Below are positions 1-64,000 of a DNA stretch of 64,000 nt, one piece after another. Source of the stretch: an uncultured Schlesneria sp. (lineage in GTDB: Bacteria > Planctomycetota > Planctomycetia > Planctomycetales > Planctomycetaceae); assembly GCA_903904835.1 (NCBI GenBank), contig CAIVEI010000101.1, positions 1 to 64,000 of the forward strand, in the 5' to 3' direction. A program made the translations under genes and the position numbers. A model generated the notes under the pieces. The model had not been told where the DNA came from and ran no database searches. It worked only from the letters and a program-made list of their open reading frames with translations. Within the stretch, counting starts at the first letter, position 1, and each line of letters begins with the position of its first letter.

Positions 1-70
1 AACGATTGAATCGTTTCCGACGCATGCTCATCACGCGGAGCGATGATGGCTACTTTGGGCGAAATCCTGA

Positions 71-93
71 AACTTGACTCATTGAGTCAAGTT
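71..93. repeat. 23-bp perfect palindrome downstream of the SNF2 gene
   Basis: Arms AACTTGACTCA and TGAGTCAAGTT surround one central T. It lies about 60 bp past the stop codon of the minus-strand helicase gene. No long T-run follows on the minus strand, so it is a weak terminator candidate or a protein-binding palindrome. The rest of positions 1-155 holds nothing I recognise. Confidence 0.4.
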
Positions 94-155
94 CGAAGGA
101 GTCCGATGATGTTAAACAATCTCGTTGAAAACCTCGCTCAAAACAAGCGTCTCTC

Positions 156-2918
156 TTACAAATCGTCTGCCGTCGCTCTGCCGATATCCAGTGCCACGAA
201 TCGCAGTAATTCATCGTCACTCATTTCCGTCAGCATCGGAGCACTGTCTTCACCGAGCAGTTGATCGGCGACCGCCTGCTTGTCTCGGATCATGGTGTCG
301 ATCCGTTCTTCAATCGTTCCCCGGCAGACGAACTTGTGAACAAGCACATTCCGTTTTTGCCCAATGCGGAACGCCCGGTCTGTTGCCTGATTCTCGATCG
401 CCGGATTCCACCATCGGTCAAAATGAACGACGTGTGATGCGGCAGTCAGGTTGAGTCCCGTTCCACCAGCCTTGAGCGAGATCACAAAAAAGGGAGGGCC
501 ACCATCCGCCTGAAACGCCCGGACCAGTTCGGCTCGTTTCTTGACAGGAGTTTTCCCGTCCAGGACGAGTCCTTCCCGGCGAAAAACGGTGGCCAGGTAG
601 TCTGCCAGTGGCTCTGTCATGGACTGGAACTGGGTGAAGACAAGCATCTTTTCCTGTCGTGCGATAATTGGTTCGCATAGCAGTGCCAATCGTTCGAACT
701 TCCCACTTTCGGCAGGATTGAATGCCGAACCAGTCAGGTATTGTGCGGGATGATTGCAGATCTGTTTGAACTGCATCAGCATCGAGAGAACAAGTCCCTT
801 GCGGGCGATCCCGTCAATCTCATCATCCTCTTTAAGCCGTTTTGCCAGATCTTTCACGGCATTCTCATAGAGGACTGCCTGTTTCTTCGAGAGACCGCAT
901 TCCGTTCGCATCTCGGTTTTTTCCGGCAGATCAGGAACGATGTTGGGGTCGGTTTTCATGCGGCGCAGAATGTAAGGCCGGACCAAGCGGCGTAGCGCTC
1001 CAAATGCCGTCGAGTCTTGTTGTTGATTCAACTTTTTCACGAATTTCTTGAATTCGCCCGCCGATCCCAAAAGGCCGGGACAGCAGAAATCAAACAGCGA
1101 CCAGACGTCACCCAGATTGTTCTCGACGGGGGTCCCGGTCAGAACAATCCGTCCAGCCGCAGTGAGTTTCTTGACGCTTTTGGTTTGAGATGACGAAGCA
1201 TTCTTGATCGCCTGAGCCTCATCCAGAACCAGCAGTGACCAGTGAATGTTGCCCAACCAGTTTTGACTTCGAGTCAGACTATAAGTCGCGATCACGACGT
1301 CATAACCGGCGAACGCCTGCTGCGGATCTTTGGCGATTTTCTCAAATGTCTCGGAATCACATTCGGAACGATGAGCAATAAACACAGTTAATTGCGGGGC
1401 GAACCGCTTTAGTTCCTCACGCCAGTTTCCAATCAGCGAAGCCGGAACGATCAATAAGCTTGGGGTTTGTTGATTGGCGGCAGGTTTAGACTTTTTGCCA
1501 GCCGTCGTCGGCTGCGATGCGATATGTCGTTTTCGTTGGAGCAAAAGATCGATGACCTGAATCGTCTTCCCCAAACCCATGTCGTCGGCCAGACAACTTC
1601 CCAAACCCAGTTCTGTCATGAACCACAGCCAGCGCACTCCTTCAGACTGGTAAGGACGTAGCGTCGCCTGCAGGTCTCGGCCCGGTTCGCAATTCGTGAT
1701 ACTGCTTGGGTCGCGGAGTTGATTTAATGTCTCACGCAACCAGTCGCCCGACGTGATCCTCGACCACGACGCGACTTGCTCATCAACATCATCGTTGGTT
1801 GCCAGCTTGGCTCCGGCCAGCATCCGCATTCCCTGAATGAAGTCGATCCCACCCGCATGTGCGTTCGCCAGCCCTTCCCAATGGTCAAGCGCCTGAGCCA
1901 GCTTTTCCCGATTGACCTCGACCCATTTCCCTCGCAGAAGTGCCAGTCCTTCGGTCCCCGCCATCAACTGTCGACGTTCCGCGTCCGTAAGAGGTTCGCC
2001 ATCTACCGCGAGATCCACTTCGAAGTCGAGCAGGCTGTTCATCCCGACGGTACTGCTTGCCTTGCTGCCGATTTTCACTCGCACCTGTGGCCGTGGCGGC
2101 TGTCGTGCCGACCACCAGTTCGGCATCCGGACAACGACACCCGCTTCTTCCATCGCGACCGATTCGGTCAAAAATCGATAGGTCTGCCGAATAGTCCATG
2201 CCTGGGGTGCGAAGAGTTGTTTGCTGTCAAGCAGTTCGCGAACGACGGGACTTTTCGCTGCCGCTCGTCGTACAGGCTCCAGTAGTGATTCCAGCTTTTC
2301 GCGGTCGTTGGCCGCCGCATAAAGCTTGAGTGCTTCCGCCAGCGGAATGTGTTGCAATCTCGCTTGTCCCGACAACCGGCTGGTGAAGGTCGCCAGAAAA
2401 GCAAACGGGCGAGATTCGTCCCGTTTGTTCTCGGCCACGTGAAATGTGACACGTCCCAGCAGATGCCACAGCGGATTGACGGTTTGCAGAAACGACGCAG
2501 GGCCATCGGCGCATGAAATTGCACGTTTAACAACCAGCTCGCGTAATTCGACCCACAACTGTTTGAGAATATCGGCATTCAGATATTCCAGACCGAGCAT
2601 CGGCGGGGCATCGGCGATCATCAGTTCGAGTCGTTCGTCAGACGGAGTGGGAATATCCTTCCATTGATCGAAACCCCCTTCGCCCAACTGGCAGACCGCC
2701 TGAAAGAACTGTCGCGTCAAACCACGCCAGAAAACGAAGGCCGTTGGCAATTCGTCGGCGATGGAATGCGACGCCAGCAAAAGCAGTCCCGAGGCACTCG
2801 ATTCGGCGAACGCCGAATACAACAGAGTTTTCGTCGAATCTGCGACAACGGGTAAACTATCCGCCGCATCAATAACAGAAAGATGCCCGCCGGGCGAAAT
2901 AGCAATCGTCAACGTCAT
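156..2918 (-). CDS. SNF2-family DEAD/DEAH helicase (HepA-like)
   Basis: A 920-residue Swi2/Snf2 ATPase that probably translocates on double-stranded DNA to remodel protein-DNA complexes. The first ~400 residues match the helicase-associated region usual in bacterial SNF2 proteins (FVFWRGL near residue 61). The ATPase core starts near 420 (LRPYQSEGVRWL) with Walker A ADDMGLGKT near 444-452, a DEAQ box (LVLDEAQAIKN) near 570 and motif III LTGTPVENN. The second RecA lobe carries GGTGLNLTAA and the motif VI-like QATDRAFRIGQ. All motifs are intact and the length is normal. The start sits before a conserved N-terminus. A divergent STAS-like gene lies close upstream. The cellular target cannot be read from the sequence. 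Confidence 0.93.
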   Translation of the reverse strand: MTLTIAISPGGHLSVIDAADSLPVVADSTKTLLYSAFAESSASGLLLLASHSIADELPTAFVFWRGLTRQFFQAVCQLGEGGFDQWKDIPTPSDERLELMIADAPPMLGLEYLNADILKQLWVELRELVVKRAISCADGPASFLQTVNPLWHLLGRVTFHVAENKRDESRPFAFLATFTSRLSGQARLQHIPLAEALKLYAAANDREKLESLLEPVRRAAAKSPVVRELLDSKQLFAPQAWTIRQTYRFLTESVAMEEAGVVVRMPNWWSARQPPRPQVRVKIGSKASSTVGMNSLLDFEVDLAVDGEPLTDAERRQLMAGTEGLALLRGKWVEVNREKLAQALDHWEGLANAHAGGIDFIQGMRMLAGAKLATNDDVDEQVASWSRITSGDWLRETLNQLRDPSSITNCEPGRDLQATLRPYQSEGVRWLWFMTELGLGSCLADDMGLGKTIQVIDLLLQRKRHIASQPTTAGKKSKPAANQQTPSLLIVPASLIGNWREELKRFAPQLTVFIAHRSECDSETFEKIAKDPQQAFAGYDVVIATYSLTRSQNWLGNIHWSLLVLDEAQAIKNASSSQTKSVKKLTAAGRIVLTGTPVENNLGDVWSLFDFCCPGLLGSAGEFKKFVKKLNQQQDSTAFGALRRLVRPYILRRMKTDPNIVPDLPEKTEMRTECGLSKKQAVLYENAVKDLAKRLKEDDEIDGIARKGLVLSMLMQFKQICNHPAQYLTGSAFNPAESGKFERLALLCEPIIARQEKMLVFTQFQSMTEPLADYLATVFRREGLVLDGKTPVKKRAELVRAFQADGGPPFFVISLKAGGTGLNLTAASHVVHFDRWWNPAIENQATDRAFRIGQKRNVLVHKFVCRGTIEERIDTMIRDKQAVADQLLGEDSAPMLTEMSDDELLRFVALDIGRATADDL

Positions 2919-3022
2919 GAAGTACTTTCAAGATGGCGAACGATGTTAAAGACGGTTCCAGCGAGGTTTCACGTCAGATAAAAGTAGCCTACATTGTAAT
3001 CGACACTCTGGACAATAATCCG

Positions 3023-3346
3023 ATGTCTGATGATCACCCTGAACGCAAAATAACAGTCACAGTCTCCAGTGTCAGACACAAGGATGAAAATCTGATTACA
3101 CGATCCCAGGCCAAACGGGTCTTGAGTCGATTAGATCAATTTCAAGAAGTCCTGCTGGATTTCAAAGGAGTGACTTCGATCGGACAGGCGTTTGCCGACG
3201 AGATTTTTCGTGTTTATAAGCAAAGTCACCCCGGGGTTATCGTTGTGACAATCAACACAACCCCCGAAGTGGACAAGATGATCAGTCGCGCGAAATCAGT
3301 TGAAAACACTCCGGGTTTTGCAGATCGCCTGGAGCACAAAGACTGA
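3023..3346 (+). CDS. STAS-like (DUF4325) domain protein
   Basis: A small protein of about 107 residues with a STAS-like fold of the DUF4325 type: a helix with ITRSQAKRVLSRL, the strand VLLDFKGVTSIG, the helix AFADEIFRVY, and a last strand GVIVVTINTT. STAS-like proteins usually act as switches or binding modules in signalling, often beside ATPase or DNA-binding partners. An ATG at 2933 would add 30 unconserved-looking residues and leave only 14 bp to the divergent helicase start, too little for two promoters, so I prefer the ATG at 3023. Neither start has a strong ribosome-binding site. The pairing with the SNF2 gene is suggestive, not shown. Confidence 0.7.
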   Translation: MSDDHPERKITVTVSSVRHKDENLITRSQAKRVLSRLDQFQEVLLDFKGVTSIGQAFADEIFRVYKQSHPGVIVVTINTTPEVDKMISRAKSVENTPGFADRLEHKD

Positions 3347-3350
3347 TCAC

Positions 3351-3650
3351 TCAGCCAACATGGACCTTGGCAACGATTTGTTCCATCTCGGCACCGGTAA
3401 AAGCTCGCACGGTTGTTGTGTGGACATTACCGGCTGACGCCAGGTGCAAAAGAGCGGTCATGGCTGTTTCGTCGTCCGGGGCTTCGAGAATCAGCATCCC
3501 GTCGTACTCACCCAATGTCCAATAGACGTTCGTGACCTTTGCGCCCAATTTCTTTGCTGCCGCTTTGAAGGCTGCCGCACGCTTCGTGCTGTCGTCGATC
3601 CCTTTGACACCTTGCTGAGTGAATTTGATGTTGGTGATAAATGTGACCAT
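3351..3650 (-). CDS. GYD domain protein
   Basis: A 99-residue protein with the GYD-domain pattern: an N-terminal strand MVTFITNIKFTQQG, a helical stretch rich in Ala and Lys, then GEYDGMLILEAPDDETAM, where GEYD matches the family's G-[YE]-[YF]-D signature. GYD proteins are small ferredoxin-like-fold proteins of unknown biochemical role. It converges on the STAS-like gene with four bases between stop codons. No signal peptide or membrane segment is present, so it is probably cytoplasmic. Confidence 0.85.
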   Translation of the reverse strand: MVTFITNIKFTQQGVKGIDDSTKRAAAFKAAAKKLGAKVTNVYWTLGEYDGMLILEAPDDETAMTALLHLASAGNVHTTTVRAFTGAEMEQIVAKVHVG

Positions 3651-4035
3651 CTGGAAGATTCCTTACAAGAATGCGGAAAAACGAGACCGAAGTTCATTTG
3701 CGCTGACAAATCATTATGGCCGAACGGATGGCGGTTCGACAACGTTTCCGATCTTTTCGTATGGAACTGGTGTCGCCGTTTCAGCAGACTCTTCGCTCGA
3801 AACCTCTTCGTCTTTATTCTGTGACATCGGGTTGGCTTTGCGATAGGCGTGCAGAGCCAGTTCGAGTGTTTCAGGATGGCCTGATCTTGTACGCGACGGG
3901 CGGATTCACGCGCGCTCCCGGTTCTCGCTATTCGATGTCTTCCGTGAGTTGCAGCCAATTGGATAGGACGTTGCCGGTTCCGTAAAACAGACCCAGGTAC
4001 GTGCGGAATCTAATTGGCTAAATTGAGTTCGTGAT
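3651..4035. other. 385-bp gap, no recognised gene
   Basis: Open frames here show no familiar protein pattern and overlap one another on both strands, so I treat them as chance. I see no tRNA-like or strong hairpin structure. It presumably holds the promoter of the GYD gene and the 3' end of the next minus-strand gene. Confidence 0.5.
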
Positions 4036-4971
4036 TCAGGAAAAGAACCGAAAAAAGCGTTTATAAAACGGCATGTTCTTGTCGTCCCGAAGTGTTTTCT
4101 TTGTCGTGTGATCGAGCAAAATCTTGCCATCTGGCTGTTTCGTTGCCTTCGTCGCAACCTCCACCTCTGAATTGCTAGAGGAAGTTAGCCCGGTCGCGCC
4201 ATACACTCGACATTTGACTTTGTGGGCGGACAACGTTCCGGCAAGCCGTTGAGCAAAACATTGCACGGTCTGCAAACTATCGTCGTCCAGCCCACCACTA
4301 AAACATGCGACCATTGCGATATCGAATTGGACTCCCTTCGGCAAGCCTTCATTGATTAACAGGCTTCCAAGTGTCACCGGATCGATATGGCGTTTTTCTG
4401 CGTGTTGCCAGCCGTCGCATCCGTTTGGCTCCTTGGCACTCTTCACGATATGTCCTAACGACGGACACTTGTACGTCAGTGACCCACCTAGTGCGTTGGA
4501 ATGCCCGACGATATAAAGCGTATCTCCCTTGACGATTCCGGCAAGCGGTTGCGGGGCACCTTTGGGGCGTGAGGGCTTGGGTTGTGCCAGGTATTCAGGG
4601 GCAGTACAGGGTGTGAGAGTCATACCAATCGTCATCGACATTGGTTTCGCCTGTTTGCCGGCTTCAAGCGAAAGTATATTCGACGACTGCGGCCCCATCA
4701 CTGAAAAAGCTTTGGCCGCGCCCTTTAGTCTTGGCTTGGGATCGGTATCCAGTTGCGGTGCCAATTTGGGAATTTCAATCCAGTTTAAATCCTCGGTACA
4801 GTCAATCGGAGTGGCACCCTTGTTGAGGATGGTTTTCACCATTTCCGTCATATAACCGTCACCTTTAAAGGTGTTATTGATTTTCGTTCTGAATTCCATG
4901 TTGGTTTGACCAGGTTGCCCAAGTATTTCCCTGATAGCCAGACCAGGAACATAAAGTAACGATTTTGGCAT
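4036..4971 (-). CDS. Orphan protein with His/Cys motifs like clan CD cysteine peptidases
   Basis: A 311-residue protein I cannot assign to a family. The N-terminal half (about 1-140) is polar, with no signal peptide. The C-terminal half has two strand-loop motifs in the order and spacing of caspase-like or C80-type domains: LYIVGHSNALGG with His157, and FDIAMVACFSGG with Cys223, separated by a segment resembling a substrate loop (HIDPVTLGSLLINEGLP). In clan CD peptidases a His after GH and a Cys after a hydrophobic strand form the dyad; here this is inference only. It could be a self-processing module, a secreted effector-like enzyme or an inactive relative. The leader around 4976-5035 is AT-rich and no good ribosome-binding site is visible. 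Neighbours give no functional context. Confidence 0.6.
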   Translation of the reverse strand: MPKSLLYVPGLAIREILGQPGQTNMEFRTKINNTFKGDGYMTEMVKTILNKGATPIDCTEDLNWIEIPKLAPQLDTDPKPRLKGAAKAFSVMGPQSSNILSLEAGKQAKPMSMTIGMTLTPCTAPEYLAQPKPSRPKGAPQPLAGIVKGDTLYIVGHSNALGGSLTYKCPSLGHIVKSAKEPNGCDGWQHAEKRHIDPVTLGSLLINEGLPKGVQFDIAMVACFSGGLDDDSLQTVQCFAQRLAGTLSAHKVKCRVYGATGLTSSSNSEVEVATKATKQPDGKILLDHTTKKTLRDDKNMPFYKRFFRFFS

Positions 4972-5445
4972 AATGAATTCGTAAAATAATATTGGCTAAT
5001 TAAACTAAAAATAAAAGACAATAATTTAAAAGCCTTTTATTACGATGGCCCGCAGCTGAGCAACCTCAGGCAATAGATCGTACGTACGAATGATGATGCA
5101 TGTACTCTGGTCTCTGTGTCAACCCTGCCAAAAAGTCTTTGTCGCTAAAATGCGATGCCGCATGGGTCGATCCGATATCAACCGTCTTTAAATTTCGCAG
5201 TATTTCCTCCTGCTGGTTGTCGAAAGGATTCAGCTCAAGAAACAGCCTGCCCCGTTATTTGAAATTTCGACACAGAGATTCTGAAAATCGGTCGCGTTCA
5301 TTTGTAAGAGTCGGAGCATAAAGAAGGCGATCACGAAGATTGCGAGCCGCTTTACTCGCGATTCACGGGGTCATACCATTCTCTGGCACCATTCGGTGGC
5401 TTGATGAAAAGCTACGACTTCACTCGTTAGGGAAGGCACAAGATC
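4972..5445. other. 474-bp divergent intergenic region
   Basis: It separates the minus-strand orphan from plus-strand yceI. Positions about 4976-5035 are strongly AT-rich and probably hold the orphan's promoter. An open frame at 5100-5321 shows no familiar motif and is not called. The motif ATTGGCTAA occurs at about 4991 and again at about 4012, one on each side of the orphan gene. Confidence 0.4.
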
Positions 5446-6036
5446 ATGCGCATGCGAAATTGTTTCTTTGGATTGGTTCGAGCATTCGTCGTCGGAGCGG
5501 CTGTCTTCACTGCCGGCCAGTCAGGGTTTGCGGCAGACGAATATGCTTATGACCTGGTTCATTCGTCGGTGACGTTTAAAGCACGGCATCTCGACATCAG
5601 TTGGATTCATGGACGGTTCAACGACGTCGACGGAAAATTCTCGATCGATCGCGAAAACCCTTCCAAATCAACATTCCATCTGGTCATCAAAACCGACAGC
5701 GTTGACACAGCGAACAAAGCCCGCGACGAGCACCTGCGCCAACCTGACTACTTCGATACGAAGCAATTCCCCACGATCGAATTCAAAAGCACGAGCACGA
5801 AGGCCGTTGAAGGGGGCTATGAAGTCACCGGCGACTTCACGATGCATGGCGTGACCAAGAAAATTACGTTCGTCCTGAAGGGTGGCAAAGAACATCAGTT
5901 CAAGGACATCAAGCGAGTCGCCTTCTCGACCGAACTGACACTCAAGCGAAGCGACTTCGGCTTTGACAAGAACGCCATCGGACCGATCGGCGACGAAGCG
6001 ATCATTCTGATTGATTGCGAAGGCACGCGTAAGTAA
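5446..6036 (+). CDS. yceI: YceI-family periplasmic lipid-binding-like protein
   Basis: A 196-residue exported protein. The first ~28 residues form a signal peptide (a basic start, a hydrophobic run and a cut near GFAADE). The mature part is a YceI lipocalin-like beta-barrel: YAYDLVHSSVTFKARHLDISW, with the typical His-Ser start, then HGRFNDVDGKFSID, the RDEHLRQPDYFDTKQFPTIEF block and the C-terminal HGVTKKITFVLKG. YceI proteins bind isoprenoid-like lipids in the periplasm. GGAAGG at 5431-5436 lies nine bases before the start. A membrane-protein gene starts three bases after the stop, so the two are probably co-transcribed. Confidence 0.93.
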   Translation: MRMRNCFFGLVRAFVVGAAVFTAGQSGFAADEYAYDLVHSSVTFKARHLDISWIHGRFNDVDGKFSIDRENPSKSTFHLVIKTDSVDTANKARDEHLRQPDYFDTKQFPTIEFKSTSTKAVEGGYEVTGDFTMHGVTKKITFVLKGGKEHQFKDIKRVAFSTELTLKRSDFGFDKNAIGPIGDEAIILIDCEGTRK

Positions 6037-6039
6037 CCG

Positions 6040-6930
6040 ATGCCTGACCCAAAGCTTTATCTGCTGGCGATGGCGGCTTCCGCCATCGCCAGCCTGTTGT
6101 TCGTGCTGGCGGCCACGGCAGTGGCACGTCCCGCGAGCTCAACACGGCTGAATGTCGCGTCGATTTTGGGGATCGGTTTGGGCCTCTCAGTCGGTTACAA
6201 TGTCCTGGCATTGAGATTGGCATGGCCTCCAGCGAAGGGTCTCGACCGGTTGTTATTGATCGTCGTTCCCACAACGATTGTCATTGAGTTGATCGCCGGG
6301 TTCCCGTGGGTCCCGCGATCGGTTCCTTGGTTGATGCGAATTTGTCTGGCTGCCGCAGCTCCGCGAGTTCTTCTACATGGTTCCGTTTACTTGAGCAGCC
6401 CTGCGAGCGATCAGCATCTGTGGCAGTCTGCCGCTCAACTGGTTTTGTGCAGCTTCTTGTTGATCGGAACGTGGCGACTGTTGACATTGTTGTCCGTGCG
6501 TTCGCCAGGCATTTCGATTCCGCTTGCTCTCGCCATGACGACCCAATCTGGGGGGCTGACGATCATGATGGCGGGTTACATCAAAGGGGGGGCTGCAACA
6601 ATCCCGTTAGCGGCCTCTCTTGCGGGAACGAGTGTTGCGACGTACCTGATGAGGAAAAAGACCAGCCTGTCGGGGGTGATCGGAATCGGAGTCGTCGGGC
6701 TATTCGGCGTCTTATTCATCGGCCGATTTTTTGGCCGCCTGTCGACAGTCTGCGCTCTGACGTTGCTACTGGCGCCCCTCTTACTCTGGATCTCAGAAGT
6801 ACCGTCGCTGAGACATCGCAAGCCGTGGTTCGTTGGATTGTTTAGATTACTGCTGGTCGCAATTCCACTGGCGGTGGTACTGGTCTTGGCGAAACAAGAC
6901 TTTGATCTCAAAATGGCCCCATTGCTGTGA
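6040..6930 (+). CDS. Polytopic inner-membrane protein of unknown function
   Basis: A 296-residue protein made almost wholly of hydrophobic segments. I count about eight possible membrane spans, for example LYLLAMAASAIASLLFVLAA near the N-terminus, GVIGIGVVGLFGVLFIG in the middle and LLLVAIPLAVVLVLA near the end, joined by short basic loops. No transporter or enzyme motif is visible. It follows yceI with a 3-bp gap, so it may serve the same envelope function. Similar unassigned proteins are, I believe, found in other planctomycetes. Confidence 0.8.
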   Translation: MPDPKLYLLAMAASAIASLLFVLAATAVARPASSTRLNVASILGIGLGLSVGYNVLALRLAWPPAKGLDRLLLIVVPTTIVIELIAGFPWVPRSVPWLMRICLAAAAPRVLLHGSVYLSSPASDQHLWQSAAQLVLCSFLLIGTWRLLTLLSVRSPGISIPLALAMTTQSGGLTIMMAGYIKGGAATIPLAASLAGTSVATYLMRKKTSLSGVIGIGVVGLFGVLFIGRFFGRLSTVCALTLLLAPLLLWISEVPSLRHRKPWFVGLFRLLLVAIPLAVVLVLAKQDFDLKMAPLL

Positions 6931-6970
6931 TGCTTAGCGGACAAGTGCCACAACCATTAGTTCTGCATTT

Positions 6971-7192
6971 CTAGCTGCAAATGTGAAACTTGTTGGGCCA
7001 CACACAGGCTAATAAATCCGCTTCCATCGTTTGAAAGCTCGAGGCCATCCAACCTCGCATTTGTTCTTTGTAGCTGACGATTGAAACAACTACGGGTTGG
7101 TCAACCGCAGCCGCAAGCCTTTCGCGACGAGTGGCTGATTCATCACTTCCCCACTCAAGGCAACTCAGATGATCTGTGTCGAGGACAATCAT
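6971..7192 (-). pseudogene. Truncated PIN-domain (VapC-like) toxin remnant
   Basis: The first ~50 residues read as a PIN nuclease N-terminus: MIVLDTDHLSCLEWGSDES has the first catalytic Asp, and VVVSIVSYKEQMRGWM matches the second PIN segment with its Glu. After residue ~52 the sequence loses similarity and stops at 73 residues, where PIN toxins need about 130. The later acidic residues are absent, so it should be inactive. It overlaps the upstream partner gene by ATGA at 7189-7192, the usual toxin-antitoxin arrangement. Confidence 0.65.
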
Positions 7193-7386
7193 TTAGTGGA
7201 TTCTTCACCACGATCGGCTTGACGCTCGTCGTGAGCGAGTTTCATCGCTTCTGCGTAAATCAAATCGTCCTTGAACGCGCCGGAAATTCGCTCCCACCAT
7301 CGTGTTTCGCTGCCCGTAACTTTTTCGAGGCGTCGCATTTGTCGTTCCAGGAGCGTTAGACGCTCTTCAACACTATCGTTCGACAT
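7189..7386 (-). CDS. Probable antitoxin partner of a degraded PIN toxin
   Basis: A 65-residue acidic/basic helical protein beginning MSNDSVEERLTLLERQMRRL, probably a short coiled coil, followed by a polar tail. I do not recognise the family; the antitoxin call rests on the ATGA overlap with the PIN remnant. The ATG at 7386 is preceded by GAAGGAG at a good distance. A longer form from 7407 would add seven residues and no better signal. Confidence 0.55.
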   Translation of the reverse strand: MSNDSVEERLTLLERQMRRLEKVTGSETRWWERISGAFKDDLIYAEAMKLAHDERQADRGEESTK

Positions 7387-7603
7387 TGGTTGGCTCCTTC
7401 GTGTCAAAACCAGAATGATTGTTGAGAGTTTCAGTCGTCTTGCAAAGATTGAAATCGGAATTTCGGTTGTCGTGGTCGACGATGTGTTACTCTTAACATT
7501 AATTTACTGGACGTCTCAGGATGTCCGCTGTGGAAATGCCGCATTGCCGACTTTGCAAAAACGAACGTCGGGACGGTTTCGTAACGGTGCCTGAGGATGA
7601 ATC

Positions 7604-8446
7604 ATGAACCGAATTTCAGCCTTGTTACTGACGATGGGCGTCTTAGTAATTTCCAATTTGCGGGCCGACGAGACCGTGACGATTTCCGAGGCGAAGCGGG
7701 ACGAACACGGCTTTCTTGTCCACGAGGTCCGTTCATCCTATCAGGCCGGGACGACGTTGATTCGTGTGCTTCAGCCGGATGTGTTGTTGAACGAACAAAA
7801 ATACCCGGTCGTCTTTTTGTTGCCTGTTGAAGCCGGGACCGAGAACCGGTACGGGGACGGATTGAACGAGATCAAGAAACTCGACCTTCAGAACAAGCTC
7901 AAGGTGGTGTTCGTCGCCCCGACGTTTTCTCACTTGCCGTGGTACGCCGACCATCCGACCAATCCCGAGATCCGCCAGGAGAGTTTTTTCATTAAGGTCG
8001 TCGTCCCGTTCATCGAAAAGAACTATCCGGCGCGGGCCGAGGCTGACGGGCGGTTGTTAGTCGGTTTCAGCAAGTCTGGTTGGGGGGCATGGTCGTTGCT
8101 TTTGCGGCATCCGGACCAGTTTAGAAAAGCGGTTGCGTGGGACGCTCCGCTGATGATGGGCAAGCCGGGGATGTACGGCAGTGGCGACATTTTCGGCACC
8201 GCCGACAACTTTGAAAATTACCGGGTGAGCAAGCTTTTGGAAGACAACGCAGACAAGTTTTCAAACGAAAAGGAGAAGCGGTTGGTCCTGCTCGGCTACG
8301 GGAATTTTCGAGCCGAACATGTGCAGGCCCATGCCATCATGGACAAATTGAAAATTGCTCACGAATACCGAGACGGTCCCGAACGCAAGCATGACTGGCA
8401 CAGCGGATGGGTCAACGACGCGGTCGAAGTGCTGCTCGGCGAGTGA
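7604..8446 (+). CDS. Secreted alpha/beta-hydrolase (putative esterase)
   Basis: A 280-residue protein with a signal peptide (about residues 1-21, ending LRADE). The fold is that of the esterase D-type alpha/beta hydrolases: strand KYPVVFLLPV, strand LKVVFVAPTFS, then the nucleophile elbow LLVGFSKSGWGAWS with Ser156 as probable nucleophile in a G-x-S-x-S-G variant. A late His in KHDWHSGW is a good candidate for the catalytic base. Related planctomycete proteins often act on acylated sugars, but the substrate is unknown here. GAGGATGA sits just upstream of the ATG. It stands alone, transcribed away from the toxin remnant. Confidence 0.85.
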   Translation: MNRISALLLTMGVLVISNLRADETVTISEAKRDEHGFLVHEVRSSYQAGTTLIRVLQPDVLLNEQKYPVVFLLPVEAGTENRYGDGLNEIKKLDLQNKLKVVFVAPTFSHLPWYADHPTNPEIRQESFFIKVVVPFIEKNYPARAEADGRLLVGFSKSGWGAWSLLLRHPDQFRKAVAWDAPLMMGKPGMYGSGDIFGTADNFENYRVSKLLEDNADKFSNEKEKRLVLLGYGNFRAEHVQAHAIMDKLKIAHEYRDGPERKHDWHSGWVNDAVEVLLGE

Positions 8447-8592
8447 TGTCGTGTGCCCTGGTGTTCTGAACGTTATTGGCAAGCCCCCAGTCTTTGCCAA
8501 ATACACACTCTTGAATTCGTCCGTTATACTGACGCCCAAGAGAATTCGATAAGGGCAAGCAGGGTGATTTGTTATCTGAAGAAGGCCATACA

Positions 8593-8940
8593 ATGCTGAC
8601 TGACACTCATCCCGAAGCCGAAGCTGTCCAGCGTGAACTACTTCGTCGCATGTCAGCGTCACAGAAACTGTCACTGGTGAGTTCGCTGACAGCCACCGTT
8701 GTATCGCTTTGCAAGCAAGGGATTCGTGACCGTCACCCGGAATACAGTGAACGAGACGTGGCCGTCCACTTTGTCGAAATGAACTACGGCAAAGATCTGG
8801 CGGTTGGATTTCGTAAACGTCTTGAACGAGATGATCAAGAGATCGCTGGTTGGGCTGACCGGCTAAAAGTTCGAGACTTATGGAATCGAGTTCTTGGCGA
8901 ATCTGAGATTTCAAATCCAGACAGCGGATTTGATTTGTGA
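8593..8940 (+). CDS. Conserved hypothetical protein
   Basis: A 115-residue soluble protein starting MLTDTHPEAEAVQRELLRRM. It resembles a short family common in planctomycetes and cyanobacteria with the pattern HPEAE...LL(R), a helix LSLVSSLTATVV and RDRHPEYSERDV. It is probably all-helical. I know no function for the family. An ATG eight codons upstream (8569) is possible, but the conserved part starts at 8593. Confidence 0.75.
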   Translation: MLTDTHPEAEAVQRELLRRMSASQKLSLVSSLTATVVSLCKQGIRDRHPEYSERDVAVHFVEMNYGKDLAVGFRKRLERDDQEIAGWADRLKVRDLWNRVLGESEISNPDSGFDL

Positions 8941-9049
8941 AGATTGAAAGACTGATTCGCTGATTGTCTTGATGGTATACCCCGTCGTCGGTAGAGTAAT
9001 CAGTTCAACTCCACTGAAAATCCTATACATTCTCTCGGGCTAATCTTCT

Positions 9050-9412
9050 ATGAAGTTTTCTATCAAGGAAGACCAGGGACCTGTCGTGCAGGTCGCAATC
9101 ACCGGTTGTTTAGTGCAATCTGATATTGCACCGCCACTAGACCCTTTTCGGGCGATTTTGGGGCCGAATGCCTATCAGAAAACGGTTTTGTTAGACATGC
9201 AGGAATCGAACTACCTTGACTCGATGTGCATTGGCTGGCTTCTCGCTTCGCACAAGCGTTTTCGAGAACAGGGAGGAAAGCTGGTGATTCATTCCTTGCA
9301 ACCTGTGGCATCGAATGTGATTTCACTACTCAAACTGAATGGTATTTTCCAAATTGCAGCCGATGCGACAACTGCTTTGCAACTCGCTCAATGGCAAGGA
9401 GAGGTGGCCTAA
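9050..9412 (+). CDS. STAS-domain protein (anti-sigma antagonist-like)
   Basis: A 120-residue single STAS domain: strand VVQVAITGCLV, the strand-turn TVLLDMQESNYLDSMCIGWLL at the usual phosphoacceptor position (SNYLDSMCIGWL, with Ser in place), helix HKRFREQGGKLVIHSL, and the final helix SLLKLNGIFQIAAD. Such proteins act as phosphorylation-controlled binding partners of kinases or other modules. Its stop codon TAA is directly followed by the ATG of a GspE-type ATPase (TAAATG), so the two are surely co-translated. A regulatory role over the ATPase is the natural inference. Confidence 0.88.
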   Translation: MKFSIKEDQGPVVQVAITGCLVQSDIAPPLDPFRAILGPNAYQKTVLLDMQESNYLDSMCIGWLLASHKRFREQGGKLVIHSLQPVASNVISLLKLNGIFQIAADATTALQLAQWQGEVA

Positions 9413-10639
9413 ATGGGTTACGATGGTCGCTTCCCGGGTGATTTTTTTACAAATATGGCTCCTGGCGAAGTTCTGGCTGCCATCATTGAACGGGCGGCTG
9501 ACCTGCACGTCAGTGACCTTTTCCTCTTGGCGGAAGAAACAGGTATTCGCGTCGCCTTTCGGCGTATGGGTGGGATCGAAACTGTGGCAGCGCTGCCGAT
9601 GGAAACAGGTCGATCAGTCATCACATTGCTGAAGGCGGAAGCAGGAATCGATCTGGGTGACCGCCGCAGGCCGCACGAGGGACGCCGGATTCAGGCCGTT
9701 GGCGACCGCGTCATCGATTTGCGAATCAACATCATTCCGACACTCTTCGGTGAGGACGTTGCTGCGCGTTTGCTTGACCGGAAATTTGGTCTTCGAACAT
9801 TGGAACAAATCGGTTTAACTCGGATTGAGTTAAACAAAATGCAGGCGATGCTGAAAAATCCCAGCGGTCTGATTCTGGTCACCGGTCCGACGGGGACCGG
9901 GAAGACGACAACACTTTATGCCGCCGTTCAGTACCTGAATGATGGCACCCGGAAAATTAATACGCTGGAAGATCCTGTCGAATATGCCGTGGCGGGATTG
10001 CGCCAATCTCAGGCGAACACTAAGATCGGACTCGATTTTCCCGAACTTCTGCGCAATGTTCTGCGACAATCGGCCGATGTGATTATGATCGGTGAGATTC
10101 GCGACGAAGAGACCGCTGCGACGGCGGTACGTGCGGCGAACAGTGGAACTGTTGTCCTTTCAACGTTGCATTCGCCTGTTGCCGCCGGAGCGGTTCAAAG
10201 CCTGACCGCGTTAGGTGTCAATCGCTATTTTCTTTCAAACTGCCTGCTTGGTGTCGTCGCCCAGCGGTTGGTTCGGACTCTCTGTCCAAAATGCCGCGTC
10301 GCGTATGACATCAGTGAGTCACCTGACACGTTCAGTGATATCCAAACTTTTCTTGAGCCTGGTTTCGGAACGTACATCTTCGGGCCGGGAGCATGCGAAG
10401 CCTGCTTGCAGCAGGGGTATTCGGGACGTACGGCCATTGTCGAGCTCATGGTGTTCAACAAGGCTCTCAGGCAACTGGTTGCGAAAGGTTGCAGCAGTGA
10501 AGAACTTCAAACATTCGCGATTCAACAGGGGATGCTCGAATTCCGTCGGTCCGCCATGGTCAAGGTTGCCATGGGTGTGACCAGTACCGAAGAAATACTT
10601 CGGGAATTGCCGACCGATCAGTTAGGATTGGACCTGTAA
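9413..10639 (+). CDS. GspE/PilB-type secretion ATPase
   Basis: A 408-residue hexameric traffic ATPase that would power a type II secretion or type IV pilus-like machine at the inner membrane. It has the N2 domain (about 20-130) and the RecA-like domain with Walker A GPTGTGKTTT near 158-167, the Asp box LEDPVEY, Walker B VIMIGEIRDEETA and the His box STLHSP. A C-terminal zinc motif has CPKC plus CEAC. It lacks the N-terminal N1/MshEN domain of full GspE, so it is shorter than the ~500-550 usual for that family and nearer PilT in size, though it has the zinc motif PilT lacks. It starts immediately after the STAS gene stop. Confidence 0.92.
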   Translation: MGYDGRFPGDFFTNMAPGEVLAAIIERAADLHVSDLFLLAEETGIRVAFRRMGGIETVAALPMETGRSVITLLKAEAGIDLGDRRRPHEGRRIQAVGDRVIDLRINIIPTLFGEDVAARLLDRKFGLRTLEQIGLTRIELNKMQAMLKNPSGLILVTGPTGTGKTTTLYAAVQYLNDGTRKINTLEDPVEYAVAGLRQSQANTKIGLDFPELLRNVLRQSADVIMIGEIRDEETAATAVRAANSGTVVLSTLHSPVAAGAVQSLTALGVNRYFLSNCLLGVVAQRLVRTLCPKCRVAYDISESPDTFSDIQTFLEPGFGTYIFGPGACEACLQQGYSGRTAIVELMVFNKALRQLVAKGCSSEELQTFAIQQGMLEFRRSAMVKVAMGVTSTEEILRELPTDQLGLDL

Positions 10640-10663
10640 CTGATCGATCATTTGCGAAAAAGC

Positions 10664-10743
10664 CGGGAAGGCGAAGCGTCTACCGAGCCGCGAAGTTGAC
10701 GCCTTTACCAGCTTTGCGGCTCGGCAGGAACTTCGCCCTCCCG
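10664..10743. repeat. Long inverted repeat between convergent genes, probable bidirectional terminator
   Basis: Two 32-nt arms (10664-10695 and 10712-10743) are near-perfect reverse complements; the core GCCGAGCCGC / GCGGCTCGG is conserved. The element lies between the 3' ends of gspE (+) and the Mrp gene (-). The arm sequence (GGCGAAG...CCGAGCCGC) has the look of a dispersed planctomycete repeat. No long T-run flanks it. Confidence 0.7.
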
Positions 10744-10784
10744 AGTCATTCGCTCGACATCGAGCCACCATGGCCCGCTGTCGG

Positions 10785-11858
10785 TCAGAGAATCTCGAGC
10801 GTTGGCATTTTGGGGGCAATCAAAAGTTGCTTGGCAACCTGCATGGCGACTTGCTCACAAATGTTAATCAGCGGCGCCCGCGAGGGATTGTCTTCAGAAA
10901 ATAAAGTCGAGATACGTCCGGCATCGCCTCGCACGCGGATGCCGACCTCGATCGGTAATTCACCAAGGAATGGGATGCCAAGCTCTTCGGCTTTCGACTT
11001 GGCTCCGCCCCGTCCAAAGATTTCCCCCGTCATGTTTTCGACGATGCCAAGCAGTGGGATCTTGACCTGGTTGAACATGCTGATGGCTTTGAGAGCGTCG
11101 AGCAAGGCAACCTGTTGTGGCGTGCAGACGACGACAGCACCAGCCAACCCGAGAAGCTGAGACAACGTCAATGAAACGTCGCCCGTTCCGGGGGGCAGGT
11201 CGATGATCAGGTAATCCAGTTCGCCCCAATCGGTGTCTTTCAAAAATTGAGTGATCGCTCGGTGGAGCAGGGGTCCGCGCCAAATGACCGCTTGATCTGG
11301 CTTCAGGAAGTAACCCATCGAGATCACTTTGATTCCATCAACCATGGCGGGCTGGATACGCTCGATTTCTTCGCCAGATTCCGTGGTCACTTTCATGGCC
11401 GTGGGCCGATCAATCGAACCAACCATATGCGGAATGCTTGGTCCGTAGACATCGGCATCCATCAATCCGACCTTGGAACCGAGGGTCTTAAGACCATAAG
11501 CCAGTGACGCCGCCACGGTGCTTTTTCCGACGCCCCCTTTGCCGCTTCCAACGGCGATGACATTCTTGGCCCGCAGGCCGATCGCACCGCCCGACATGTT
11601 GCCTCGGACAACCGCACTGAATTCGACATCAACTGTGCTGAGGTCTGAATTTCCTTGTTGTGCAGCAACCCGAATGGCGTCAGTGATTCGTTCTCGCCGT
11701 GGGTAAGCATGAGCCGGAAGTTCGATCTTTACTTTGAGGGTGTTGCCGGTCAGTTTCACCCCTTTGAGCATGTCGAGTTCTTGCAAAGTCCGGCCAATTT
11801 CAGGGTCTTTCAGAGTCCGGATTCGTTGCAGTAACTCAGTTTCTGTCAGCATTGCCAT
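10785..11858 (-). CDS. mrp: Mrp/NBP35-type P-loop ATPase (iron-sulfur carrier family)
   Basis: A 357-residue protein with an N-terminal MIP18/DUF59 domain (about 5-80) and a ParA-like ATPase domain with the deviant Walker A GSGKGGVGKST at ~104-114, Walker B DADVYGPSIPH and DYLIIDLPPGTGD. Mrp/ApbC proteins bind and deliver iron-sulfur clusters. The C-terminal CPHC motif that follows ENM(S/T) in many Mrp proteins is missing: the sequence passes from ENMTG straight to EIFGRGG. Cluster binding through that pair is therefore doubtful, although some relatives also lack it. It converges on gspE. Confidence 0.92.
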   Translation of the reverse strand: MAMLTETELLQRIRTLKDPEIGRTLQELDMLKGVKLTGNTLKVKIELPAHAYPRRERITDAIRVAAQQGNSDLSTVDVEFSAVVRGNMSGGAIGLRAKNVIAVGSGKGGVGKSTVAASLAYGLKTLGSKVGLMDADVYGPSIPHMVGSIDRPTAMKVTTESGEEIERIQPAMVDGIKVISMGYFLKPDQAVIWRGPLLHRAITQFLKDTDWGELDYLIIDLPPGTGDVSLTLSQLLGLAGAVVVCTPQQVALLDALKAISMFNQVKIPLLGIVENMTGEIFGRGGAKSKAEELGIPFLGELPIEVGIRVRGDAGRISTLFSEDNPSRAPLINICEQVAMQVAKQLLIAPKMPTLEIL

Positions 11859-12187
11859 TTCTCGTTTCGTTGAAGTCCGGGCTTTGGCCTGGTTTTTTCT
11901 GGAATTAAAAACTCATCGTTGATGTTTTGCTGAGTTGTAGCAACGACTTTCATGACCGGCAACAACTCGCTCACACCCTTCTGCGCGGTGAATTCGGTTT
12001 CATGTTGAATTCGCGTCCTATGAACAGCCGTTCCGATGGTCGGCTATTGGTTCCCGCCTTCAGACTCTATAATTGTTTCATGATCGCCTGGTGGATGATC
12101 CAAGACGAATTTTTTCGCCTGGAGTCATCCGCCGCGCTCGCGCCAAGTCACCGCCGTCTACTATTTCGATGTTTCCAAGGAGTGACC
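11859..12187. other. 329-bp divergent intergenic region with a candidate promoter
   Basis: It lies between mrp (-) and the aminotransferase gene (+). The aminotransferase frame stays open back to about 11927, but this part has no family similarity and I take it as untranslated. A perfect TATAAT at 12068-12073 with TATTGG 17 bases upstream is a plausible plus-strand promoter. Confidence 0.5.
12047..12073 (+). promoter_or_regulatory. Candidate sigma-70 promoter for the aminotransferase operon
   Basis: The -10 box TATAAT is at 12068-12073. TATTGG (12045-12050) or TTGGTT (12047-12052) could serve as -35, at 17 or 15 bases. It is about 115 bases before the chosen GTG start. This is pattern reading only. 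Confidence 0.35.
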
Positions 12188-13315
12188 GTGGAAGGCAGAA
12201 ATCCCGATGCTGCGACGCTCGATTCGAGCAAGCATCTTTTCAATGAAACATCCCATTCGCCATCACTGACCGACCTGGTGGGATATGAAAAATCAAAAGA
12301 CATCATTGATTTTTGTTTCATTTCCAATCCGTATTATCCGACACCGGAAATGCTTGATCTGATGAAGGAGAACTTTGTCAATCTCCTCAAGTCCTATCCT
12401 TCCAGTAACCCGATTCTTGGTCAAAAGTATCTGGCGGAATTGTTTCAGTTGAAGCCTGAAAACTTGATCGTGGGCAACGGAGCCACCGAACTGATTGTCG
12501 CGATGAACGCGACGCTGATCGAAAGAATCGCTGTCCCGGTCCCGACCTTTGGCGAATATATTGAAAAGCTGAGGCAACAACGCGATGCCGAACTTTATTT
12601 TTTAAAACCGGAAGAAAATTATCGGCTGGATCTGGATGATTATATTGGCTGGGTACGTTCACGCGGACTCACGTCGTTACTGATCATCAATCCCGGAAAT
12701 CCCACTGGCCAACTCCACTCGCTCGATTCGATGTTTGAATTTCTCAAACGAGCCAAAGACATGGAATTGATCGTTGTCGATGAATCGTTCATCGATTTTG
12801 CCGGTGAGGCGGTTCCAAGCCTGCTTCCCGTGGCAAAGCATTTTTCCAACCTGCTGCTGGTCCGCAGCATGAGCAAACATTGCGGAGTTCCCGGTCTGCG
12901 GCTGGGTTATTGCTACAGTGAAAACCTTTATGTTCTTAACCGCATGCGTCGGTTCATTCCGACCTGGAACGTCAATTCTTTTGCCCAGTACTTCCTCTCA
13001 TTGCTGGCTTCGACTGATGCCGCTTACCACGAGGGTCGGATACGACTCATAAACGACGTTCGCTGGCTTTACGATCGTTTGATCGAGATCAAAGGGATCA
13101 CGGTTTACCCGACAGGGGCGAATTTTATCCTGTTCAAGGTCAACGGTGGTATGACGGCCCTGGAGCTTCAGACGCGTCTTTTGAAAGAACATCGAATGTA
13201 TGTCCGCGATTGCTCAAACAAAATCGGCATGGACAAATACCATATCCGAGTCGCATCGCAAGGTCATGAAAAGGATAGCCAATTGGTCAAGGCCTTAGGA
13301 GAATTGTTGCGATGA
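12188..13315 (+). CDS. Class I/II PLP aminotransferase (HisC/CobD-like)
   Basis: A fold-type I aminotransferase of about 375 residues. Landmarks are DFCFISNPYYPTPEML, LIVGNGATELIVAMN (phosphate-binding region), LLIINPGNPTGQ, IVVDESFIDFAG (Asp holding the PLP ring nitrogen) and VRSMSKHCGVPGLRLGY, where Lys is the PLP Schiff-base lysine. The pattern resembles the histidinol-phosphate/threonine-phosphate group and also the transaminase half of NTP-transferase/aminotransferase fusion proteins; here there is no cytidylyltransferase domain. The GTG at 12188 has AAGGAG at 12177-12182. It overlaps the next gene by ATGA, so the two work together. The substrate is unknown; amino-phosphate compounds are an inference. 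Confidence 0.85.
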   Translation: MEGRNPDAATLDSSKHLFNETSHSPSLTDLVGYEKSKDIIDFCFISNPYYPTPEMLDLMKENFVNLLKSYPSSNPILGQKYLAELFQLKPENLIVGNGATELIVAMNATLIERIAVPVPTFGEYIEKLRQQRDAELYFLKPEENYRLDLDDYIGWVRSRGLTSLLIINPGNPTGQLHSLDSMFEFLKRAKDMELIVVDESFIDFAGEAVPSLLPVAKHFSNLLLVRSMSKHCGVPGLRLGYCYSENLYVLNRMRRFIPTWNVNSFAQYFLSLLASTDAAYHEGRIRLINDVRWLYDRLIEIKGITVYPTGANFILFKVNGGMTALELQTRLLKEHRMYVRDCSNKIGMDKYHIRVASQGHEKDSQLVKALGELLR

Positions 13316-14043
13316 AGCGTCCTTCCGTTGTCGTCGTGACTCGCAGAACTCTCCGGAAGGAGAAGTACATCGATTATGTCTCCGAAGCGCATCTTGAACT
13401 TCTCATTCGATTAAAGCTGCTGCCAGTGATGGTTCCCGTCGTCGAAGGGACGCTCGCGTGCCTTCCGGATTATATGGCCAACATGAGCGGGTTGTTGATT
13501 GTCGAAGGGGAGGACGTCGAGCCAATACGTTACGAGGCGACTGCCGCGAATCATAAGTACGTCGAGCAAATCCATCCTCTGAAGGATGAAATTGAAATAC
13601 GCCTCATTCGGACCGCCCTGCGAAAAAAGCTGCCAATTTTGGGGATTTGCCGCGGTTCACAATTATTGAACGTCGTTTGCGGAGGAACCCTGTTCGGTGA
13701 CGTGCAGAAGGAAAAGAAAACCCGACTGAAACATATCGATTACGGCCACTACGATACCTATCGTCATGACGTTGCGATCATTCCCGATACGCCGCTGCAC
13801 CAGTGGTACGGTCGTACCGAATTGCCTGTGAACAGCTACCATCACCAAGGGGTTCGGGAATTGGCGCCCCGGTTCACTCCAATGGCGCACGCTGACGATG
13901 GGTTGATTGAGGGCTACTACGATCCGAAATGTGATTTTGTTGTAGGGCTTCAGTTTCACCCAGAGCGAATGCCAGAAGAGCCTGCTGGGAATTTAAGCAT
14001 CTGGAAAGCGTTTGGATTAGCAGTTCAACGTTGCATGGAATGA
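13312..14043 (+). CDS. Class I glutamine amidotransferase, peptidase C26 (PuuD-like)
   Basis: A 243-residue protein of the gamma-glutamyl hydrolase/PuuD group. The nucleophile elbow LPILGICRGSQLLN contains Cys113, and VGLQFHPERM supplies His216 and Glu218, so the triad is complete. The internal SYHHQGVRELAP motif is typical of gamma-glutamyl-GABA hydrolases. These enzymes hydrolyse gamma-glutamyl amides in the cytoplasm. It is translationally coupled to the aminotransferase (ATGA at 13312-13315), suggesting removal of a gamma-glutamyl group from a product or substrate of that enzyme, and two glutamine synthetases follow. Confidence 0.88.
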   Translation: MKRPSVVVVTRRTLRKEKYIDYVSEAHLELLIRLKLLPVMVPVVEGTLACLPDYMANMSGLLIVEGEDVEPIRYEATAANHKYVEQIHPLKDEIEIRLIRTALRKKLPILGICRGSQLLNVVCGGTLFGDVQKEKKTRLKHIDYGHYDTYRHDVAIIPDTPLHQWYGRTELPVNSYHHQGVRELAPRFTPMAHADDGLIEGYYDPKCDFVVGLQFHPERMPEEPAGNLSIWKAFGLAVQRCME

Positions 14044-14095
14044 AGTCATGCACCACGCCACGTATTTCACAAACGGGACATCAATCAAAAACTCG

Positions 14096-14133
14096 GGATG
14101 CCACGATTTTGGAGTCTTCGACAAGGCCGAGTC
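14096..14133. repeat. Fragment of a family B palindromic repeat
   Basis: ATGCCACGATTTTGGAGTCT and the following bases match the left half of the full element at 51190-51291 with few changes. The right half is missing. Confidence 0.6.
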
Positions 14134-14181
14134 TTCATGATCGGACAACGTGTCCGACAAGCGCAAATAACCGAAGCCCTC

Positions 14182-14217
14182 AAAAAAACATCGCCGCCCG
14201 GCGAGGGGCGGCGATGT
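14182..14217 (-). terminator. Rho-independent terminator of glnII
   Basis: A perfect 12-bp stem (14188-14199 with 14206-14217, ACATCGCCGCCC and its complement) with a 6-nt loop. On the minus strand it is followed by seven Ts (14188-14182). It lies about 65 bp past the glnII stop. Confidence 0.9.
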
Positions 14218-14281
14218 GTTAACGTGGATTTGCTGTCATAAAGAATTCAATGATGTCACTATAACAGCACGCGATGCCGAC

Positions 14282-15304
14282 TTATTTCGGAGTCGGAACG
14301 GTTGCGATCGTTTCAAGAATCCGGCTGGCGATCTGGTATGGATCGCCTTGTGAGTTGGGTCGGCGATCTTCCAGGTAGCCTTTCCAATCGTTCTTCGGGA
14401 ACGAGTTTGGAACACGGATTGACGCGCCGCGATCGGCAACACCCCAACTGAATTTATGAATCGACTGAGTCTCGTGCAGACCGGTAAGACGCAGATGATT
14501 GTCTGGGCCATACACAGCAATATGCTCGGCTTTGTTCTTATCAAAGGCAGCCATCAGCGCGTCGAAATAAGCCTTGCCGCCGACTTCGCGGAGATATTTC
14601 GTCGAGAAGTTGGTGTGCATGCCGGAACCGTTCCAGTCGGTCTGACCGAGCGGCTTGCAGTGGAAGTTGACGTCCACACAGTATTTTTCGCAAAGTCGAG
14701 CGAGAATATATCGGGCGACCCACATTTCATCGGCGGCGCGTTTTGAGCCTTTGCCGAAAACCTGGAATTCCCACTGGCCTTTGGCGACTTCCGCGTTAAT
14801 GCCTTCGTGATTAATACCGGCGGCATGGCACAGGTCGAGATGTTCTTCGACAATCTTGCGGGCGATGTCGCCCATTTGGCTATAACCGACGCCACAGTAG
14901 TATCTTCCTTGGCCTTCCTTGGGGAAACCTTCTGCCGGAAAGCCGAGCGGCTGGCCATCTTTGTAAAGGAAGTACTCTTGCTCAAAACCGAACCATGTGT
15001 CGGGGTCATCCAGGATGGTGGCGCGAGCGTTGGTCGGGTGTGGCGTGAGGTCAGCGAGGAGGACTTCGCAAAGGACGATCACACCGTTAGTACGGGACGC
15101 GTCGTGAAAGCTGGCAACGGGTTTCAGCACGCAGTCTGAAGAGTGCCCCTCGGCCTGTTTCGTAGAGCTTCCGTCGAAACCCCAGTTCGGAAGTTGTTCC
15201 AGCGTTGGCTCTTTATCGAATTCTTTGATGAGGGTCTTGCCTCGGATGTTGGGAACCGGTGTGTAACCGTCGAGCCAAATGTATTCCAACTTAAACTTTG
15301 CCAT
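14282..15304 (-). CDS. glnII: Glutamine synthetase type II (GSII)
   Basis: A 340-residue GSII, the eukaryote-like octamer/decamer form, making glutamine from glutamate, ammonia and ATP in the cytoplasm. The beta-grasp part has LEYIWLDGY and NWGFDGSSTKQAEG; the catalytic part has WFGFEQEYFLY, AEVAKGQWEFQVFG, NGSGMHTNFSTK, GPDNHLRLTGLHETQ and RGASIRVPN. All metal and ATP loops look intact, with the usual GSII length. There is no Tyr-adenylylation loop as in GSI. GAGGAG lies six bases before the ATG at 15304; a TTG one codon earlier is disfavoured. It is divergent from GSIII gene glnN and has its own terminator. Confidence 0.96.
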   Translation of the reverse strand: MAKFKLEYIWLDGYTPVPNIRGKTLIKEFDKEPTLEQLPNWGFDGSSTKQAEGHSSDCVLKPVASFHDASRTNGVIVLCEVLLADLTPHPTNARATILDDPDTWFGFEQEYFLYKDGQPLGFPAEGFPKEGQGRYYCGVGYSQMGDIARKIVEEHLDLCHAAGINHEGINAEVAKGQWEFQVFGKGSKRAADEMWVARYILARLCEKYCVDVNFHCKPLGQTDWNGSGMHTNFSTKYLREVGGKAYFDALMAAFDKNKAEHIAVYGPDNHLRLTGLHETQSIHKFSWGVADRGASIRVPNSFPKNDWKGYLEDRRPNSQGDPYQIASRILETIATVPTPK

Positions 15305-15995
15305 CAATTTCTCCTCGTCCTTCGTTCTTAAGCAGTCCGCGACATAAGTTGTTCGGGATCAGGCACGGTCGAACAGCAAATCGTATTCCGAGCATCGAAA
15401 TAGAGTCGTGGCTTGAATGCTGGAAATCATTCTGGCGCAGCAGTTTCTGTTCTTCGGAAATCGAAATTAAAAGGGCAACTCAGCAATTGAATGCCTGGTA
15501 AGCAGGATTGTATTCCTAAAAAATAAGCAACATCGTAGTTTGTGAAGACAGCTTCTCGTCGTTGTGTTGTTTGTGCCGAGTGGTTCAAAAAGCTGCGTTT
15601 TGATGGATATGATATTGACGAAAGCATTTTAGCCAACGGTCTTTGCGTTGTTTACGGCTCGAAAATTCTAGGATAAAAAAGTTGATCAGAATCTGGATCG
15701 GTGATGAAAATGAAAACTTTGAATGGCATGAGACGCTTCGTTCAACGAAGAAAATGTAGAAATAACGGGCAGAAATCGAAAGCGAGCGACGCATATCGTT
15801 GTGTTCAGAGGAAAAGATTGTAAAAATCGCTGAGCAGTAGAGCTTGGCCAGCAGGCCATTTTCTCTGCTAACCTCTCAGATACGCTATTTCTCCGAAGTG
15901 ATATTTTGGTTTTAGGATTCTGAACGCGTGCGAAGTTCGCACGGCAAAGGTCCTTTCGCGCTCACCCTTTGTTTCTCTATCTGAAAGTACATCTT
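15305..15995. other. 690-bp divergent region between glnII and glnN
   Basis: Both glutamine synthetase genes are read outwards from here, so it must carry both promoters and probably nitrogen-control sites. I find no convincing sigma-54 site: TGGCATGAGACGC near 15725 has GG-GC spacing two bases too short. A short hairpin TGGCCAGCAGGCCA lies near 15847. Open frames here look random. Confidence 0.5.
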
Positions 15996-18197
15996 ATGAG
16001 TGGTAGCACAGCTCGATTTCAAGCAATCCAGGCAGTCACGAATTACGCGCCGATTTCGGCACCTCTCAATTTCGCTGAGACCCCAAGCAGCGAACTGTTC
16101 GGGACAAATGTATTCAGCGTCAAAGTGATGAAAGATCGTTTGCCGAAAAGCGTTTTCAAGTCAGTCATGAAAACGATTGAGCTGGGTGAGCCTCTCGACG
16201 CGACGGTGGCCGATACGGTCGCGGCGGCGATGAAGGATTGGGCGATTGAAAAGGGGGCGACGCACTACGCTCACATGTTTTATCCGCTGACGGGCATGAG
16301 TGCAGAAAAACACGATAGCTTTCTCACTCCCGATGGTACCGGTGGTGCGGTCAACGAGTTTAGCGGATCGGCGTTGACTCAGGGCGAGCCTGACGCCTCC
16401 AGCTTCCCTTCCGGTGGAATTCGAGCGACTTTTGAAGCCCGTGGTTATACCGCTTGGGATGTGACCAGCCCCGCATTTATTCTGGAGAATCCAAACGGAA
16501 CGACGCTTGTCATTCCGACGGCGTTTTTCTCCTGGACGGGCGAAGCCTTGGACAAGAAGACGCCGCTCTTGCGATCAATGAAGGCATTGAACACACAAGC
16601 CCAGCGCGTGCTGAAATTGTTCGGGCATAAGAATATTCCGCTCGTGACAGCATCATGTGGCCCCGAGCAGGAATACTTCTTGATTGACCGTAACTTTTTC
16701 TTTGCTCGGCCAGACCTGATCAGTGCCGGGCGAACTCTTTTCGGTGCGAAGCCTCCGAAAGGTCAAGAGTTTTGCGACCAGTATTTCGGTGCAATCCCCG
16801 AACGAGTACTCGCATTCATGTTGGAATGCGAACGTGATCTGTTCAAGCTTGGGGTACCCGTCAAGACGCGGCATAACGAAGTGGCACCAAGCCAGTACGA
16901 AGTCGCCCCGATTTATGAAAACGCCAACGTTGCGGCAGACCATCAGCAATTACTCATGCTGACTCTGAAGAAGGTGGCGGCAAAGTACGGCATGGAGTGC
17001 CTTCTGCACGAAAAGCCATTTGCCGGTGTCAATGGTTCCGGGAAGCACTGCAACTGGTCGCTGGGGAATTCCGCTCAGGGGAACTTGCTTGATCCGGGTA
17101 AGACACCACACGAAAACATGCAATTCCTGGTATTCTGCGCCGCCGTGATCCGTTCTGTTCACAAGCACAGCAAGTTGCTGCGTGCCGTTGTCGCTCACGC
17201 GGGCAATGATCATCGTCTCGGTGCGAACGAAGCACCACCAGCGATCATCTCGATCTTTCTCGGAGATCAGTTGGCCGATGTGTTTGAACAGATTAAGAAA
17301 AGCGGTACGGCAGCAACCAGTAAGCAAGCGGGTGTCATGACCGTTGGTGTCGATACGCTGCCGGCACTTCCCAAGGACGCTGGTGACCGCAATCGAACAA
17401 GCCCGTTTGCGTTTACGGGAAACAAGTTCGAATTCCGAGCTGTCGGTTCCAGTCAATCACTTTCGGGTCCTTTAGTTGCCCTCAACACGATCATGACCGA
17501 ATCTCTTGACTACATCGCCACTGAGCTTGAAAAAGCGACGGGTGGTGATTCATCGAAGCTCGCCGGAGCTGTTCAGACACTGCTCAAGTCGATTATTAAT
17601 GAGCATGGTTCGGTCGTATTCAATGGGGATGGTTATTCCGATGAATGGCAGGTTGAGGCGGCCAAACGTGGTCTTCCCAACCTGAAGCAGACAATCGATG
17701 CATTGCCCGCGATTACTGATCCGGCCGTCGTTTCGATGATGGAAAAATACAAGGTCTTGACCCCGCGCGAAGTCGCCAGCCGCGAAGAAATCTATTTCGA
17801 GCAATACGTCCTTACAATCAATGTTGAGGCACGACAAACGCATGAAATCGCCAAGACAATTATTTATCCCGCTGCGGTTCGATACCAAAGTGAACTGGCG
17901 GCGGCATCAGCCAACTGCAAAGCTGCGGGCGTTGACTTTGACTCCTCGTTGCTGATTAAACTGAGCAGTTTGATTAAATCGCTCAGCGAAAAGACGGCAG
18001 CCCTCGAACACTTGAACGAAGAAGGTGGCCATGGCGGACACGGTGTCAGCAATCCAAAGCAGGCAGCCGATCGTTGCGCGAAACAGGTCAAGCCAGCCAT
18101 GGAAGCCGTGCGAACCGTTGTGGACGAACTTGAGTCGATCGTCGCCGACGATCATTGGCCTCTCCCCACCTACCAGGAAATGCTCTTCATCAAGTAA
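15996..18197 (+). CDS. glnN: Glutamine synthetase type III (GSIII)
   Basis: A 733-residue GSIII. Features are the GSIII N-terminal part ([19 protein letters not shown]), the motif [15 protein letters not shown], the catalytic [12 protein letters not shown], the block [36 protein letters not shown], and a long C-terminal helical region with EEGGHGGHG. It performs the same reaction as GSII but in a dodecamer of two stacked rings. The ATG at 15996 starts a conserved region; the frame upstream begins at a TTG and is not favoured. The ribosome-binding site is weak. Carrying GSII and GSIII back to back suggests different expression conditions. Confidence 0.96.
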
Positions 18198-18285
18198 CCG
18201 CCGCAGTCGGCTTGTGCGCGATGACGATGGGTTGAGGTTGGGATCTCGCTCGCGCGTTGCCGGGACTTGAAAGAAGCAAGAATTG

Positions 18286-18318
18286 CGGACCGGGACGGTA
18301 ACGTCTCGGTCCGTTTTT
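18286..18318 (+). terminator. Rho-independent terminator of glnN
   Basis: Stem CGGACCGGGACG (18286-18297) pairs with CGTCTCGGTCCG (18302-18313) with one G-T pair and a 4-nt loop, followed by TTTTT. The rest of the gap to 18587 shows no gene or motif I can support. Confidence 0.9.
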
Positions 18319-18587
18319 CATAACGAACCCGACCCGGTTGTGAATGGAATTCATGAAGAATTAATCGAAAGAGAAGAATCGATCGCAACGGTCGATGGGT
18401 TGCGATTCGGCTCGATCGCAATGAATATAGATGAGGGAAGATGCCAATGGGTCGTTAGCTCTCGGCTCGTGCATTCGGTGGCGGTCGGCGGATGCCGACC
18501 TCAGCACGTTTTGAGATTGAATAAGCTTGCTCCGTCAACGTCTGATTCCGCAAGGGTTCTGGGGAATCGATAAAAATACGAGTGAAA

Positions 18588-19499
18588 ATGGATCAAACTC
18601 CCGGAAACGAATCGGAAGACTCATGCGGTCATCGTACATGGCTGACGCGACGAAAGTGGATCAAGCGAGTTGCCGGAACAGTTGCGCTCGGAACAGTTGG
18701 AATCGGCCTTTACTCGTGGCGAATCGAACCACGTTGGGTGGAGGTGGTCGAACGATCGATGGCGATCACAAACCTTCCATCGTCGTTGGAGGGGCGAACT
18801 CTCGTTCAAATCAGTGACATTCATATCGGCGAAGCAGTTGAAGATGCATTTCTCATTGACTGGTTCCAGAAAGTTGCGACCTGGGCTCCAGACATTGTCG
18901 TGTTTACGGGTGACTTCTTGACTCTGAAGCACGATAAATCGCTGCCAATAGACCAGATGGAATCGGTACTCAGTCATTTTCCACGTGGCAAATTGGCGAC
19001 AATCGGTATACTCGGAAATCACGATTACGGCGTTCGATGGAAGGATAGGCAAGCAGCAGACGTGGTGACAGGTATTGCCGAGGACGCGGGTTTGGACATC
19101 GTTCGTAATGCATTCCGAAATGTCGAAGGCTTACAAATCGTGGGTTTCGACGACTATTTGTCGCCGAATTTTGGTGGCGCAAAAGTGCTGAAGGATATCG
19201 ACCTTACCCCACCAACATTGGTTCTCTGCCATAATCCCGATGTCGTTGATCTGCCAATCTGGTCTGGTTATCGCGGATGGATTTTGTCGGGTCATACACA
19301 CGGCGGGCAGTGCAAAGTACCGTTTCTCACTCCGCCGCTACTTCCGATTCATAACACTCGTTACGCTGCCGGAGAAATTCCACTCTCCGATGGTCGTCGC
19401 CTCTATGTCAACCGCGCTCTCGGGCATTCGATGAGGGTTCGCTTCAATGTTCGGCCTGAAGTGACGATTTTCCGGCTAACGCGTGATCGCTCCACGTAA
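18588..19499 (+). CDS. Membrane-anchored metallophosphoesterase (YkuE/YaeI-like)
   Basis: A 303-residue calcineurin-like phosphoesterase. Near the N-terminus RRKWIKRVAGTVALGTVG is a twin-arginine-like or anchor segment (about residues 22-45), placing the enzyme outside the membrane. The dimetal site is complete: QISDIHIG (D, H), VVFTGDFLT (D), ILGNHDYG (N, H), a mid His in LVLCHNPD, and SGHTHGGQ (H, H). Relatives hydrolyse UDP-diacylglucosamine or unknown phosphodiesters at the membrane. A GTG two codons earlier is possible; the ATG at 18588 is simpler. Confidence 0.9.
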   Translation: MDQTPGNESEDSCGHRTWLTRRKWIKRVAGTVALGTVGIGLYSWRIEPRWVEVVERSMAITNLPSSLEGRTLVQISDIHIGEAVEDAFLIDWFQKVATWAPDIVVFTGDFLTLKHDKSLPIDQMESVLSHFPRGKLATIGILGNHDYGVRWKDRQAADVVTGIAEDAGLDIVRNAFRNVEGLQIVGFDDYLSPNFGGAKVLKDIDLTPPTLVLCHNPDVVDLPIWSGYRGWILSGHTHGGQCKVPFLTPPLLPIHNTRYAAGEIPLSDGRRLYVNRALGHSMRVRFNVRPEVTIFRLTRDRST

Positions 19500-19598
19500 C
19501 GGTTCGTCGCGGTTAATCTATATATGAAGACAAGTTTCACCACTCAAACAGTTTCCCGTCAGTCCCGGATAACCTGGCAACGGGAATGCGAGATTAAA

Positions 19599-20279
19599 AT
19601 GACCATTTCGACCGAATTATATCAGCCACCCATCATCGCACCTTCGATGCTCAAGTGTAACTTTGGAGATTTGAACCGCGAGATCGATCGGCTGATTGGT
19701 GCCGGATCGAACTGGTTACACTGGGATGTGATGGACGGCCACTTCGTGCCGAATCTTTCTTACGGAGCGATGGTGATCCAAAGCGTCCGGGCACGTACGA
19801 AGGCTTTTTTTGATGCACACCTGATGATCAGCGATCCGGAAAAATATCTGGACGACTACCTCAAGGCGGGCTGCGATGCGATTACAATCCACATTGAGGC
19901 GGTCCCGGAGCCAACCACGTTGTTGAAGCGGATTCGGGCGGCGGGGCGACAAGCTGGGTTAGCAATCAATCCAGGTACGGCCGTCACACGGATCGAACCC
20001 TTTCTGGCGGAATGCGATCTGGTGCTCGTGATGAGTGTTGAACCAGGTTTCGGCGGTCAAAAGTTTAAGCCCGAAGTGCTGGAAAAGGTTCGAACACTGA
20101 AATCTCTGGTGGCTCCCAAGACGTTGATGTCGATTGATGGTGGCATCGGGGCATCGACAATTGCTTCTGCGGCTGAAGCAGGATGCCAGGTTTTTGTGGC
20201 GGGAAGTTCCATTTTCGATGAACCGGATTATCGAATAGCGATCGAAAATCTGACGCGGTTGGCCGCAAAGATCAGCTAA
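19599..20279 (+). CDS. rpe: Ribulose-phosphate 3-epimerase
   Basis: A 226-residue TIM-barrel enzyme interconverting ribulose 5-phosphate and xylulose 5-phosphate (pentose phosphate pathway). It shows IIAPSMLKCNFGDL, the metal/catalytic LHWDVMDGHFVPNLSYG, DAHLMISDPEKY, ITIHIEA, LAINPGTAV, VLVMSVEPGFGGQKF and SIDGGIG plus the phosphate loop FVAGSSIF. All catalytic residues are in place. An in-frame ATG at 19524 would add 25 residues without family similarity, so I chose 19599. A family A repeat follows its stop. Confidence 0.95.
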   Translation: MTISTELYQPPIIAPSMLKCNFGDLNREIDRLIGAGSNWLHWDVMDGHFVPNLSYGAMVIQSVRARTKAFFDAHLMISDPEKYLDDYLKAGCDAITIHIEAVPEPTTLLKRIRAAGRQAGLAINPGTAVTRIEPFLAECDLVLVMSVEPGFGGQKFKPEVLEKVRTLKSLVAPKTLMSIDGGIGASTIASAAEAGCQVFVAGSSIFDEPDYRIAIENLTRLAAKIS

Positions 20280-20300
20280 TTCGGCTCTGGATAGGTTCCT

Positions 20301-20398
20301 GGGTCGGGTGTTCAAATTTCAAAATTGGCTGTCAGGTTTGTCTTGTCGAAGGCAATCGACACGATCAAGCCAATTTTGAAATTTGAACGCCCGACCCC
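20301..20398. repeat. Family A inverted repeat, copy 1
   Basis: The left arm 20301-20330 and right arm 20368-20397 are reverse complements at 29 of 30 positions; the core is TTCAAATTTCAAAATTGGC. The 37-nt spacer differs from that of other copies. It lies between convergent rpe and the Dus gene and may act as a bidirectional terminator or be a MITE-like element. Confidence 0.85.
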
Positions 20399-20429
20399 CT
20401 CTTCAAAACGCCTTAAGCGGCAACAGCAG

Positions 20430-21422
20430 TCAGTTGGTGAAATCCACGACCGACTGCGGGCTGGCCGAATTGAAATGATCCCGCACAAGTCGGCGAAAGT
20501 CTGCAAAGTTCTTCACCTGTTGTACGGCTGTGCGAAAACCCGCAAAATCCGTCAGAAACTTGGCAAAGTAGCAACTCGTGCGAGGCAATCGCTTCAGTGC
20601 AAGATGATTTCCGTAGTAGTCGAATTCACCTTCCACAAGAGTCAGCAGCACTCTGGCTCGTTCGGTTGGAGACGGTGGTGCGATGGCTGCACCTCCCAGC
20701 ACAAGTGATCGTGCCTGCTGAAAGATCCAGGGGTTACCGAGGCAGCCGCGCCCAATCGCCACGCCGTCGGCTCCGGTCTCTTTCAAGAATCGAACGGCAT
20801 CTGCCGCTTCGCGGATTCCGCCACTTCCCAGAACGGGAATAGATACTGCCTGTTTCACGCGTGAAACTACTGACCAGTCCGGGCCACCAACATATGACTG
20901 TGCGACACTTCGTGCGTGGACATCGACCGCAGCAGCCCCCGCTTTTTCCGCGAGTCGAGCGATTTCCGGTGCTGTCTCGTTTTCAGCGTCAGGCCCCGAG
21001 CGAATTTTCAGCGTAACGGGAATTGAGACCGCTTTGACGACCGCCTCAACAATCTTTGAAATCGCTGTCGGGTCGGCCATCAGAGCCCCCCCTTCACCTC
21101 GTCCAATCAACCGTCGGATCGGACATTCGAAATTCAGATCGACGATCGAGAACCCCTCGGCCTCAACAATCTTGGCCGCTTCGGCCATTTCTTGGGGATC
21201 GCGTCCACTGATTTGTCCAACGGAGGGTCGTTCACCGGGGCTTGTCGACAATAATCGTATGGCCCGTCGATCACGCTTGGCGACATCGCAGGCATCGATC
21301 CGTTCACCGCAGACAAGGCTGGCCCCGTGCTGCTTCATCAGCAGTCGAAACGGAGGATTTGTGTGCTCTTCCATCGGAGCCAGCGTGATCGGATGAGTAA
21401 CAGAAACATGACCAATACGCAT
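20430..21422 (-). CDS. tRNA-dihydrouridine synthase (Dus family)
   Basis: A 330-residue flavoenzyme reducing uridine to dihydrouridine in tRNA with FMN and NADPH. The TIM barrel starts with ITLAPMEEHTNPPFRLLMKQ; then VDLNFECPIRRLIGRGEGGA contains the catalytic Cys (FECP), followed by PVTLKIRSG, AVDVHARSVAQSYVG (His and Arg of the FMN site), PVLGSGGI and GVAIGRGCLGNPW (phosphate loop). The C-terminal part is helical. The subgroup (DusB/DusC-like) is not certain. GGAGG lies ten bases before the start. Confidence 0.92.
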   Translation of the reverse strand: MRIGHVSVTHPITLAPMEEHTNPPFRLLMKQHGASLVCGERIDACDVAKRDRRAIRLLSTSPGERPSVGQISGRDPQEMAEAAKIVEAEGFSIVDLNFECPIRRLIGRGEGGALMADPTAISKIVEAVVKAVSIPVTLKIRSGPDAENETAPEIARLAEKAGAAAVDVHARSVAQSYVGGPDWSVVSRVKQAVSIPVLGSGGIREAADAVRFLKETGADGVAIGRGCLGNPWIFQQARSLVLGGAAIAPPSPTERARVLLTLVEGEFDYYGNHLALKRLPRTSCYFAKFLTDFAGFRTAVQQVKNFADFRRLVRDHFNSASPQSVVDFTN

Positions 21423-21504
21423 CGGCGAGAAACCTCCATCAAGTCTGTTGGGAGGTCCACCATACCAACACGAATCTGAACATCAATGGCGCATGATACC
21501 AGCC

Positions 21505-22215
21505 TCAGGCCGCTTTCGCATGTCTGATGACCTCTGGAGGTTGTTGGCCGTTGACCATTCGGTCAGCCTCCCCGTTCAAAACATCCATGGCCTGCTGAGC
21601 CGCCATGACATAATCACCCAGTTCGGCTCGTGAAATCCCCTCGGGAATCGAGATCGGTTCGCCTGTCATGATGTAGATGGTTGTGAACGGCATGGGGACC
21701 AGCAGATCCGTCCAGCTTCCGGGAATTCGCCATCCTCGATTCACGACGAACGCGCCTGGAAGAAGTCGTCGTCCGGTCTGAGCGGCAACAAACGCGGCAC
21801 CGTGTTTCAGCTTTCGCCTCGGACCGCGAGGTCCATCAGGGGTCACGATAATATGTTTGCCAGCAGTATCGTTGACCAGTTGACGAAGGGCTTCGACTCC
21901 ACCCCGTTTGGTGGAACCCCGGACCGTTGTGTAATCCATCCAGGCCATCGCGTCGGCCAGGTAAGAACCATCCTGATGTTGGCTGACAAGGCAGCAGCAA
22001 CGCTTGCGAAGCCAGCGTGGCGCAGCAAACGTCGGCAACAGCAATGCATCGTGCCAGACGCACAGGACAAAGTATTCGTCGTCGACACTCGGGTGCATGC
22101 CACGTTCGAGCGTTTCGCCCACGAATTTCTTACGGCAGGTCCAAAACAGCAGACGACAGATTGCAACCGCGCTGAACGCAGCAACTTTCGTCAACCAGCG
22201 ACTTCGGATCTTCAA
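21505..22215 (-). CDS. Lysophospholipid acyltransferase family protein (DUF374)
   Basis: A 236-residue DUF374 protein related to LPLAT acyltransferases. A hydrophobic N-terminal segment (VAAFSAVAICRLLFW) probably anchors it. VLCVWHDALLLP holds the family's His in an H-x4-like position, followed by VSQHQDGSYLAD, RGSTKRGGVEALR and VTPDGPRGPRRKLKHG. These proteins transfer acyl chains to lipid or lipid A-type acceptors at the inner membrane. The start is a TTG at 22215 with GGAG nine bases upstream; no in-frame ATG is near. It is not next to other lipid A genes. Confidence 0.88.
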   Translation of the reverse strand: MKIRSRWLTKVAAFSAVAICRLLFWTCRKKFVGETLERGMHPSVDDEYFVLCVWHDALLLPTFAAPRWLRKRCCCLVSQHQDGSYLADAMAWMDYTTVRGSTKRGGVEALRQLVNDTAGKHIIVTPDGPRGPRRKLKHGAAFVAAQTGRRLLPGAFVVNRGWRIPGSWTDLLVPMPFTTIYIMTGEPISIPEGISRAELGDYVMAAQQAMDVLNGEADRMVNGQQPPEVIRHAKAA

Positions 22216-22252
22216 GGTTCATCGCTCCATCGATTTACATAGAAAAGCCGTA

Positions 22253-22272
22253 GCATGGGCTTCAGCCCGTGC
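22253..22272. repeat. Short hairpin (repeat-like) upstream of the LPLAT gene
   Basis: GCATGGGCTTCAGCCCGTGC folds into a 9-bp stem with one G-T pair. The same core (GGGCTTCAGCCC) recurs widely in planctomycete intergenic DNA to my knowledge. Nothing else is evident at 22216-22449. Confidence 0.5.
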
Positions 22273-22449
22273 AGTGTGGATCGACAAGTGGCATCGTTCC
22301 GTTAAATGCCGGACCCTGCCGAATCGATAAGCGGAAATTTAGAAGAATTGTCGAAGAACTGGAATGTCAGTCTCTCGGTGAAGTGATATTCGGCGCTAAT
22401 GATCGTGATCCGTAGAAAGGCTGCACGACGGGATTTATTTGAAACGGCG

Positions 22450-23006
22450 TTACTCAAATAATCGACTTACTGCGACTTCGAATCCGGGTAGTATGTCCGG
22501 AAACGTCAGCAGTTCGTTAGCGTTTAACACAGTCGATTCGCGATCTGCTGAGAACAAATGAACTCGCTGCGGGACGGGATCGATCACCGCGACCGTCAGT
22601 ACATTCGCGTCCAAATACTCTGCAACTTTGTGCAGCACGTCCCTCCAACGATCGTCCGGCGAGCGGACTTCGATGGCCAGTTCCGGTGTAACAGGCCAAT
22701 ATCCCTTGGGCAACGGGCCACGTGGCACTCGCTGATAACTTTAAAATGCAACGTCCGGCCCGCGAACGGTATCTGGATCCGCTGAGTCACAACGCCAGCG
22801 TCATTGGACACAACGCGGCCAAGTCCTCGCTCGTCAACGAATTGAAACAATACAAAAGTGATGCGAACGCAAAAATAGCCATGGGACGTGAAGAGACGGT
22901 TCATCTCGACGATCTCTCCTCGGACAAGCTCGGTCAATCGCCCGTCATCTGGCACCCGGAGATATTCCTCGGCTGTCAACGTTCGAGATTCAAAGACGGT
23001 CGACAT
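22450..23006 (-). pseudogene. Uma2-family (DUF820) endonuclease-like pseudogene
   Basis: The N-terminal part MSTVFESRTLTAEEYLRVPD..LVRGEIVEMN is a normal Uma2 start, and the C-terminal part PKGYWPVTPELAIEVRSPDD carries the catalytic-type E-V core. Between them the frame is broken twice: one base is lost near 22779-22781 (CGG-GAT became CGGAT), and the restored frame has a TAA at 22743-22741 where a Tyr codon is expected (A-F-stop-S-Y). Two independent lesions argue for a true pseudogene rather than a sequencing error. Uma2 proteins are PD-(D/E)xK-fold proteins abundant in planctomycetes and cyanobacteria. Confidence 0.85.
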
Positions 23007-23339
23007 GATTTCTCCTGCTGGGCCACCAGATTTCCACGTCCATTGCCATCCCGGGTCTTTCATAAAAGACCTGTATTCACCACGAAGCAAGACTTTGTTG
23101 AACCAACAAAAATCCGAGCGATTTCGAGGGACATTGCTTTCGTGACTGGATGCAGCATACGATTAGGCTAAGTGGCTTTGCTCATATTTCTAATTTAACA
23201 TCGTTGCGGAAAAGACTCCAAGGTCTCCCGGTTCTATCCAGCCACACGGTTTTCAACCTTGATGTCGGCGATATAGAATCAAGTTGAATCGATTCCCTTC
23301 TCCCAAAGTTCCTGAATGATATTTTGAGGATTTGTCCAA

Positions 23340-24272
23340 ATGTCTCTGTCACTCTCTCGTCGTGATTTTTTATCCGCGTCTGCGGGATTAGTTGCTTCAG
23401 CAAGCGTCTCTTCATTAGCACAGGGCTTGATGGCTGCAGATGCCCCCGCTGGTAAAGCTCCGCTGTTCAAGATTTCGCTGGCTCAGTGGTCGTTGCATCG
23501 GACGTTTTTCGACAAGAAGGCCGATCCGCTCGATTTCGCCAAGATCAGCAAGACCGAATTCGGCATTGAAGCGGTCGAATACGTGAATCAGTTCTTTAAG
23601 GACAAAGCCAAGGATTTTGGGTATCTGGGTGAGCTGAAAAAGCGGGCTGACGATCATGGTGTGACAAGTGTCCTGATCATGTGTGATGGCGAAGGTGCGT
23701 TGGGTGACCCCGACGAAACGAAACGGCTTGCTGCGGTCGACAATCACAAGAAATGGGTCGAAGCGGCTAAGTTCCTCGGTTGTCATTCGATTCGTGTGAA
23801 CGCTCAGTCGAGCGGAAGCTACTGGGAACAAATGAAACTTGCCGCCGATGGTCTTCGCCGGCTGAGTGAATTCGGCGCCACGCACAATATCGGCGTCATC
23901 GTCGAGAACCACGGTGGCCTGTCTTCCAACGGAACGTGGCTGTCGTCGACCATTCATACGGTGAACAACCCCAACTGCGGAACTTTGCCCGACTTCGGCA
24001 ATTTCCGGGTTGCGAATAACGTCAATTATGACCGTTACAAAGGGACGGAAGAATTGATGCCGTTCGCTAAGGGTGTCAGCGCCAAGTCGCATGAATTTGA
24101 CGATGCCGGAAATGAAACCAAGACCGACTATCGCCGGATGATTCCGATTGTCCTTGCCTACGGCTACCGCGGATGGATTGGCGTCGAATACGAAGGTTCA
24201 AAGCACAGCGAAGCCGATGGGATCAAGTTGACCAAGAAGCTGCTGGAAACGGTCCGCAGCGAACTTTCGTAG
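23340..24272 (+). CDS. Exported sugar-phosphate isomerase/epimerase-like TIM barrel
   Basis: A 310-residue protein with a twin-arginine signal ([17 protein letters not shown]; cut near AAD). The mature part is an AP_endonuc_2 / xylose isomerase-like barrel: [45 protein letters not shown] and GWIGVEYEG, with metal-ligand Glu and His residues on strand ends. Planctomycetes carry many such TAT-exported paralogs, thought to act on sugars or cyclitols outside the cytoplasm; the substrate is unknown. It is monocistronic and followed by a terminator hairpin within a family B repeat. Confidence 0.88.
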
Positions 24273-24299
24273 TGCGATTATCGCTGTAATAGAAGTCCC

Positions 24300-24397
24300 G
24301 TACCACTGCTTGACCGTCCTCGGTCAAGCAGTGGCTTTTTTATTGTCTCAAGAAAACATAAGACACTGCGTCTACGAAGACTCCGATGCAGTGGCAC
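24300..24397 (+). repeat. Family B palindromic repeat (subtype 1) serving as terminator
   Basis: The left hairpin CACTGCTTGACCG (24304-24316) / CGGTCAAGCAGTG (24321-24333) is a perfect 13-bp stem, followed by GC and six Ts, a good terminator for the isomerase gene. The right half (24361-24397) carries GACACTGC..GCAGTGGCA, whose end also complements the left end, making a double-hairpin palindrome like that at 37748-37840. Confidence 0.85.
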
Positions 24398-24438
24398 AAG
24401 TTTCTCGCTTTGATTGCTGATGTCGATGTCGGCGAGTT

Positions 24439-24894
24439 TCAGCGTTCCGGCCAGAACGCGGCATTTTGTTCGACGAACGCGTTACCCCAGCGGTAATGGT
24501 CGAGCAATCCAGTCGTATCGCGCCCAAGCAATCGGTAAGCGGCATAGATTGCTTCGATCGTTGCCAGGCCTCCGTCAGGGTTTTCACTCACTTTTGATGA
24601 TCTTGGATACGCGGTGGAAAGCGGCGGCAGACTGCGAACGGGAATGCTTGCTGCCAGTCGCTCCATCGGCTCAACCCAGCGCCAAGTCCCATCAAGCACG
24701 AGCAATCCACATTCCTTGTCTGCTTCGCTGAGGATCGGGCCACCTAATCCCAACCGGACATATCCATCGAGCTGTTGCGGGGCTCGCGGATGTTTGTAAA
24801 AGACAAATCCCGGACGCTGCCGCAAGGGCTGGACTGTGCACTTGGAGCGACGTTCGCGTGGATGAACAACGATAATCGTATCGGGGGAACTCAT
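24439..24894 (-). CDS. Tsr3/DUF367-like SPOUT-superfamily protein
   Basis: A protein of about 151 residues resembling the Tsr3 group of 3-amino-3-carboxypropyl transferases, which modify small-subunit rRNA in eukaryotes and archaea. Visible features are [49 protein letters not shown] (the D-x-[ST]-W motif), [13 protein letters not shown] and a C-terminal helix pair [16 protein letters not shown]. The D-G-T-W form also recalls DTW-domain tRNA enzymes, but the zinc-type Cys cluster of those is absent. The frame runs 48 residues further upstream without similarity, so I chose the ATG at 24894. Function in a bacterium is unproven. Confidence 0.7.
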
Positions 24895-25097
24895 GCGGCG
24901 AACAATGATTGATGCATGGTCATGGGTCAAGTCAAGCCTGGTTTCAGCTTGAACGTCGACTGTGTCGTCGCCTTCGTTTGGCACTGATTCACCGAACACG
25001 GCTTTCCTAAGTCGAAAACGATTGTCGTCGCACTTCATAATTCATCGGACATCTTCCATAATTAGCGAATGAGGTTTTACTTACCACGGCGGTCGCC

Positions 25098-25721
25098 ATG
25101 CAGAACTTGATCGTCTTTTGCCAACAATGTTTCGCGTGGATCGAACCGCAATCGGAGTTGTGTCCCGACTGCGGGTCTCCTGTAGTTTTGGACCAGCCCG
25201 ACCCTGATCTCGACACCCTTGCCAGGATTATGGGTGCGCCGGTGATGTTCCTGGGTGCCGTACGCGTCGAACGCTCGGCATTACCAAGTTTTGGTGAATT
25301 GATCGGAACAACGGAAGGGGTCTTATTTCTCCCCCGGTTACATCGCCGATTGAACGGAGCTTGGGAGGGTGTTGTTTCCACGCGGTTACCAGGTTGGTGG
25401 CCGTTTCGCGGAGATCATACCTCGCCAAAATTTCTTGACTGGCTGCGTCGCCCAAGCGGTGTGCGAGTATTTGAGCATGCAACGGAAGGGGAGCCTGCGT
25501 CGATTCCGACATCGCTTCCTGATCGTTTAATGGATTCTCCAGGCGCCTTCTTTGCCGAACGAAGATTCATTCGATCAATTTCGGCGCGAAAACGGATGGT
25601 CAAACTGGACCGTTCGCCGTTTCGGAGTATCACTCTCGTCGATGAAACCGAAGATGGTTCGCTTTGCGCGTCGCTAAATTCGCTGGCTTTGTGTGCCGCC
25701 AGGGCGAATGCAGAGGTGTGA
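25098..25721 (+). CDS. Zinc-ribbon-containing hypothetical protein
   Basis: A 207-residue protein. The N-terminus has two CxxC knuckles, VFCQQCFAW and ELCPDCGSPV, forming a rubredoxin-like zinc ribbon within residues 7-28. The rest is a mixed domain (GVLFLPRLHRRLNG, WEGVVSTRLPGWWPF) rich in Trp and Pro, unlike any family I can name; it looks a little like a PH-type or lipid-surface domain. It is divergent from the Tsr3-like gene with about 200 bp between. Confidence 0.75.
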   Translation: MQNLIVFCQQCFAWIEPQSELCPDCGSPVVLDQPDPDLDTLARIMGAPVMFLGAVRVERSALPSFGELIGTTEGVLFLPRLHRRLNGAWEGVVSTRLPGWWPFRGDHTSPKFLDWLRRPSGVRVFEHATEGEPASIPTSLPDRLMDSPGAFFAERRFIRSISARKRMVKLDRSPFRSITLVDETEDGSLCASLNSLALCAARANAEV

Positions 25722-25732
25722 TTCGGATCGAA

Positions 25733-25841
25733 ACCCCTCCCCGGGGTTGGTAATAGGGCTTTTGCACCAGCGGCGATGGTTGTTGTTGCGCTTGGATACC
25801 GTAGGGCAAAGGCCCGTTAACCACCCCCGTGGAGGGGGTGG
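25733..25841. terminator. Hairpin pair between convergent genes
   Basis: AACCCC/GGGGTT (25733-25738 with 25744-25749) and CCACCCCC/GGGGGTGG (25821-25828 with 25834-25841) form two GC-rich hairpins between the 3' ends of the zinc-ribbon gene and the propeller gene. Their outer parts are also roughly complementary to each other, so the whole may be one repeat element. Confidence 0.5.
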
Positions 25842-25859
25842 GGTTACAGTCAATTATTG

Positions 25860-26768
25860 CTACTTAATCGGCAGAAACGTGAGTGTCCCACCGTCCATGT
25901 CGGGTACGATCAATTGCTTATTTTTGACATCATAGTAGAAGTCGGCGGCAGTCTTCAGCCCGTCCAGGATGACCTTGGATTCGCGTGTTTTGCGATCAAC
26001 CTGCCAAACCTTTCCCTGCGTCCAGCTTGACGCATAGAACGTGTCTTTGGTGACTGTCAGCCCGTCGATGCCACGCATGCCACTGGCTAACTTGACGAAC
26101 TTTCCGTCGTGATAGCGGATGATGTCGCCAGCAAAGAAATCGCCGATAAAGATTCCTTCTTCGTCAGCAACTTCGCTCACTGCCACTCCATTCGGAAACC
26201 GAACGGATAGGTCACCTGCCGGAACGGCGAGTGTCACTTGACCTTTGAGTGTCACTTTGTAGATACAGCCCTTATTCGGCAATGCCTTTGCTTCTTTGCC
26301 ATCGACATCCCACAGCTTTCGTTCGCCGTTGGGATCGAACATCGGCTGAGGGCTGCTCATCTCGGAGACATAAACGCTGCTTCCATCCTTGGCCACGGCG
26401 ACATCATTGAGGAACTCGATCGGTTTTGGAAAGTCTTTCGCCTCGGCAAGCTTGGTGGCTGTACCATCCTTGTCAACTTTCCACAGCGTGGTTTCATCGG
26501 CCGTTACCAGATAGTCGCCAACAAAGACGATCCCTTTCGGTGAGTTGAACCCTTTTGCGAAGACCGTGACCGTGTCACCATCCAACGAAACGATTGTCCC
26601 GTCGCCGGGGACCTCGTCGTTAATCATGGTGATGAAAAGTTTCCCGCCAAACCCCCGGCAAACACTTTCCGGGTTCTTCCCAACGGGGATCGTCTTTGGC
26701 GATTGGCCATGAACAAGGCCGACAGGAGTCAGGAACAGCATCAGGCATGACAGCATCAGTCGGGACAT
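25860..26768 (-). CDS. Periplasmic SMP-30/NHL-type beta-propeller
   Basis: A 302-residue secreted protein. The signal peptide is MSRLMLSCLMLFLTPVGLVHG with the cut after HGQ. Repeated propeller blades follow: SVCRGFGGKLFITMIND, GIVFVGDYLVTADETTLWKV, NDVAVAKDGSSVYVSEM, GVAVSEVADEEGIFIGDFF, DGLTVTKDTFYASSW. The N-D-V-A and D-G-L patterns are those of the SMP-30/gluconolactonase superfamily, which uses a calcium at the funnel. It might be a lactonase or a binding protein; the sequence does not settle this. GGAG lies eight bases before the ATG. Confidence 0.8.
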   Translation of the reverse strand: MSRLMLSCLMLFLTPVGLVHGQSPKTIPVGKNPESVCRGFGGKLFITMINDEVPGDGTIVSLDGDTVTVFAKGFNSPKGIVFVGDYLVTADETTLWKVDKDGTATKLAEAKDFPKPIEFLNDVAVAKDGSSVYVSEMSSPQPMFDPNGERKLWDVDGKEAKALPNKGCIYKVTLKGQVTLAVPAGDLSVRFPNGVAVSEVADEEGIFIGDFFAGDIIRYHDGKFVKLASGMRGIDGLTVTKDTFYASSWTQGKVWQVDRKTRESKVILDGLKTAADFYYDVKNKQLIVPDMDGGTLTFLPIK

Positions 26769-27200
26769 TCGGCATCTCCGGGAAGCAATTCTGGATTGAA
26801 GCAGGGGTGACGTTCGTCAGCATAAAGTAAGCGGCAACGAATTCAACTCATGACGGAATCAGAGACGTCCAAAATGAAAGTAGAGAACGGGCGGAATATG
26901 TCTCATCGAGGAACCGTCTGCTTCCGTTTGCGACGTGTCGACATTCCTATTAATCCAAATCAAAAGAGTTTAGCCACAGATGCACACAGAAACACACAGA
27001 TATAGAGGAACAAATGCCGTTCTTGAGTTCACTTCTTCTTAGTGTTAGCTTAGCTCCGATGATTTGGACCGATAGCCTTGCGCCGCTGATCGGAAGAATG
27101 TCGCGATTCCCGGTTGCCGATGCTGATTGTTATCAGGCGGATTGTCGACTGGCATCGTTTTCATATTGCTGGAAGTCCGAAGGATGAAAAGGCATTCACT
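26769..27200. other. 432-bp divergent intergenic region
   Basis: It separates the propeller gene (-) from the DUF1501 gene (+). Near 26965-27005 a run GCCACAGATGCACACAGAAA with more CACAGA units is a degenerate CACAGA-rich repeat seen in many planctomycete genomes to my knowledge. The open frame from 27114 is continuous with the DUF1501 gene but is judged untranslated. Confidence 0.5.
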
Positions 27201-28562
27201 GTGCTGACGTGTTGGGGCAGCGAACACAGATTTTGTGATCAAATCGGTCGACGCGAATTCCTTCGCGTCGGAGCACTCGGTCTGACTGGTCTCTCCCTGG
27301 CGGATATTCTGCGGCTGCGAGCCGAAGCCAAAACGCCCTCGGCGATGACGAAAAAACCTCGGTCAGTCATCATGGTCTGTCTGGCAGGTGGTCCCAGCCA
27401 TCTGGATATGTACGATCTGAAACCTGATGCTCCGTCGGAATATCGTGGCGAATTCAAGCCGATCCATAGCAACGTTCCCGGTTTCGACCTTTGTGAGCAT
27501 CTGCCGTTACAGGCGACCATCGCCGACAAGTTGGCTCTTGTTCGCACGGTTCAATTCGTCGAACCGATGCAGCATGAGCTGGAAGAGGTCTACACCGGTT
27601 ACCCCAAATCAGCCAAACGACCTGCCTTGGGGTCGATCATCAGTCGTTTCCGTAGCGGCGGTGATGTGCCATCGTACGTCAGTCTGGAATACAGCAACGG
27701 CCTCACCAGTTACGAGCATCCTCAATATGCCGGTATGAGTCATGCACCGTTGCATGTCTCGGGGGGAGAAGGGGTTCGTAACCTTGGTATCCAGCATGGG
27801 ATGAATCTCAATCGGCTGGGCGATCGACGCTCCCTTTTAGAGACGTTTGATTCCGTTCGACGAAACGTGGATGCACGACGTGAGGTTCAAGACGTCGATC
27901 CCTACACCGCTCGAGCGTTAGACATCATTACCTCATCGAAAGCTCGGGATGCGTTTGATCTGACGAAGGAGTCTGACGAGACGCTAAAGCATTACGGAAA
28001 ACGAGACGATAAATTTACCTACGTGGGGAAAGAGCCCGATTCGATCTGGGACAGCCAGAAGTTCTTGCTCGCTCGCCGACTGGTCGAGGCAGGGGTCCCG
28101 ATCGTCACCTTGCGGATGGGGTTATGGGATCACCACGGCAACGTGATCCAGCAGGTTGGCGGGATCAGCATCTGGCACAGCCTGAGAAGTACATTGCCGC
28201 TGCTGGATCGTTCGATTCATGCGCTGGTAACCGATCTGCATGAACGCGGACTTGAAAACGAAGTCCTGGTTCTCGTCTGGGGCGAATTCGGACGGACTCC
28301 GAAAATCTCGTTAGCAGGTCGGGACCATTGGCCGGACGCGAGCTTTGCCTTGTTCGCGGGTGCGGTCAACACGGGTCAGGTGATCGGCGAAACCGACGTT
28401 CGTGGCGAACGCCCCACGACACGGGCTGTCAGTGCTCAAAACGTGATTGGCACGATCTATCACACTTTGGGAATTGATTATCACCAGCAGATTAACAATT
28501 TCGCAGGTCGGCCAATGCAGTTGCTTGACGATGGCAAGCCGATTTCCGAACTGGTGGATTGA
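27201..28562 (+). CDS. DUF1501 (sulfatase-like) exported protein
   Basis: A DUF1501 protein of about 453 residues, hallmark of planctomycetes, related to alkaline phosphatase/sulfatase folds. The start has LTCWGSEHRFCDQIGRREFL, including the twin-arginine motif, then GALGLTGLSLADILRL. Further landmarks are VIMVCLAGGPSHLDMYDLKP, VEAGVPIVTLRMGLWDHHG, VLVWGEFGRTPK and GRDHWPDASFALFAG. The GTG at 27201 has AAAAGG eight bases upstream and matches where family members start. In this phylum the gene usually sits beside a DUF1549/DUF1553 cytochrome gene; here it stands alone. The true substrate of the family is unknown. Confidence 0.9.
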   Translation: MLTCWGSEHRFCDQIGRREFLRVGALGLTGLSLADILRLRAEAKTPSAMTKKPRSVIMVCLAGGPSHLDMYDLKPDAPSEYRGEFKPIHSNVPGFDLCEHLPLQATIADKLALVRTVQFVEPMQHELEEVYTGYPKSAKRPALGSIISRFRSGGDVPSYVSLEYSNGLTSYEHPQYAGMSHAPLHVSGGEGVRNLGIQHGMNLNRLGDRRSLLETFDSVRRNVDARREVQDVDPYTARALDIITSSKARDAFDLTKESDETLKHYGKRDDKFTYVGKEPDSIWDSQKFLLARRLVEAGVPIVTLRMGLWDHHGNVIQQVGGISIWHSLRSTLPLLDRSIHALVTDLHERGLENEVLVLVWGEFGRTPKISLAGRDHWPDASFALFAGAVNTGQVIGETDVRGERPTTRAVSAQNVIGTIYHTLGIDYHQQINNFAGRPMQLLDDGKPISELVD

Positions 28563-28588
28563 TCGCGCTGATGGTCAACGGGACTTCG

Positions 28589-29032
28589 CTAACTATTCGA
28601 TGGCCTTTGATCCATCCCCAGTGCCATCCGGTAACAGATCACAGTCCCAACCGCTAACAGGATCTGAGTTAATTGTTTCGTTTCGTGAATGTGTGTGACG
28701 AAGTAGACAAGACTTCCGTCGGCCTTGAATGGAGCAAATCTCCATTCGGTGAAGATCCCCAGTGCTAATCCTGCAGCTCCACAGGCGATTGCAAATATCT
28801 GGGATCTGGCCCCGACTGCATAACCGGCTGCCAGACCCAATAGAGCAGGGGGAAGGATCAATGCGTAAAATCCCTGGCGCGTAATCCAGAAGAAGGCGAA
28901 ATAACCGACACATCCAGCGATTGCGGCGGCGGCGAACCCAAGTGCGATTCGTGGTTTTCGGTTTGATTCTCTCATTCCATTGTCCGTACTTTTGATCTGG
29001 CGTCGGGTCACTGTGATATGCCCGTTAATCAT
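28589..29032 (-). CDS. Small membrane protein, last gene of the GntR-ABC operon
   Basis: A 147-residue protein with a basic N-terminus and about four hydrophobic spans: IALGFAAAAIAGCVGYFAFF, FYALILPPALLGLAAGYAVG, FAIACGAAGLALGIFTEW, and QILLAVGTVICYRMA. I recognise no family. Its ATG overlaps the stop of the preceding large gene (ATGA at 29029-29032), so it is translationally coupled and belongs to the operon beginning at 33375. Confidence 0.75.
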   Translation of the reverse strand: MINGHITVTRRQIKSTDNGMRESNRKPRIALGFAAAAIAGCVGYFAFFWITRQGFYALILPPALLGLAAGYAVGARSQIFAIACGAAGLALGIFTEWRFAPFKADGSLVYFVTHIHETKQLTQILLAVGTVICYRMALGMDQRPSNS

Positions 29033-31404
29033 TTCAGTTTCGGGTACGGAAGTCGACGGAGTTCTTCCAATTCGGCAGCGACTTTTTCGGCGGATTCACG
29101 GACGGAGGGATCTTCATCTTTCAGCAAGCGAACCAGAGTTTCACGGTTTGTGGAAGAAGGCAGGATTCTAATCTGAGGGATCACCCAACTGCGATGTTCG
29201 GGATTGGACGTTGTCGCCAATCGGGCCACCATGTGACTTGTGAGTTGTCCATAGGTTCCCTGATCTTTCAATTGCCTGCTGAATTCTGTTGATTTTGGAT
29301 TTGTCGTTTCGAGGTATTGCATGGCGACATCTGCCGCGGCGTCAGAAGGAATCGTTGGAATATGCCGAATGAGTTGATATTCAATCTGATTGAAGGCACC
29401 GTAGGGCTCAGAGTTGGGCTGAAGGATCGACTTGCCTTTCGCCGCTTCAGCGATGCAACCTTGCGTTACTTGCAGACGAAGGTCGACTGGAAGCAGCGAA
29501 ATCGTTTGTTCGGGATTATTGAAATCACCGTATGAGGGTGACTTTTTCGGAAACGCCGCAACAAACTCGGACGCTGGCGGCATCGGTCGAATCCGTGCCA
29601 GGTAACTCCACAACACACTCAGTCTCCATGGTGAGTGGGATCTATCTGCCTCGACCTTATCTCGAAACGTTTTCCAGAAATCGCGAGCCAGTGGTTCGCG
29701 GCCTTCCACTTCCAGGAAAAGAAATTCTGTCCAGTTGGGTAATGACGTCAGGGAAAACGATTTGTTGAGGAGCTGTTCGGCCAGTTCTAATGCCTGGTAC
29801 GAATGTTCTTTGCGGAAATTTGCACCTGCGGGACCAACAGCATTGAGTGATTGCCAGAAGTCGCGCGAGATGTATTGACCCTCGAGATACTCATTCTTTG
29901 TCGGGTCGCTGTTCTCTTTAAATGAGTACACCAGCCGCTGTTGTCGACGGTTAAACTCATTCAAAGTTGAACCACCCAGGATGACCGCCAGTTTCGTAGC
30001 CTGTGGATCGAGGTAACTGAGTCTGATCAACTCGGGAACAATTTCTCTTTCGACCGGGTTATCATGGTCGTTCGATTGAGCATCCCATTTCTGATCGAGT
30101 TGCCAAATGACGTGAGCCAGAACAAAGTCACTTGGCTTTCGATCCGTCTGAGGTGTTTGGAACGATGTCGAGAAACAAGGTTTGCCCAGTTCACTGCCCC
30201 ATCCATAACCAAACCCGGCAACACTGATGGTCGATAAGCGTTTCAGTTTTGTTTTTGCCATTGCAATCGCCCGGTCTGAATCGAGCCTTTCGACCAAGTA
30301 TTCGACCGCATCGCCTGTTAAGGAGTTTGTCTGATAGGCCCCTTTTTTGTCGACCTGAGCCTGGATTGCTTCCAATGCGTACCACGCACTATCGGCGTCG
30401 GTGACCTGATCCAGGTGATACCGCGATTTTGCCCAATCGATCAGCACTTGCCGAAATTGAGGCTCTTTCGGAATTGCCGCAATCAGGGCGTTGCGGACGA
30501 AATGGAAGTAGGTATCCGCAGCACTGATCCAGTCGGCGTCAATTTTGTAATCAGCCAACCGGGCTTTTTCCATTAATGTCGTGGTATCACGATGCCATTC
30601 CTCGGTTATGACACTCAGAGGAATCGTTGCTGGTTGAATATTCCCGAACATGCGCGACGGGCCAGAATGTCCCATACTGCCGGAGATCATGACCAGTTGG
30701 CCGCGTCGTTCTAATTGAACGTAAAGTTCCATCGGCTCGGATTTTTCCTCGTGCGATCTAAAGCCCACTTTGTCTGCTCGGTCGAGTCGGGTCTTTGCTC
30801 GTGGAAGATAGGTAGAATTTCCAAAGTTTTTCCAGCCTTTGCTGTATTCGTCCTTGGGGACCGTGACAGGCGGAGCTTTCGCTTCCAGTTCTTCGATTGT
30901 GGTGTGCAGCGGTGCCTTTCCCATTCGCACGCCGTTAATCGTGACGTCGATGTCGTCGATTTCTTCACGAATGGTGAATTCGATCGGAACGGGGATCTTG
31001 AGTATTTCCTTTTTAAAACGCTCACTTTCATAAGAAAGTGCCGAGCTGATAAAGATCGTCGCAATCGGTAATGAGACAATCATGCCCACCGCTGCCAGGG
31101 AAATTGACTTCCAAAGTCCCAATAGAATCCAGCAGGCTGCGAGAGCAATCAAAATCCCACAGACCACGACCCGTTCTCGAATAACAAAATCATGCAAGGG
31201 CGTCGTCACCATGCCAATGCCCCCTGACGCAACATGGATCACCATCGCACTTGTGAGGATCGCAAGTGTCGATGCTTCAACGACTCTGACGGACCAGGGA
31301 GTTTTTCCATTGATCCTCGAAGTCGACGTTGACCACCGCCACGCTTTGGCGGTCAGGTAGATTGGCAATATGACGACTGCAGCCAGAAAAAATATCTCAT
31401 ACAT
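29029..31404 (-). CDS. Large membrane protein with C-terminal HEAT-like repeat
   Basis: A 791-residue protein of unknown function. The first ~130 residues hold four hydrophobic spans (IFFLAAVVILPIYLTAKAW, STLAILTSAMVIHVASGG, VVVCGILIALAACWILLGLW, AAVGMIVSLPIATIFISSAL). A long, presumably extracytoplasmic, helical part follows, and the last ~40 residues (LVRLLKDEDPSVRESAEKVAAEL) are a HEAT-like repeat. The ATG at 31404 overlaps the permease stop by one base (TAATG), which fixes the start; the frame extends upstream but is not translated on this reading. It is probably a partner of the ABC transporter encoded just before it. Confidence 0.78.
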   Translation of the reverse strand: MYEIFFLAAVVILPIYLTAKAWRWSTSTSRINGKTPWSVRVVEASTLAILTSAMVIHVASGGIGMVTTPLHDFVIRERVVVCGILIALAACWILLGLWKSISLAAVGMIVSLPIATIFISSALSYESERFKKEILKIPVPIEFTIREEIDDIDVTINGVRMGKAPLHTTIEELEAKAPPVTVPKDEYSKGWKNFGNSTYLPRAKTRLDRADKVGFRSHEEKSEPMELYVQLERRGQLVMISGSMGHSGPSRMFGNIQPATIPLSVITEEWHRDTTTLMEKARLADYKIDADWISAADTYFHFVRNALIAAIPKEPQFRQVLIDWAKSRYHLDQVTDADSAWYALEAIQAQVDKKGAYQTNSLTGDAVEYLVERLDSDRAIAMAKTKLKRLSTISVAGFGYGWGSELGKPCFSTSFQTPQTDRKPSDFVLAHVIWQLDQKWDAQSNDHDNPVEREIVPELIRLSYLDPQATKLAVILGGSTLNEFNRRQQRLVYSFKENSDPTKNEYLEGQYISRDFWQSLNAVGPAGANFRKEHSYQALELAEQLLNKSFSLTSLPNWTEFLFLEVEGREPLARDFWKTFRDKVEADRSHSPWRLSVLWSYLARIRPMPPASEFVAAFPKKSPSYGDFNNPEQTISLLPVDLRLQVTQGCIAEAAKGKSILQPNSEPYGAFNQIEYQLIRHIPTIPSDAAADVAMQYLETTNPKSTEFSRQLKDQGTYGQLTSHMVARLATTSNPEHRSWVIPQIRILPSSTNRETLVRLLKDEDPSVRESAEKVAAELEELRRLPYPKLK

Positions 31405-32063
31405 TACGCGCCAACCTCCAGTCGTTTGTGTAGCCAATATCCGAACAGCCCAAGAATTGCTGAAATGGTGATGAAGCCGAGGAACATCGACGTTCGAGCG
31501 AGATCCGTGCCGAAGTACCAGAGTCGCTCGGTCAGAAACAATCCACACACGAAATAGTCGATTACGAGCAGGTGACCGCTGACCCGTCCTCGAAACGGCA
31601 TCGATGATCGAATCCATTCATAATGAAAGATCGGAAGCAGCATTCCGTAGAACAACAAAGACCTCGTCAGGAACCGCGATTCAGCAGGGGCCATCAAGGG
31701 AAACCACGGATTCTGCATCCAGTCCTGGAACTGGCTTCGCAACGGAGTAAGGATCAGCACAGCACACGGCACCCATGTCGCCAGAACCGAGGTCAGCGTC
31801 GCCAGCCAGACATGTCTCCACAGAAGATCGCGCGAAAAACCTTGTGAATACAGGAAGGCGAACGATTCTGACCGAACCCGTCCAAGCAAGAGGCTGATCA
31901 AAAAGCTATGCGAAATGACAAACACCACCGCGTTCACGTCCAGAAAAAACTCCAGCGGATTGTCATGGAGCAAGACGTATGCTGTGGCGAGCGACGAACT
32001 GATCAGCGTAAGCAAGCTTAGGGATCGAAAGATCCAGAAGAACAGCGGCCATTGAATGTGCAT
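31404..32063 (-). CDS. ABC transporter permease-like membrane protein
   Basis: A 219-residue protein with about six hydrophobic spans (SLLTLISSSLATAYVLL, VFVISHSFLISLLLG, WLATLTSVLATWVPCAVLIL, LLFYGMLLPIFHYEW, LLVIDYFVCGLFL, MFLGFITISAILGLFGYWL), fitting an ABC-2-type permease. It overlaps the ATPase gene by one base (TAATG at 32063), so ATPase and permease are made together. No substrate can be read; YtrA-type operons commonly concern envelope stress or antibiotic response. Confidence 0.75.
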   Translation of the reverse strand: MHIQWPLFFWIFRSLSLLTLISSSLATAYVLLHDNPLEFFLDVNAVVFVISHSFLISLLLGRVRSESFAFLYSQGFSRDLLWRHVWLATLTSVLATWVPCAVLILTPLRSQFQDWMQNPWFPLMAPAESRFLTRSLLFYGMLLPIFHYEWIRSSMPFRGRVSGHLLVIDYFVCGLFLTERLWYFGTDLARTSMFLGFITISAILGLFGYWLHKRLEVGA

Positions 32064-32992
32064 TAGTGACTCCTCTCGTTGGCAAGTCCTTGTTGTTCTG
32101 CCTGTGCTGGAGGTTGTTGTGGCTGTCTATAGGCCAGATAGAGATCTTCCAGGCTGACTCGGTGTCGGCTGATTTCGCCTGGGAATTCCTGCTCCGCAAG
32201 ATGCAGACTGCGAAACCGGATCACCGCGATCAGTGCATCGTTTGCCCTTCGCGAGAAAATCACCTCTGCCATCGGCGTGATGACCGAGTGATCAGTTTCT
32301 ATAGGCAATTCGACCTCAAAGACTTCATCACGAAGTTGTTCGAGCGGTGAATGCAACCTCACTCGGCCGTTGGCGAGAATCACCACATCGTCGGCGACCC
32401 GTTCGACATCCGCGATAATATGTGACGCAACAATCGAAGTGACCCCTCGGTCGTTCGACTGTTCTCGTAACAGTCCGTACAACTCGCGTCGCGTCGCCAC
32501 GTCTAATCCATCAGCCGGTTCATCCAGCACCAACAGATCCGCACCGCTGGCTAATGCGGCCACAAGCAATGTCCATCGCTTCTGACCTTTGCTTAACGTT
32601 TGCCAGCGGCTGGCTGTGGAAATCTGATGTTGTTCGCATAACGACGTCGCCAATTTCCAGTCGAAGCGGTGTGACACGCACGACTTCAGCGACATAATCT
32701 CGCTAACTCGTGTTCCATAAGGAGGCGACATTCCATCGAGAACGCAGGCGACTCGATACATTTCGGCTGACGGTGGCCAGCTTGATTCGCCCCATAATCT
32801 GGCTTCACCTCGTGACGGCATCAGCATCCCCGAAATCAGTTTCAGCAGAGTACTTTTGCCGACGCCGTTGGGACCCAGCAAGGCAAGAATTTCGCCCGGC
32901 CCCACTGTCAGCGAAACGTCCTCTAAAACAACCTTGCCGCCGAAGTCGCGGGTGAGGTCGATGGTTTCCATGACGATGTTTGACTCAGTCAT
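32063..32992 (-). CDS. ABC transporter ATP-binding protein
   Basis: A 309-residue ATPase. Walker A is LLGPNGVGKSTLLKLISGML, the Q-loop region lies near ARLWGESSWPPSAEMYRVAC, the signature is degenerate (LSKGQKRWTLLVAALA instead of LSGGQ), Walker B is LLVLDEPADGLD and the H-loop is SIVASHI. A C-terminal extension of about 80 residues follows. It resembles ABC-2 exporters of the YtrB/CcmA type. It is coupled to the GntR regulator upstream (ATGA) and the permease downstream. Confidence 0.93.
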   Translation of the reverse strand: MTESNIVMETIDLTRDFGGKVVLEDVSLTVGPGEILALLGPNGVGKSTLLKLISGMLMPSRGEARLWGESSWPPSAEMYRVACVLDGMSPPYGTRVSEIMSLKSCVSHRFDWKLATSLCEQHQISTASRWQTLSKGQKRWTLLVAALASGADLLVLDEPADGLDVATRRELYGLLREQSNDRGVTSIVASHIIADVERVADDVVILANGRVRLHSPLEQLRDEVFEVELPIETDHSVITPMAEVIFSRRANDALIAVIRFRSLHLAEQEFPGEISRHRVSLEDLYLAYRQPQQPPAQAEQQGLANERSH

Positions 32993-33375
32993 TTTTTCGT
33001 CTCCAGTTCATTCGCCGTGTCATGAATGATTTCGATCACCTCATCGAGATTCGAACCCACCTGCGTTGCCTCAACGAGCAGTTTGACGGCCAGTTCATGC
33101 AGCCGTTTTCGGCGCTCGTTTGCTGGCAAAGCGGCCCGGTTCGATGCGACAAACACTCCCCGTCCCTGTTGCATGACGACCAGTCCCGCCCGGTCCAGTT
33201 CTTCATAAGCCTTCACGACAGTTCGCGAGTTAATCTGCAGTTGTGCGGCCAGGTCACGAATGCTCGGCAACTGCTCGCCAGCTTCGACCTCCCCTTTGGC
33301 AATGCGCAACCGGATCGCCTCGACAACTTGCCGATAGAGTGGATCGCCCGAATGATGGTTTAATGAAATATGCAT
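32989..33375 (-). CDS. GntR-family regulator, YtrA subfamily
   Basis: A 128-residue repressor-type protein. The winged helix reads GDPLYRQVVEAIRLRIAKGE, then LPSIRDLAAQLQINSRTVVK and AYEELDRAGLVVMQQGRGVF. Only a short helical tail for dimerisation follows, as in YtrA proteins that control ABC transporter operons. It is the first gene of the operon and overlaps the ATPase gene by ATGA. I chose the ATG at 33375; the upstream extension to 33432 (Cys/Thr-rich) has no similarity and covers the operator-like palindrome. Confidence 0.92.
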   Translation of the reverse strand: MHISLNHHSGDPLYRQVVEAIRLRIAKGEVEAGEQLPSIRDLAAQLQINSRTVVKAYEELDRAGLVVMQQGRGVFVASNRAALPANERRKRLHELAVKLLVEATQVGSNLDEVIEIIHDTANELETKK

Positions 33376-33390
33376 GATGGCAGTGGTTGC

Positions 33391-33411
33391 TGTTGTACAA
33401 CACATACAACA
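33391..33411. promoter_or_regulatory. Operator-like palindrome before the GntR-ABC operon
   Basis: TGTTGTACAACA (33391-33402) is a perfect 12-bp palindrome. It is followed by CATACAACA, giving a third half-site. The site sits 16 bases upstream of the regulator's start codon, a fitting place for autoregulation by the YtrA-type repressor. The remaining 33412-33682 shows no gene; it holds the divergent carbonic anhydrase promoter. Confidence 0.5.
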
Positions 33412-33682
33412 GTGTGGCAAGTGAAATTTCAAAATAAAAAATGAATTTCCAATCCGTTCGGCGTTGTCTCCGTCGTTACGGTTAAGAACGTCTGTTGACT
33501 GGCTCTTGATTCAAAATCACGGTACTACTGTTCCTGCAAACACGGTTTTTCACGTAATAAACTTGGGTTTTCCGAAGTGTGGCGAGAGCCTTCTTGAATG
33601 TGCTTGATCGCCGTGAAACAATGGAAAATTTTGTCGTGTATTCCGCCTGAATTAGGCCGCTCACCTCTTGGAATTCTGATCA

Positions 33683-34579
33683 ATGGATGTCATCTACCGC
33701 TACGACCCTTTTGCTCCGGTTGTTGCCCGACAGATTCCTAATGCAAAAGCCGCAATCGATGCGCTGATTCAGGGGAACGATCAATTTAAGAGACTCGTGA
33801 CTCGGATGCAGGAACGGACACTTGGAGGTGATGCGGGTGATCCGATTGTGATTCAGAAAAGTCCCATTACATCGGGTTTGCCACTGATTCCCGGCACGAT
33901 GCCGAATCAGGCACCGTTTGCTGCGGTGCTCGGTTGTTCCGACGCACGGGTCCCGACGGAAGCCATTTTTGATCAATCGTTTAATGATCTGTTTGTTCTT
34001 CGCATAGCAGGGAACGTGCTTGGTTCTGAATGTCTGGGTTCCCTTCATTACGCTTTGCGGCAACTCAAAGACAGTTTGAAGGTGGTCGTGGTTCTGGGGC
34101 ATGCGAAATGCGGAGCGGTCACCGCTGCGGTCGATACGCATATGTCTCCTGATGCCTACGCAAATATCGCCTGTACGTTTCCCTTGCGATCGCTGATCGA
34201 CCAGATCCAGATCGCCGTGCGAGGTGCCTCACACGCATTGGAAACGCATCTGGGGATGCCAATGTCGAATAAGTCCATGTTCCGATCGATCCTGGTTGGG
34301 GTCGCCGCGTATGCGAATGCCGCGGTCTCGGCATTTGAGTTACAAAGGGAACTTGACTTGTATGACAAGAATGGCCCGAAGGTTGTTTTCGGAGTCTATG
34401 ATTTTGACTCGTTAAGAGTTCAAAGCAGTCCGGCCATCGATTCCGAATCACCACGTCTGCGGTCTGCACCACGAAATGCACAAGAATTAGCGGACTACGC
34501 TCTGGAAGTTGTCGACGCTATTATGTCGATGGAAGATGACGAACGTGAAGCAGGTTATATGCTGACTGTGCATGCCTGA
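33683..34579 (+). CDS. Beta-class carbonic anhydrase
   Basis: A 298-residue protein interconverting CO2 and bicarbonate. The zinc ligands and catalytic dyad are present: AAVLGCSDARVPTE gives Cys85, Asp87 and Arg89, and VVVLGHAKCGAV gives His140 and Cys143. LFVLRIAGNVLG and LGSLHYAL are also typical. It is longer than the usual ~200-230, with an N-terminal extension of ~75 residues and a polar C-terminal tail (about 260-298). There is no signal peptide, so it is cytoplasmic. GGAA lies nine bases before the ATG. The next gene begins a few bases after its stop. Confidence 0.93.
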   Translation: MDVIYRYDPFAPVVARQIPNAKAAIDALIQGNDQFKRLVTRMQERTLGGDAGDPIVIQKSPITSGLPLIPGTMPNQAPFAAVLGCSDARVPTEAIFDQSFNDLFVLRIAGNVLGSECLGSLHYALRQLKDSLKVVVVLGHAKCGAVTAAVDTHMSPDAYANIACTFPLRSLIDQIQIAVRGASHALETHLGMPMSNKSMFRSILVGVAAYANAAVSAFELQRELDLYDKNGPKVVFGVYDFDSLRVQSSPAIDSESPRLRSAPRNAQELADYALEVVDAIMSMEDDEREAGYMLTVHA

Positions 34580-34588
34580 GGGGAGATG

Positions 34589-35212
34589 ATGCAAGCGCTG
34601 TTTGTTCATGGAATGGGCCGCTCTCCCATTTCGGCAATCCCGCTGCTCTGGCGATTGAAGCGACAGAGCATTTCCCCCTCGTGGTTTTTCTACAGCGTCA
34701 CGTTCCAGAATTTCCCATCCATCACCCGGCGATTGCAGAAGAAAATCGTTGGTATTGCACGGAAGGGTGAATACGTCCTGATCGGTCATTCCCTGGGGGG
34801 TGTCCTGATTCGGGAAGCTCTGGCATCATTGCCCGCAGGAACGAAATTGCCCGAACGGGTTTTTCTACTCGGTTCACCGATTCACGCCTCGCGGATTGCA
34901 ACGGCGTTACGACACAATCTGCTCTATCGTCTGGCAACGCAAGATTGCGGCCAGTTGCTGGCCTCGGAAGAACGGATGAACAATGTTCCTCCGAGTCCGA
35001 TACCAACCACCAGCATCGTCGGGACACGGACCCTGTTTGGACTCTCACGGCTGTTCGGCGACGAGATTAACGACAGCATCGTCTCCCATTCAGAAGTGAC
35101 TGCGGATTGGATTACGGAAGAGCTGCTTGTCCCCGCGATTCACTCCGCGATGCCTTGGAGCCCGCAAGTCTCACAACTCGTTATTGAGCGATTGGCACCA
35201 TCAAGGCATTGA
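34589..35212 (+). CDS. Alpha/beta-hydrolase, lipase-like
   Basis: A protein of about 207 residues beginning MQALFVHGMGRSPISAIPLL, a lipase class 2-like start with the oxyanion strand. The nucleophile elbow is YVLIGHSLGGVLI with the Ser of GHSLG; LPERVFLLGSPIHASR follows as the strand carrying the next catalytic loop, and a late His is in ISHSEV-like context. The family includes triacylglycerol lipase and PGAP1-like hydrolases. GGGGAG lies just before tandem ATGs (34586 and 34589). It is likely in one transcript with the carbonic anhydrase. Confidence 0.83.
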   Translation: MQALFVHGMGRSPISAIPLLWRLKRQSISPSWFFYSVTFQNFPSITRRLQKKIVGIARKGEYVLIGHSLGGVLIREALASLPAGTKLPERVFLLGSPIHASRIATALRHNLLYRLATQDCGQLLASEERMNNVPPSPIPTTSIVGTRTLFGLSRLFGDEINDSIVSHSEVTADWITEELLVPAIHSAMPWSPQVSQLVIERLAPSRH

Positions 35213-35573
35213 TTCCAAAGCCATCGTCCGAAGGTGCTGAATGCACTGGCGACGCCTCAAAGGCGTGGCCCGGTTGGTGATTATCAAGGTTAATCAAACG
35301 AGAAGAATGGGACGTATAGGACCTATACGACTTATGGGACGTCTCGGACTGATGGCATTCGAGTTGGTTTGAAACACCTGATTCTTGTTCGCCTTTTTCT
35401 GCGGAAACGGTGCATTTTTACCGGAGCATCGAACTTCAATCGCGCATCGTCTCGCAAACATGCGACCGAATGGTTGCGATGGCATTGGCCGCGTGATATT
35501 TCTGCTGTGCTGGTCACATCAGAGGTATTTGTTGTCATCGAAACGGTGACGTTATTCTTACAGGATCATGTTG
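35213..35573. other. 361-bp gap before the symporter operon
   Basis: It holds a 9-nt tandem repeat (35309-35353) and otherwise nothing I can call. The open frame 35369-35818 has no similarity and overlaps the DUF485 gene in another phase. Confidence 0.5.
35309..35353. repeat. Five degenerate 9-nt tandem units
   Basis: The units are GGGACGTAT, AGGACCTAT, ACGACTTAT, GGGACGTCT and CGGACTGAT. The G/C-GAC-x-TAT core recurs with period nine. It is noncoding as far as I can tell. Confidence 0.7.
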
Positions 35574-35849
35574 ATGGCAGGTTTAGATCATGGGTCGATG
35601 CATCCCAAGGAAGTCGAAGACCCGGTCATCGCCGCTCGCAATGCGCGGTATGGGATGCGACTTTTTTTGATTTACCTTGCGATCTATGCGGGGTTCGTTG
35701 GTTTGAATGCGTTCCGGCCCGATGTCATGGAATGGACACCCGCCTGGGGCCTGAATCTGGCTGTCCTTTACGGTTTGGCGTTGATTGTCATCGCGATGGT
35801 GCTGGCTCTGGTTTATAGCTGGCTTTGCCGAGGGAAGCCGATTGGTTGA
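35574..35849 (+). CDS. DUF485 small membrane protein
   Basis: A 91-residue protein with two membrane spans (YGMRLFLIYLAIYAGFVGLN and LNLAVLYGLALIVIAMVLAL) and the family's FxxFIxLY-like N-terminal region. DUF485 proteins are encoded directly before acetate/cation symporters of the ActP type and probably assist them. CAGGA lies eight bases before the ATG at 35574; the ATG at 35568 is too close to it. The symporter gene follows after 86 bp. Confidence 0.9.
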   Translation: MAGLDHGSMHPKEVEDPVIAARNARYGMRLFLIYLAIYAGFVGLNAFRPDVMEWTPAWGLNLAVLYGLALIVIAMVLALVYSWLCRGKPIG

Positions 35850-35935
35850 AGTCGTCAACCGAACTTCCCTGTCTGGTGATCGTTTTCCACCGCATACGTT
35901 CCTGACGAGTCTCTTCTTCCCGCGAAAGCCGGTTC

Positions 35936-37696
35936 ATGATTCATAATCCGTCCTTCCTGTCTGTGATCGTGTTTGGCGTCTTTGTTGCCATCACACTGGG
36001 ATTGAGTTTCTATTTTGCCGCGAAGACCAAATCGGCCGCAGGATACTTCGCTGCCGGTGGCCAGATCCATTGGTTTGTAAACGGCGTTGCGTTTGCCGGT
36101 GATTATCTGTCCGCCGCCTCCTTCCTGGGGATCTGTGGGACGATCGCCTTCTTCGGTTACGATGGGTTTTTGTATTCGATTGGATTCCTGGCTGGTTGGG
36201 TTGTGGCATTGTTCGTTGTTGCCGAACCGCTAAAGCGATTGGGGAAATACACGTTTGCCGACGCGCTGAACAGCCAGTTCCAGTCGCGTGGGATTACTTT
36301 GGCCGCTGGCATCAGCACGCTGGTTGTCAGTGTGTTCTACCTGATTCCACAAATGGTCGGGGCCGGTTCGCTGATCAAACCGTTACTCGGGTTTCCGCAC
36401 GAAGTCGGTGTCGTGATGGTCGGGATCGTGGTTGTGCTGATTGTTGCGACGGCGGGGATGGTCAGTACCACATATGTCCAATTCATCAAGGGGTCATTGC
36501 TTGTTCTGTTCAGCGGTATCCTGACGGTGATGATTCTAAACCGAGGTTTAAAGGTCGATACCAGCGAACTGGCGAATTCGCCTCAAACAATGGTTGTAAA
36601 GAAAGATGGTTCGAAGCTCGTCAACGGAACACCGCATGGAAAGAACGAAGGTCAAGCCGATCTGCGACCGGTTGGGCATCTCAGTAAACTCCCTGGTGGG
36701 AAAACGGAAACTGGCCCACTCGGTCCGATTGAATATCTTGCCACGTTGCAGAACAGCGAAGTTGTCCTCTGGTCGAAAAAAGAAGTGACCGATGACAATG
36801 GGGACAAGACGACTTCCTGGTCGCCTCAACCGACGGCCGGAGCCAAAGTCTTGCGGCCGGGAAACAGCCCGCTCTTCAAAGGTCTGCAGAAGGATCAGTT
36901 ATTTGCTCGGCTCGATTTCATTTCGCTGATGCTGGCGCTCTTCTGCGGCACGGCATCTCTGCCTCATATTTTGATCCGGTATTACACCGTCAAGGATCAG
37001 GCTGCGGCTCGACTGAGTACCGTCGTCGGTATCGGGACCATCGGCGTGTTCTACGTCTTGACGTTATTTCTTGGGCTAGGAGCGATGACGAGCGGCACAC
37101 TGGATCTCACCGATTCCAATATGGCAGCACCACTACTCGCAAAGAGTTTTGGCGAGACGCTGTTTGCAGTGATTTCAGCAATCGCCTTTACGACAGTCCT
37201 GGGAACAGTCAGTGGTTTGATCGTCGCTGCCAGTGGCGCGGTTGTTCACGATTTGCTGACCAGCGTGCTGCGGTGGAATATGCCGGATCACGAGAAAGTG
37301 CGAGTCGGCAAAATTGCTGCCGTGGTCGTCGGGATCATCGCGATCCTGCTGGGAATTCTGTTCAAGGATATGAATGCCGGTTTCCTGGTCGGCTGGGCCT
37401 TCAGCGTGGCCGCTTCAGCGAATCTGCCATCGCTGGTGATGCTGCTGTTCTGGAAGCGGACAACCAAACAGGGGATTACGGCTGCGATCTTCGTAGGTCT
37501 GTTCAGTTCGTTGGGCTGGATCCTGCTGAGTGCCGATACGTTCCAGAAGGTATATGGCTACACCGCAGACCAGGCCGCAAAGCTGGCCCAAGTTCCGTTT
37601 AGCCAACCAGGCCTCGTGACGATTCCGCTTGGTTTTCTCACACTGATTGTTGTGTCACTGATGACTCGCGGGACCAGGAACGTGGAACCCGTATAG
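35936..37696 (+). CDS. Sodium:solute symporter, ActP (cation acetate) type
   Basis: A 586-residue SSS-family transporter, probably importing acetate or another short monocarboxylate with sodium. Landmarks are FYFAAKTKSAAGYFAAGG, VAFAGDYLSAASFLGICG, the LGKYTFADALNSQF loop, FLTLPQMVGAG-like VFYLIPQMVGAGSLI, and GTASLPHILIRYYTV near 330. Between about 215 and 315 a long polar insertion (VVKKDGSKLVNGTPHG through LRPGNSPLFKG) replaces the short loop of E. coli ActP, making this protein longer than the usual ~550. The DUF485 gene upstream supports the assignment. Confidence 0.9.
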   Translation: MIHNPSFLSVIVFGVFVAITLGLSFYFAAKTKSAAGYFAAGGQIHWFVNGVAFAGDYLSAASFLGICGTIAFFGYDGFLYSIGFLAGWVVALFVVAEPLKRLGKYTFADALNSQFQSRGITLAAGISTLVVSVFYLIPQMVGAGSLIKPLLGFPHEVGVVMVGIVVVLIVATAGMVSTTYVQFIKGSLLVLFSGILTVMILNRGLKVDTSELANSPQTMVVKKDGSKLVNGTPHGKNEGQADLRPVGHLSKLPGGKTETGPLGPIEYLATLQNSEVVLWSKKEVTDDNGDKTTSWSPQPTAGAKVLRPGNSPLFKGLQKDQLFARLDFISLMLALFCGTASLPHILIRYYTVKDQAAARLSTVVGIGTIGVFYVLTLFLGLGAMTSGTLDLTDSNMAAPLLAKSFGETLFAVISAIAFTTVLGTVSGLIVAASGAVVHDLLTSVLRWNMPDHEKVRVGKIAAVVVGIIAILLGILFKDMNAGFLVGWAFSVAASANLPSLVMLLFWKRTTKQGITAAIFVGLFSSLGWILLSADTFQKVYGYTADQAAKLAQVPFSQPGLVTIPLGFLTLIVVSLMTRGTRNVEPV

Positions 37697-37747
37697 GCAG
37701 CAATATGAAGGATTTCTCGTCAAAAAACACTGGTTCCACGTAGCACC

Positions 37748-37840
37748 GTGCCACTGCTTGACGGTCTTCCGTCAAGCAGTGCTCTTTGACCGGCAGAACG
37801 CGAAGACACTGCTTCTCCGAGGACTCCGAAGCAGTGGCAC
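37748..37840. repeat. Family B palindromic repeat (subtype 1)
   Basis: The left hairpin CACTGCTTGACGG / CCGTCAAGCAGTG and right hairpin ACACTGCTTC..GAAGCAGTGG form a double hairpin; the element's two ends, GTGCCACTGC and GCAGTGGCAC, are exact complements. It is close to the copy at 24300-24397 and lies between the symporter gene and the amidohydrolase gene, where the left hairpin may terminate transcription. Confidence 0.85.
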
Positions 37841-37905
37841 AGTATGATGAAGTCCAAAGAAAGATGGTTCACAGCGTTGCCGTTTCGGTCTTAGAGGAAC
37901 TCGTC

Positions 37906-39636
37906 ATGCATCTGAGAACGCAATCCTGCCTGCTGTCGCTGATCCTCTTGCTTGCAACATCACAGGTCGTCGCCCAACCTGACGCGATTTACCATCATGG
38001 AAAAATTGTCACGGTTGATCCCGCGTTTTCGATTGCTCAGGCGATTGCCGTGCGAGGTGATCGGATTCAGGATGTTGGCCCAGACGATGTTATCCTGAAA
38101 TTGGCCGGGCCAAAGACCGTACTTGTTGATCTGCAAGGCCGCACGGTCATTCCGGGTTTGTGCGACTCCCACGTCCATGCTCCAGCGGCTTCGACGTATG
38201 AGTTTGACCATCCGATTCCTGAAATGGACACGGTGGCCGATGTACTGAAGTATGTGGCAGCGCGGGCTGAACTATTACCGGACGGCGAATGGATCGTTGT
38301 CAGGCAAGTCTTCATCACGCGATTACGAGATCAGCGCTATCCGACTCGAAAAGAATTCGATGCGGTCGCACCGAAGAATCCCGTGATGTTCAGTACCGGA
38401 CCCGACTGCGTCTGTAATTCGCTCGCCCTGGAACTCAGTGGTATCGATAAAGATTTTCAGATTACCGACGGGCAAGCGGGAAAGATCGAGCGTGATCCGG
38501 CTACGGGTGAATTAACCGGCATCCTTCGCAATGCGTCCCGGTTCGTGAAGTCAAAACCGAAAGAAAAATCACCGACAGTCGAAGAACGGATGCAGCGACT
38601 GAAGCAACTGTTCGCTGACTATAACTCGGTCGGCCTGACCAGTGTCGCCGATCGTGCGGCCAAAGATGATGGCATTGAGGCCTATTCAGAATTGAAGCGA
38701 CGTGGTGAATTGAACTGCCGCGTTTTTCTTTCGTATTCGGTCGAAGGGGGCGGCCGCCTGGACGATGCACTGAAGGGGATTGAAAAGGCCTCAAAACATC
38801 CGCTGCATGAATACAATTCGATGCTCTGGCTGCGAGGGATCAAAGTCTTTCTCGACGGAGGAATGCTGACGGGGAGTGCCTATCTGAAAGCTCCGTGGGG
38901 GGTGAGCAACATCTATTCGATCACCGATCCCGACTATCGCGGCATTCGCTTCATCGAACAGGAAAACCTCGTTCAGATGGCAAAGTACGCTCTTCAGCGA
39001 GACCTTCAGTTCACGGCCCACTCCGTCGGTGACGGAGCCGTACAGGCGTTGATTGATGCCTATGCAGAAATCAACAAAGAGCTTCCGGTCAAGCGATGCC
39101 GACCCTGTATCACTCATTGTAATTTCATGAGTCTTGAAGCGATTCAGCAGATGCAGCAACTGGGGATCGTCGCCGATCTGCAACCTGCATGGCTCTGGCT
39201 GGATGGAGCGACATTACGAAAGCAGTTTGGTGACGAACGCCTGGCGTACTTCCAGCCGTATAAAACACTGTTCGATCACGGAGTCATCATCGGAGGAGGT
39301 TCCGACCACATGCAGCGGATCGGCAGTTTGCGATCGGTCAATCCCTACAATCCGTTCCTGGGGATGTGGACGGTGCTGACTCGGCAACCACGGCGAACAG
39401 ACCAGCCGTTACATCTGGAGCAGGCACTGACTCGCGAGCAGATGCTGCGGTTGTACACGATCAACAACGCCTGGCTGACGTTTGAGGAGCGACAAAAAGG
39501 ATCTCTTGAACGAGGCAAGCTGGCCGACTTTGTCGTGTTGAAATCCGACTTGCTGACTTGTTCGCTTGAGGAACTCAGGGACATGTCGGTCAGCGAAACG
39601 TACGTCGGAGGTCGACGTGTTTTTGCTGCCGATTGA
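37906..39636 (+). CDS. Exported amidohydrolase (YtcJ-like, amidohydrolase family 3)
   Basis: A 576-residue metal-dependent hydrolase with a signal peptide (LLSLILLLATSQVVAQ). It has IYHHGKIVTVDPAF, LQGRTVIPGLCDSHVHA (the H-x-H pair of the metal site), MLWLRGIKVFLDGGMLTGSA with the central Lys, FTAHSVGDGAVQAL and CITHCNFM with further His ligands, GSDHMQR (the Asp-containing strand end), and a C-terminal KGSLERGKLADFVVL closing domain. YtcJ-type enzymes hydrolyse N-acyl or formamide-type bonds; this substrate is unknown. AGAGGAAC precedes the ATG at 37906; the frame upstream includes the family B repeat and is not coding. Confidence 0.9.
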   Translation: MHLRTQSCLLSLILLLATSQVVAQPDAIYHHGKIVTVDPAFSIAQAIAVRGDRIQDVGPDDVILKLAGPKTVLVDLQGRTVIPGLCDSHVHAPAASTYEFDHPIPEMDTVADVLKYVAARAELLPDGEWIVVRQVFITRLRDQRYPTRKEFDAVAPKNPVMFSTGPDCVCNSLALELSGIDKDFQITDGQAGKIERDPATGELTGILRNASRFVKSKPKEKSPTVEERMQRLKQLFADYNSVGLTSVADRAAKDDGIEAYSELKRRGELNCRVFLSYSVEGGGRLDDALKGIEKASKHPLHEYNSMLWLRGIKVFLDGGMLTGSAYLKAPWGVSNIYSITDPDYRGIRFIEQENLVQMAKYALQRDLQFTAHSVGDGAVQALIDAYAEINKELPVKRCRPCITHCNFMSLEAIQQMQQLGIVADLQPAWLWLDGATLRKQFGDERLAYFQPYKTLFDHGVIIGGGSDHMQRIGSLRSVNPYNPFLGMWTVLTRQPRRTDQPLHLEQALTREQMLRLYTINNAWLTFEERQKGSLERGKLADFVVLKSDLLTCSLEELRDMSVSETYVGGRRVFAAD

Positions 39637-39640
39637 AGAG

Positions 39641-39736
39641 GGGGTCGGGTGTTCAAATTTCAAAAATGGCCTTGTGCGCAACATTAAGATCAGAGGGACC
39701 TGTCTGGCCAATTTTGAAATTTGATCGCCCGACCCC
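39641..39736. repeat. Family A inverted repeat, copy 2
   Basis: Arms 39641-39671 and 39706-39736 are complementary with a few mismatches (for instance GATC in place of GAAC at the right arm). The spacer is unlike those of the other two copies. It begins five bases after the amidohydrolase stop, and its right side continues into the alkB fragment exactly as copy 3 continues into the intact alkB. Confidence 0.85.
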
Positions 39737-39782
39737 AGAACATACAGACGAGACGAAAGGACGGCTTGGGTAAAAGTGATTC

Positions 39783-39899
39783 ATGCAAACCATTGAACTG
39801 ACTGACGGTGGTCTCCTGCTTCACGACCCTCACTTCCTACCGTCCGACATTGCCGACCAATACTTCGTCAGGTTGCGACCAGCGGGACACAGTTTTTAA
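39783..39899 (+). pseudogene. Duplicated 5' fragment of alkB
   Basis: It encodes MQTIELTDGGLLLHDPHFLP and 12 more residues that match the first 32 of AlkB at 43112, then turns to PAGHSF and stops. By eye, about 15 mismatches fall in some 140 nt from the end of the repeat arm to the break at about 39880. The double-stranded beta-helix is wholly missing, so it cannot be active. Confidence 0.85.
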
Positions 39900-39932
39900 A
39901 AAAGCTGTTTCCCCGCACTCATTCTTCAGATC

Positions 39933-40151
39933 CTACGATCGAGCCGCCTCGGATCTTCGCTTTTTGATTTGTTGGACTAAATCGTTGACCGTGGGATCAC
40001 CAAGCAACTGGTCTCGTTCTGCGGTATAGTCGCCGGTGCCCATTGAGAATTGGTGAAGGAATCTCGCAGTGTTGGCAGGGCCAATTTGCTGACAGAGGAG
40101 TGAAATTGCCTTCGAAGTAATTTCGGCAACGGTTGGGACTGTAGTCGTCAT
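39933..40151 (-). CDS. Putative antitoxin of a PIN toxin pair
   Basis: A 72-residue protein beginning MTTTVPTVAEITSKAISLLC, with a predicted helical body and a polar basic end (QQIKKRRSEAARS). I do not recognise a DNA-binding motif. It overlaps the PIN gene by ATGA (40148-40151) and is second in the transcript, the reverse of the common antitoxin-first order. The role is inferred from this pairing. Confidence 0.6.
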   Translation of the reverse strand: MTTTVPTVAEITSKAISLLCQQIGPANTARFLHQFSMGTGDYTAERDQLLGDPTVNDLVQQIKKRRSEAARS

Positions 40152-40588
40152 GAGGGCACCTCGTTGGCAAGTTCGAGTGGTGATAAAACTTTCACGGATA
40201 GGTCCAGCTGCTGACGTGCCTTCTTCAATAGTCGGTCATCGCAAGAACAAAAAAAATCGACGTAAGCCGCTTCTGCCGAAGAGAGATGCAAGGCATCGAA
40301 GGCTTTGAAGCCACACTGTTCAAGCAAAGTCGCTCGTTGTTCGATTTTATCATCCACAAGGATGACAAATTTGGCCAGTTGAAGGATCGCGAGAACATAG
40401 GCTTTTTTTTGCGGTTGCGAATTGTTTTCCACTTCCAATTGAAGGATTTCGGACGAAACGAAGTCGACGGTCCCTTGCTCAACCATTGCGATTATCCCGA
40501 TGATCGCTTCCGCCTCAAGCGCAACTCGTAATTGCCCTCGATTGTCGAGAGGTCGATGGAGACTGCATGTGTCGAAGTAAATTTTCAC
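40148..40588 (-). CDS. PIN-domain toxin (VapC-like ribonuclease)
   Basis: A 146-residue PIN protein. It starts MKIYFDTCSLHRPLDN with the first catalytic Asp; EILQLEVEN gives the Glu on the second segment; FKAFDALHLSSAEAA gives the D-A-L-H motif; and FCSCDDRLLKKARQQ supplies the last Asp pair. All four acidic positions look intact, so it should cut RNA. The start is GTG at 40588. Upstream GAGGAG overlaps the start codon, an unusually tight arrangement that may keep expression low. The partner gene follows with ATGA overlap. Confidence 0.85.
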   Translation of the reverse strand: MKIYFDTCSLHRPLDNRGQLRVALEAEAIIGIIAMVEQGTVDFVSSEILQLEVENNSQPQKKAYVLAILQLAKFVILVDDKIEQRATLLEQCGFKAFDALHLSSAEAAYVDFFCSCDDRLLKKARQQLDLSVKVLSPLELANEVPS

Positions 40589-40857
40589 TCCTCAAAGCTA
40601 TCACTTGCCAAATCGGTTTTCAATATGCCTTATTTAATTGTCCCCTTGGTCCTTCGACTGTCGAAACCGATGAAAAAGCGCTGTCCTCGCAGTTTGAGCG
40701 AAGACACCATCCCTATCCGATCAGAACTGATCTAAGTCGTGCCATTGTCGCATTTGCATCCGTCATTAAATCACTTTTCCATTTGATAACTGCCCACAAT
40801 CAGGCTAGCGTGGTTTTGTCGAGAAAGGTCAATTCGTTCGAGCAAAGGAGACACACG

Positions 40858-42345
40858 ATGAGACGCCACTTCCTTGCTGCCTTTGGACTTGGTTGCCTTT
40901 TGGTTCCGTTTGCCGTTGCTTCAGATCGACTGACGGTGCATGAGTGGGGGACGTTCACCTCGTTTCAAAACGAGAAGGGTGAATCCTTGCGGCGGATCAA
41001 CACCGACGACGAGCCCGTCCCTGAATTCGTTCATCAACTCAATCATCGATATCTCTTTTCTCCCACCGATTTGATCGTCGACGAACAACCGCGTCTGACC
41101 CAGGGGGCTGCGACGGCTGACCGGCGAGTAACGATGCGGCTGGAAACTCCTGTTCTTTATTTTCATCTGCCCCAAGGCTCTGATGTTTTGACCGTCGACG
41201 TGTCCGTCGATTTTCGTCGTGGTCTATTGACTCAGTTTTTCCCTAATGCCCACGCGACGGTCAAACCACCTCCTGACAGTCCGGAGGACAGCCCTGCTGA
41301 ATCGTTCACGCATTCCGGCAGCCTGATTTGGTCGGGAGTTCAAGTCGGCAAAGCCGGGACGATTCCGGAGACGACGGATTCTGTCTGGCTCGCACCTCGA
41401 AAGGTCAACGCCGCACCCCTGACTGTCGGCGACGAAAGTGAAAGGTTCTTGTTTTATCGCGGTGTGGGTGACGTGAAGGCTCCGTTTCGAGTAGAGCGAA
41501 AAGCTGATCAAAGTCTTTGGATATTTGTGAACCCGAACGAACTCTTGCAACCGGAATTGCCGACGCCAAAAAACGAGGTTCCAGGTTCGATTTCGACTGA
41601 GAAAACCAAACTGGGACGAGTGCCGATGAATTTGTGGTTACCCGCACTGGCGAAGCGGCATTTCTGGTTGCTCGACGTTCATCCTGATGGACGTTCTGCC
41701 TACCGACGAATCCCATATAACCCATCGGAACTCAGATTTGGCGACCGTCTGTTCGTGACTCCCGGCAAGTTTGATGAGAACGAGTTCTCGCCCAACAGCC
41801 TGACCGCACTGCGAGCTGAGATGCGATCGGCTCTGGTTGAGTATGGACTGTTTGAAGACGAGGCCGACGCGCTCCTGAATACATGGCAACTGTCGTATTT
41901 TCTCAGTCCCGGCCAGCGATTGTTCTTTCTGGTTCCGCAGGAATGGACCGACGAACTGTTACCACTCAAGTTGTCTGTTCCCGCCGACGTCAAACGTGTG
42001 ATGGTCGGTCGCATTGAACTCGTCACACCAGCTCATCGACAACTGCTCAAGCAACTGGCCGAGACCCCCGTTCCTGACATGACCGAGGTCGTAGCAAGCA
42101 TGAAGGCATTGAAGGCCGACCCTTTGAAACGTGATGCCTATAACGCGCTCGCATCGGGTCGGGGTGATTCGTCAATTCTGGGTGTGCCCGTTCCGCCAAC
42201 ATACCAGGCGTTTCTGGATCTGGGCCGATTTCGGACATCGCTGATATTAGACGGCATCGATCGCGAACCTAAGTCTTCTGACCACATCAGCCGACTGAGT
42301 CACTTGAGATTCGAGATTATGCATCCAGGTAAATTGAAACGCTGA
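40858..42345 (+). CDS. Large secreted planctomycete protein of unknown function
   Basis: A 495-residue protein with a signal peptide (FLAAFGLGCLLVPFAVAS). The mature start SDRLTVHEWGTFTSFQNEKG is a pattern I associate with a planctomycete-specific secreted family. Later parts show PVLYFHLPQGSDVLTVDVSV, SVWLAPRKVNAAPL and a polar C-terminal helical region. I see no catalytic motif. AAAGGAG precedes the ATG. The frame is open upstream to 40567 but the signal peptide fixes the start here. It may be co-transcribed with the YkgJ gene that follows after 8 bp. Confidence 0.8.
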   Translation: MRRHFLAAFGLGCLLVPFAVASDRLTVHEWGTFTSFQNEKGESLRRINTDDEPVPEFVHQLNHRYLFSPTDLIVDEQPRLTQGAATADRRVTMRLETPVLYFHLPQGSDVLTVDVSVDFRRGLLTQFFPNAHATVKPPPDSPEDSPAESFTHSGSLIWSGVQVGKAGTIPETTDSVWLAPRKVNAAPLTVGDESERFLFYRGVGDVKAPFRVERKADQSLWIFVNPNELLQPELPTPKNEVPGSISTEKTKLGRVPMNLWLPALAKRHFWLLDVHPDGRSAYRRIPYNPSELRFGDRLFVTPGKFDENEFSPNSLTALRAEMRSALVEYGLFEDEADALLNTWQLSYFLSPGQRLFFLVPQEWTDELLPLKLSVPADVKRVMVGRIELVTPAHRQLLKQLAETPVPDMTEVVASMKALKADPLKRDAYNALASGRGDSSILGVPVPPTYQAFLDLGRFRTSLILDGIDREPKSSDHISRLSHLRFEIMHPGKLKR

Positions 42346-42353
42346 GCTCTTTA

Positions 42354-42863
42354 ATGCTTCCCACCACCCATGACGCCATCGTCGACGACTGGAAGTCCAA
42401 CGCTCAGGATCACGATGACGAGAATTACAATTTCCTTCGCAGTTTGAAACGACGATCATCGAAAAAAGTTGATCGGATCGCGCAGGAGTTGCACCGGGAA
42501 GTGTTTCAGATTGTTGACTGCACTCGGTGTGCGAATTGCTGCCGCAAGCTGCGTCCGGTATTCAACGACGAAGATATTGACCGTATTGCAAATTATCTTG
42601 GCCAGACGAGGGAGCAGTTCATAACAGACTTCCTTGAATGGGATGAGAGACAACATCAATATTGGACCAGGAGTACTCCATGTCTGCTGCTGGGTGATGA
42701 TGGCAAATGCACGGTGTATGACGTGAGGCCTCGAACCTGCAAAGAATACCCGCATACCGACAAGGAGGGCTTCGTTTTCAGCACGATCAGCCGTGCCAAA
42801 AGTGCACTGGTCTGCCCGGCAGCGTTCGCCATCGTTGAAGAGATGAAAGAACGGCTTGGGTGA
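42354..42863 (+). CDS. YkgJ-family cysteine cluster protein
   Basis: A 169-residue protein with the YkgJ Fe/Zn-chelating pattern: VDCTRCANCCRKL (CxxCxxCC), RSTPCLLLGDDGKCTVYDVR with two more Cys, RPRTCKEYPH with a further Cys, and a last Cys in VCPAAFA. Family members bind a metal or an iron-sulfur cluster; their function is mostly unknown. It follows the secreted-protein gene by 8 bp, so co-transcription is likely. It has no signal peptide. Confidence 0.9.
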   Translation: MLPTTHDAIVDDWKSNAQDHDDENYNFLRSLKRRSSKKVDRIAQELHREVFQIVDCTRCANCCRKLRPVFNDEDIDRIANYLGQTREQFITDFLEWDERQHQYWTRSTPCLLLGDDGKCTVYDVRPRTCKEYPHTDKEGFVFSTISRAKSALVCPAAFAIVEEMKERLG

Positions 42864-42968
42864 TCGGCAACGTGATTGTTGTCAGACCGATTCCGATGCT
42901 GGCAGCATCGCCCACGTGGCCGACGCTGCCAGCGTCGGAACCGATAAAGAGGACCAAGCGGTTAAAGA

Positions 42969-43065
42969 GGGGGTCGGGTGTTCAAATTTCAAAATTGGCC
43001 AGACGGGTTCCGCTGATCATGATGACGTACTCAAGGCCAATTTTGAAATTTGAACGCCCGACCCC
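42969..43065. repeat. Family A inverted repeat, copy 3
   Basis: Arms 42969-43000 and 43035-43065 are near-perfect reverse complements with the same core as copy 1. It lies 46 bp upstream of alkB. Hence it could affect alkB transcription, or terminate the transcript from the YkgJ side. Confidence 0.85.
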
Positions 43066-43111
43066 AGAACATACGGACGAGACGAAAGGACAGCTTGGGC
43101 AAAGGTGATTC

Positions 43112-43804
43112 ATGCGAAACATTGAACTGACTGACGGTGGTGTCCTTCTTTATGACTCTCACTTCCTCCCGTCCGACATTGCCGATCAATACTTCGCCAA
43201 GTTGCGAGACGAATGTGCCTGGGAGCAGAAGCCGGGCGTGTTTGGTCACATGCAACCACGCCTGATCGCGTCCTATGGAGAGTCAGGGATCGTCTATCGC
43301 TATTCCGGTCGAGACAATGTGGCGTTGCCGTGGACTCCGACTTTGCTGGAGATCAGGGCATATATAGAAGCGATTCAAGGGGATTACAATTACTGCCTGC
43401 TCAACCTCTATAGAAACGGCCAGGACAGCATGGGGATGCACGCCGATGATGAACCTGAGATGGGCAACGTGATTGGTTCATTGTCGTTGGGAGCGACCCG
43501 GACATTTCGCATCAAACACAACAAGACGAAAGAAAAAATGGTGTTCGAGGTCAGCCATGGTACGCTCATCATCATGGCGGGAACGATGCAGCAGTTCTGG
43601 AAGCACGAAATTCCAAAGACGAAGGAACCTGTCGGCGAGCGTATCAACTTGACCTTCAGGAAGATTGAAAAGGGATATGATTGGCGAAGATGGAAAACCG
43701 GAGAAGACCATTCCGCTGAAGAATGCCCACTTTCAGATACAATTGCCAAAGGCATTCTTCGAGAACAATCCGAAATCGATCACAATCAACTGGATCGACT
43801 TTAA
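43112..43804 (+). CDS. alkB: AlkB-type 2-oxoglutarate/Fe(II) dioxygenase
   Basis: A 230-residue DNA/RNA demethylase that removes methyl or etheno lesions (1-methyladenine, 3-methylcytosine) with Fe(II), O2 and 2-oxoglutarate. The beta-helix core shows YNYCLLNLYRNGQDSMGMHADDEPEMG with iron ligands His110 and Asp112, His165 in WKHEIPK, and the 2-oxoglutarate arginines Arg177 and Arg183 in ERINLTFR. The NLYRNGQDSMGMHAD pattern is nearer ALKBH2/3-like enzymes than E. coli AlkB. It has a family A repeat upstream and a truncated 5' copy at 39783-39899. Confidence 0.95.
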   Translation: MRNIELTDGGVLLYDSHFLPSDIADQYFAKLRDECAWEQKPGVFGHMQPRLIASYGESGIVYRYSGRDNVALPWTPTLLEIRAYIEAIQGDYNYCLLNLYRNGQDSMGMHADDEPEMGNVIGSLSLGATRTFRIKHNKTKEKMVFEVSHGTLIIMAGTMQQFWKHEIPKTKEPVGERINLTFRKIEKGYDWRRWKTGEDHSAEECPLSDTIAKGILREQSEIDHNQLDRL

Positions 43805-43932
43805 TCGTTGAGTTGAGTCTGTAACTTTCGGCGACGGAGGTCGAAATGATTGTGAGCGTCAAGCTGTTTACAGTTGTTTTGCTAACTCGTTGATTGCGCG
43901 AAAGAAATCGTTCTCGGCGTTAGCAGTCGCCG

Positions 43933-44874
43933 TTACCTCGGTCCCCCACAGCATCTCTTGTACTTCTTCCCACTCCCGCAAAAACAAAGATCGTTGCGGC
44001 CGATGCGCTTTCGGCTGGACAAGAGATCGGCTTCTGGAAACTCCACGACCGATGAAGCCACCGGTCGCACGGCGCGCTGGTCAACTGGCGATGCAGACAA
44101 AACGCTGGATTTACCAGCCGCATCAAGGCTTCGTTGACCGATCCTTTTGATTTGCTGGTAACGGTCTTTTAGCATCGGCAAATCGTCGTGATAGCGATCC
44201 CACCACGCGCGGAGAACATCTTCCGCCACGGCCGGCGGGGACTTGGCGGCGTCAACAATGCTCCGTTCACCTTTGAACGTCACCTTCCCCAGAAATGAAT
44301 GCGAAATCTTGACTTTTTCAAAGCCGCGATCTTCCTGAAGGTCCCATTTCCAAAATTGAAGGCAAACTTCTTGACAATCGCACGTTGGCTTGGGGCAGTA
44401 CACGTCTTCAACCAGGTATTCTCCGCTCTCATGGACGAATCGGTACGCGTAACCGCGGCCACGACTCGTGAGTGCTCCCTGGTCGTCAACCAGATCGCAA
44501 AATGAAAACAGGACCCCGTCTGTCACATGACGCAGATCAATGGTGTACTCGGCAATACGTCGGGCCGTCAGCTTGTGCTTTTCGAATCGCGTTTTCAATT
44601 CGGCTTGACGATCGGTAGGAAACTCGTAAAGAAACTGCCATACCCATGAAGCCGCCTGCGCAGATCGCTTAGGAGGGTTGGATTCCTTTCCAGTCTCCAA
44701 ATCAATGCGCAATTGAAGCGACAGAGGTTGTTGTACTTCCTCACCGCAATCGCTGATCTCCTGCAAAGTCAGCACAACTTCAGTGCAAGTACAATCGGGA
44801 TCGCTGCAATACTCTTCCTTGACGAGAAACGGTCTGGGATGATCCGAAAACCAAACTACGCTCCCCGAAATCAT
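43933..44874 (-). CDS. SEC-C motif protein
   Basis: A 313-residue protein ending in a SEC-C zinc motif (IGRNDLCFCGSGKKYKRCCG), as in the SecA tail. The N-terminal part has other Cys groups (EYCSDPDCTCTEVVLTL and DVYCPKPTCDCQEVCLQFW), two C-x4-C-x-C-like clusters in repeated domains of about 110 residues, so the protein looks built from two similar halves plus the SEC-C tail. Function is unknown. AAGGAG lies seven bases before the ATG at 44874; the ATG at 44946 lacks a good site. Confidence 0.82.
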   Translation of the reverse strand: MISGSVVWFSDHPRPFLVKEEYCSDPDCTCTEVVLTLQEISDCGEEVQQPLSLQLRIDLETGKESNPPKRSAQAASWVWQFLYEFPTDRQAELKTRFEKHKLTARRIAEYTIDLRHVTDGVLFSFCDLVDDQGALTSRGRGYAYRFVHESGEYLVEDVYCPKPTCDCQEVCLQFWKWDLQEDRGFEKVKISHSFLGKVTFKGERSIVDAAKSPPAVAEDVLRAWWDRYHDDLPMLKDRYQQIKRIGQRSLDAAGKSSVLSASPVDQRAVRPVASSVVEFPEADLLSSRKRIGRNDLCFCGSGKKYKRCCGGPR

Positions 44875-45219
44875 TCTACGTCTCCTTAAGTCATGGTGTG
44901 GTCGATGGAGGATTATTCTGTTTTTTAGTATCACAAACACGGACATGGAGGTCCATTCCGGATCGCTCCCAGATCAACGATCGGTTTGGTGTGGTTCGTC
45001 GCACCATCAATTCCCTGATCGGGCAGGCTTCCGGTTGACATCGTAATTGAACGAGAGAATTTTCAGTTCTACTTCCCGGTTGTGACGTGCATCTTGTTGA
45101 GAGTTGAACTGACATGAGTCATGTGGGTATTTAGTTGTTTTTCAAAATGATGAGAGCAAGTGCCGTTCATTGAATATGCTTGACCTGATGCTGAAGTGAT
45201 CGGAAGGATTGAAATTGAA
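44875..45219. other. 345-bp divergent intergenic region
   Basis: It lies between the SEC-C gene (-) and the DsbA-family gene (+). I see no strong promoter or hairpin, and the open frame at 44891-45115 has no similarity. Confidence 0.4.
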
Positions 45220-45858
45220 ATGATTATCACCGTTGATGTGATTTCCGACGTGATTTGCCCGTGGTGTTACATCGGCAAACGGCGACTTGAAAAGGCCATC
45301 GCTGATCTTGATGGCAAGCACGAAGTTTTGGTTCACTGGCACCCGTTCCAATTGAATCCCGAGATGCCCAGGGAAGGTGTCAGCCGAAAGGAATATCGAA
45401 TCAAAAAGTTCGGCAGTTGGGAACGGTCGCAGGAACTTGACGCCAAACTGATTGCGGTCGGCGAAACAGAAGGGATCCATTTCGCCTTCGACCGAATGGA
45501 ACGGACACCGAATACAGCGGACGCTCATCGACTCATCTGGCTTGCCGACCAACATGGCTGTCAGGATGCAATCATGGAGGCATTGTTCCTTGGATATTTT
45601 TCAAAGGGCCATGACATCAGCAGTCGCCAGACACTTCTTGATGTCGTCGCCGAAGCGGGCTTGGATCGGCAACGGGCCGAGTCGCTGTTGAGCAGCAACG
45701 AAGGGCTGGAAGTGATTAAGGAAACCGAAAAATTGTCACGACAGCATCAGGTGAATGGCGTTCCATTCTTCATCATCAACAACGAGATCACGCTGTCCGG
45801 GGCACAACCGCCAGAAACATTTCTTGCCGCCTTTCAAAATGTGATTGCGTCGGCGTGA
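45220..45858 (+). CDS. DsbA-family oxidoreductase (FrnE-like)
   Basis: A 212-residue thioredoxin-fold protein of the FrnE/HCCA isomerase-like group. VDVISDVICPWCYIGKRRL carries a CPWC redox pair at the first helix, WHPFQLNPEMPREGVSRK is the family's second landmark, and HQVNGVPFFIINNEITLSGA has the cis-proline (VPFF). It lacks a signal peptide and so works in the cytoplasm, where relatives serve in disulfide stress response. GGAAGG is twelve bases upstream, a loose spacing. Confidence 0.92.
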   Translation: MIITVDVISDVICPWCYIGKRRLEKAIADLDGKHEVLVHWHPFQLNPEMPREGVSRKEYRIKKFGSWERSQELDAKLIAVGETEGIHFAFDRMERTPNTADAHRLIWLADQHGCQDAIMEALFLGYFSKGHDISSRQTLLDVVAEAGLDRQRAESLLSSNEGLEVIKETEKLSRQHQVNGVPFFIINNEITLSGAQPPETFLAAFQNVIASA

Positions 45859-45917
45859 ATCCTTGGTCGATTGCTGGTAAATACCAAAATGCTTCGGACT
45901 GTGTCTCGTTCCGATTT

Positions 45918-46275
45918 CCGTTGGGCTTGCCCCAGCGGGATCACAACTGGTCAGCTACAATGATCGAAGCGCGTTGGCCTGCTCTCCTTTGGGCTTGCCC
46001 CAATGGAAGCAACGACTGTTCAGCTACTCCGGCGACACTCGCCTTTGAATCGAGTTCCTGTCGTACGTTCCGAACGTTCCAACATAATAACCAAAACGGT
46101 ACGCAGGCTTCATTCCCTGCGGATAGGCAGATCGGTGTCATTTCGTGCAACTCCAGCCGGCGAGCTATTGAGTCGTTGCTTCCATCCGGGCAAGCCGGAC
46201 GGAGAGCTGCTTTCAACGGTTTGCCTTTAAGTAGGTTGCAGTTGTTGGTCCCATTGGGACAAGCCCAAAGGAAAC
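45918..46275. repeat. Four-copy repeat cluster, two direct and two inverted
   Basis: Units at 45918-45957 and 45988-46026 share TTGGGCTTGCCCCA plus a similar tail ending CAGCTAC. Units near 46165-46210 and 46232-46275 are the same element in reverse (CCATTGGGACAAGCCCAAAG). The whole is an imperfect palindrome over 350 bp. The open frame across it (45855-46292) is repeat-derived and not called. A run of nine Gs ends the stretch at 46313-46321. Confidence 0.75.
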
Positions 46276-46365
46276 CAAAAACGATTTTTTGAGACGCAGA
46301 TGAATTAACCTCGGGGGGGGGCGACACTGACTTTTCCAAGAAAGGGACAAAGGATTCGGGCTGAA

Positions 46366-47145
46366 TTATTCAGACGCGCCCCAACCAGCGGCCAAGGATT
46401 CTGCCGCCGCTTTCACCCTGGGCAGAATATCGACATGCGACAACAAGGAAGTTGGTATGGCGGATGCGCCCCAACGGCAGCCCGCGATAGCGCCAACGAG
46501 TACAGGACAATAGTTGGAAGGTCCGGCGAACGCCAATGAACGGTTCAGTGCCTCGTCAAAACAGGCCGACTGGTTGACGAAGTAAATCGCCGCTCGAATC
46601 ACGTCTGTTGCAAAGCCACCGTTGTTGCCCGGCTCTTTCTGATCGACGAATCTACCACGCTTTCGCAATGCCTCGTCCCAGCCCACGCCTTGGATCAGCG
46701 ATCGGCACAACTGGTTATTCGTTGCGGCGGTCTCGCCGGCCATCGGGTCAAAGTGCGTCAGTCCAGCTTCGGTCATCGCAAAATCGGCGAGGTCATTGTC
46801 AGCGATGCCAGCGAACATCGACAACGGTGGTGATCGGTGGGTTGGGTTACAGCCCGCCGTCATCCCGTTGAATTCATGGTGGACCTGTGCCGTAACATTC
46901 TTGATCGGGATCCCGGCCGCAAGTAATGAAAATACTCTTTCGCTCACGGGTCCGGTGTCGAATGCTCCCTCACGCCGCCATGAAAGGTAGCGGTTAAGGA
47001 TGTCGGATGGGTCGAATCTACCGCAGTCAATGAGGCTTTCAGCCAGACGGACGGCCATGCGAATCGGCCCGCCAATGCGATCACCTGCGGCCAGTCCGAC
47101 CAGGACGCCTCGACAACGATCTTCAACGAGAGAAGCTTTGCTCAT
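46366..47145 (-). CDS. ADP-ribosylglycohydrolase-like protein with altered metal site
   Basis: A 259-residue protein with the all-helical DraG-type plan: CRGVLVGLAAGDRIGG (family GxxxGDxxG), THFDPMAGETAATNNQLCRSL (family T-H-x-D-P motif) and LVGAIAGCRWGASAIP (family [IV]VGA[LI]AGAxxG). The ligand motifs differ: the W/T-D-D-T stretch reads AFDTGPVSER near 61-70, and the D-x-D-T before the VGAIAG helix reads GPSNYCPV at 208-215. In classic enzymes these bind two Mg ions, so activity is doubtful or of a different kind. It is probably cytoplasmic and monocistronic. Confidence 0.82.
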   Translation of the reverse strand: MSKASLVEDRCRGVLVGLAAGDRIGGPIRMAVRLAESLIDCGRFDPSDILNRYLSWRREGAFDTGPVSERVFSLLAAGIPIKNVTAQVHHEFNGMTAGCNPTHRSPPLSMFAGIADNDLADFAMTEAGLTHFDPMAGETAATNNQLCRSLIQGVGWDEALRKRGRFVDQKEPGNNGGFATDVIRAAIYFVNQSACFDEALNRSLAFAGPSNYCPVLVGAIAGCRWGASAIPTSLLSHVDILPRVKAAAESLAAGWGASE

Positions 47146-47239
47146 CTTTCAGCCTGCTCGACCGTTATGTGTTAATCTGGGGCCAGTGCAATCTGCTTTG
47201 TCTCGCAATCGTTTTCATTTCATTCGGAATCCCGACCGG

Positions 47240-47530
47240 CTACCGTTTCGACTTCTTCCTCTTAAACGCAGATTCATCACCAGGATAGAGACAGATCATC
47301 CCAGTAATTTCATCGCCTTCAAGAGTCGCCCATCCTCGACCTTGAGCGGAATCGGATTCGTTGTTGCCAACCCAAGCGAATTCGACACACGGTTTGCCAT
47401 CACAGGTTCCGACTCGGTAATCGATCTGACCCTGGACATAGCCGAATTGAAAGGAGCCGATGTTGTGCGAGCCAAACTCGAAACAAACTTCGACTTCCTC
47501 GTCCACGAAATCCTGATCCCAAAGATCCAT
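47240..47530 (-). CDS. Small conserved hypothetical protein
   Basis: A 96-residue acidic protein: FEFGSHNIGSFQFGYVQGQI, RVGTCDGKPCVEFAWVGNNE, GRGWATLEGDEITGMICLY. The beta-rich pattern with G-R-G-W recurs in planctomycete and other bacterial genomes as an unassigned family. The plus-strand frame over the same DNA (47000-47575) has no similarity and is taken as its shadow. A basic tail (FKRKKSKR) ends the protein. Confidence 0.75.
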   Translation of the reverse strand: MDLWDQDFVDEEVEVCFEFGSHNIGSFQFGYVQGQIDYRVGTCDGKPCVEFAWVGNNESDSAQGRGWATLEGDEITGMICLYPGDESAFKRKKSKR

Positions 47531-48308
47531 CCACGTGATGCGTTAATAGCCGACAAACAGGCTCTTCCGGGTTGATTTCTTTGCCATAGCCTTTTTGCCT
47601 TAGTTTGTTTGGTCGTCAGATAGACATCTCGTCGCCGCGACCACTTACTCTACAGGCACTGCCCGTTTGGAGAATCGGACAAACGATGCGTTCCGGGATT
47701 TTGTAGAAGTTCTTTCTAACTCCAATATAGGTAGCGTGTTATTCCTCTGGCTACTTCAGAGGTTCGTCAGAAAGATGGAAACGGAGAGTGTTCCCGGCCA
47801 CTGGCCCAGTCGAGGTTGACGTTGCACTGACCAACGCATTTTGCAGGCTTAAAAAATCATGTCATGAGCAGGTTCCAAATATTAATAAAGTACTCATGTG
47901 TTCATGTTGACAATTTTAAAAGTTATAGATGGTATGTTTGTCGCATTATGTTTGATTTGACAAAGCGATAAAGCTGGTCGGGAAAATGCGGGGAAGAGTA
48001 TTCTCGGTTCGTCTGGCCAGGTTTGTTTTTTGGTTGCGTCTGCTGCCAACGACGACGAGGAAGAATCCGTGGAATGACTTCCAAAGCTCGCCTGGATTTT
48101 CGGAAATCGAAACCTGACGACAGCATTTGACCTTTGACATCTCGGAAGAAATTGAAAACGGACCGCCCCCGCTGCCATCTACAGGAGCGGGCTGGTCCGT
48201 GCGGGTTCGTTGCTTGCCCTCCCGAAGAATGGGAGGAACCAAATGTATTTGGTGAAGTCGACCAATTTGGCCAACTTCAAAGTTCAGAAAATCCTATAAA
48301 AATAGGAA

Positions 48309-48342
48309 CTTGGCCAACTTGACCAAGTTGGCCAAGGTTTTT
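48309..48342 (+). terminator. Perfect 28-bp palindrome followed by a T-run
   Basis: CTTGGCCAACTTG (48309-48321) and CAAGTTGGCCAAG (48324-48336) pair perfectly around AC, then GTTTTT follows. TTTGGCCAACTTC at about 48266 is an extra half-site. It has the form of a terminator but no plus-strand gene is upstream. Confidence 0.55.
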
Positions 48343-48399
48343 GTGGGGCTGTGAATCCTCGACCAACTCCTGCACTTGATTTGAGAATTCGGCGAGGCG

Positions 48400-49222
48400 C
48401 CATAGTTGCGCAACGGTGATGATTCAGTTCCCGAAGAGAAGATGGATTTTACCACGGAGACACAGAGGTCACGGAGAAGATTTCAAATGCTGGAAAATCA
48501 GCGAATCGCTTCTCATTCGTGAATTTACAAACTCTTTGTACCTATGTACCTCTTTTCCTCTATACCTCTGTTTTAAATCGGTTTTCCGATCATTGACGAA
48601 GTTGATGTTTTGCAAGAGCCGACAATCCCCTTAAGAAAACTGAAACGGCCTGGTTTCCGCCAATGTTGCGCAACCGATTCCATTGTTGCTCAAGTTTTTT
48701 TGACAGAAAAATCAACTACGGATGGCACCAAGGGCCACGGTTCAGAGAAAGCAGGGTTTTTGAACAGAAGGACACGAAGTTAACGAAGTTAAGAAAATCG
48801 ACGGAGTTGAGAAAGACCATTTCATTGCTGTCTCGGTACCTCAGCGTCGCTCAGGCTCGGCCAATGTCTCGCACCATAGTTGCGCAAAAATCCCATAGTT
48901 GCTCAAGCGTTTTGAAAGAAACGTAAACCAGAAAGAATTCACCCACGGATAACACTGATCGGCACGGATAAGAGGACAAGCAAGAGTCGTCATTGCTTTT
49001 TGTGTCTTTATCAGTGCCCATCCGCGGTATCCGTGGTTAAAAATCTTGCGTTCTCCAGCACCTGCGTTGGTTTTGGTGGGCCTCGAAGACTCGACCGCAC
49101 CCTACAACTTCTCGAATTTCCAATTCGGTTCGTCCATAGTTGCGCAAATCTTCAGACCACTGAAATGTTGAAAAAGTCCTGTGTCCGCCAATGTTGTTCA
49201 AACAATCCCATCGTTGCGCAAG
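48400..49222. repeat. Dispersed GTTGCGCAA-motif repeats
   Basis: CC-A/T-x-x-GTTG-C/T-x-CAA motifs start at about 48400, 48660, 48680, 48874, 48893, 49134, 49188 and 49208. They often come in pairs 19-20 bp apart followed by a run like GTTTTTTTGACAGAAA. Spacing is irregular and repeats are short, so it is not a CRISPR array. Confidence 0.7.
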
Positions 49223-49305
49223 TTGCTTTGAAATAGAAATGACGCCTAGGTTTTCCTCTCTTCCGCCGTGGTGCTCGCTTCTCTTCGAGGCGCGGTTAAA
49301 CTTAA

Positions 49306-49323
49306 GCCCGACCCCGGAACACA
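49306..49323. repeat. Remnant of the right end of family A
   Basis: GCCCGACCCCGGAACACA matches the right end of copies 2 and 3 (GCCCGACCCCAGAACATA) with two changes. The arms are missing. Confidence 0.5.
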
Positions 49324-49353
49324 GTGCTCCCGAATGAAATTGGAGTGATGAAA

Positions 49354-49926
49354 ATGTCTCGTGATGATGACCTTGCTTTACTGCACCGATATACCGATAG
49401 CGAAAGTCTGATCAAACATATGCTCGCCGTTGAGGCCGCCTGTCGGGCGTATGCTCGCAAGTTTGGTGAGGACGAGGCGAAGTGGGGTACGGTTGGTCTG
49501 CTGCATGACTTTGACTACCAACGCTGGCCAGATTCGCCAGATCATCCGCTGCAAGGGGCCGCGATTCTAAAAGAGCACGGCTATTCTGATGAAGTGATCT
49601 ATGCCATCAAGTCGCATGCTGACTATCTGACCGACTGCCCGCGAGTCTCGCTGCTCGACAAAACCTTGTATGCCTGCGACGAATTGTGCGGCTTCATTAC
49701 TGCCTGTGCGCTGGTTCGGCCTGGCCGACTGGAAGGCCTGACGCCGTCGAGCGTCAAAAAGAAATTGAAGCAATTGTCGTTTGCCGCCTCGATCCATCGT
49801 GATGACATCACCAATGGTGCTGCGGATCTAGGCGTCGATCTGGACGAGCACATTGCATTCTGCATTGCAGCATTACAACCGATTGCCTCAGAACTTGGAT
49901 TGTTGCCTGAGAGTCAGGCAGGTTAA
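49354..49926 (+). CDS. HD-domain phosphohydrolase-like protein
   Basis: A protein of about 190 residues. LIKHMLAVEAACRAYARKFG and WGTVGLLHDFDYQRWP give the H...HD metal pair of the HD superfamily (the LLHDFDYE-like signature), HPLQGAAILKEHGYS and IYAIKSHADYLTDCP give the further His residues, and LLDKTLYACDELCGFITA closes the core. HDIG-like proteins of this subtype hydrolyse nucleotides or are of unknown substrate. GGAG lies eight bases before the ATG at 49354; the ATG at 49348 is also possible. Confidence 0.88.
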   Translation: MSRDDDLALLHRYTDSESLIKHMLAVEAACRAYARKFGEDEAKWGTVGLLHDFDYQRWPDSPDHPLQGAAILKEHGYSDEVIYAIKSHADYLTDCPRVSLLDKTLYACDELCGFITACALVRPGRLEGLTPSSVKKKLKQLSFAASIHRDDITNGAADLGVDLDEHIAFCIAALQPIASELGLLPESQAG

Positions 49927-50084
49927 AGGCCAGGACGTGCTCCACTCATTCGCGAATTTTCGAGGGTCTTGATGTCGGAATCGCCAGATTGGGGTTGGCC
50001 CAATTTCGGTCGAAAACTATAGTCCGCTTCCGCAGGCGGGGGCCTGCTTTCGACCCTTTACACGCTCGAGCATGGAGGCACCGC

Positions 50085-51011
50085 GTGGACAAGATTCTTG
50101 TTGCTGGAATTAATACGGTTGTTGGAGCCAATCTGGCCGAGGCTCTTACGAGCCAGCATTCCGTGGTTGGCGTTTCGTTCGATGGCAAAGTCGATCTGCC
50201 AACCTGTAGCGTGGAATCGGAAACTCCTCGTAAACCGGGTGCAGTCCTCGAATACTTGCAACGCACACAACCAAATCGAATTGTGCTCTGTGGAGCCGGA
50301 GCCGAATCGAGCTGGGACGAAAGTCGACGTCCTCAAGCTTCCGATGTCACAGAGGCCAAAATGTGGATCGATGCCGCCCACGAAGCGGGTTGCCGGCTGA
50401 CACTGATTTCGTCAGACGCGATCTTCACTGGTCCGTGGATGTTCCACGCTGAAAACAGCCATTCGTTGTGTACAAGCAATGAAGCCAGTTTGCTCAAGCA
50501 GATTGAACAGCACGCTGCCGAGAAATCACCTGATGCGTTAATTGTCCGGACGCACGCAATCGGCTGGCAGCCCGGTTCCGGTCATGGCTGGCTTGAAACG
50601 TTGCTGACGGAACTGGAACGAGGCACGATTGGATCAGTCGATTTCGCTCGACATGGCACTCCGATGCTCGCGACCGATCTGGCCGATGTCCTCGATAAGA
50701 GTTGGGAATCAGGGCTGGTCGGGATTCATCATATCGGCGGGGCTGAACGAATCAGTCCTCGCAAGTTTGCCTTGAGACTGGCGGGTCATTTCCGGCTGGC
50801 AACACCTGCCTCGCCGATTGCAGGATCACTGGCTGATCGCACATCCGGCTTCGGTTGCGGCGAGACTTCGCTTCAAACTCGAAAGATCCGACGTGCACTG
50901 GGAATCCCGGTACCACTTTTGGACGAAAGCCTGGATCGGCTGTATCAACAACATTTGAACGGCTATCGAGCTCAACTAAGCGGCCAAGCCCAAGTCAGTC
51001 GTGTGGCCTAA
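50085..51011 (+). CDS. RmlD-like NAD(P)-dependent sugar reductase (SDR superfamily)
   Basis: A 308-residue extended SDR protein. VDKILVAGINTVVGANLAEAL is the Rossmann start (degenerate GxxGxxG, here GINTVVG); RIVLCGAGAES, LTLISSDAIFTGPW and IVRTHAIGWQPGSG follow RmlD's order, and ISPRKFALRLAGHF is typical of the C-terminal part. The catalytic Tyr-x3-Lys pair is not evident: after FTGPW the sequence reads MFHAENSHSLCTSNEASL with no Y-x3-K, so it may bind rather than reduce. GGAGG is six bases before the GTG at 50085. Confidence 0.75.
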   Translation: MDKILVAGINTVVGANLAEALTSQHSVVGVSFDGKVDLPTCSVESETPRKPGAVLEYLQRTQPNRIVLCGAGAESSWDESRRPQASDVTEAKMWIDAAHEAGCRLTLISSDAIFTGPWMFHAENSHSLCTSNEASLLKQIEQHAAEKSPDALIVRTHAIGWQPGSGHGWLETLLTELERGTIGSVDFARHGTPMLATDLADVLDKSWESGLVGIHHIGGAERISPRKFALRLAGHFRLATPASPIAGSLADRTSGFGCGETSLQTRKIRRALGIPVPLLDESLDRLYQQHLNGYRAQLSGQAQVSRVA

Positions 51012-51189
51012 CCGGCCCGGCCCGTCACAGCCGGTTGATTCGCGTCTAATGAGGGGTTCAGAATTGGATGATCGTTCGCGCGTTGAAGGCGCGATGATCG
51101 TGATGGGCGAGGCTGGCCGAATAAAACGGCCAATCTGTGGTCTGGTAATTCTGTAGTGCAACACTATCGTACTTGCGGTTGAAGCTCGA

Positions 51190-51291
51190 GGGTGCCACGG
51201 TTTTGGAGTCTTCGACAAGGCCGTGTCTTAATGGTTTGATTACTCGACCAAAGAGCACGGCCTTACCGACGACGGTAAAACCGTGGCACCC
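51190..51291. repeat. Family B palindromic repeat (subtype 2)
   Basis: The ends GGGTGCCACGGTTTT and AAAACCGTGGCACCC are exact complements, and each half also holds its own hairpin (for example GGCCGTG with CACGGCC). It lies between the SDR gene (+) and lipA (-), both ending towards it. Confidence 0.85.
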
Positions 51292-51336
51292 ATTTCATTT
51301 CCTCAGTGGATTCTGCGGGCACTGCTTAAATCGATT

Positions 51337-52245
51337 TCAAACGTGCAGGACATCCGCCATTTCGCCTGCGTGGTAACTCGACCGAACGAACGGGCCGCTG
51401 GCGACCATGCTGAATCCGAGACGTCGCATCTGCTCCCCAATCTCGTCGAACTCTTCCGGTGGAACGTAACGTTCGACGGGTAAGTGTTCGGCGGTCGGCT
51501 GCAGGTATTGGCCCAGCGTCAGCATGTCGACACCGACAGCCCGAAGATCGGAACAGACTTCGAGTAACTCATCTCGTGTCTCGCCCAAACCGAGCATTAA
51601 GCCGCTTTTCGTGGGCATTTCAGGCGCCTCGTCCTTGATCTGTTGCAGCAGATCAAGTGTGCGGCGGTAATCAGCGTTTCGACGAACCCTGTCGTATAAC
51701 CGAGGCACCGTCTCGGTATTGTGATTGAAGACATCGGGCCGAGACTGGATCACGCGAGAAATGGCGTCGCGATTACCGCGAAAGTCCGGCGTCAAAACTT
51801 CGACCTTCGCACCAGTCCGCTCGCGAACGGCAAGAACGCATTCATAGAAATGGCCAGCTCCCCCATCCGGAAGATCGTCCCGCGTTACCGACGTAATCAC
51901 GACGTACTTCAAGCCCAACCGTTCTGCGGCTTCTGCAACCCGGCCCGGTTCATCAGCCAGGACCGTTTCCGTCTTCCCTTTCAAAACTGAACAGAAGCCA
52001 CAAGGCCGAGTGCAGACATTACCCAGGATCATGAACGTCGCTGTCTTCTGTGACCAGCACTCCGTTTGATTCGGACACTTGGCACTCTCACAAACCGTTT
52101 CCAGCTTGAGGTCCGCAATGACGTTGGTGGTAAACTGCATTCCCGCCTGAGGCAAAGGCCGCTTCAACCACTTAGGAAGCCGCTGCCGTGTCGGCGCGGA
52201 TTCCTGACCATCATTAGGAAGTATACTCAAAAGTTCCGCTGCCAT
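51337..52245 (-). CDS. lipA: Lipoyl synthase
   Basis: A 302-residue radical-SAM enzyme that inserts two sulfurs into octanoyl groups on carrier domains. Both clusters are visible: CESAKCPNQTEC (C-x4-C-x5-C, the auxiliary cluster) and CTRPCGFCSV (the radical-SAM C-x3-C-x2-C). FMILGNVCT, LKYVVITSVTRDDLPDGG, SGLMLGLGE, LTLGQYLQPT and FVRSSYHAGE follow the family. Length is normal. lipB-like gene is next on the same strand with a 175-bp gap, so the two may be one transcript. Confidence 0.96.
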   Translation of the reverse strand: MAAELLSILPNDGQESAPTRQRLPKWLKRPLPQAGMQFTTNVIADLKLETVCESAKCPNQTECWSQKTATFMILGNVCTRPCGFCSVLKGKTETVLADEPGRVAEAAERLGLKYVVITSVTRDDLPDGGAGHFYECVLAVRERTGAKVEVLTPDFRGNRDAISRVIQSRPDVFNHNTETVPRLYDRVRRNADYRRTLDLLQQIKDEAPEMPTKSGLMLGLGETRDELLEVCSDLRAVGVDMLTLGQYLQPTAEHLPVERYVPPEEFDEIGEQMRRLGFSMVASGPFVRSSYHAGEMADVLHV

Positions 52246-52420
52246 TTTTCACGCTCGCGTCAATGAATGAAGTTTATCTGCGGGCACGTTTCCACGGTCC
52301 ACTTGTATGAGTGGTTGATGGATCGTGCGGATTTCAAAGCATTTTTTGGTGTTTCACTCTCGGTTTGTTTGCACGGTATTTTAGCCGTGACACAAGATTA
52401 GACCATTTCGATTCTGCATG

Positions 52421-53167
52421 TCAGGCATACACGTATACCTTTCGAGTAGCGCGGTGCAATAGTGGATGTCCGGTGAAAACGTGGTAGCCGTCATAGCCTA
52501 GAGCACTGGCGACGTTTCTGATTAATGCTTCTCGAACGGTCGACATGGCCGTCGGGCGAGTTCGCTGTGAAGCGAGTGAAGTCACTTTGACGTCGGAGCG
52601 AGTCCATCGGACGAGATCGAGTGCTTCTTGAGGCAGCGAAACGTTGACGTAGAACCCGCCATACGACACCCAGTCTCGAACTGAGGCACCGATAAACGCG
52701 AATTGGCCGCAACGGCAGATCGCGCCGGGTACTGCGGATGAGCGCTCGGCGGCGACTTTTAGATCGGCGGCTGATGCAACAAGGACATTTTCCAGGTTGG
52801 TTCGATAGTCCAACAACCCTAGCCCCAACCTCTCCAGTGGAACAATGACGTAAACGGCGAGTTGGCCCGGAACGTGCACGAACGTTCCACCGCCCCGATT
52901 CAGCCAGCGGACATCCATCTTTCGTGCGGTTAATTCTTCCCATTCAACAAGCACATCGGCGAAACTTCCTTCGCGTCCGATGGTGACAGAAGGGGGGTGT
53001 TCGCAAACCAGGATTGCCCCGTGGGAATCTGATCTTGAGGCAATATCGCTACGCAGACGTTCCTGCAGTTCTTTCGACGACTCAAGATCGACCGTTCCCA
53101 GCAGAAAGACGTCGAGCGAAGACGATGCCTGCGAATGGTTCCTGCGATCAGTCAAAGGGACGTTCAT
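52421..53167 (-). CDS. LipB-like octanoyltransferase relative lacking the usual dyad
   Basis: A 248-residue protein of the LipB/LplA fold. ILVCEHPPSVTIGREG, RWLNRGGGTFVHVPGQLAVY (family RGG-x-T-x-H-x-PGQ) and VSYGGFYVNVSL match LipB. However, the catalytic Lys of the K-I-x-x-[IL]-G motif is Gln155 here (GQFAFIG), and the PCG Cys after NxxL reads WTRSDVKVTS at 188-197, so neither of the two residues used by E. coli LipB (Lys135 and Cys169) is present. It may act as an octanoyl/lipoate-binding or LplA-like protein, or a relocated dyad exists. It lies upstream of lipA, which favours a lipoyl role. Confidence 0.8.
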   Translation of the reverse strand: MNVPLTDRRNHSQASSSLDVFLLGTVDLESSKELQERLRSDIASRSDSHGAILVCEHPPSVTIGREGSFADVLVEWEELTARKMDVRWLNRGGGTFVHVPGQLAVYVIVPLERLGLGLLDYRTNLENVLVASAADLKVAAERSSAVPGAICRCGQFAFIGASVRDWVSYGGFYVNVSLPQEALDLVRWTRSDVKVTSLASQRTRPTAMSTVREALIRNVASALGYDGYHVFTGHPLLHRATRKVYVYA

Positions 53168-53475
53168 GAAATCGAGTCAATTCAGCGTGATTAAAGACAA
53201 ATACCAACTGCTAACAGTCTACAGCAGTCGTCGAAGTCCCGCCAATAGAGCGCGTTTTTGCTGCGGTCTGTGACCGTTGTGAGATAGAATCCTGACACAT
53301 TCTGTTGAATTGGCATGTGTTGAGACTTGAGTCTTACGCCGCGCTTCGCTGTGATCTCTGGAACGATCGCCATCCCGATGATTTGGTATTTGTATCTTTG
53401 CCGTGCAGGGATATCTAACAAGCTCTGTCGATCTACGTAATTGCGGGAACCTGACAACGCATCGGAGTTCGTGCT
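53168..53475. other. 308-bp divergent intergenic region
   Basis: It lies between the lipB-like gene (-) and an exported-protein gene (+). It presumably holds both promoters. I see no strong hairpin or repeat. Confidence 0.4.
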
Positions 53476-54771
53476 ATGAATCAATTTCAATCTGAAATCA
53501 GCCGACGATCATTCCTGGGAGCAGCAGCAACCGGGATTGCCTCGGCAAGCATATCTTTTGGAGCGGATCAACCAGGTGCGGTCGGGGGGCTGCCGGAAAC
53601 AACGGCCAAACGGAAACCGCGAATTGTCGCGATCAACTCTGTCTACCGATTAAAGTCGCACGCTTACCATATCGCAGGCCGGTTTATTCACGGTTATACG
53701 CGAAACGGGTTCCATCATCAGCCGCCATTCGAGCTGGTTCGGATGTGGAATCACCAGCAGCCCGTCGCGGACCTGGGTCCCAGCGTTTGTGAACAGCACG
53801 GTATCGAATTGTGTAAGACGATTTCCCAGGCGTTGGGGGAGAAGCATGGACTCGACATCGATGGAGTTCTGCTGATCATCGAGCATGGCGACTATCCGAA
53901 AAACGAGCGAAATCAATTGCTTTACCCCCGCTATGAATTCTTCGAACAGATTGTTGAAGTCTTCAAAAAGACCGGGCGCACGGTACCAATTTTCGTCGAC
54001 AAACATCTGTCTTACGATCACAAGCTGGCCGCAAAAATGGTGCAAACAGCGCGTGACATGAATTTCGGGTTGATGGCTGGTTCGTCACTTCCCGTCACCT
54101 GGCGTCGGCCTGAGATTGAACCGACATTGGGAACTCCTTTTAAAGAGGGACTTGTCTGTTTCGGTTACGAAGGGAAAGCGGTCGAGATTTACCTGTTTCA
54201 TGCGCTTGAAGTTTTGCAATGCATGATGGAACGAAGGAAGGGGGGCGAGACCGGTGTGAAGTCTGTCGAGTTTCTTGAGGGAGATGCCGTCTGGGAGGCG
54301 GGGGATGAGGAACGCTGGTCCTGGCGGTTGCTGGATGCAGCGCTCGCTCGTTGTCCCAGCAAGAACACCGGTCCGGTTCGTGAGAATGTGTTGACACCTC
54401 AGGCATTGTTGATTGAGTACGAAGACGGAACCCAAGGGACCATCTTGAACTTGTTCGAGCAAACCTCGGATTTCGGCTTTGCAGCGAGCATCGAAGGCTG
54501 GTCTGAGACGTTATCCAGCTGTTTCTATCTTCCCGCCCCGCCGGGTGCCCGATTCTTCGATCCTTTGATCTATAATATCGAGAAGTTCTTTGCCTCGGGA
54601 ACACCGCCATACCCCGTGGAAAGGACGTTACTCACCAGCACCATGACCGATCTGGCCATGCTGTCGCTGCATGAGAAAAGCCGTGTCGTGACTGATCCCG
54701 CACTGAGCGTAAAGTACTCAGCACCGAAAGACAGCGGATTCTTCCGGGGTCCTTATGTGGATGCGGAGTGA
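53476..54771 (+). CDS. TAT-exported protein, planctomycete family
   Basis: A 431-residue protein with a twin-arginine signal (SRRSFLGAAATGIASASISFG). The mature part begins KPRIVAINSVYRLKSHAYHI and continues GVLLIIEHGDYPKNERNQL, VPIFVDKHLSYDHKLAAKM and GLMAGSSLPVTWRRP. This is a mixed alpha/beta domain; the layout is loosely like the C-terminal half of exported Gfo/Idh proteins (PIFVDKHL) but no Rossmann motif is seen. I treat it as conserved in planctomycetes with unknown function. It stands alone and is followed by a family B repeat. Confidence 0.75.
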   Translation: MNQFQSEISRRSFLGAAATGIASASISFGADQPGAVGGLPETTAKRKPRIVAINSVYRLKSHAYHIAGRFIHGYTRNGFHHQPPFELVRMWNHQQPVADLGPSVCEQHGIELCKTISQALGEKHGLDIDGVLLIIEHGDYPKNERNQLLYPRYEFFEQIVEVFKKTGRTVPIFVDKHLSYDHKLAAKMVQTARDMNFGLMAGSSLPVTWRRPEIEPTLGTPFKEGLVCFGYEGKAVEIYLFHALEVLQCMMERRKGGETGVKSVEFLEGDAVWEAGDEERWSWRLLDAALARCPSKNTGPVRENVLTPQALLIEYEDGTQGTILNLFEQTSDFGFAASIEGWSETLSSCFYLPAPPGARFFDPLIYNIEKFFASGTPPYPVERTLLTSTMTDLAMLSLHEKSRVVTDPALSVKYSAPKDSGFFRGPYVDAE

Positions 54772-54829
54772 CGTTGGTCAGATGAAACGAACTGAAGATG
54801 TGCTTATGGAACAGAAAGCTGCGATAACG

Positions 54830-54929
54830 GGTGGCACGGTTTTGCCGTCTTCGGTTAAGCCGTGCTCTTCGGATACATTATCGAATGATGAAGACACGGC
54901 CTTACCGAAGACGGTAAAACCGTGCCACC
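54830..54929. repeat. Family B palindromic repeat (subtype 2)
   Basis: The ends GGTGGCACGGTTTT and AAAACCGTGCCACC are exact complements; the inner hairpins use GTCTTCGGTTAAGCCGTG-type sequence and CACGGCCTTACCGAAGAC. It lies between the exported-protein gene and the convergent Nudix gene. Confidence 0.85.
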
Positions 54930-55018
54930 GTGCGGTTTGACTGCCCATAAAGCGAATCACTTCTCCATCAACCTGTCTGGCCGTTTCATCAGGCCAAGGT
55001 GACATTGGGTAACGGCGA

Positions 55019-55561
55019 TCAGTCGACGAACCGTTCGTTGTACCAGCGAAACAGGGATCGAAAGCAGTGCGTAAAGTCGTCGGGATCACGTTCGATCATC
55101 GCGGCAATCTCGGCCATAGGGCGGAACTCGCCCGACAGAATTTCTCCCGGATCGAATGTGGGTGTCTCATCGGTGACGGCACGATAAAGGCCGCTGTGTT
55201 CGAACGCGGTCTCGACGCCGTTAGCCGGAAAAATTCCCAGGAATTCCACGTCGGCGCGTAATCCCAGTTCTTCTTCGAGTTCGCGTACTGCTGCCGTTGC
55301 ATAATCTTCACCGGCACTCAAATGGCCTGATGCTGACGAAGTGCATTTCAGCGGCGCTTCATCTTTGGTGGCAGAACGTCGATGAATCAGCAATTCACCT
55401 TTGGAATTGAATACGAAAATATGGACCGCTCGATGCAGCCAATGATTCGCGTGGACCACGGAACGTGGGGATTGAAAGAGAACACGATCTTCCTGATCGA
55501 CAACATCGAACATTTCTTCGGTCATGATTCTCGCAAACTTCTGAAGAGTCGGCTCAGTCAT
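55019..55561 (-). CDS. Nudix hydrolase (IPP isomerase/YfcD-like)
   Basis: A 180-residue Nudix protein. The Nudix box reads GHLSAGEDYATAAVRELEEE plus LG, matching GX5EX7REUXEEXGU. LHRAVHIFVFNSKGELLIHRR is the type I isopentenyl-diphosphate isomerase-like opening, and KCTSSASGHL carries the Cys seen in that subgroup, so it may hydrolyse or isomerise a diphosphate; YfcD-like enzymes have similar length. The ATG at 55561 overlaps the preceding stop codon by one base (TGATG); a TTG one codon earlier is disfavoured. Confidence 0.92.
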   Translation of the reverse strand: MTEPTLQKFARIMTEEMFDVVDQEDRVLFQSPRSVVHANHWLHRAVHIFVFNSKGELLIHRRSATKDEAPLKCTSSASGHLSAGEDYATAAVRELEEELGLRADVEFLGIFPANGVETAFEHSGLYRAVTDETPTFDPGEILSGEFRPMAEIAAMIERDPDDFTHCFRSLFRWYNERFVD

Positions 55562-56475
55562 CAAGCGTTGTAGGGTTGGATGACGTGTTTATCCATACGC
55601 TGTGCGATTTCGGTCAGTCTTGGAAGTTCTCCACCACCGACTTCAGCCGTCGCCCAGCCGGAATAGCCGATCTCTTTCAAGGCAAGAAGTACCCTTGGCC
55701 AATCGCAATCACCTTCACCGATTTCGACACCGAACCCTGCTCCTTTGCCCTTTTCATTGGCGATTTTGCGGCTGAATTCCTTAATGTCCAGCTTGCCAAT
55801 CCGCGAACCGAGTGTTCGAATCCAGTGTTCGGGCCAGCCGTAATTCACAATGTTGCCGACGTCGAAATACGAGCCGACGATCGGACTTTGGAATTCGTCG
55901 ATATAGCGTTTCATTTCGACCGGGCTGAGCAGAAAATTATTCCAAACATTTTCGAACAGAATCTTGATTCCCAGTTCTGTCGCCAGAGGAATGCACTTTC
56001 GGATTTCGGCCTGTGACCGGATGTATGCGTCCTCGTAGGATACTTCTTTATTGACGACTGCTGGGACCAATAAAACGGTCGTGCCACCGTAGAGCTTGGT
56101 TTCCCGCAGGCATTTCTCGAGAACTTCAACCCCCTTCGCCCGAACGGCGGGATCAGGACTGCTGAGTGGCTGGCCCCAATGAACGTAATCGACCATGCCG
56201 TGTACGATCAGTCCAGATTCACCCATCGCGCGTTTGACGTCATCAACCGGTTGATCGCTATCGACGTCGATCCCTTCGAACCCCGCCTCTTTCACCATCT
56301 TGAACTTGTCGACGAGCGAACCCTTCCCTCCCACCATACTCAGCTTGAGAGCTTTGCGAAGACGGGGCTTTTCGTCGGCGGCCAGAACCGTCTGACTGGA
56401 CATTGATAGCAGCCCAGCGGCTGCGGCGATGCCAGCAGTATGTAAGAAGTCGCGTCGATCAAACGTTGAAGCCAT
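55561..56475 (-). CDS. Exported sugar-phosphate isomerase/epimerase-like protein
   Basis: A 304-residue TIM-barrel protein with a twin-arginine signal (FDRRDFLHTAGIAAAAGLLS). LKLSMVGGKGSLVDKF, GFEGIDVDSDQPVDDVKR, GTTVLLVPAVV, ILFENVWNNFLL (with the metal-ligand Glu), YFDVGNIVNYG and GWATAEVGGGE follow the xylose-isomerase-like family and resemble hydroxypyruvate isomerase-type proteins. Substrate unknown. The ATG at 56475 has GGAAG seven bases upstream. It is first in a two-gene unit with the Nudix gene, a surprising pairing. Confidence 0.88.
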   Translation of the reverse strand: MASTFDRRDFLHTAGIAAAAGLLSMSSQTVLAADEKPRLRKALKLSMVGGKGSLVDKFKMVKEAGFEGIDVDSDQPVDDVKRAMGESGLIVHGMVDYVHWGQPLSSPDPAVRAKGVEVLEKCLRETKLYGGTTVLLVPAVVNKEVSYEDAYIRSQAEIRKCIPLATELGIKILFENVWNNFLLSPVEMKRYIDEFQSPIVGSYFDVGNIVNYGWPEHWIRTLGSRIGKLDIKEFSRKIANEKGKGAGFGVEIGEGDCDWPRVLLALKEIGYSGWATAEVGGGELPRLTEIAQRMDKHVIQPYNA

Positions 56476-56526
56476 GGTGTCTTCCAAGTGAAGAGGGATT
56501 CGTGTTGGACACCACGATCTTAGCAG

Positions 56527-57813
56527 TTATTTTCGCGCGATGCAGTACAGATAGCGGTTAGTTCTCAGGAACATTTGTCCGTTGGAAAACGCAGGAGTCG
56601 CATTACAGGTCCCTGCGTCTTCATCGACCGCGTTGCGAGCTACCGATTCGAACTGAGGCTTGGCGGCATAGACGTAAGTTCCATTTTCGCGAGAGGCGGC
56701 GAACAGTCGGCCGCTTGCCACGACGACTGATGAATATAACTGTCCGGCGTCGGCCAATCGTTCCCGATAGACCTGTTCGCCGTCGGATGTTTTTACACAA
56801 AAGGCGATTCCACGATCACTGACCCAATAAAGGTGCTCCCCAAACAAGACTGGAGATGTGACATACGAGCCGAAATCTTTACGCCAGACCGTATGCGTTT
56901 TGGTGACGTCATCGCGACCACCGACTCGAATGGCGACCGCTCCTCCCTGTCGCCCACCGATGGCGTAGACAATTCCATTTTGTGAAACGAGCATGGGTGA
57001 TATCACACCTTCTTTGACTCCTTCTGCAAACCAGAGGAAGTCACCATTATTCGGATCGAGTCCCCAGATCTCATGGGGAACACTGACGACCAATTCCTGT
57101 TTCCCATCAGGCAAATCAACGAGAATTGGGGAACTCCAGCAACCACCGAACCCGTCTGCGTCGGTTTTCCAGACTTGTTTACCCGTTTCCTTATCGAGGG
57201 CGATCATCGCTTTAGATTCTGCGAAGGCGGGAACAATCACGAGGTTCTTATACAGGATGACACTGGCCCCTTGGCCCCAGCCCATTTGTGCTGAACCGGT
57301 TCCAACACTCGTCTGCCAAAGTTGTTTGCCATCCAGGTCGAAAGCGAGAACACCCGCCTTGCCGAAAAAAACATAAATGCCAGTTCCGTCGGTGGCAGGA
57401 GTACTGGTTGCGTAGCCGTGACTTTGGATTTGTCCCTGGTATCGGTCTTCGTTTGGGGTCCCTTTTACAGGCGATTCCCAGAGGACTTTTCCATCGGCTC
57501 GATTTAAGCAGATGAGGACTCGTTCGAGTTGACTCAGTTCACCCGGTGTGGAACGGTTGACACCGTATCCGCGATAACAGGTGACGAAGACCCGTTCGCC
57601 CAGTGTAATCGGACTGGAAGCGCCAGGACCGGGCAGTTCGATTCGCCATGCCACGTTTTCGGTAGCCGACCACGTCGTAGGATAATCGCGATCATCGGCG
57701 ACGCCTGTCCCGCCGGGGCCGCGGAACTGCGGCCAGTCGGCGGCTGGCAGCACATTGATCGCAATGCCGACGAGACCAGTCAGAATCACGGAACGTAGTG
57801 CGAGTCGCGACAT
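56527..57813 (-). CDS. Secreted PQQ-type beta-propeller protein
   Basis: A 428-residue protein with a signal peptide (LALRSVILTGLVGIAINVLPA). Blades start with WPQFRGPGGTGVADDRDYP, then VAWRIELPGPGASSPI, LICLNRADGKVLWES, GVLAFDLDGKQLWQTSVGTG, MIALDKETGKQVWKTDADG, GLDPNNGDFLWF and YCIARK, i.e. the W-x-x-D/E-x-G-x-x-W-like PQQ repeat. Many planctomycete proteins of this kind bind no quinone and act as scaffolds or as BamB-like factors. Enzymatic activity is not evident. GAGG is six bases upstream of the ATG. Confidence 0.88.
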   Translation of the reverse strand: MSRLALRSVILTGLVGIAINVLPAADWPQFRGPGGTGVADDRDYPTTWSATENVAWRIELPGPGASSPITLGERVFVTCYRGYGVNRSTPGELSQLERVLICLNRADGKVLWESPVKGTPNEDRYQGQIQSHGYATSTPATDGTGIYVFFGKAGVLAFDLDGKQLWQTSVGTGSAQMGWGQGASVILYKNLVIVPAFAESKAMIALDKETGKQVWKTDADGFGGCWSSPILVDLPDGKQELVVSVPHEIWGLDPNNGDFLWFAEGVKEGVISPMLVSQNGIVYAIGGRQGGAVAIRVGGRDDVTKTHTVWRKDFGSYVTSPVLFGEHLYWVSDRGIAFCVKTSDGEQVYRERLADAGQLYSSVVVASGRLFAASRENGTYVYAAKPQFESVARNAVDEDAGTCNATPAFSNGQMFLRTNRYLYCIARK

Positions 57814-57881
57814 GAAAGCCTCGTTGTTCGTTTTGTAGAGCAATTGTGAGAAGTGTTATCGACAGAATAAATTCGTTAAAC

Positions 57882-57917
57882 GAAGCCCCCTAACCTTTGG
57901 AAGAAGGTCAGGGGGCT
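57882..57917 (-). terminator. Hairpin downstream of the LTxxQ-protein gene
   Basis: AGCCCCCTAACCTT and AAGGTCAGGGGGCT form a 14-bp stem with one mismatch. It lies about 110 bp past the minus-strand gene's stop and upstream of the PQQ gene. No T-run is visible, so it is a moderate candidate. Confidence 0.6.
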
Positions 57918-58026
57918 GAGAATGTCTACTCGCAGGCGTACGAGTTGCACTATCCAAGTGACGATTCAGATTGGCGCGCCATGGCGTACCCTCCTGCAAT
58001 CTGCTTACGATCGATTTCGATCAACT

Positions 58027-58812
58027 TCATTCCGCTTTGGGCTGAGGACGCTTTGGACGACCACCGGCTCCTCCACCGCCTTGACCACCACCGCCAGGTG
58101 GTCCGCCTCGACCGGGGCCGCCGCGCAGTTGAGCGACGTCGAATTCTTTGCCCTTGAGTGTCGCAAACGTATCGAGTTGAGCTTTGGTCAAGACTTCGTT
58201 GATCTTGGCGTCGCGTTCTTTATTCAGCTCCTGCATTTTTTCGAATCCACCACCGCCACCGCCGCCACCAGGTTGGAAGAGTTCACGGGTTTTCGCACCG
58301 TAATCATCCGAAATTGCGGTGATCTTGTCGGTTTGTTCCTTGGTGATAGTCAGTGCTTTGACGACTTCCGCATCAGAATAGGCTCCGGTGCCCTGGTTTT
58401 GCCAGTTGATCTGCTGCAATCGGGTGTATTGATCGGCTGAGACAACGGCTTTCAGTTTCGGCAGGAATTTATCGGATAGCGTCTTCATGTTCGCCATCAT
58501 TGTATCTCTGGCTTTGGTCCGTTCTTCTTCAGTCATATCTTGAAAATTCTGACGACCACCAGCACCCATCGATTCTCGCATTGCAGTACGGTATTCATCG
58601 ATGACCGCTTTCACTTTGGCCGTTCCGTCTTCGGTCAGTCCCAGGTCCTTTTGCACGGCTTCGTTGCCTGCAACATTCAGGATTCCGCCAGCTCCGCCAC
58701 CAAATCCGCCGAAACCACCACGACCGCCGCGACCACCAGGCCCTTGAGCCTGCGCGGCCGTCGCGAACGCGAGACTGGCCACCAAAAACAGCATCCACCC
58801 ATTAGTTCTCAT
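58027..58812 (-). CDS. Secreted Gly-rich LTxxQ-motif (CpxP/Spy-like) protein
   Basis: A 261-residue secreted protein. The signal peptide is WMLFLVASLAFATAAQAQ; then a Gly/Arg-rich segment (GGRGGRGGFGGFGGGAGG), a helical core with LTEDGTAKVKAV, ALTITKEQTDKIT and LTKAQLDTF motifs (LTxxQ) that resemble the CpxP/Spy periplasmic chaperone pattern, a polyglycine stretch, and a Gly/Pro/Lys tail. Its function is not known; similar Gly-rich proteins occur in many planctomycete copies. It is third in the row after a response regulator and a histidine kinase. Confidence 0.8.
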   Translation of the reverse strand: MRTNGWMLFLVASLAFATAAQAQGPGGRGGRGGFGGFGGGAGGILNVAGNEAVQKDLGLTEDGTAKVKAVIDEYRTAMRESMGAGGRQNFQDMTEEERTKARDTMMANMKTLSDKFLPKLKAVVSADQYTRLQQINWQNQGTGAYSDAEVVKALTITKEQTDKITAISDDYGAKTRELFQPGGGGGGGGFEKMQELNKERDAKINEVLTKAQLDTFATLKGKEFDVAQLRGGPGRGGPPGGGGQGGGGAGGRPKRPQPKAE

Positions 58813-58931
58813 CGCAATTTACCTTTTTTTGGAATTCTTACGTATCTCCGCGAGGCCGAACGGAACGTGGACGGCAAATAGAAATCTCGCGAAATTACTC
58901 GTTCAAAAACACAAAACAGACACCGGACCAA

Positions 58932-60578
58932 TCACTTCAACACCAGTTCTTTGTCAATTTCTTTCGATATTATTCCCGCCGCAGGGACGGATTCGGTTGC
59001 GAGTGGCAACCTCACTTCGAGCGTTGTGCCGACTCCGACTTGACTTATCGCCACGATTGTCCCGCCATGTGCTTCGACGATCGTCTTACAGATCGACAAA
59101 CCCAGGCCACTGCTTCCTTCGGCTCGAGATCGAGCCTTGTCAACCTGATAGAATCGATCGAAAATTCGTGACAACTGATCGGCGGCGATTCCGACTCCTG
59201 TATCGTTCACTGAGATTATCGCCGTTTCACTCTCCGTTCGCGTCGTGACGCGAACACGGCCTCCTTCAACGTTGTAGCGTATGGCGTTTGTCAGCAGATT
59301 CGTAACGACTTGTGACAGGCGGTCCCAGTCGCCACGGACGTTACACGAATCTGGCTTACATTCGATTCGGATCTGACGTTCGGCGGCAAGCGGTTCAACA
59401 AGTTCAGCACAGTCCTCAAGCAACGGTTTCAGGTCGAAACGGTCTTGCTTAAGCGACGGTGCTCCTGAATCGAACCGGGCAAGCAGCAGCAATGAGTCGA
59501 TCAGTGATCTCATTCGTTGTGAAGCTCGGCGACAGGTCTCGATTGCTCCACGATAATCTTCGTTAGACCTTGGTCGGGCAAGTGCTAACTCGGTATGTGC
59601 CGAGATGACAGACAGCGGCGTTCGAAGCTCATGAGAGGCGTCAGCAGTAAATTGGCTTTGCCGCTCGAACGCCGACTGCAAACGGTCAAATGTTTGATTG
59701 AGAACCGTGGCGAGTTTGCCAAGTTCGCTATCGGTTTCCTTGACGTTAATCCGTTTTGACAGATCTAAAGCCGAAATGGATTCTGCCGTAGCTGTCATCT
59801 CGGCGATGGGAAGAATGGCACGAGATGACAGCCAGCCTCCACCCAGGACACCTGCTGCTAGAATGACCAATCCGGCCCCTGCAAGCAAGAATCCTGATCG
59901 ATGATGGGCAGCCAGATCTTTCTCCAATGACCGACCGACGAGAATGTTCATGTCGAACATTCCGGCGTGAATCACTTCGCGATATGTTTGGTCGCCGGGT
60001 CGAGACCTGACAATTCGAATCGGTAATCCTTCGCGTCCAACGTGCAGGTTAGGGTAACTGATCGTGGGGGCCGAATCAGACTTTTGAAGCAGGTCTCCAT
60101 TTCCGCCCCAGATAACAAAGTAAAGTCGCGATTCTTCGTCACCATGAAATAACTGCTGAAATTCTTCTGGAAGTGGCCCAGGATCAAACCGGTCACGTCG
60201 CGGAGGCCCAGGGGGACCCGCCTGGTCCGGCGGGGATGCCGGTGGACTTTCGGGACTGGTTTGGGTTCGAAGTGAATCGGCACGCGGCGACGCAGCCACG
60301 ATATTCGCATCGGCTCGTACGATGGCATCGGCTTCAGGATTAGCTTCATCGGCACGACGGGGACGACGATTACCACTGGGCCGACCGCCTGGAGGGCGTG
60401 GCAAAAGTCGACGTAACTGAGACATGACGACGCCCGCCGTCCGATCCAGTTCGGCATCAACTTGTTGAAGCCGCGTCTGCCAGTGAAGACTATGGACGAT
60501 CCCTCCAAAACTGGTGAGTACGATCAATAGCACAATCGCGTGCCAGACCTGCAATCGCCAGCGGAGTGATTTGAACAT
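58932..60578 (-). CDS. Sensor histidine kinase (OmpR-partner type)
   Basis: A 548-residue membrane kinase. TM1 is WHAIVLLIVLTSFGGIVHS; the periplasmic domain holds a Pro/Arg-rich stretch (RRPRRADEANPEADAIV and PPASPPDQAGPPGPPRRD); TM2 is GFLLAGAGLVILAAGVLGG. Then HAMP-like SSRAILPIAEMTATAESI, HisKA with DASHELRTPLSVISAH, N-box NLLTNAIRYN, G1 NDTGVGIAADQLSRIFDRFY and G2 GSSGLGLSICKTIVEAHGG. All catalytic motifs are intact. I favour the ATG at 60578; one at 60683, right after the regulator's stop, would add a cytoplasmic basic stretch. It follows its response regulator. Confidence 0.9.
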   Translation of the reverse strand: MFKSLRWRLQVWHAIVLLIVLTSFGGIVHSLHWQTRLQQVDAELDRTAGVVMSQLRRLLPRPPGGRPSGNRRPRRADEANPEADAIVRADANIVAASPRADSLRTQTSPESPPASPPDQAGPPGPPRRDRFDPGPLPEEFQQLFHGDEESRLYFVIWGGNGDLLQKSDSAPTISYPNLHVGREGLPIRIVRSRPGDQTYREVIHAGMFDMNILVGRSLEKDLAAHHRSGFLLAGAGLVILAAGVLGGGWLSSRAILPIAEMTATAESISALDLSKRINVKETDSELGKLATVLNQTFDRLQSAFERQSQFTADASHELRTPLSVISAHTELALARPRSNEDYRGAIETCRRASQRMRSLIDSLLLLARFDSGAPSLKQDRFDLKPLLEDCAELVEPLAAERQIRIECKPDSCNVRGDWDRLSQVVTNLLTNAIRYNVEGGRVRVTTRTESETAIISVNDTGVGIAADQLSRIFDRFYQVDKARSRAEGSSGLGLSICKTIVEAHGGTIVAISQVGVGTTLEVRLPLATESVPAAGIISKEIDKELVLK

Positions 60579-60684
60579 GTTCTTCTCGAGGCAACGAAAA
60601 AGGGCGAATTCAATTTTTGATAAGACAAGAAATCTGAGATGAGTTATTCGCCGACGGCGAGTATCTATTACGGATCGGGTCATT

Positions 60685-61341
60685 TCAACTGTCAATGATA
60701 TAACCCATACCTCGACGAGTCGTAATTAATTCACGGCCAACTTTGCGACGGATATTGGAAACGTAGACGTCGACGAGATTCGAGAGTGAGGCATCGTATT
60801 CATCAAATAAATGGTCATAGATTTTCGTCCGCGTGACCAGTTCGCCTCGGTGGATTGCCAGGAACTCCAGAAGGCAATATTCCTTAGCTGTCAGGGCGAC
60901 TGCAGATCCGTCAACCGAGACGGTTCTCGAAGTCATATCGATTGTAACGTTGCCGATCTCGATCACCGGTTGAGACTTTCCCGCCGATCGTCGAATCAGG
61001 GCTCGCAGACGTGCTGCTAATTCAGACAGTTCAAAGGGCTTGACCAGATAATCGTCGGCGCCTGTGTCTAGGCCACGGACCCTGTCTTTGACGGTGTCGC
61101 GGGCTGTCAACATCAGCACCGGTGTGGTCCTGTTTTGTCGCCGAAGTTCCGACAGAACCGACCAGCCATCGCGTCTGGGCAACATGACATCCAAGAGAAT
61201 GGCGTCATAATCCCAAGTGACACCTTTGAAAAGACCATCCTCGCCGTTGTCCGCAGTGTCAACGGAATAGCCCTCTTCACGCAGGTACATTGCGACCGCG
61301 CGAATTACGTCTGGTTCATCCTCGACTACTAACACTCGCAT
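60685..61341 (-). CDS. OmpR-family response regulator
   Basis: A 218-residue two-domain regulator. The receiver has VLVVEDEPDVIRAV (acidic pocket), ILLDVMLPRRDGWS with the phosphoacceptor Asp, PVLMLTARD with the Thr and DYLVKPFEL with the Lys. The C-terminal winged helix has ALTAKEYCLLEFLA, ELVTRTKIYDHLFDEYDASL and VDVYVSNIRRKVG..TRRGMGYII. It is first gene of the cluster, with the kinase just after it. The DNA targets are unknown, though the neighbouring LTxxQ gene is a candidate. Confidence 0.95.
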   Translation of the reverse strand: MRVLVVEDEPDVIRAVAMYLREEGYSVDTADNGEDGLFKGVTWDYDAILLDVMLPRRDGWSVLSELRRQNRTTPVLMLTARDTVKDRVRGLDTGADDYLVKPFELSELAARLRALIRRSAGKSQPVIEIGNVTIDMTSRTVSVDGSAVALTAKEYCLLEFLAIHRGELVTRTKIYDHLFDEYDASLSNLVDVYVSNIRRKVGRELITTRRGMGYIIDS

Positions 61342-61514
61342 ACTTAACCACCCAGATTCTGATCGTTCATTTCACAGCCGCCGTGTTTGTGCGACCAGAA
61401 AAGAATCACTCGCAGAAGCTTTTTCTTCGCCGTACGATCCATGTCAAAAGAAGGGTCTTTTTCAAACTGGGAATTCTACACTAATAACCTTAACCCGAGA
61501 TGAAGAGTCGAGTG

Positions 61515-61557
61515 GAAAAAAAATACCACTGGCGAGCATCTTCGCTCGCCAGTGGTA
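61515..61557 (-). terminator. Rho-independent terminator after the lipoprotein gene
   Basis: TACCACTGGCGAGC (61524-61537) and GCTCGCCAGTGGTA (61544-61557) form a perfect 14-bp stem with a 6-nt loop. On the minus strand a run of eight or nine Ts follows (61523-61515). Confidence 0.92.
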
Positions 61558-61588
61558 CATAATCTGGAACTGGAACTGTGAAGACCCG

Positions 61589-62608
61589 CTAGTCTTCCAG
61601 CGGATGCTTGCGGCGCGGTGGCGGCGTGGCCGCTTCTGCATCATTTTCGCCGCTGTTGGCGTCATCAACATCGCCGCTTGACGGTGCGGGGCGAGGCTTC
61701 CACTTCACGCGACCAGCGGGTGGACTGTCGACAACCTGCAGATTGTCCAATCCCAATCGGTCGAGACTAAGATTGGGCTGATTGATTGATGTGGGGATGG
61801 TCGGCGTGTTGTTTTTTTGTTCCAACAATTGCTGAACCATTGATTCCAGTCGGCGAATTCGTTCGGCGTCGGCCGATTCCTTGGGTGATTCACTGACGAC
61901 TTCATGCGAAGCGAGTTGGACTTGGTTGACTTTTTCGTCCTTTTTCGGGCCGGCGAGTGATTCTGTCGTTTTTGGGTTTGAACCCATCGAAATCGTCGTC
62001 GTTCGTCGCAGCTTGCTGGCCATCTCGTCGACTGCCATACGATCGGTCTCTTCGATGGAGAGCGGCTTGGCGTTTTCGCCCATGACGGGTTTCTTGTTCC
62101 CATTCAGTGGCATGTTCGACAGGTCCGAGAACACCACAGGCCCACTCTTCGGCTTCAGGCGAACACGCAGCGCACAGTTGGCGTCTTTGACTCCCCGGCG
62201 CACATACGGAACGAAGACACTGTAAGTTGGGCCGAGCGACGTTTTCGTGAGATGGACGTCCCAGGATCCTGAGTCAAAGTCGAATTGTCGCAATGGTTTG
62301 GCCTGTGCTTCGGTGTCTCCCTGATCGTCAAATAAATAGATGCGGACATCGCCATCACATTGAACAGGAGTGGCCGCCTTATTTGAGAGAAACAGAATCT
62401 GTCCCGAGAACCCTTTGCACGGATACCCCTCAGGATCTCGTCCTTCGGCTTGTTGCCAAAGACACAAGACCTGCACGACGGGATCGGCCACGGACGCTTT
62501 GGGAATCTTTTTCTCAAAAGGAACGTGAAACGTCGTGCACCCGATAAAACTGCACAAAAACATTGTGCACGTTAGTGGCAGAACGATTCGTTGAACGTGA
62601 AACTGCAT
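61589..62608 (-). CDS. Putative lipoprotein downstream of the secretin gene
   Basis: A 339-residue exported protein. The signal peptide ends in a lipobox (CSFIGC), so the Cys should be lipidated. The middle has GQILFLSNKAATPVQC, VRIYLFDDQGDTE, RQFDFDSGSWDVHLTKTSLG and PTYSVFVPYVRRG, a beta-rich domain; the C-terminal third is polar and low-complexity, with a likely coiled coil (RIRRLESMVQQLLEQ). No family recognised. GGAG is seven bases before the ATG at 62608. It directly follows the secretin gene in the same direction (45 bp apart) and ends at a strong terminator, so it probably serves the same secretion machine. Confidence 0.8.
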   Translation of the reverse strand: MQFHVQRIVLPLTCTMFLCSFIGCTTFHVPFEKKIPKASVADPVVQVLCLWQQAEGRDPEGYPCKGFSGQILFLSNKAATPVQCDGDVRIYLFDDQGDTEAQAKPLRQFDFDSGSWDVHLTKTSLGPTYSVFVPYVRRGVKDANCALRVRLKPKSGPVVFSDLSNMPLNGNKKPVMGENAKPLSIEETDRMAVDEMASKLRRTTTISMGSNPKTTESLAGPKKDEKVNQVQLASHEVVSESPKESADAERIRRLESMVQQLLEQKNNTPTIPTSINQPNLSLDRLGLDNLQVVDSPPAGRVKWKPRPAPSSGDVDDANSGENDAEAATPPPRRKHPLED

Positions 62609-62653
62609 TTCAAACTCCATCCGAAATTGTTGCGATGGCAACTCGATAATCTC

Positions 62654-64000
62654 TCAGTTTGATCGTCCGACAGTACGTTTCTGAAAAAGGCCTCGTTTTT
62701 TGGGAGCCTCGGGTTTCACAAAACTTGCCTTCGACACTCCTGCATCGTCATCATCAATTTCCGTTGCTTGCATCCGCGAAGCGTTAATGCGAGTCACATT
62801 GGGGTCCGGTAATGGTGGCGGCGGAGGTACGCTTGGTGCCTGTTCTGCGGGTGACGGTGGAATAACAGTAGGGGCTGGAGGCAGAGCGGACGGCGACCGT
62901 GCTGGAATCGACTCAGGTAGCTCCTGTGGCATTTTCTGGATCACGGGCGATCCGTTCATCGAGGGAACGGGCGGAAGTACGGGTTGAACCCAGGGGATAT
63001 GTTCCTCCTCAATCATCTCATCGGCAGCAGGAAGTGCACGCAATGGTCCATGAGCTTCCTCAGCTTCACTTTCGATGAAGTGAATTCGGCCCATTTCTAT
63101 ATCCTTCAGGCACTCTTCCTCGTCCGGGCCATTGATGATTCGTGGTGTCAGGAAGATCAGCAATTCTGTCCGGATGGATGAGCGGGAATCGTATCGAAAC
63201 AAGCTGCCGACAAGTGGAAGATCGCCAAGAAGCGGTGCCTTGCGAGTGAATGACTCGTCACGTGAACTGATCATTCCCCCGATCACGATCGTACTATTCG
63301 ACGGCACAAGGACCGTCGATCGAACGTTGCTGAGGTCCGTGATTCGCTGACCGACTGCAACACCTCGTGAATCTGTCGTTACCGTGACTGTTTCCTGACT
63401 CAACTGGCTGCGGTACGCATACATTTGAATCACGATGTTGCCGTCGTCATTAATTCGAGGTGTCACCTGCATGCCGATGCCGGTTTCACGTTGCGTCAGA
63501 ATGGGCGATAGAACTCCGGTTGTGGCGTTGGTATTGAATGCCGTAACGGTTGGAATTGTCTGGCCGACGAAAACTTCTGCGAGTTGACTGTCAAGCGCTC
63601 GAATTTGTGGTCGACTCAGAATTGTGAGTTTCCGATTGGCAGCTAAAGCTCGCAACAGGACGTTGACGGCGTCCGATCCTGCGGAAAGGACAAGGCCCCC
63701 ATACCCGAGTTGATTGTTGACCCGGCCAAGTGAAAAGTTGCTAAGACCCTGGCCAGCGACGGTTCCTGGAGATATTGCGAGGTTATTTCCAAGCGGAAGC
63801 CCCGCATTATTGAAGTTGAATCCAGGTGATCCTGTTTGTGCCAGAATGTGCTGAGTTGTCGTTTGCAAACCGGTGACGGCAGTCGTGGTCTCCGTCAAAA
63901 TAACCGGGGGATCGAGAACGCTGCGGTTAAAAAAGATTGGATTTTGCAGTCCGAGTTCGATTCCGAATTCGTCCGTATTGTTGAGTTGTACTTCAACAAT
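62654..64000 (-). CDS. Type II/III secretion system secretin (GspD-like), partial
   Basis: A secretin whose N-terminal part lies beyond the window; 448 residues are visible. The frame is open to the edge, where IVEVQLNNTDEFGIELGLQN is the usual N3-domain to secretin transition. GSDAVNVLLRALAANRKLTILSRPQIRALD, VGQTIPTVT, GIGMQVTPRINDDGNIVIQ, VLVPSNSTIVIGGMISS and LLGDLPLVGSLFRYDSR are secretin hallmarks. The C-terminal ~110 residues are an unusual Pro-rich tail. The TTG at 63898 is not a real start. It would form the outer-membrane channel; the GspE-type ATPase at 9.4 kb is far away, so they need not belong together. Confidence 0.93.
   Translation of the reverse strand: MVEVQLNNTDEFGIELGLQNPIFFNRSVLDPPVILTETTTAVTGLQTTTQHILAQTGSPGFNFNNAGLPLGNNLAISPGTVAGQGLSNFSLGRVNNQLGYGGLVLSAGSDAVNVLLRALAANRKLTILSRPQIRALDSQLAEVFVGQTIPTVTAFNTNATTGVLSPILTQRETGIGMQVTPRINDDGNIVIQMYAYRSQLSQETVTVTTDSRGVAVGQRITDLSNVRSTVLVPSNSTIVIGGMISSRDESFTRKAPLLGDLPLVGSLFRYDSRSSIRTELLIFLTPRIINGPDEEECLKDIEMGRIHFIESEAEEAHGPLRALPAADEMIEEEHIPWVQPVLPPVPSMNGSPVIQKMPQELPESIPARSPSALPPAPTVIPPSPAEQAPSVPPPPPLPDPNVTRINASRMQATEIDDDDAGVSKASFVKPEAPKKRGLFQKRTVGRSN

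Follow-up and report, generated by a model that had tools for sequence, protein, structure and literature searches.

A LipB-like protein without the catalytic Lys/Cys dyad, usually encoded beside lipA, is retained across a planctomycete class whose genomes also carry a LipM-like gene

Lipoate assembly serves central metabolism, and in the ligase-type members of the LipB/LplA fold the acceptor lysine attacks lipoyl-AMP directly. For the octanoyltransferase LipB of E. coli, passages of PMC9307952 describe K135 and C169 as the acid/base catalysts, with the Cys carrying the octanoyl group, and treat the mutant in which both are replaced by alanine as catalytically inactive; section 11 of that paper names Lys133 of LplA, which contacts AMP, as the equivalent of LipB K135, and matches LplA Trp37, a lipoyl contact, with Val41 in the E. 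coli and Leu47 in the M. tuberculosis LipB. In LipB and LipM the catalytic Cys is located on different loops of the same fold, according to parts of PMC7253636. Parts of PMC10332631 call the presence of LipB and LipM in one genome very rare and describe LipM/LipA bacteria without LipL, for which a broad LipM or an unknown amidotransferase is named as a possibility. A planctomycete study of a dyad-less LipB-like family was not found among the literature titles and abstracts listed, nor was literature linking lipoyl, octanoyltransferase and pseudoenzyme, and the main text of a study of essential genes in Planctopirus limnophila (PMC10632474) contains none of six lipoate terms.

The window studied here, meaning the whole stretch of 64,000 nucleotides that was analysed, comes from an uncultured Schlesneria sp. 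whose genome is 99.97% complete, and it carries a LipB-like gene followed after 175 bases by lipA. The features of this locus, in window positions, are:

52421 to 53167, minus strand: LipB-like gene in which the Lys/Cys dyad is absent (248 aa, ATG start)
53003 to 53005, minus strand: codon of Cys55, a family-specific Cys aligned with Val41 of E. coli LipB
52703 to 52705, minus strand: Gln155 codon, matching the catalytic Lys135 of E. coli LipB (from phmmer and MAFFT alignments)
52598 to 52609, minus strand: codons of Arg187-Trp188-Thr189-Arg190, replacing the Pro-Cys-Gly loop (from alignments)
51337 to 52245, minus strand: lipA, lipoyl synthase (TIGR00510, 374.8 bits), the next gene downstream of the LipB-like gene

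The LipB-like ORF is an intact frame with zero internal stops, and because three homologs from the same genus (91-92% identity) are open over equal length, a frameshift, which the initial annotation of this DNA had named as evidence that would overturn its reading, is rejected. Its nearest named relatives are MAGs titled Schlesneria, again at 91-92% identity. The protein matches PF21948 (Pfam LplA-B_cat) with 77.1 bits (E 2.3e-21) and TIGR00214 (lipB) with 58.9 bits, less than the curated cut-off of 83.55, and gave no match to NF053589 (LipL) at E 1 or better. A sequence search against solved structures yielded three relatives, each of them a LipB (2qht and 2qhs of T. thermophilus, 1w66 of M. 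tuberculosis), and an AlphaFold2 model of the window protein, computed with 58 named-contig homologs (mean pLDDT 90.2), has LipB 2qhs as its best match (Foldseek E 1.7e-19; Z 29.5, rmsd 1.9 over 209 residues), with Z 27.4 for 1w66 and lower values (Z 17.7-22.6) for the ligase and bovine lipoyltransferase chains. The window protein is, as modelled, a protein of LipB fold. Fold, length and lipA neighbour liken it to LipB (TIGR00214; E. coli, 1w66, 2qhs), as do the RGG loop, His78, Gln82, Gly140 and Asn155, all of which it keeps, whereas it departs from LipB in lacking the catalytic Lys, the PCG Cys and Thr76, in the replacement of His150, in the Cys at the Val41 position, in the sub-cut-off TIGR00214 score and in belonging to a genome that also has a LipM-like gene. 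One homolog (L057, in G020:C1) has a LipB-like frame of 357 aa whose match falls into two pieces with an apparent insertion between them.

To place these differences, 54 LipB-like proteins of the window's class, 15 of them from the window's genus, were set against 28 distinct canonical LipBs; the gene of G028, cut by a contig end, is absent from the 54-protein alignment, and the canonical set consists of E. coli LipB and 27 proteins from other classes of the phylum, hand-picked among high-scoring TIGR00214 matches (30 alignment rows, two genes having been entered twice). Both dyad residues together occur in 0/54 LipB-like proteins compared with 28/28 canonical ones. The catalytic Lys is present in one LipB-like protein (that of G026) versus all 28 canonical LipBs, and in the window protein Gln occupies this site in the phmmer alignments and also in the MAFFT alignment, where it stands against K135 of E. 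coli LipB. For the loop Cys the LipB-like count is 0/54 by MAFFT column and 6/54 by a register anchored on Thr-Ser, against 28/28 in the canonical set. The register of this loop in the window protein is uncertain by one residue, with Trp188 at the Cys site if the conserved Thr-Ser that follows the loop serves as anchor, as in the phmmer alignments, and Thr189 there by the MAFFT columns; since residues 175-197 contain zero Cys, no register rescues a Cys there. Thr76 is likewise missing from the LipB-like proteins (0/54 versus 28/28), and His150 is found in 26/54 versus 28/28; the window protein has Phe96 and Gly170 at these two positions, respectively.

The initial annotation, which had described a LipB relative next to lipA with neither residue of the dyad, is borne out in these points, but its use of RGGGTFVHVPGQ as a canonical LipB fold motif is not, because the Thr76 of that motif is lacking in all 54 LipB-like proteins. 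It had also raised an alignment with the Lys and Cys elsewhere in the active site as a way to overturn its reading. The window protein has no such Lys or Cys nearby, whereas the wider family is less uniform, with six members having the Cys and one the Lys, none having both. The six proteins with a Cys in the anchored register come from four members of family f3 (G038, G043, G047, G056) and two of f5 (G049, G057). A Cys near the PCG site without the Lys is seen at L054, L049, L044 and L050 (f3) and at L052 and L048 (f5), and it is possible, going by their sequences, that such proteins represent an intermediate stage.

Counts over the 54 LipB-like and 28 canonical proteins indicate that the pocket residues are mostly retained while the reactive ones are gone. 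In E. coli numbering, R71 is kept in 54 of the 54 LipB-like proteins, G72, G73 and Q82 in 53 each, G140 and N155 in 52 each and H78 in 51; the RGG loop with His78 and Gln82 corresponds to R91, G92, G93, H98 and Q102 of the window protein. Cys55, which directly precedes a conserved Glu-His, is present in 49/54 LipB-like proteins versus 1/28 distinct canonical LipBs, the five exceptions having Tyr (three), Gly or Ala. This count covers 54 sequences from searches not biased for Cys55, and the 80 named loci were left out of it, as one of the two patterns that find them contains Cys55. On the alignment given in part in PMC9307952, Cys55 would face the pocket, and its conservation together with the equivalence of Val41 and Trp37 suggests that it is a nucleophile that has changed place or else a pocket residue adapted to another ligand.

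LipB-like genes were found in 55 of the 59 sampled genomes of the window's class, 15 of the 59 belonging to its genus, and identity to the window protein spans 31-92%, with shared invariant residues across this range. The initial annotation had made a distinct lipoylation variant conditional on conservation in planctomycetes, and the missing dyad, the lipA neighbour and the presence in 55/59 class genomes do point to a distinct lipoylation-associated variant. In the four class genomes that lack the gene, lipA is present and the 1.5 kb on either side of it contain no LipB-like neighbour. Among the matches listed for a 199-genome sample of the phylum, a profile of the class family scored at least 276 bits in 11 class members and at most 187.1 bits in every other match, and the class member G045 had no match to it. 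TIGR00214 exceeds its cut-off in 141/199 of these genomes, one of them a class member; with 91.7 bits for the LipB-like gene of G032, above 83.55, this cut-off fails to separate LipB-like from canonical proteins cleanly.

A tree that took 34 of the 53 LipB-like rows besides the query, G026 not being placed, sets the LipB-like rows apart by a modestly supported branch (87/30), recovered in 90% of bootstrap trees, and the canonical LipBs by another (95/91), with LipM-like and LplA-like proteins outside both. LipM-like sequences make up a separate clade (100/98); the window protein is placed with the LipBs. On this tree Lys and Thr76 changed once each, for the rows placed, and the loop Cys once by MAFFT column or four times by the anchored register, so the Lys was probably lost first. 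Given the six homologs with Cys and these four changes, loss of the chemistry would not have been a single step, and it may persist partly in some lineages. For the state of Cys55, at least five changes are needed.

The dN/dS of the LipB-like gene in four same-genus pairs is 0.068-0.104, so the gene is under purifying selection and is not decaying; lipA gave 0.020-0.032 (four pairs) and the LipM-like gene 0.131-0.149 (two pairs), and the ratios of the pair with G003 are rough because dS exceeds 2 for each gene. The distance to lipA could be determined in 76 of the 80 named loci, four with less than 200 bases of downstream DNA having been dropped. In 62 of these 76 loci lipA lies directly downstream of the LipB-like gene, and half of these pairs (31/62, with the start extrapolated) overlap or abut; in one locus it follows 1.25 kb downstream, and in 13, two of them titled Schlesneria, it is absent from the 1.7-4 kb downstream. 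In G028, lipA has no LipB-like neighbour and the LipB-like gene is on a different contig. The commonest other neighbouring frame, excluding lipA and shadow frames, recurs in 18 of the 80 loci. Eight of the 13 lipA-less loci have a methylenetetrahydrofolate-reductase-like ORF upstream of the LipB-like gene (L217:2799-3854, the only one checked with Pfam, and L208, L210, L212, L213, L218, L219 and L220), for which a tie to one-carbon metabolism is possible. Two further arrangements were observed. In G032:C1, at about 2632160-2641833, lipA, the LipB-like gene, gcvH and the LipM-like gene lie within about 10 kb. At L250:517-2193 (G112:C21), in the same phylum, a 559-aa frame containing LplA-B_cat, LIAS_N and Radical_SAM fuses a canonical LipB, with Lys and PCG, to LipA.

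The search for a second lipB or lplA that had been proposed for the window's genome yielded two more PF21948 genes, LipM-like on C172 and LplA-like on C97. The C172 gene has the cysteine in LCF and the lysine in KVLGSAQ, two motifs (the second in general form KVxGSAQ) that we take to mark LipM, and the C97 gene encodes 277 aa with the Lys present. The latter (L001, G000:C97:1-2771) is located between dihydrolipoamide-dehydrogenase-like and 2Fe-2S ferredoxin-like genes at a contig end. A LipM-like gene occurs in at least 57 of the 59 class genomes, those of G002, G005, G011, G012 and G028 being counted by profile range only; in G010 none was found among the matches listed, and in G051 the type is ambiguous. 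In the 52 LipM-like genes that were read, the Cys is present in 52 and the Lys in 50, with one Arg and one gene cut by a contig end. In four of ten genomes checked (G032, G045, G053, G054) the LipM-like gene shares its strand with gcvH and is no more than about 5.1 kb away from it. The window protein belongs to the same superfamily as LipM, which illustrates that the Cys can sit elsewhere on the fold; unlike it, the LipM-like genes of the same genomes keep the LCF Cys and the KVLGSAQ Lys and form a separate clade. Since a separate LipM-like gene with both catalytic residues is present in these genomes, octanoyl transfer could proceed without the LipB-like protein, and the earlier statement that such a protein must use other catalytic residues is not forced.

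A short LplA-like gene is present in at least 38/59 class genomes and has the Lys in 38/38 read, a count that includes the gene of G051 (L067), of uncertain type. This L067 (G051:C160) is a 408-aa frame with PF21948 at 182-371 and about 26% identity to the LplA-like query only. Among the matches listed for the 59 class genomes, with the third matches of G024, G036, G048 and G051 not or only partly covered, 35 genomes have both the LipB-like and the LplA-like gene, 20 only the former, three only the latter (G045, G053, G054) and one neither (G025); a complementary presence, which would back a shared amidotransferase role, was not seen as a pattern in these genomes. The window protein shares its fold with LplA and LIPT1, the ligase-type transferases, and unlike LplA it has neither an equivalent of Lys133 (Gln155 instead) nor the C-terminal domain. 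An LplA-like ligase role, one of the options in the initial annotation, is accordingly not supported, as the ligase Lys is missing and 248 aa are too short to accommodate the accessory domain.

Outside the class, LipB is the single PF21948 match in 12 of 19 picked genomes; the other seven, one of them with only a sub-cut-off piece, have more matches, in two cases in the LipM-like range (G123, G210), and a genome can thus hold a further PF21948 gene alongside canonical LipB. Within the window's class, a LipM-like gene together with a dyad-less LipB is the rule, a coexistence consistent with LipM having taken over octanoyl transfer. LipL (NF053589) was not found in any of 22 genomes searched, namely the window's genome and 21 without a listed LplA-like gene, in searches whose control matched in 3/14 genomes, Bacillus subtilis included. 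In these 22 genomes a broad LipM or another amidotransferase may serve the E2 domains, the LipB-like protein being a candidate for the latter; as stated above, the window protein has no NF053589 match either.

We tentatively favour, with a probability that falls a little short of even, the reading that the LipB-like protein, once an octanoyltransferase, persists as a LipA partner that does not catalyse but binds an acyl chain or a lipoyl domain. A LipB-fold lineage spanning the class would have given up the Cys/Lys chemistry of octanoyl transfer, and a LipM-type transferase, in some genomes inside a glycine-cleavage cluster, would attach the octanoyl group. The LipB-like protein would be retained because the old pocket still binds the acyl chain or the octanoyl- or lipoyl-bearing domain and, usually encoded just upstream of lipA, it may assist LipA by presenting the substrate or by sensing acyl groups. 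We infer the acyl binding by the pocket, the contact with LipA, the transfer by the LipM-like protein and the non-catalytic nature of the LipB-like protein from the comparisons above. In its favour count the lost dyad beside retained pocket residues, the modelled LipB fold, the spread over 55/59 genomes, the low dN/dS, the lipA synteny, the LipM-like genes with their Cys and Lys (some close to gcvH), the 12 of 19 genomes outside the class in which LipB is the single PF21948 match, and the LipB-LipA fusion at L250. Several observations speak against parts of this reading. The new pocket Cys in 49/54 proteins seems to exceed what a pure scaffold would need, the loop Cys kept in 6/54 homologs in one register may reflect remaining catalysis, and by analogy with LipB and LipM (PMC7253636, in part) a catalytic Cys could have moved between loops again. 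Against a LipA partner, 13 of 76 loci have no downstream lipA, and the two genes are apart in G028. The genomes outside the class with canonical LipB and further PF21948 matches also count against this reading.

Ranked second after the non-catalytic LipA partner, both being judged from sequence comparison, is an active acyltransferase in which Cys55, on a pocket strand, took over as nucleophile from the PCG-loop Cys, likeliest as a LipL-type amidotransferase; we consider this possible, though on balance unlikely. Such an enzyme would most likely move octanoyl or lipoyl from LipM-loaded GcvH to E2 domains. It would account for the contrast in Cys55 between the LipB-like and the canonical proteins in an unbiased search, for the position of this residue opposite the lipoyl-contacting LplA Trp37 (through Val41 and Leu47, in the part of PMC9307952 cited above) and for the lack of LipL matches in the 22 genomes searched out of the 59-genome class sample, and it has parallels in the differing Cys loops of LipB and LipM (parts of PMC7253636) and in the amidotransferase proposed for LipL-less LipM/LipA bacteria (parts of PMC10332631); a Cys in the loop of six homologs would favour a catalytic role in general. 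It has to contend with the five proteins of 54 without Cys at position 55 and the at least five changes on the tree, with the loss of the Lys for no evident replacement base (His150 in only 26/54), with the four class genomes that do without a LipB-like gene, which count against catalysis of any kind, and with G025 (91% complete), where a LipM-like gene and lipA occur with no LipB-like or LplA-like gene among the matches listed. The fully specified form, in which a class-wide LipB-fold amidotransferase with Cys55 in place of Cys169/Lys135 substitutes for LipL beside LipA, with GcvH loaded by LipM, is more doubtful still. Improbable, in our view, is a transferase that holds donor and acceptor and lets the acceptor lysine attack directly, with no covalent intermediate: the retention of R71, H78, Q82 and N155 would suit it, as would the mostly hydrophobic T76 site, which resembles Val77 of LplA in passages of PMC9307952, but the absent Lys is also an AMP contact in LplA (Lys133, same passages), and the Lys-bearing LplA-like gene of at least 38/59 genomes is a better candidate for that chemistry.

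The two remaining explanations would remove the need for any function or any variant. A relic drifting since the LipM takeover would fit the lost dyad and the four of 59 class genomes in which the gene is unmatched and lipA has no LipB-like neighbour within 1.5 kb; it is disfavoured, and we give it very little weight, since dN/dS of 0.07-0.10 is below the value that the LipM-like gene has within this genus, and the gene is kept in 55/59 genomes with shared invariant residues at 31-92% identity. A standard LipB in which misalignment or sequencing error has hidden the Lys and Cys could draw on the one-residue uncertainty of the register, on the six homologs with Cys and on G026 with Lys. For the window protein we regard this explanation as ruled out, because residues 175-197 are free of Cys and independent genomes of the same genus agree, and both alignments give Gln at the Lys site.

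Together, these results bear on how lipoate assembly is annotated in this group. A LipB-like gene beside lipA prompts the annotation of LipB/LipA synthesis, and in the window's class this is probably wrong, because the LipB-like protein is without the known chemistry and the LipM-like gene has it. The LipB-like protein is a candidate for lipoate transfer from GcvH to E2, or for a partner of LipA, and the family adds a case in which the active site of a fold has been emptied or moved while the gene is still under selection.
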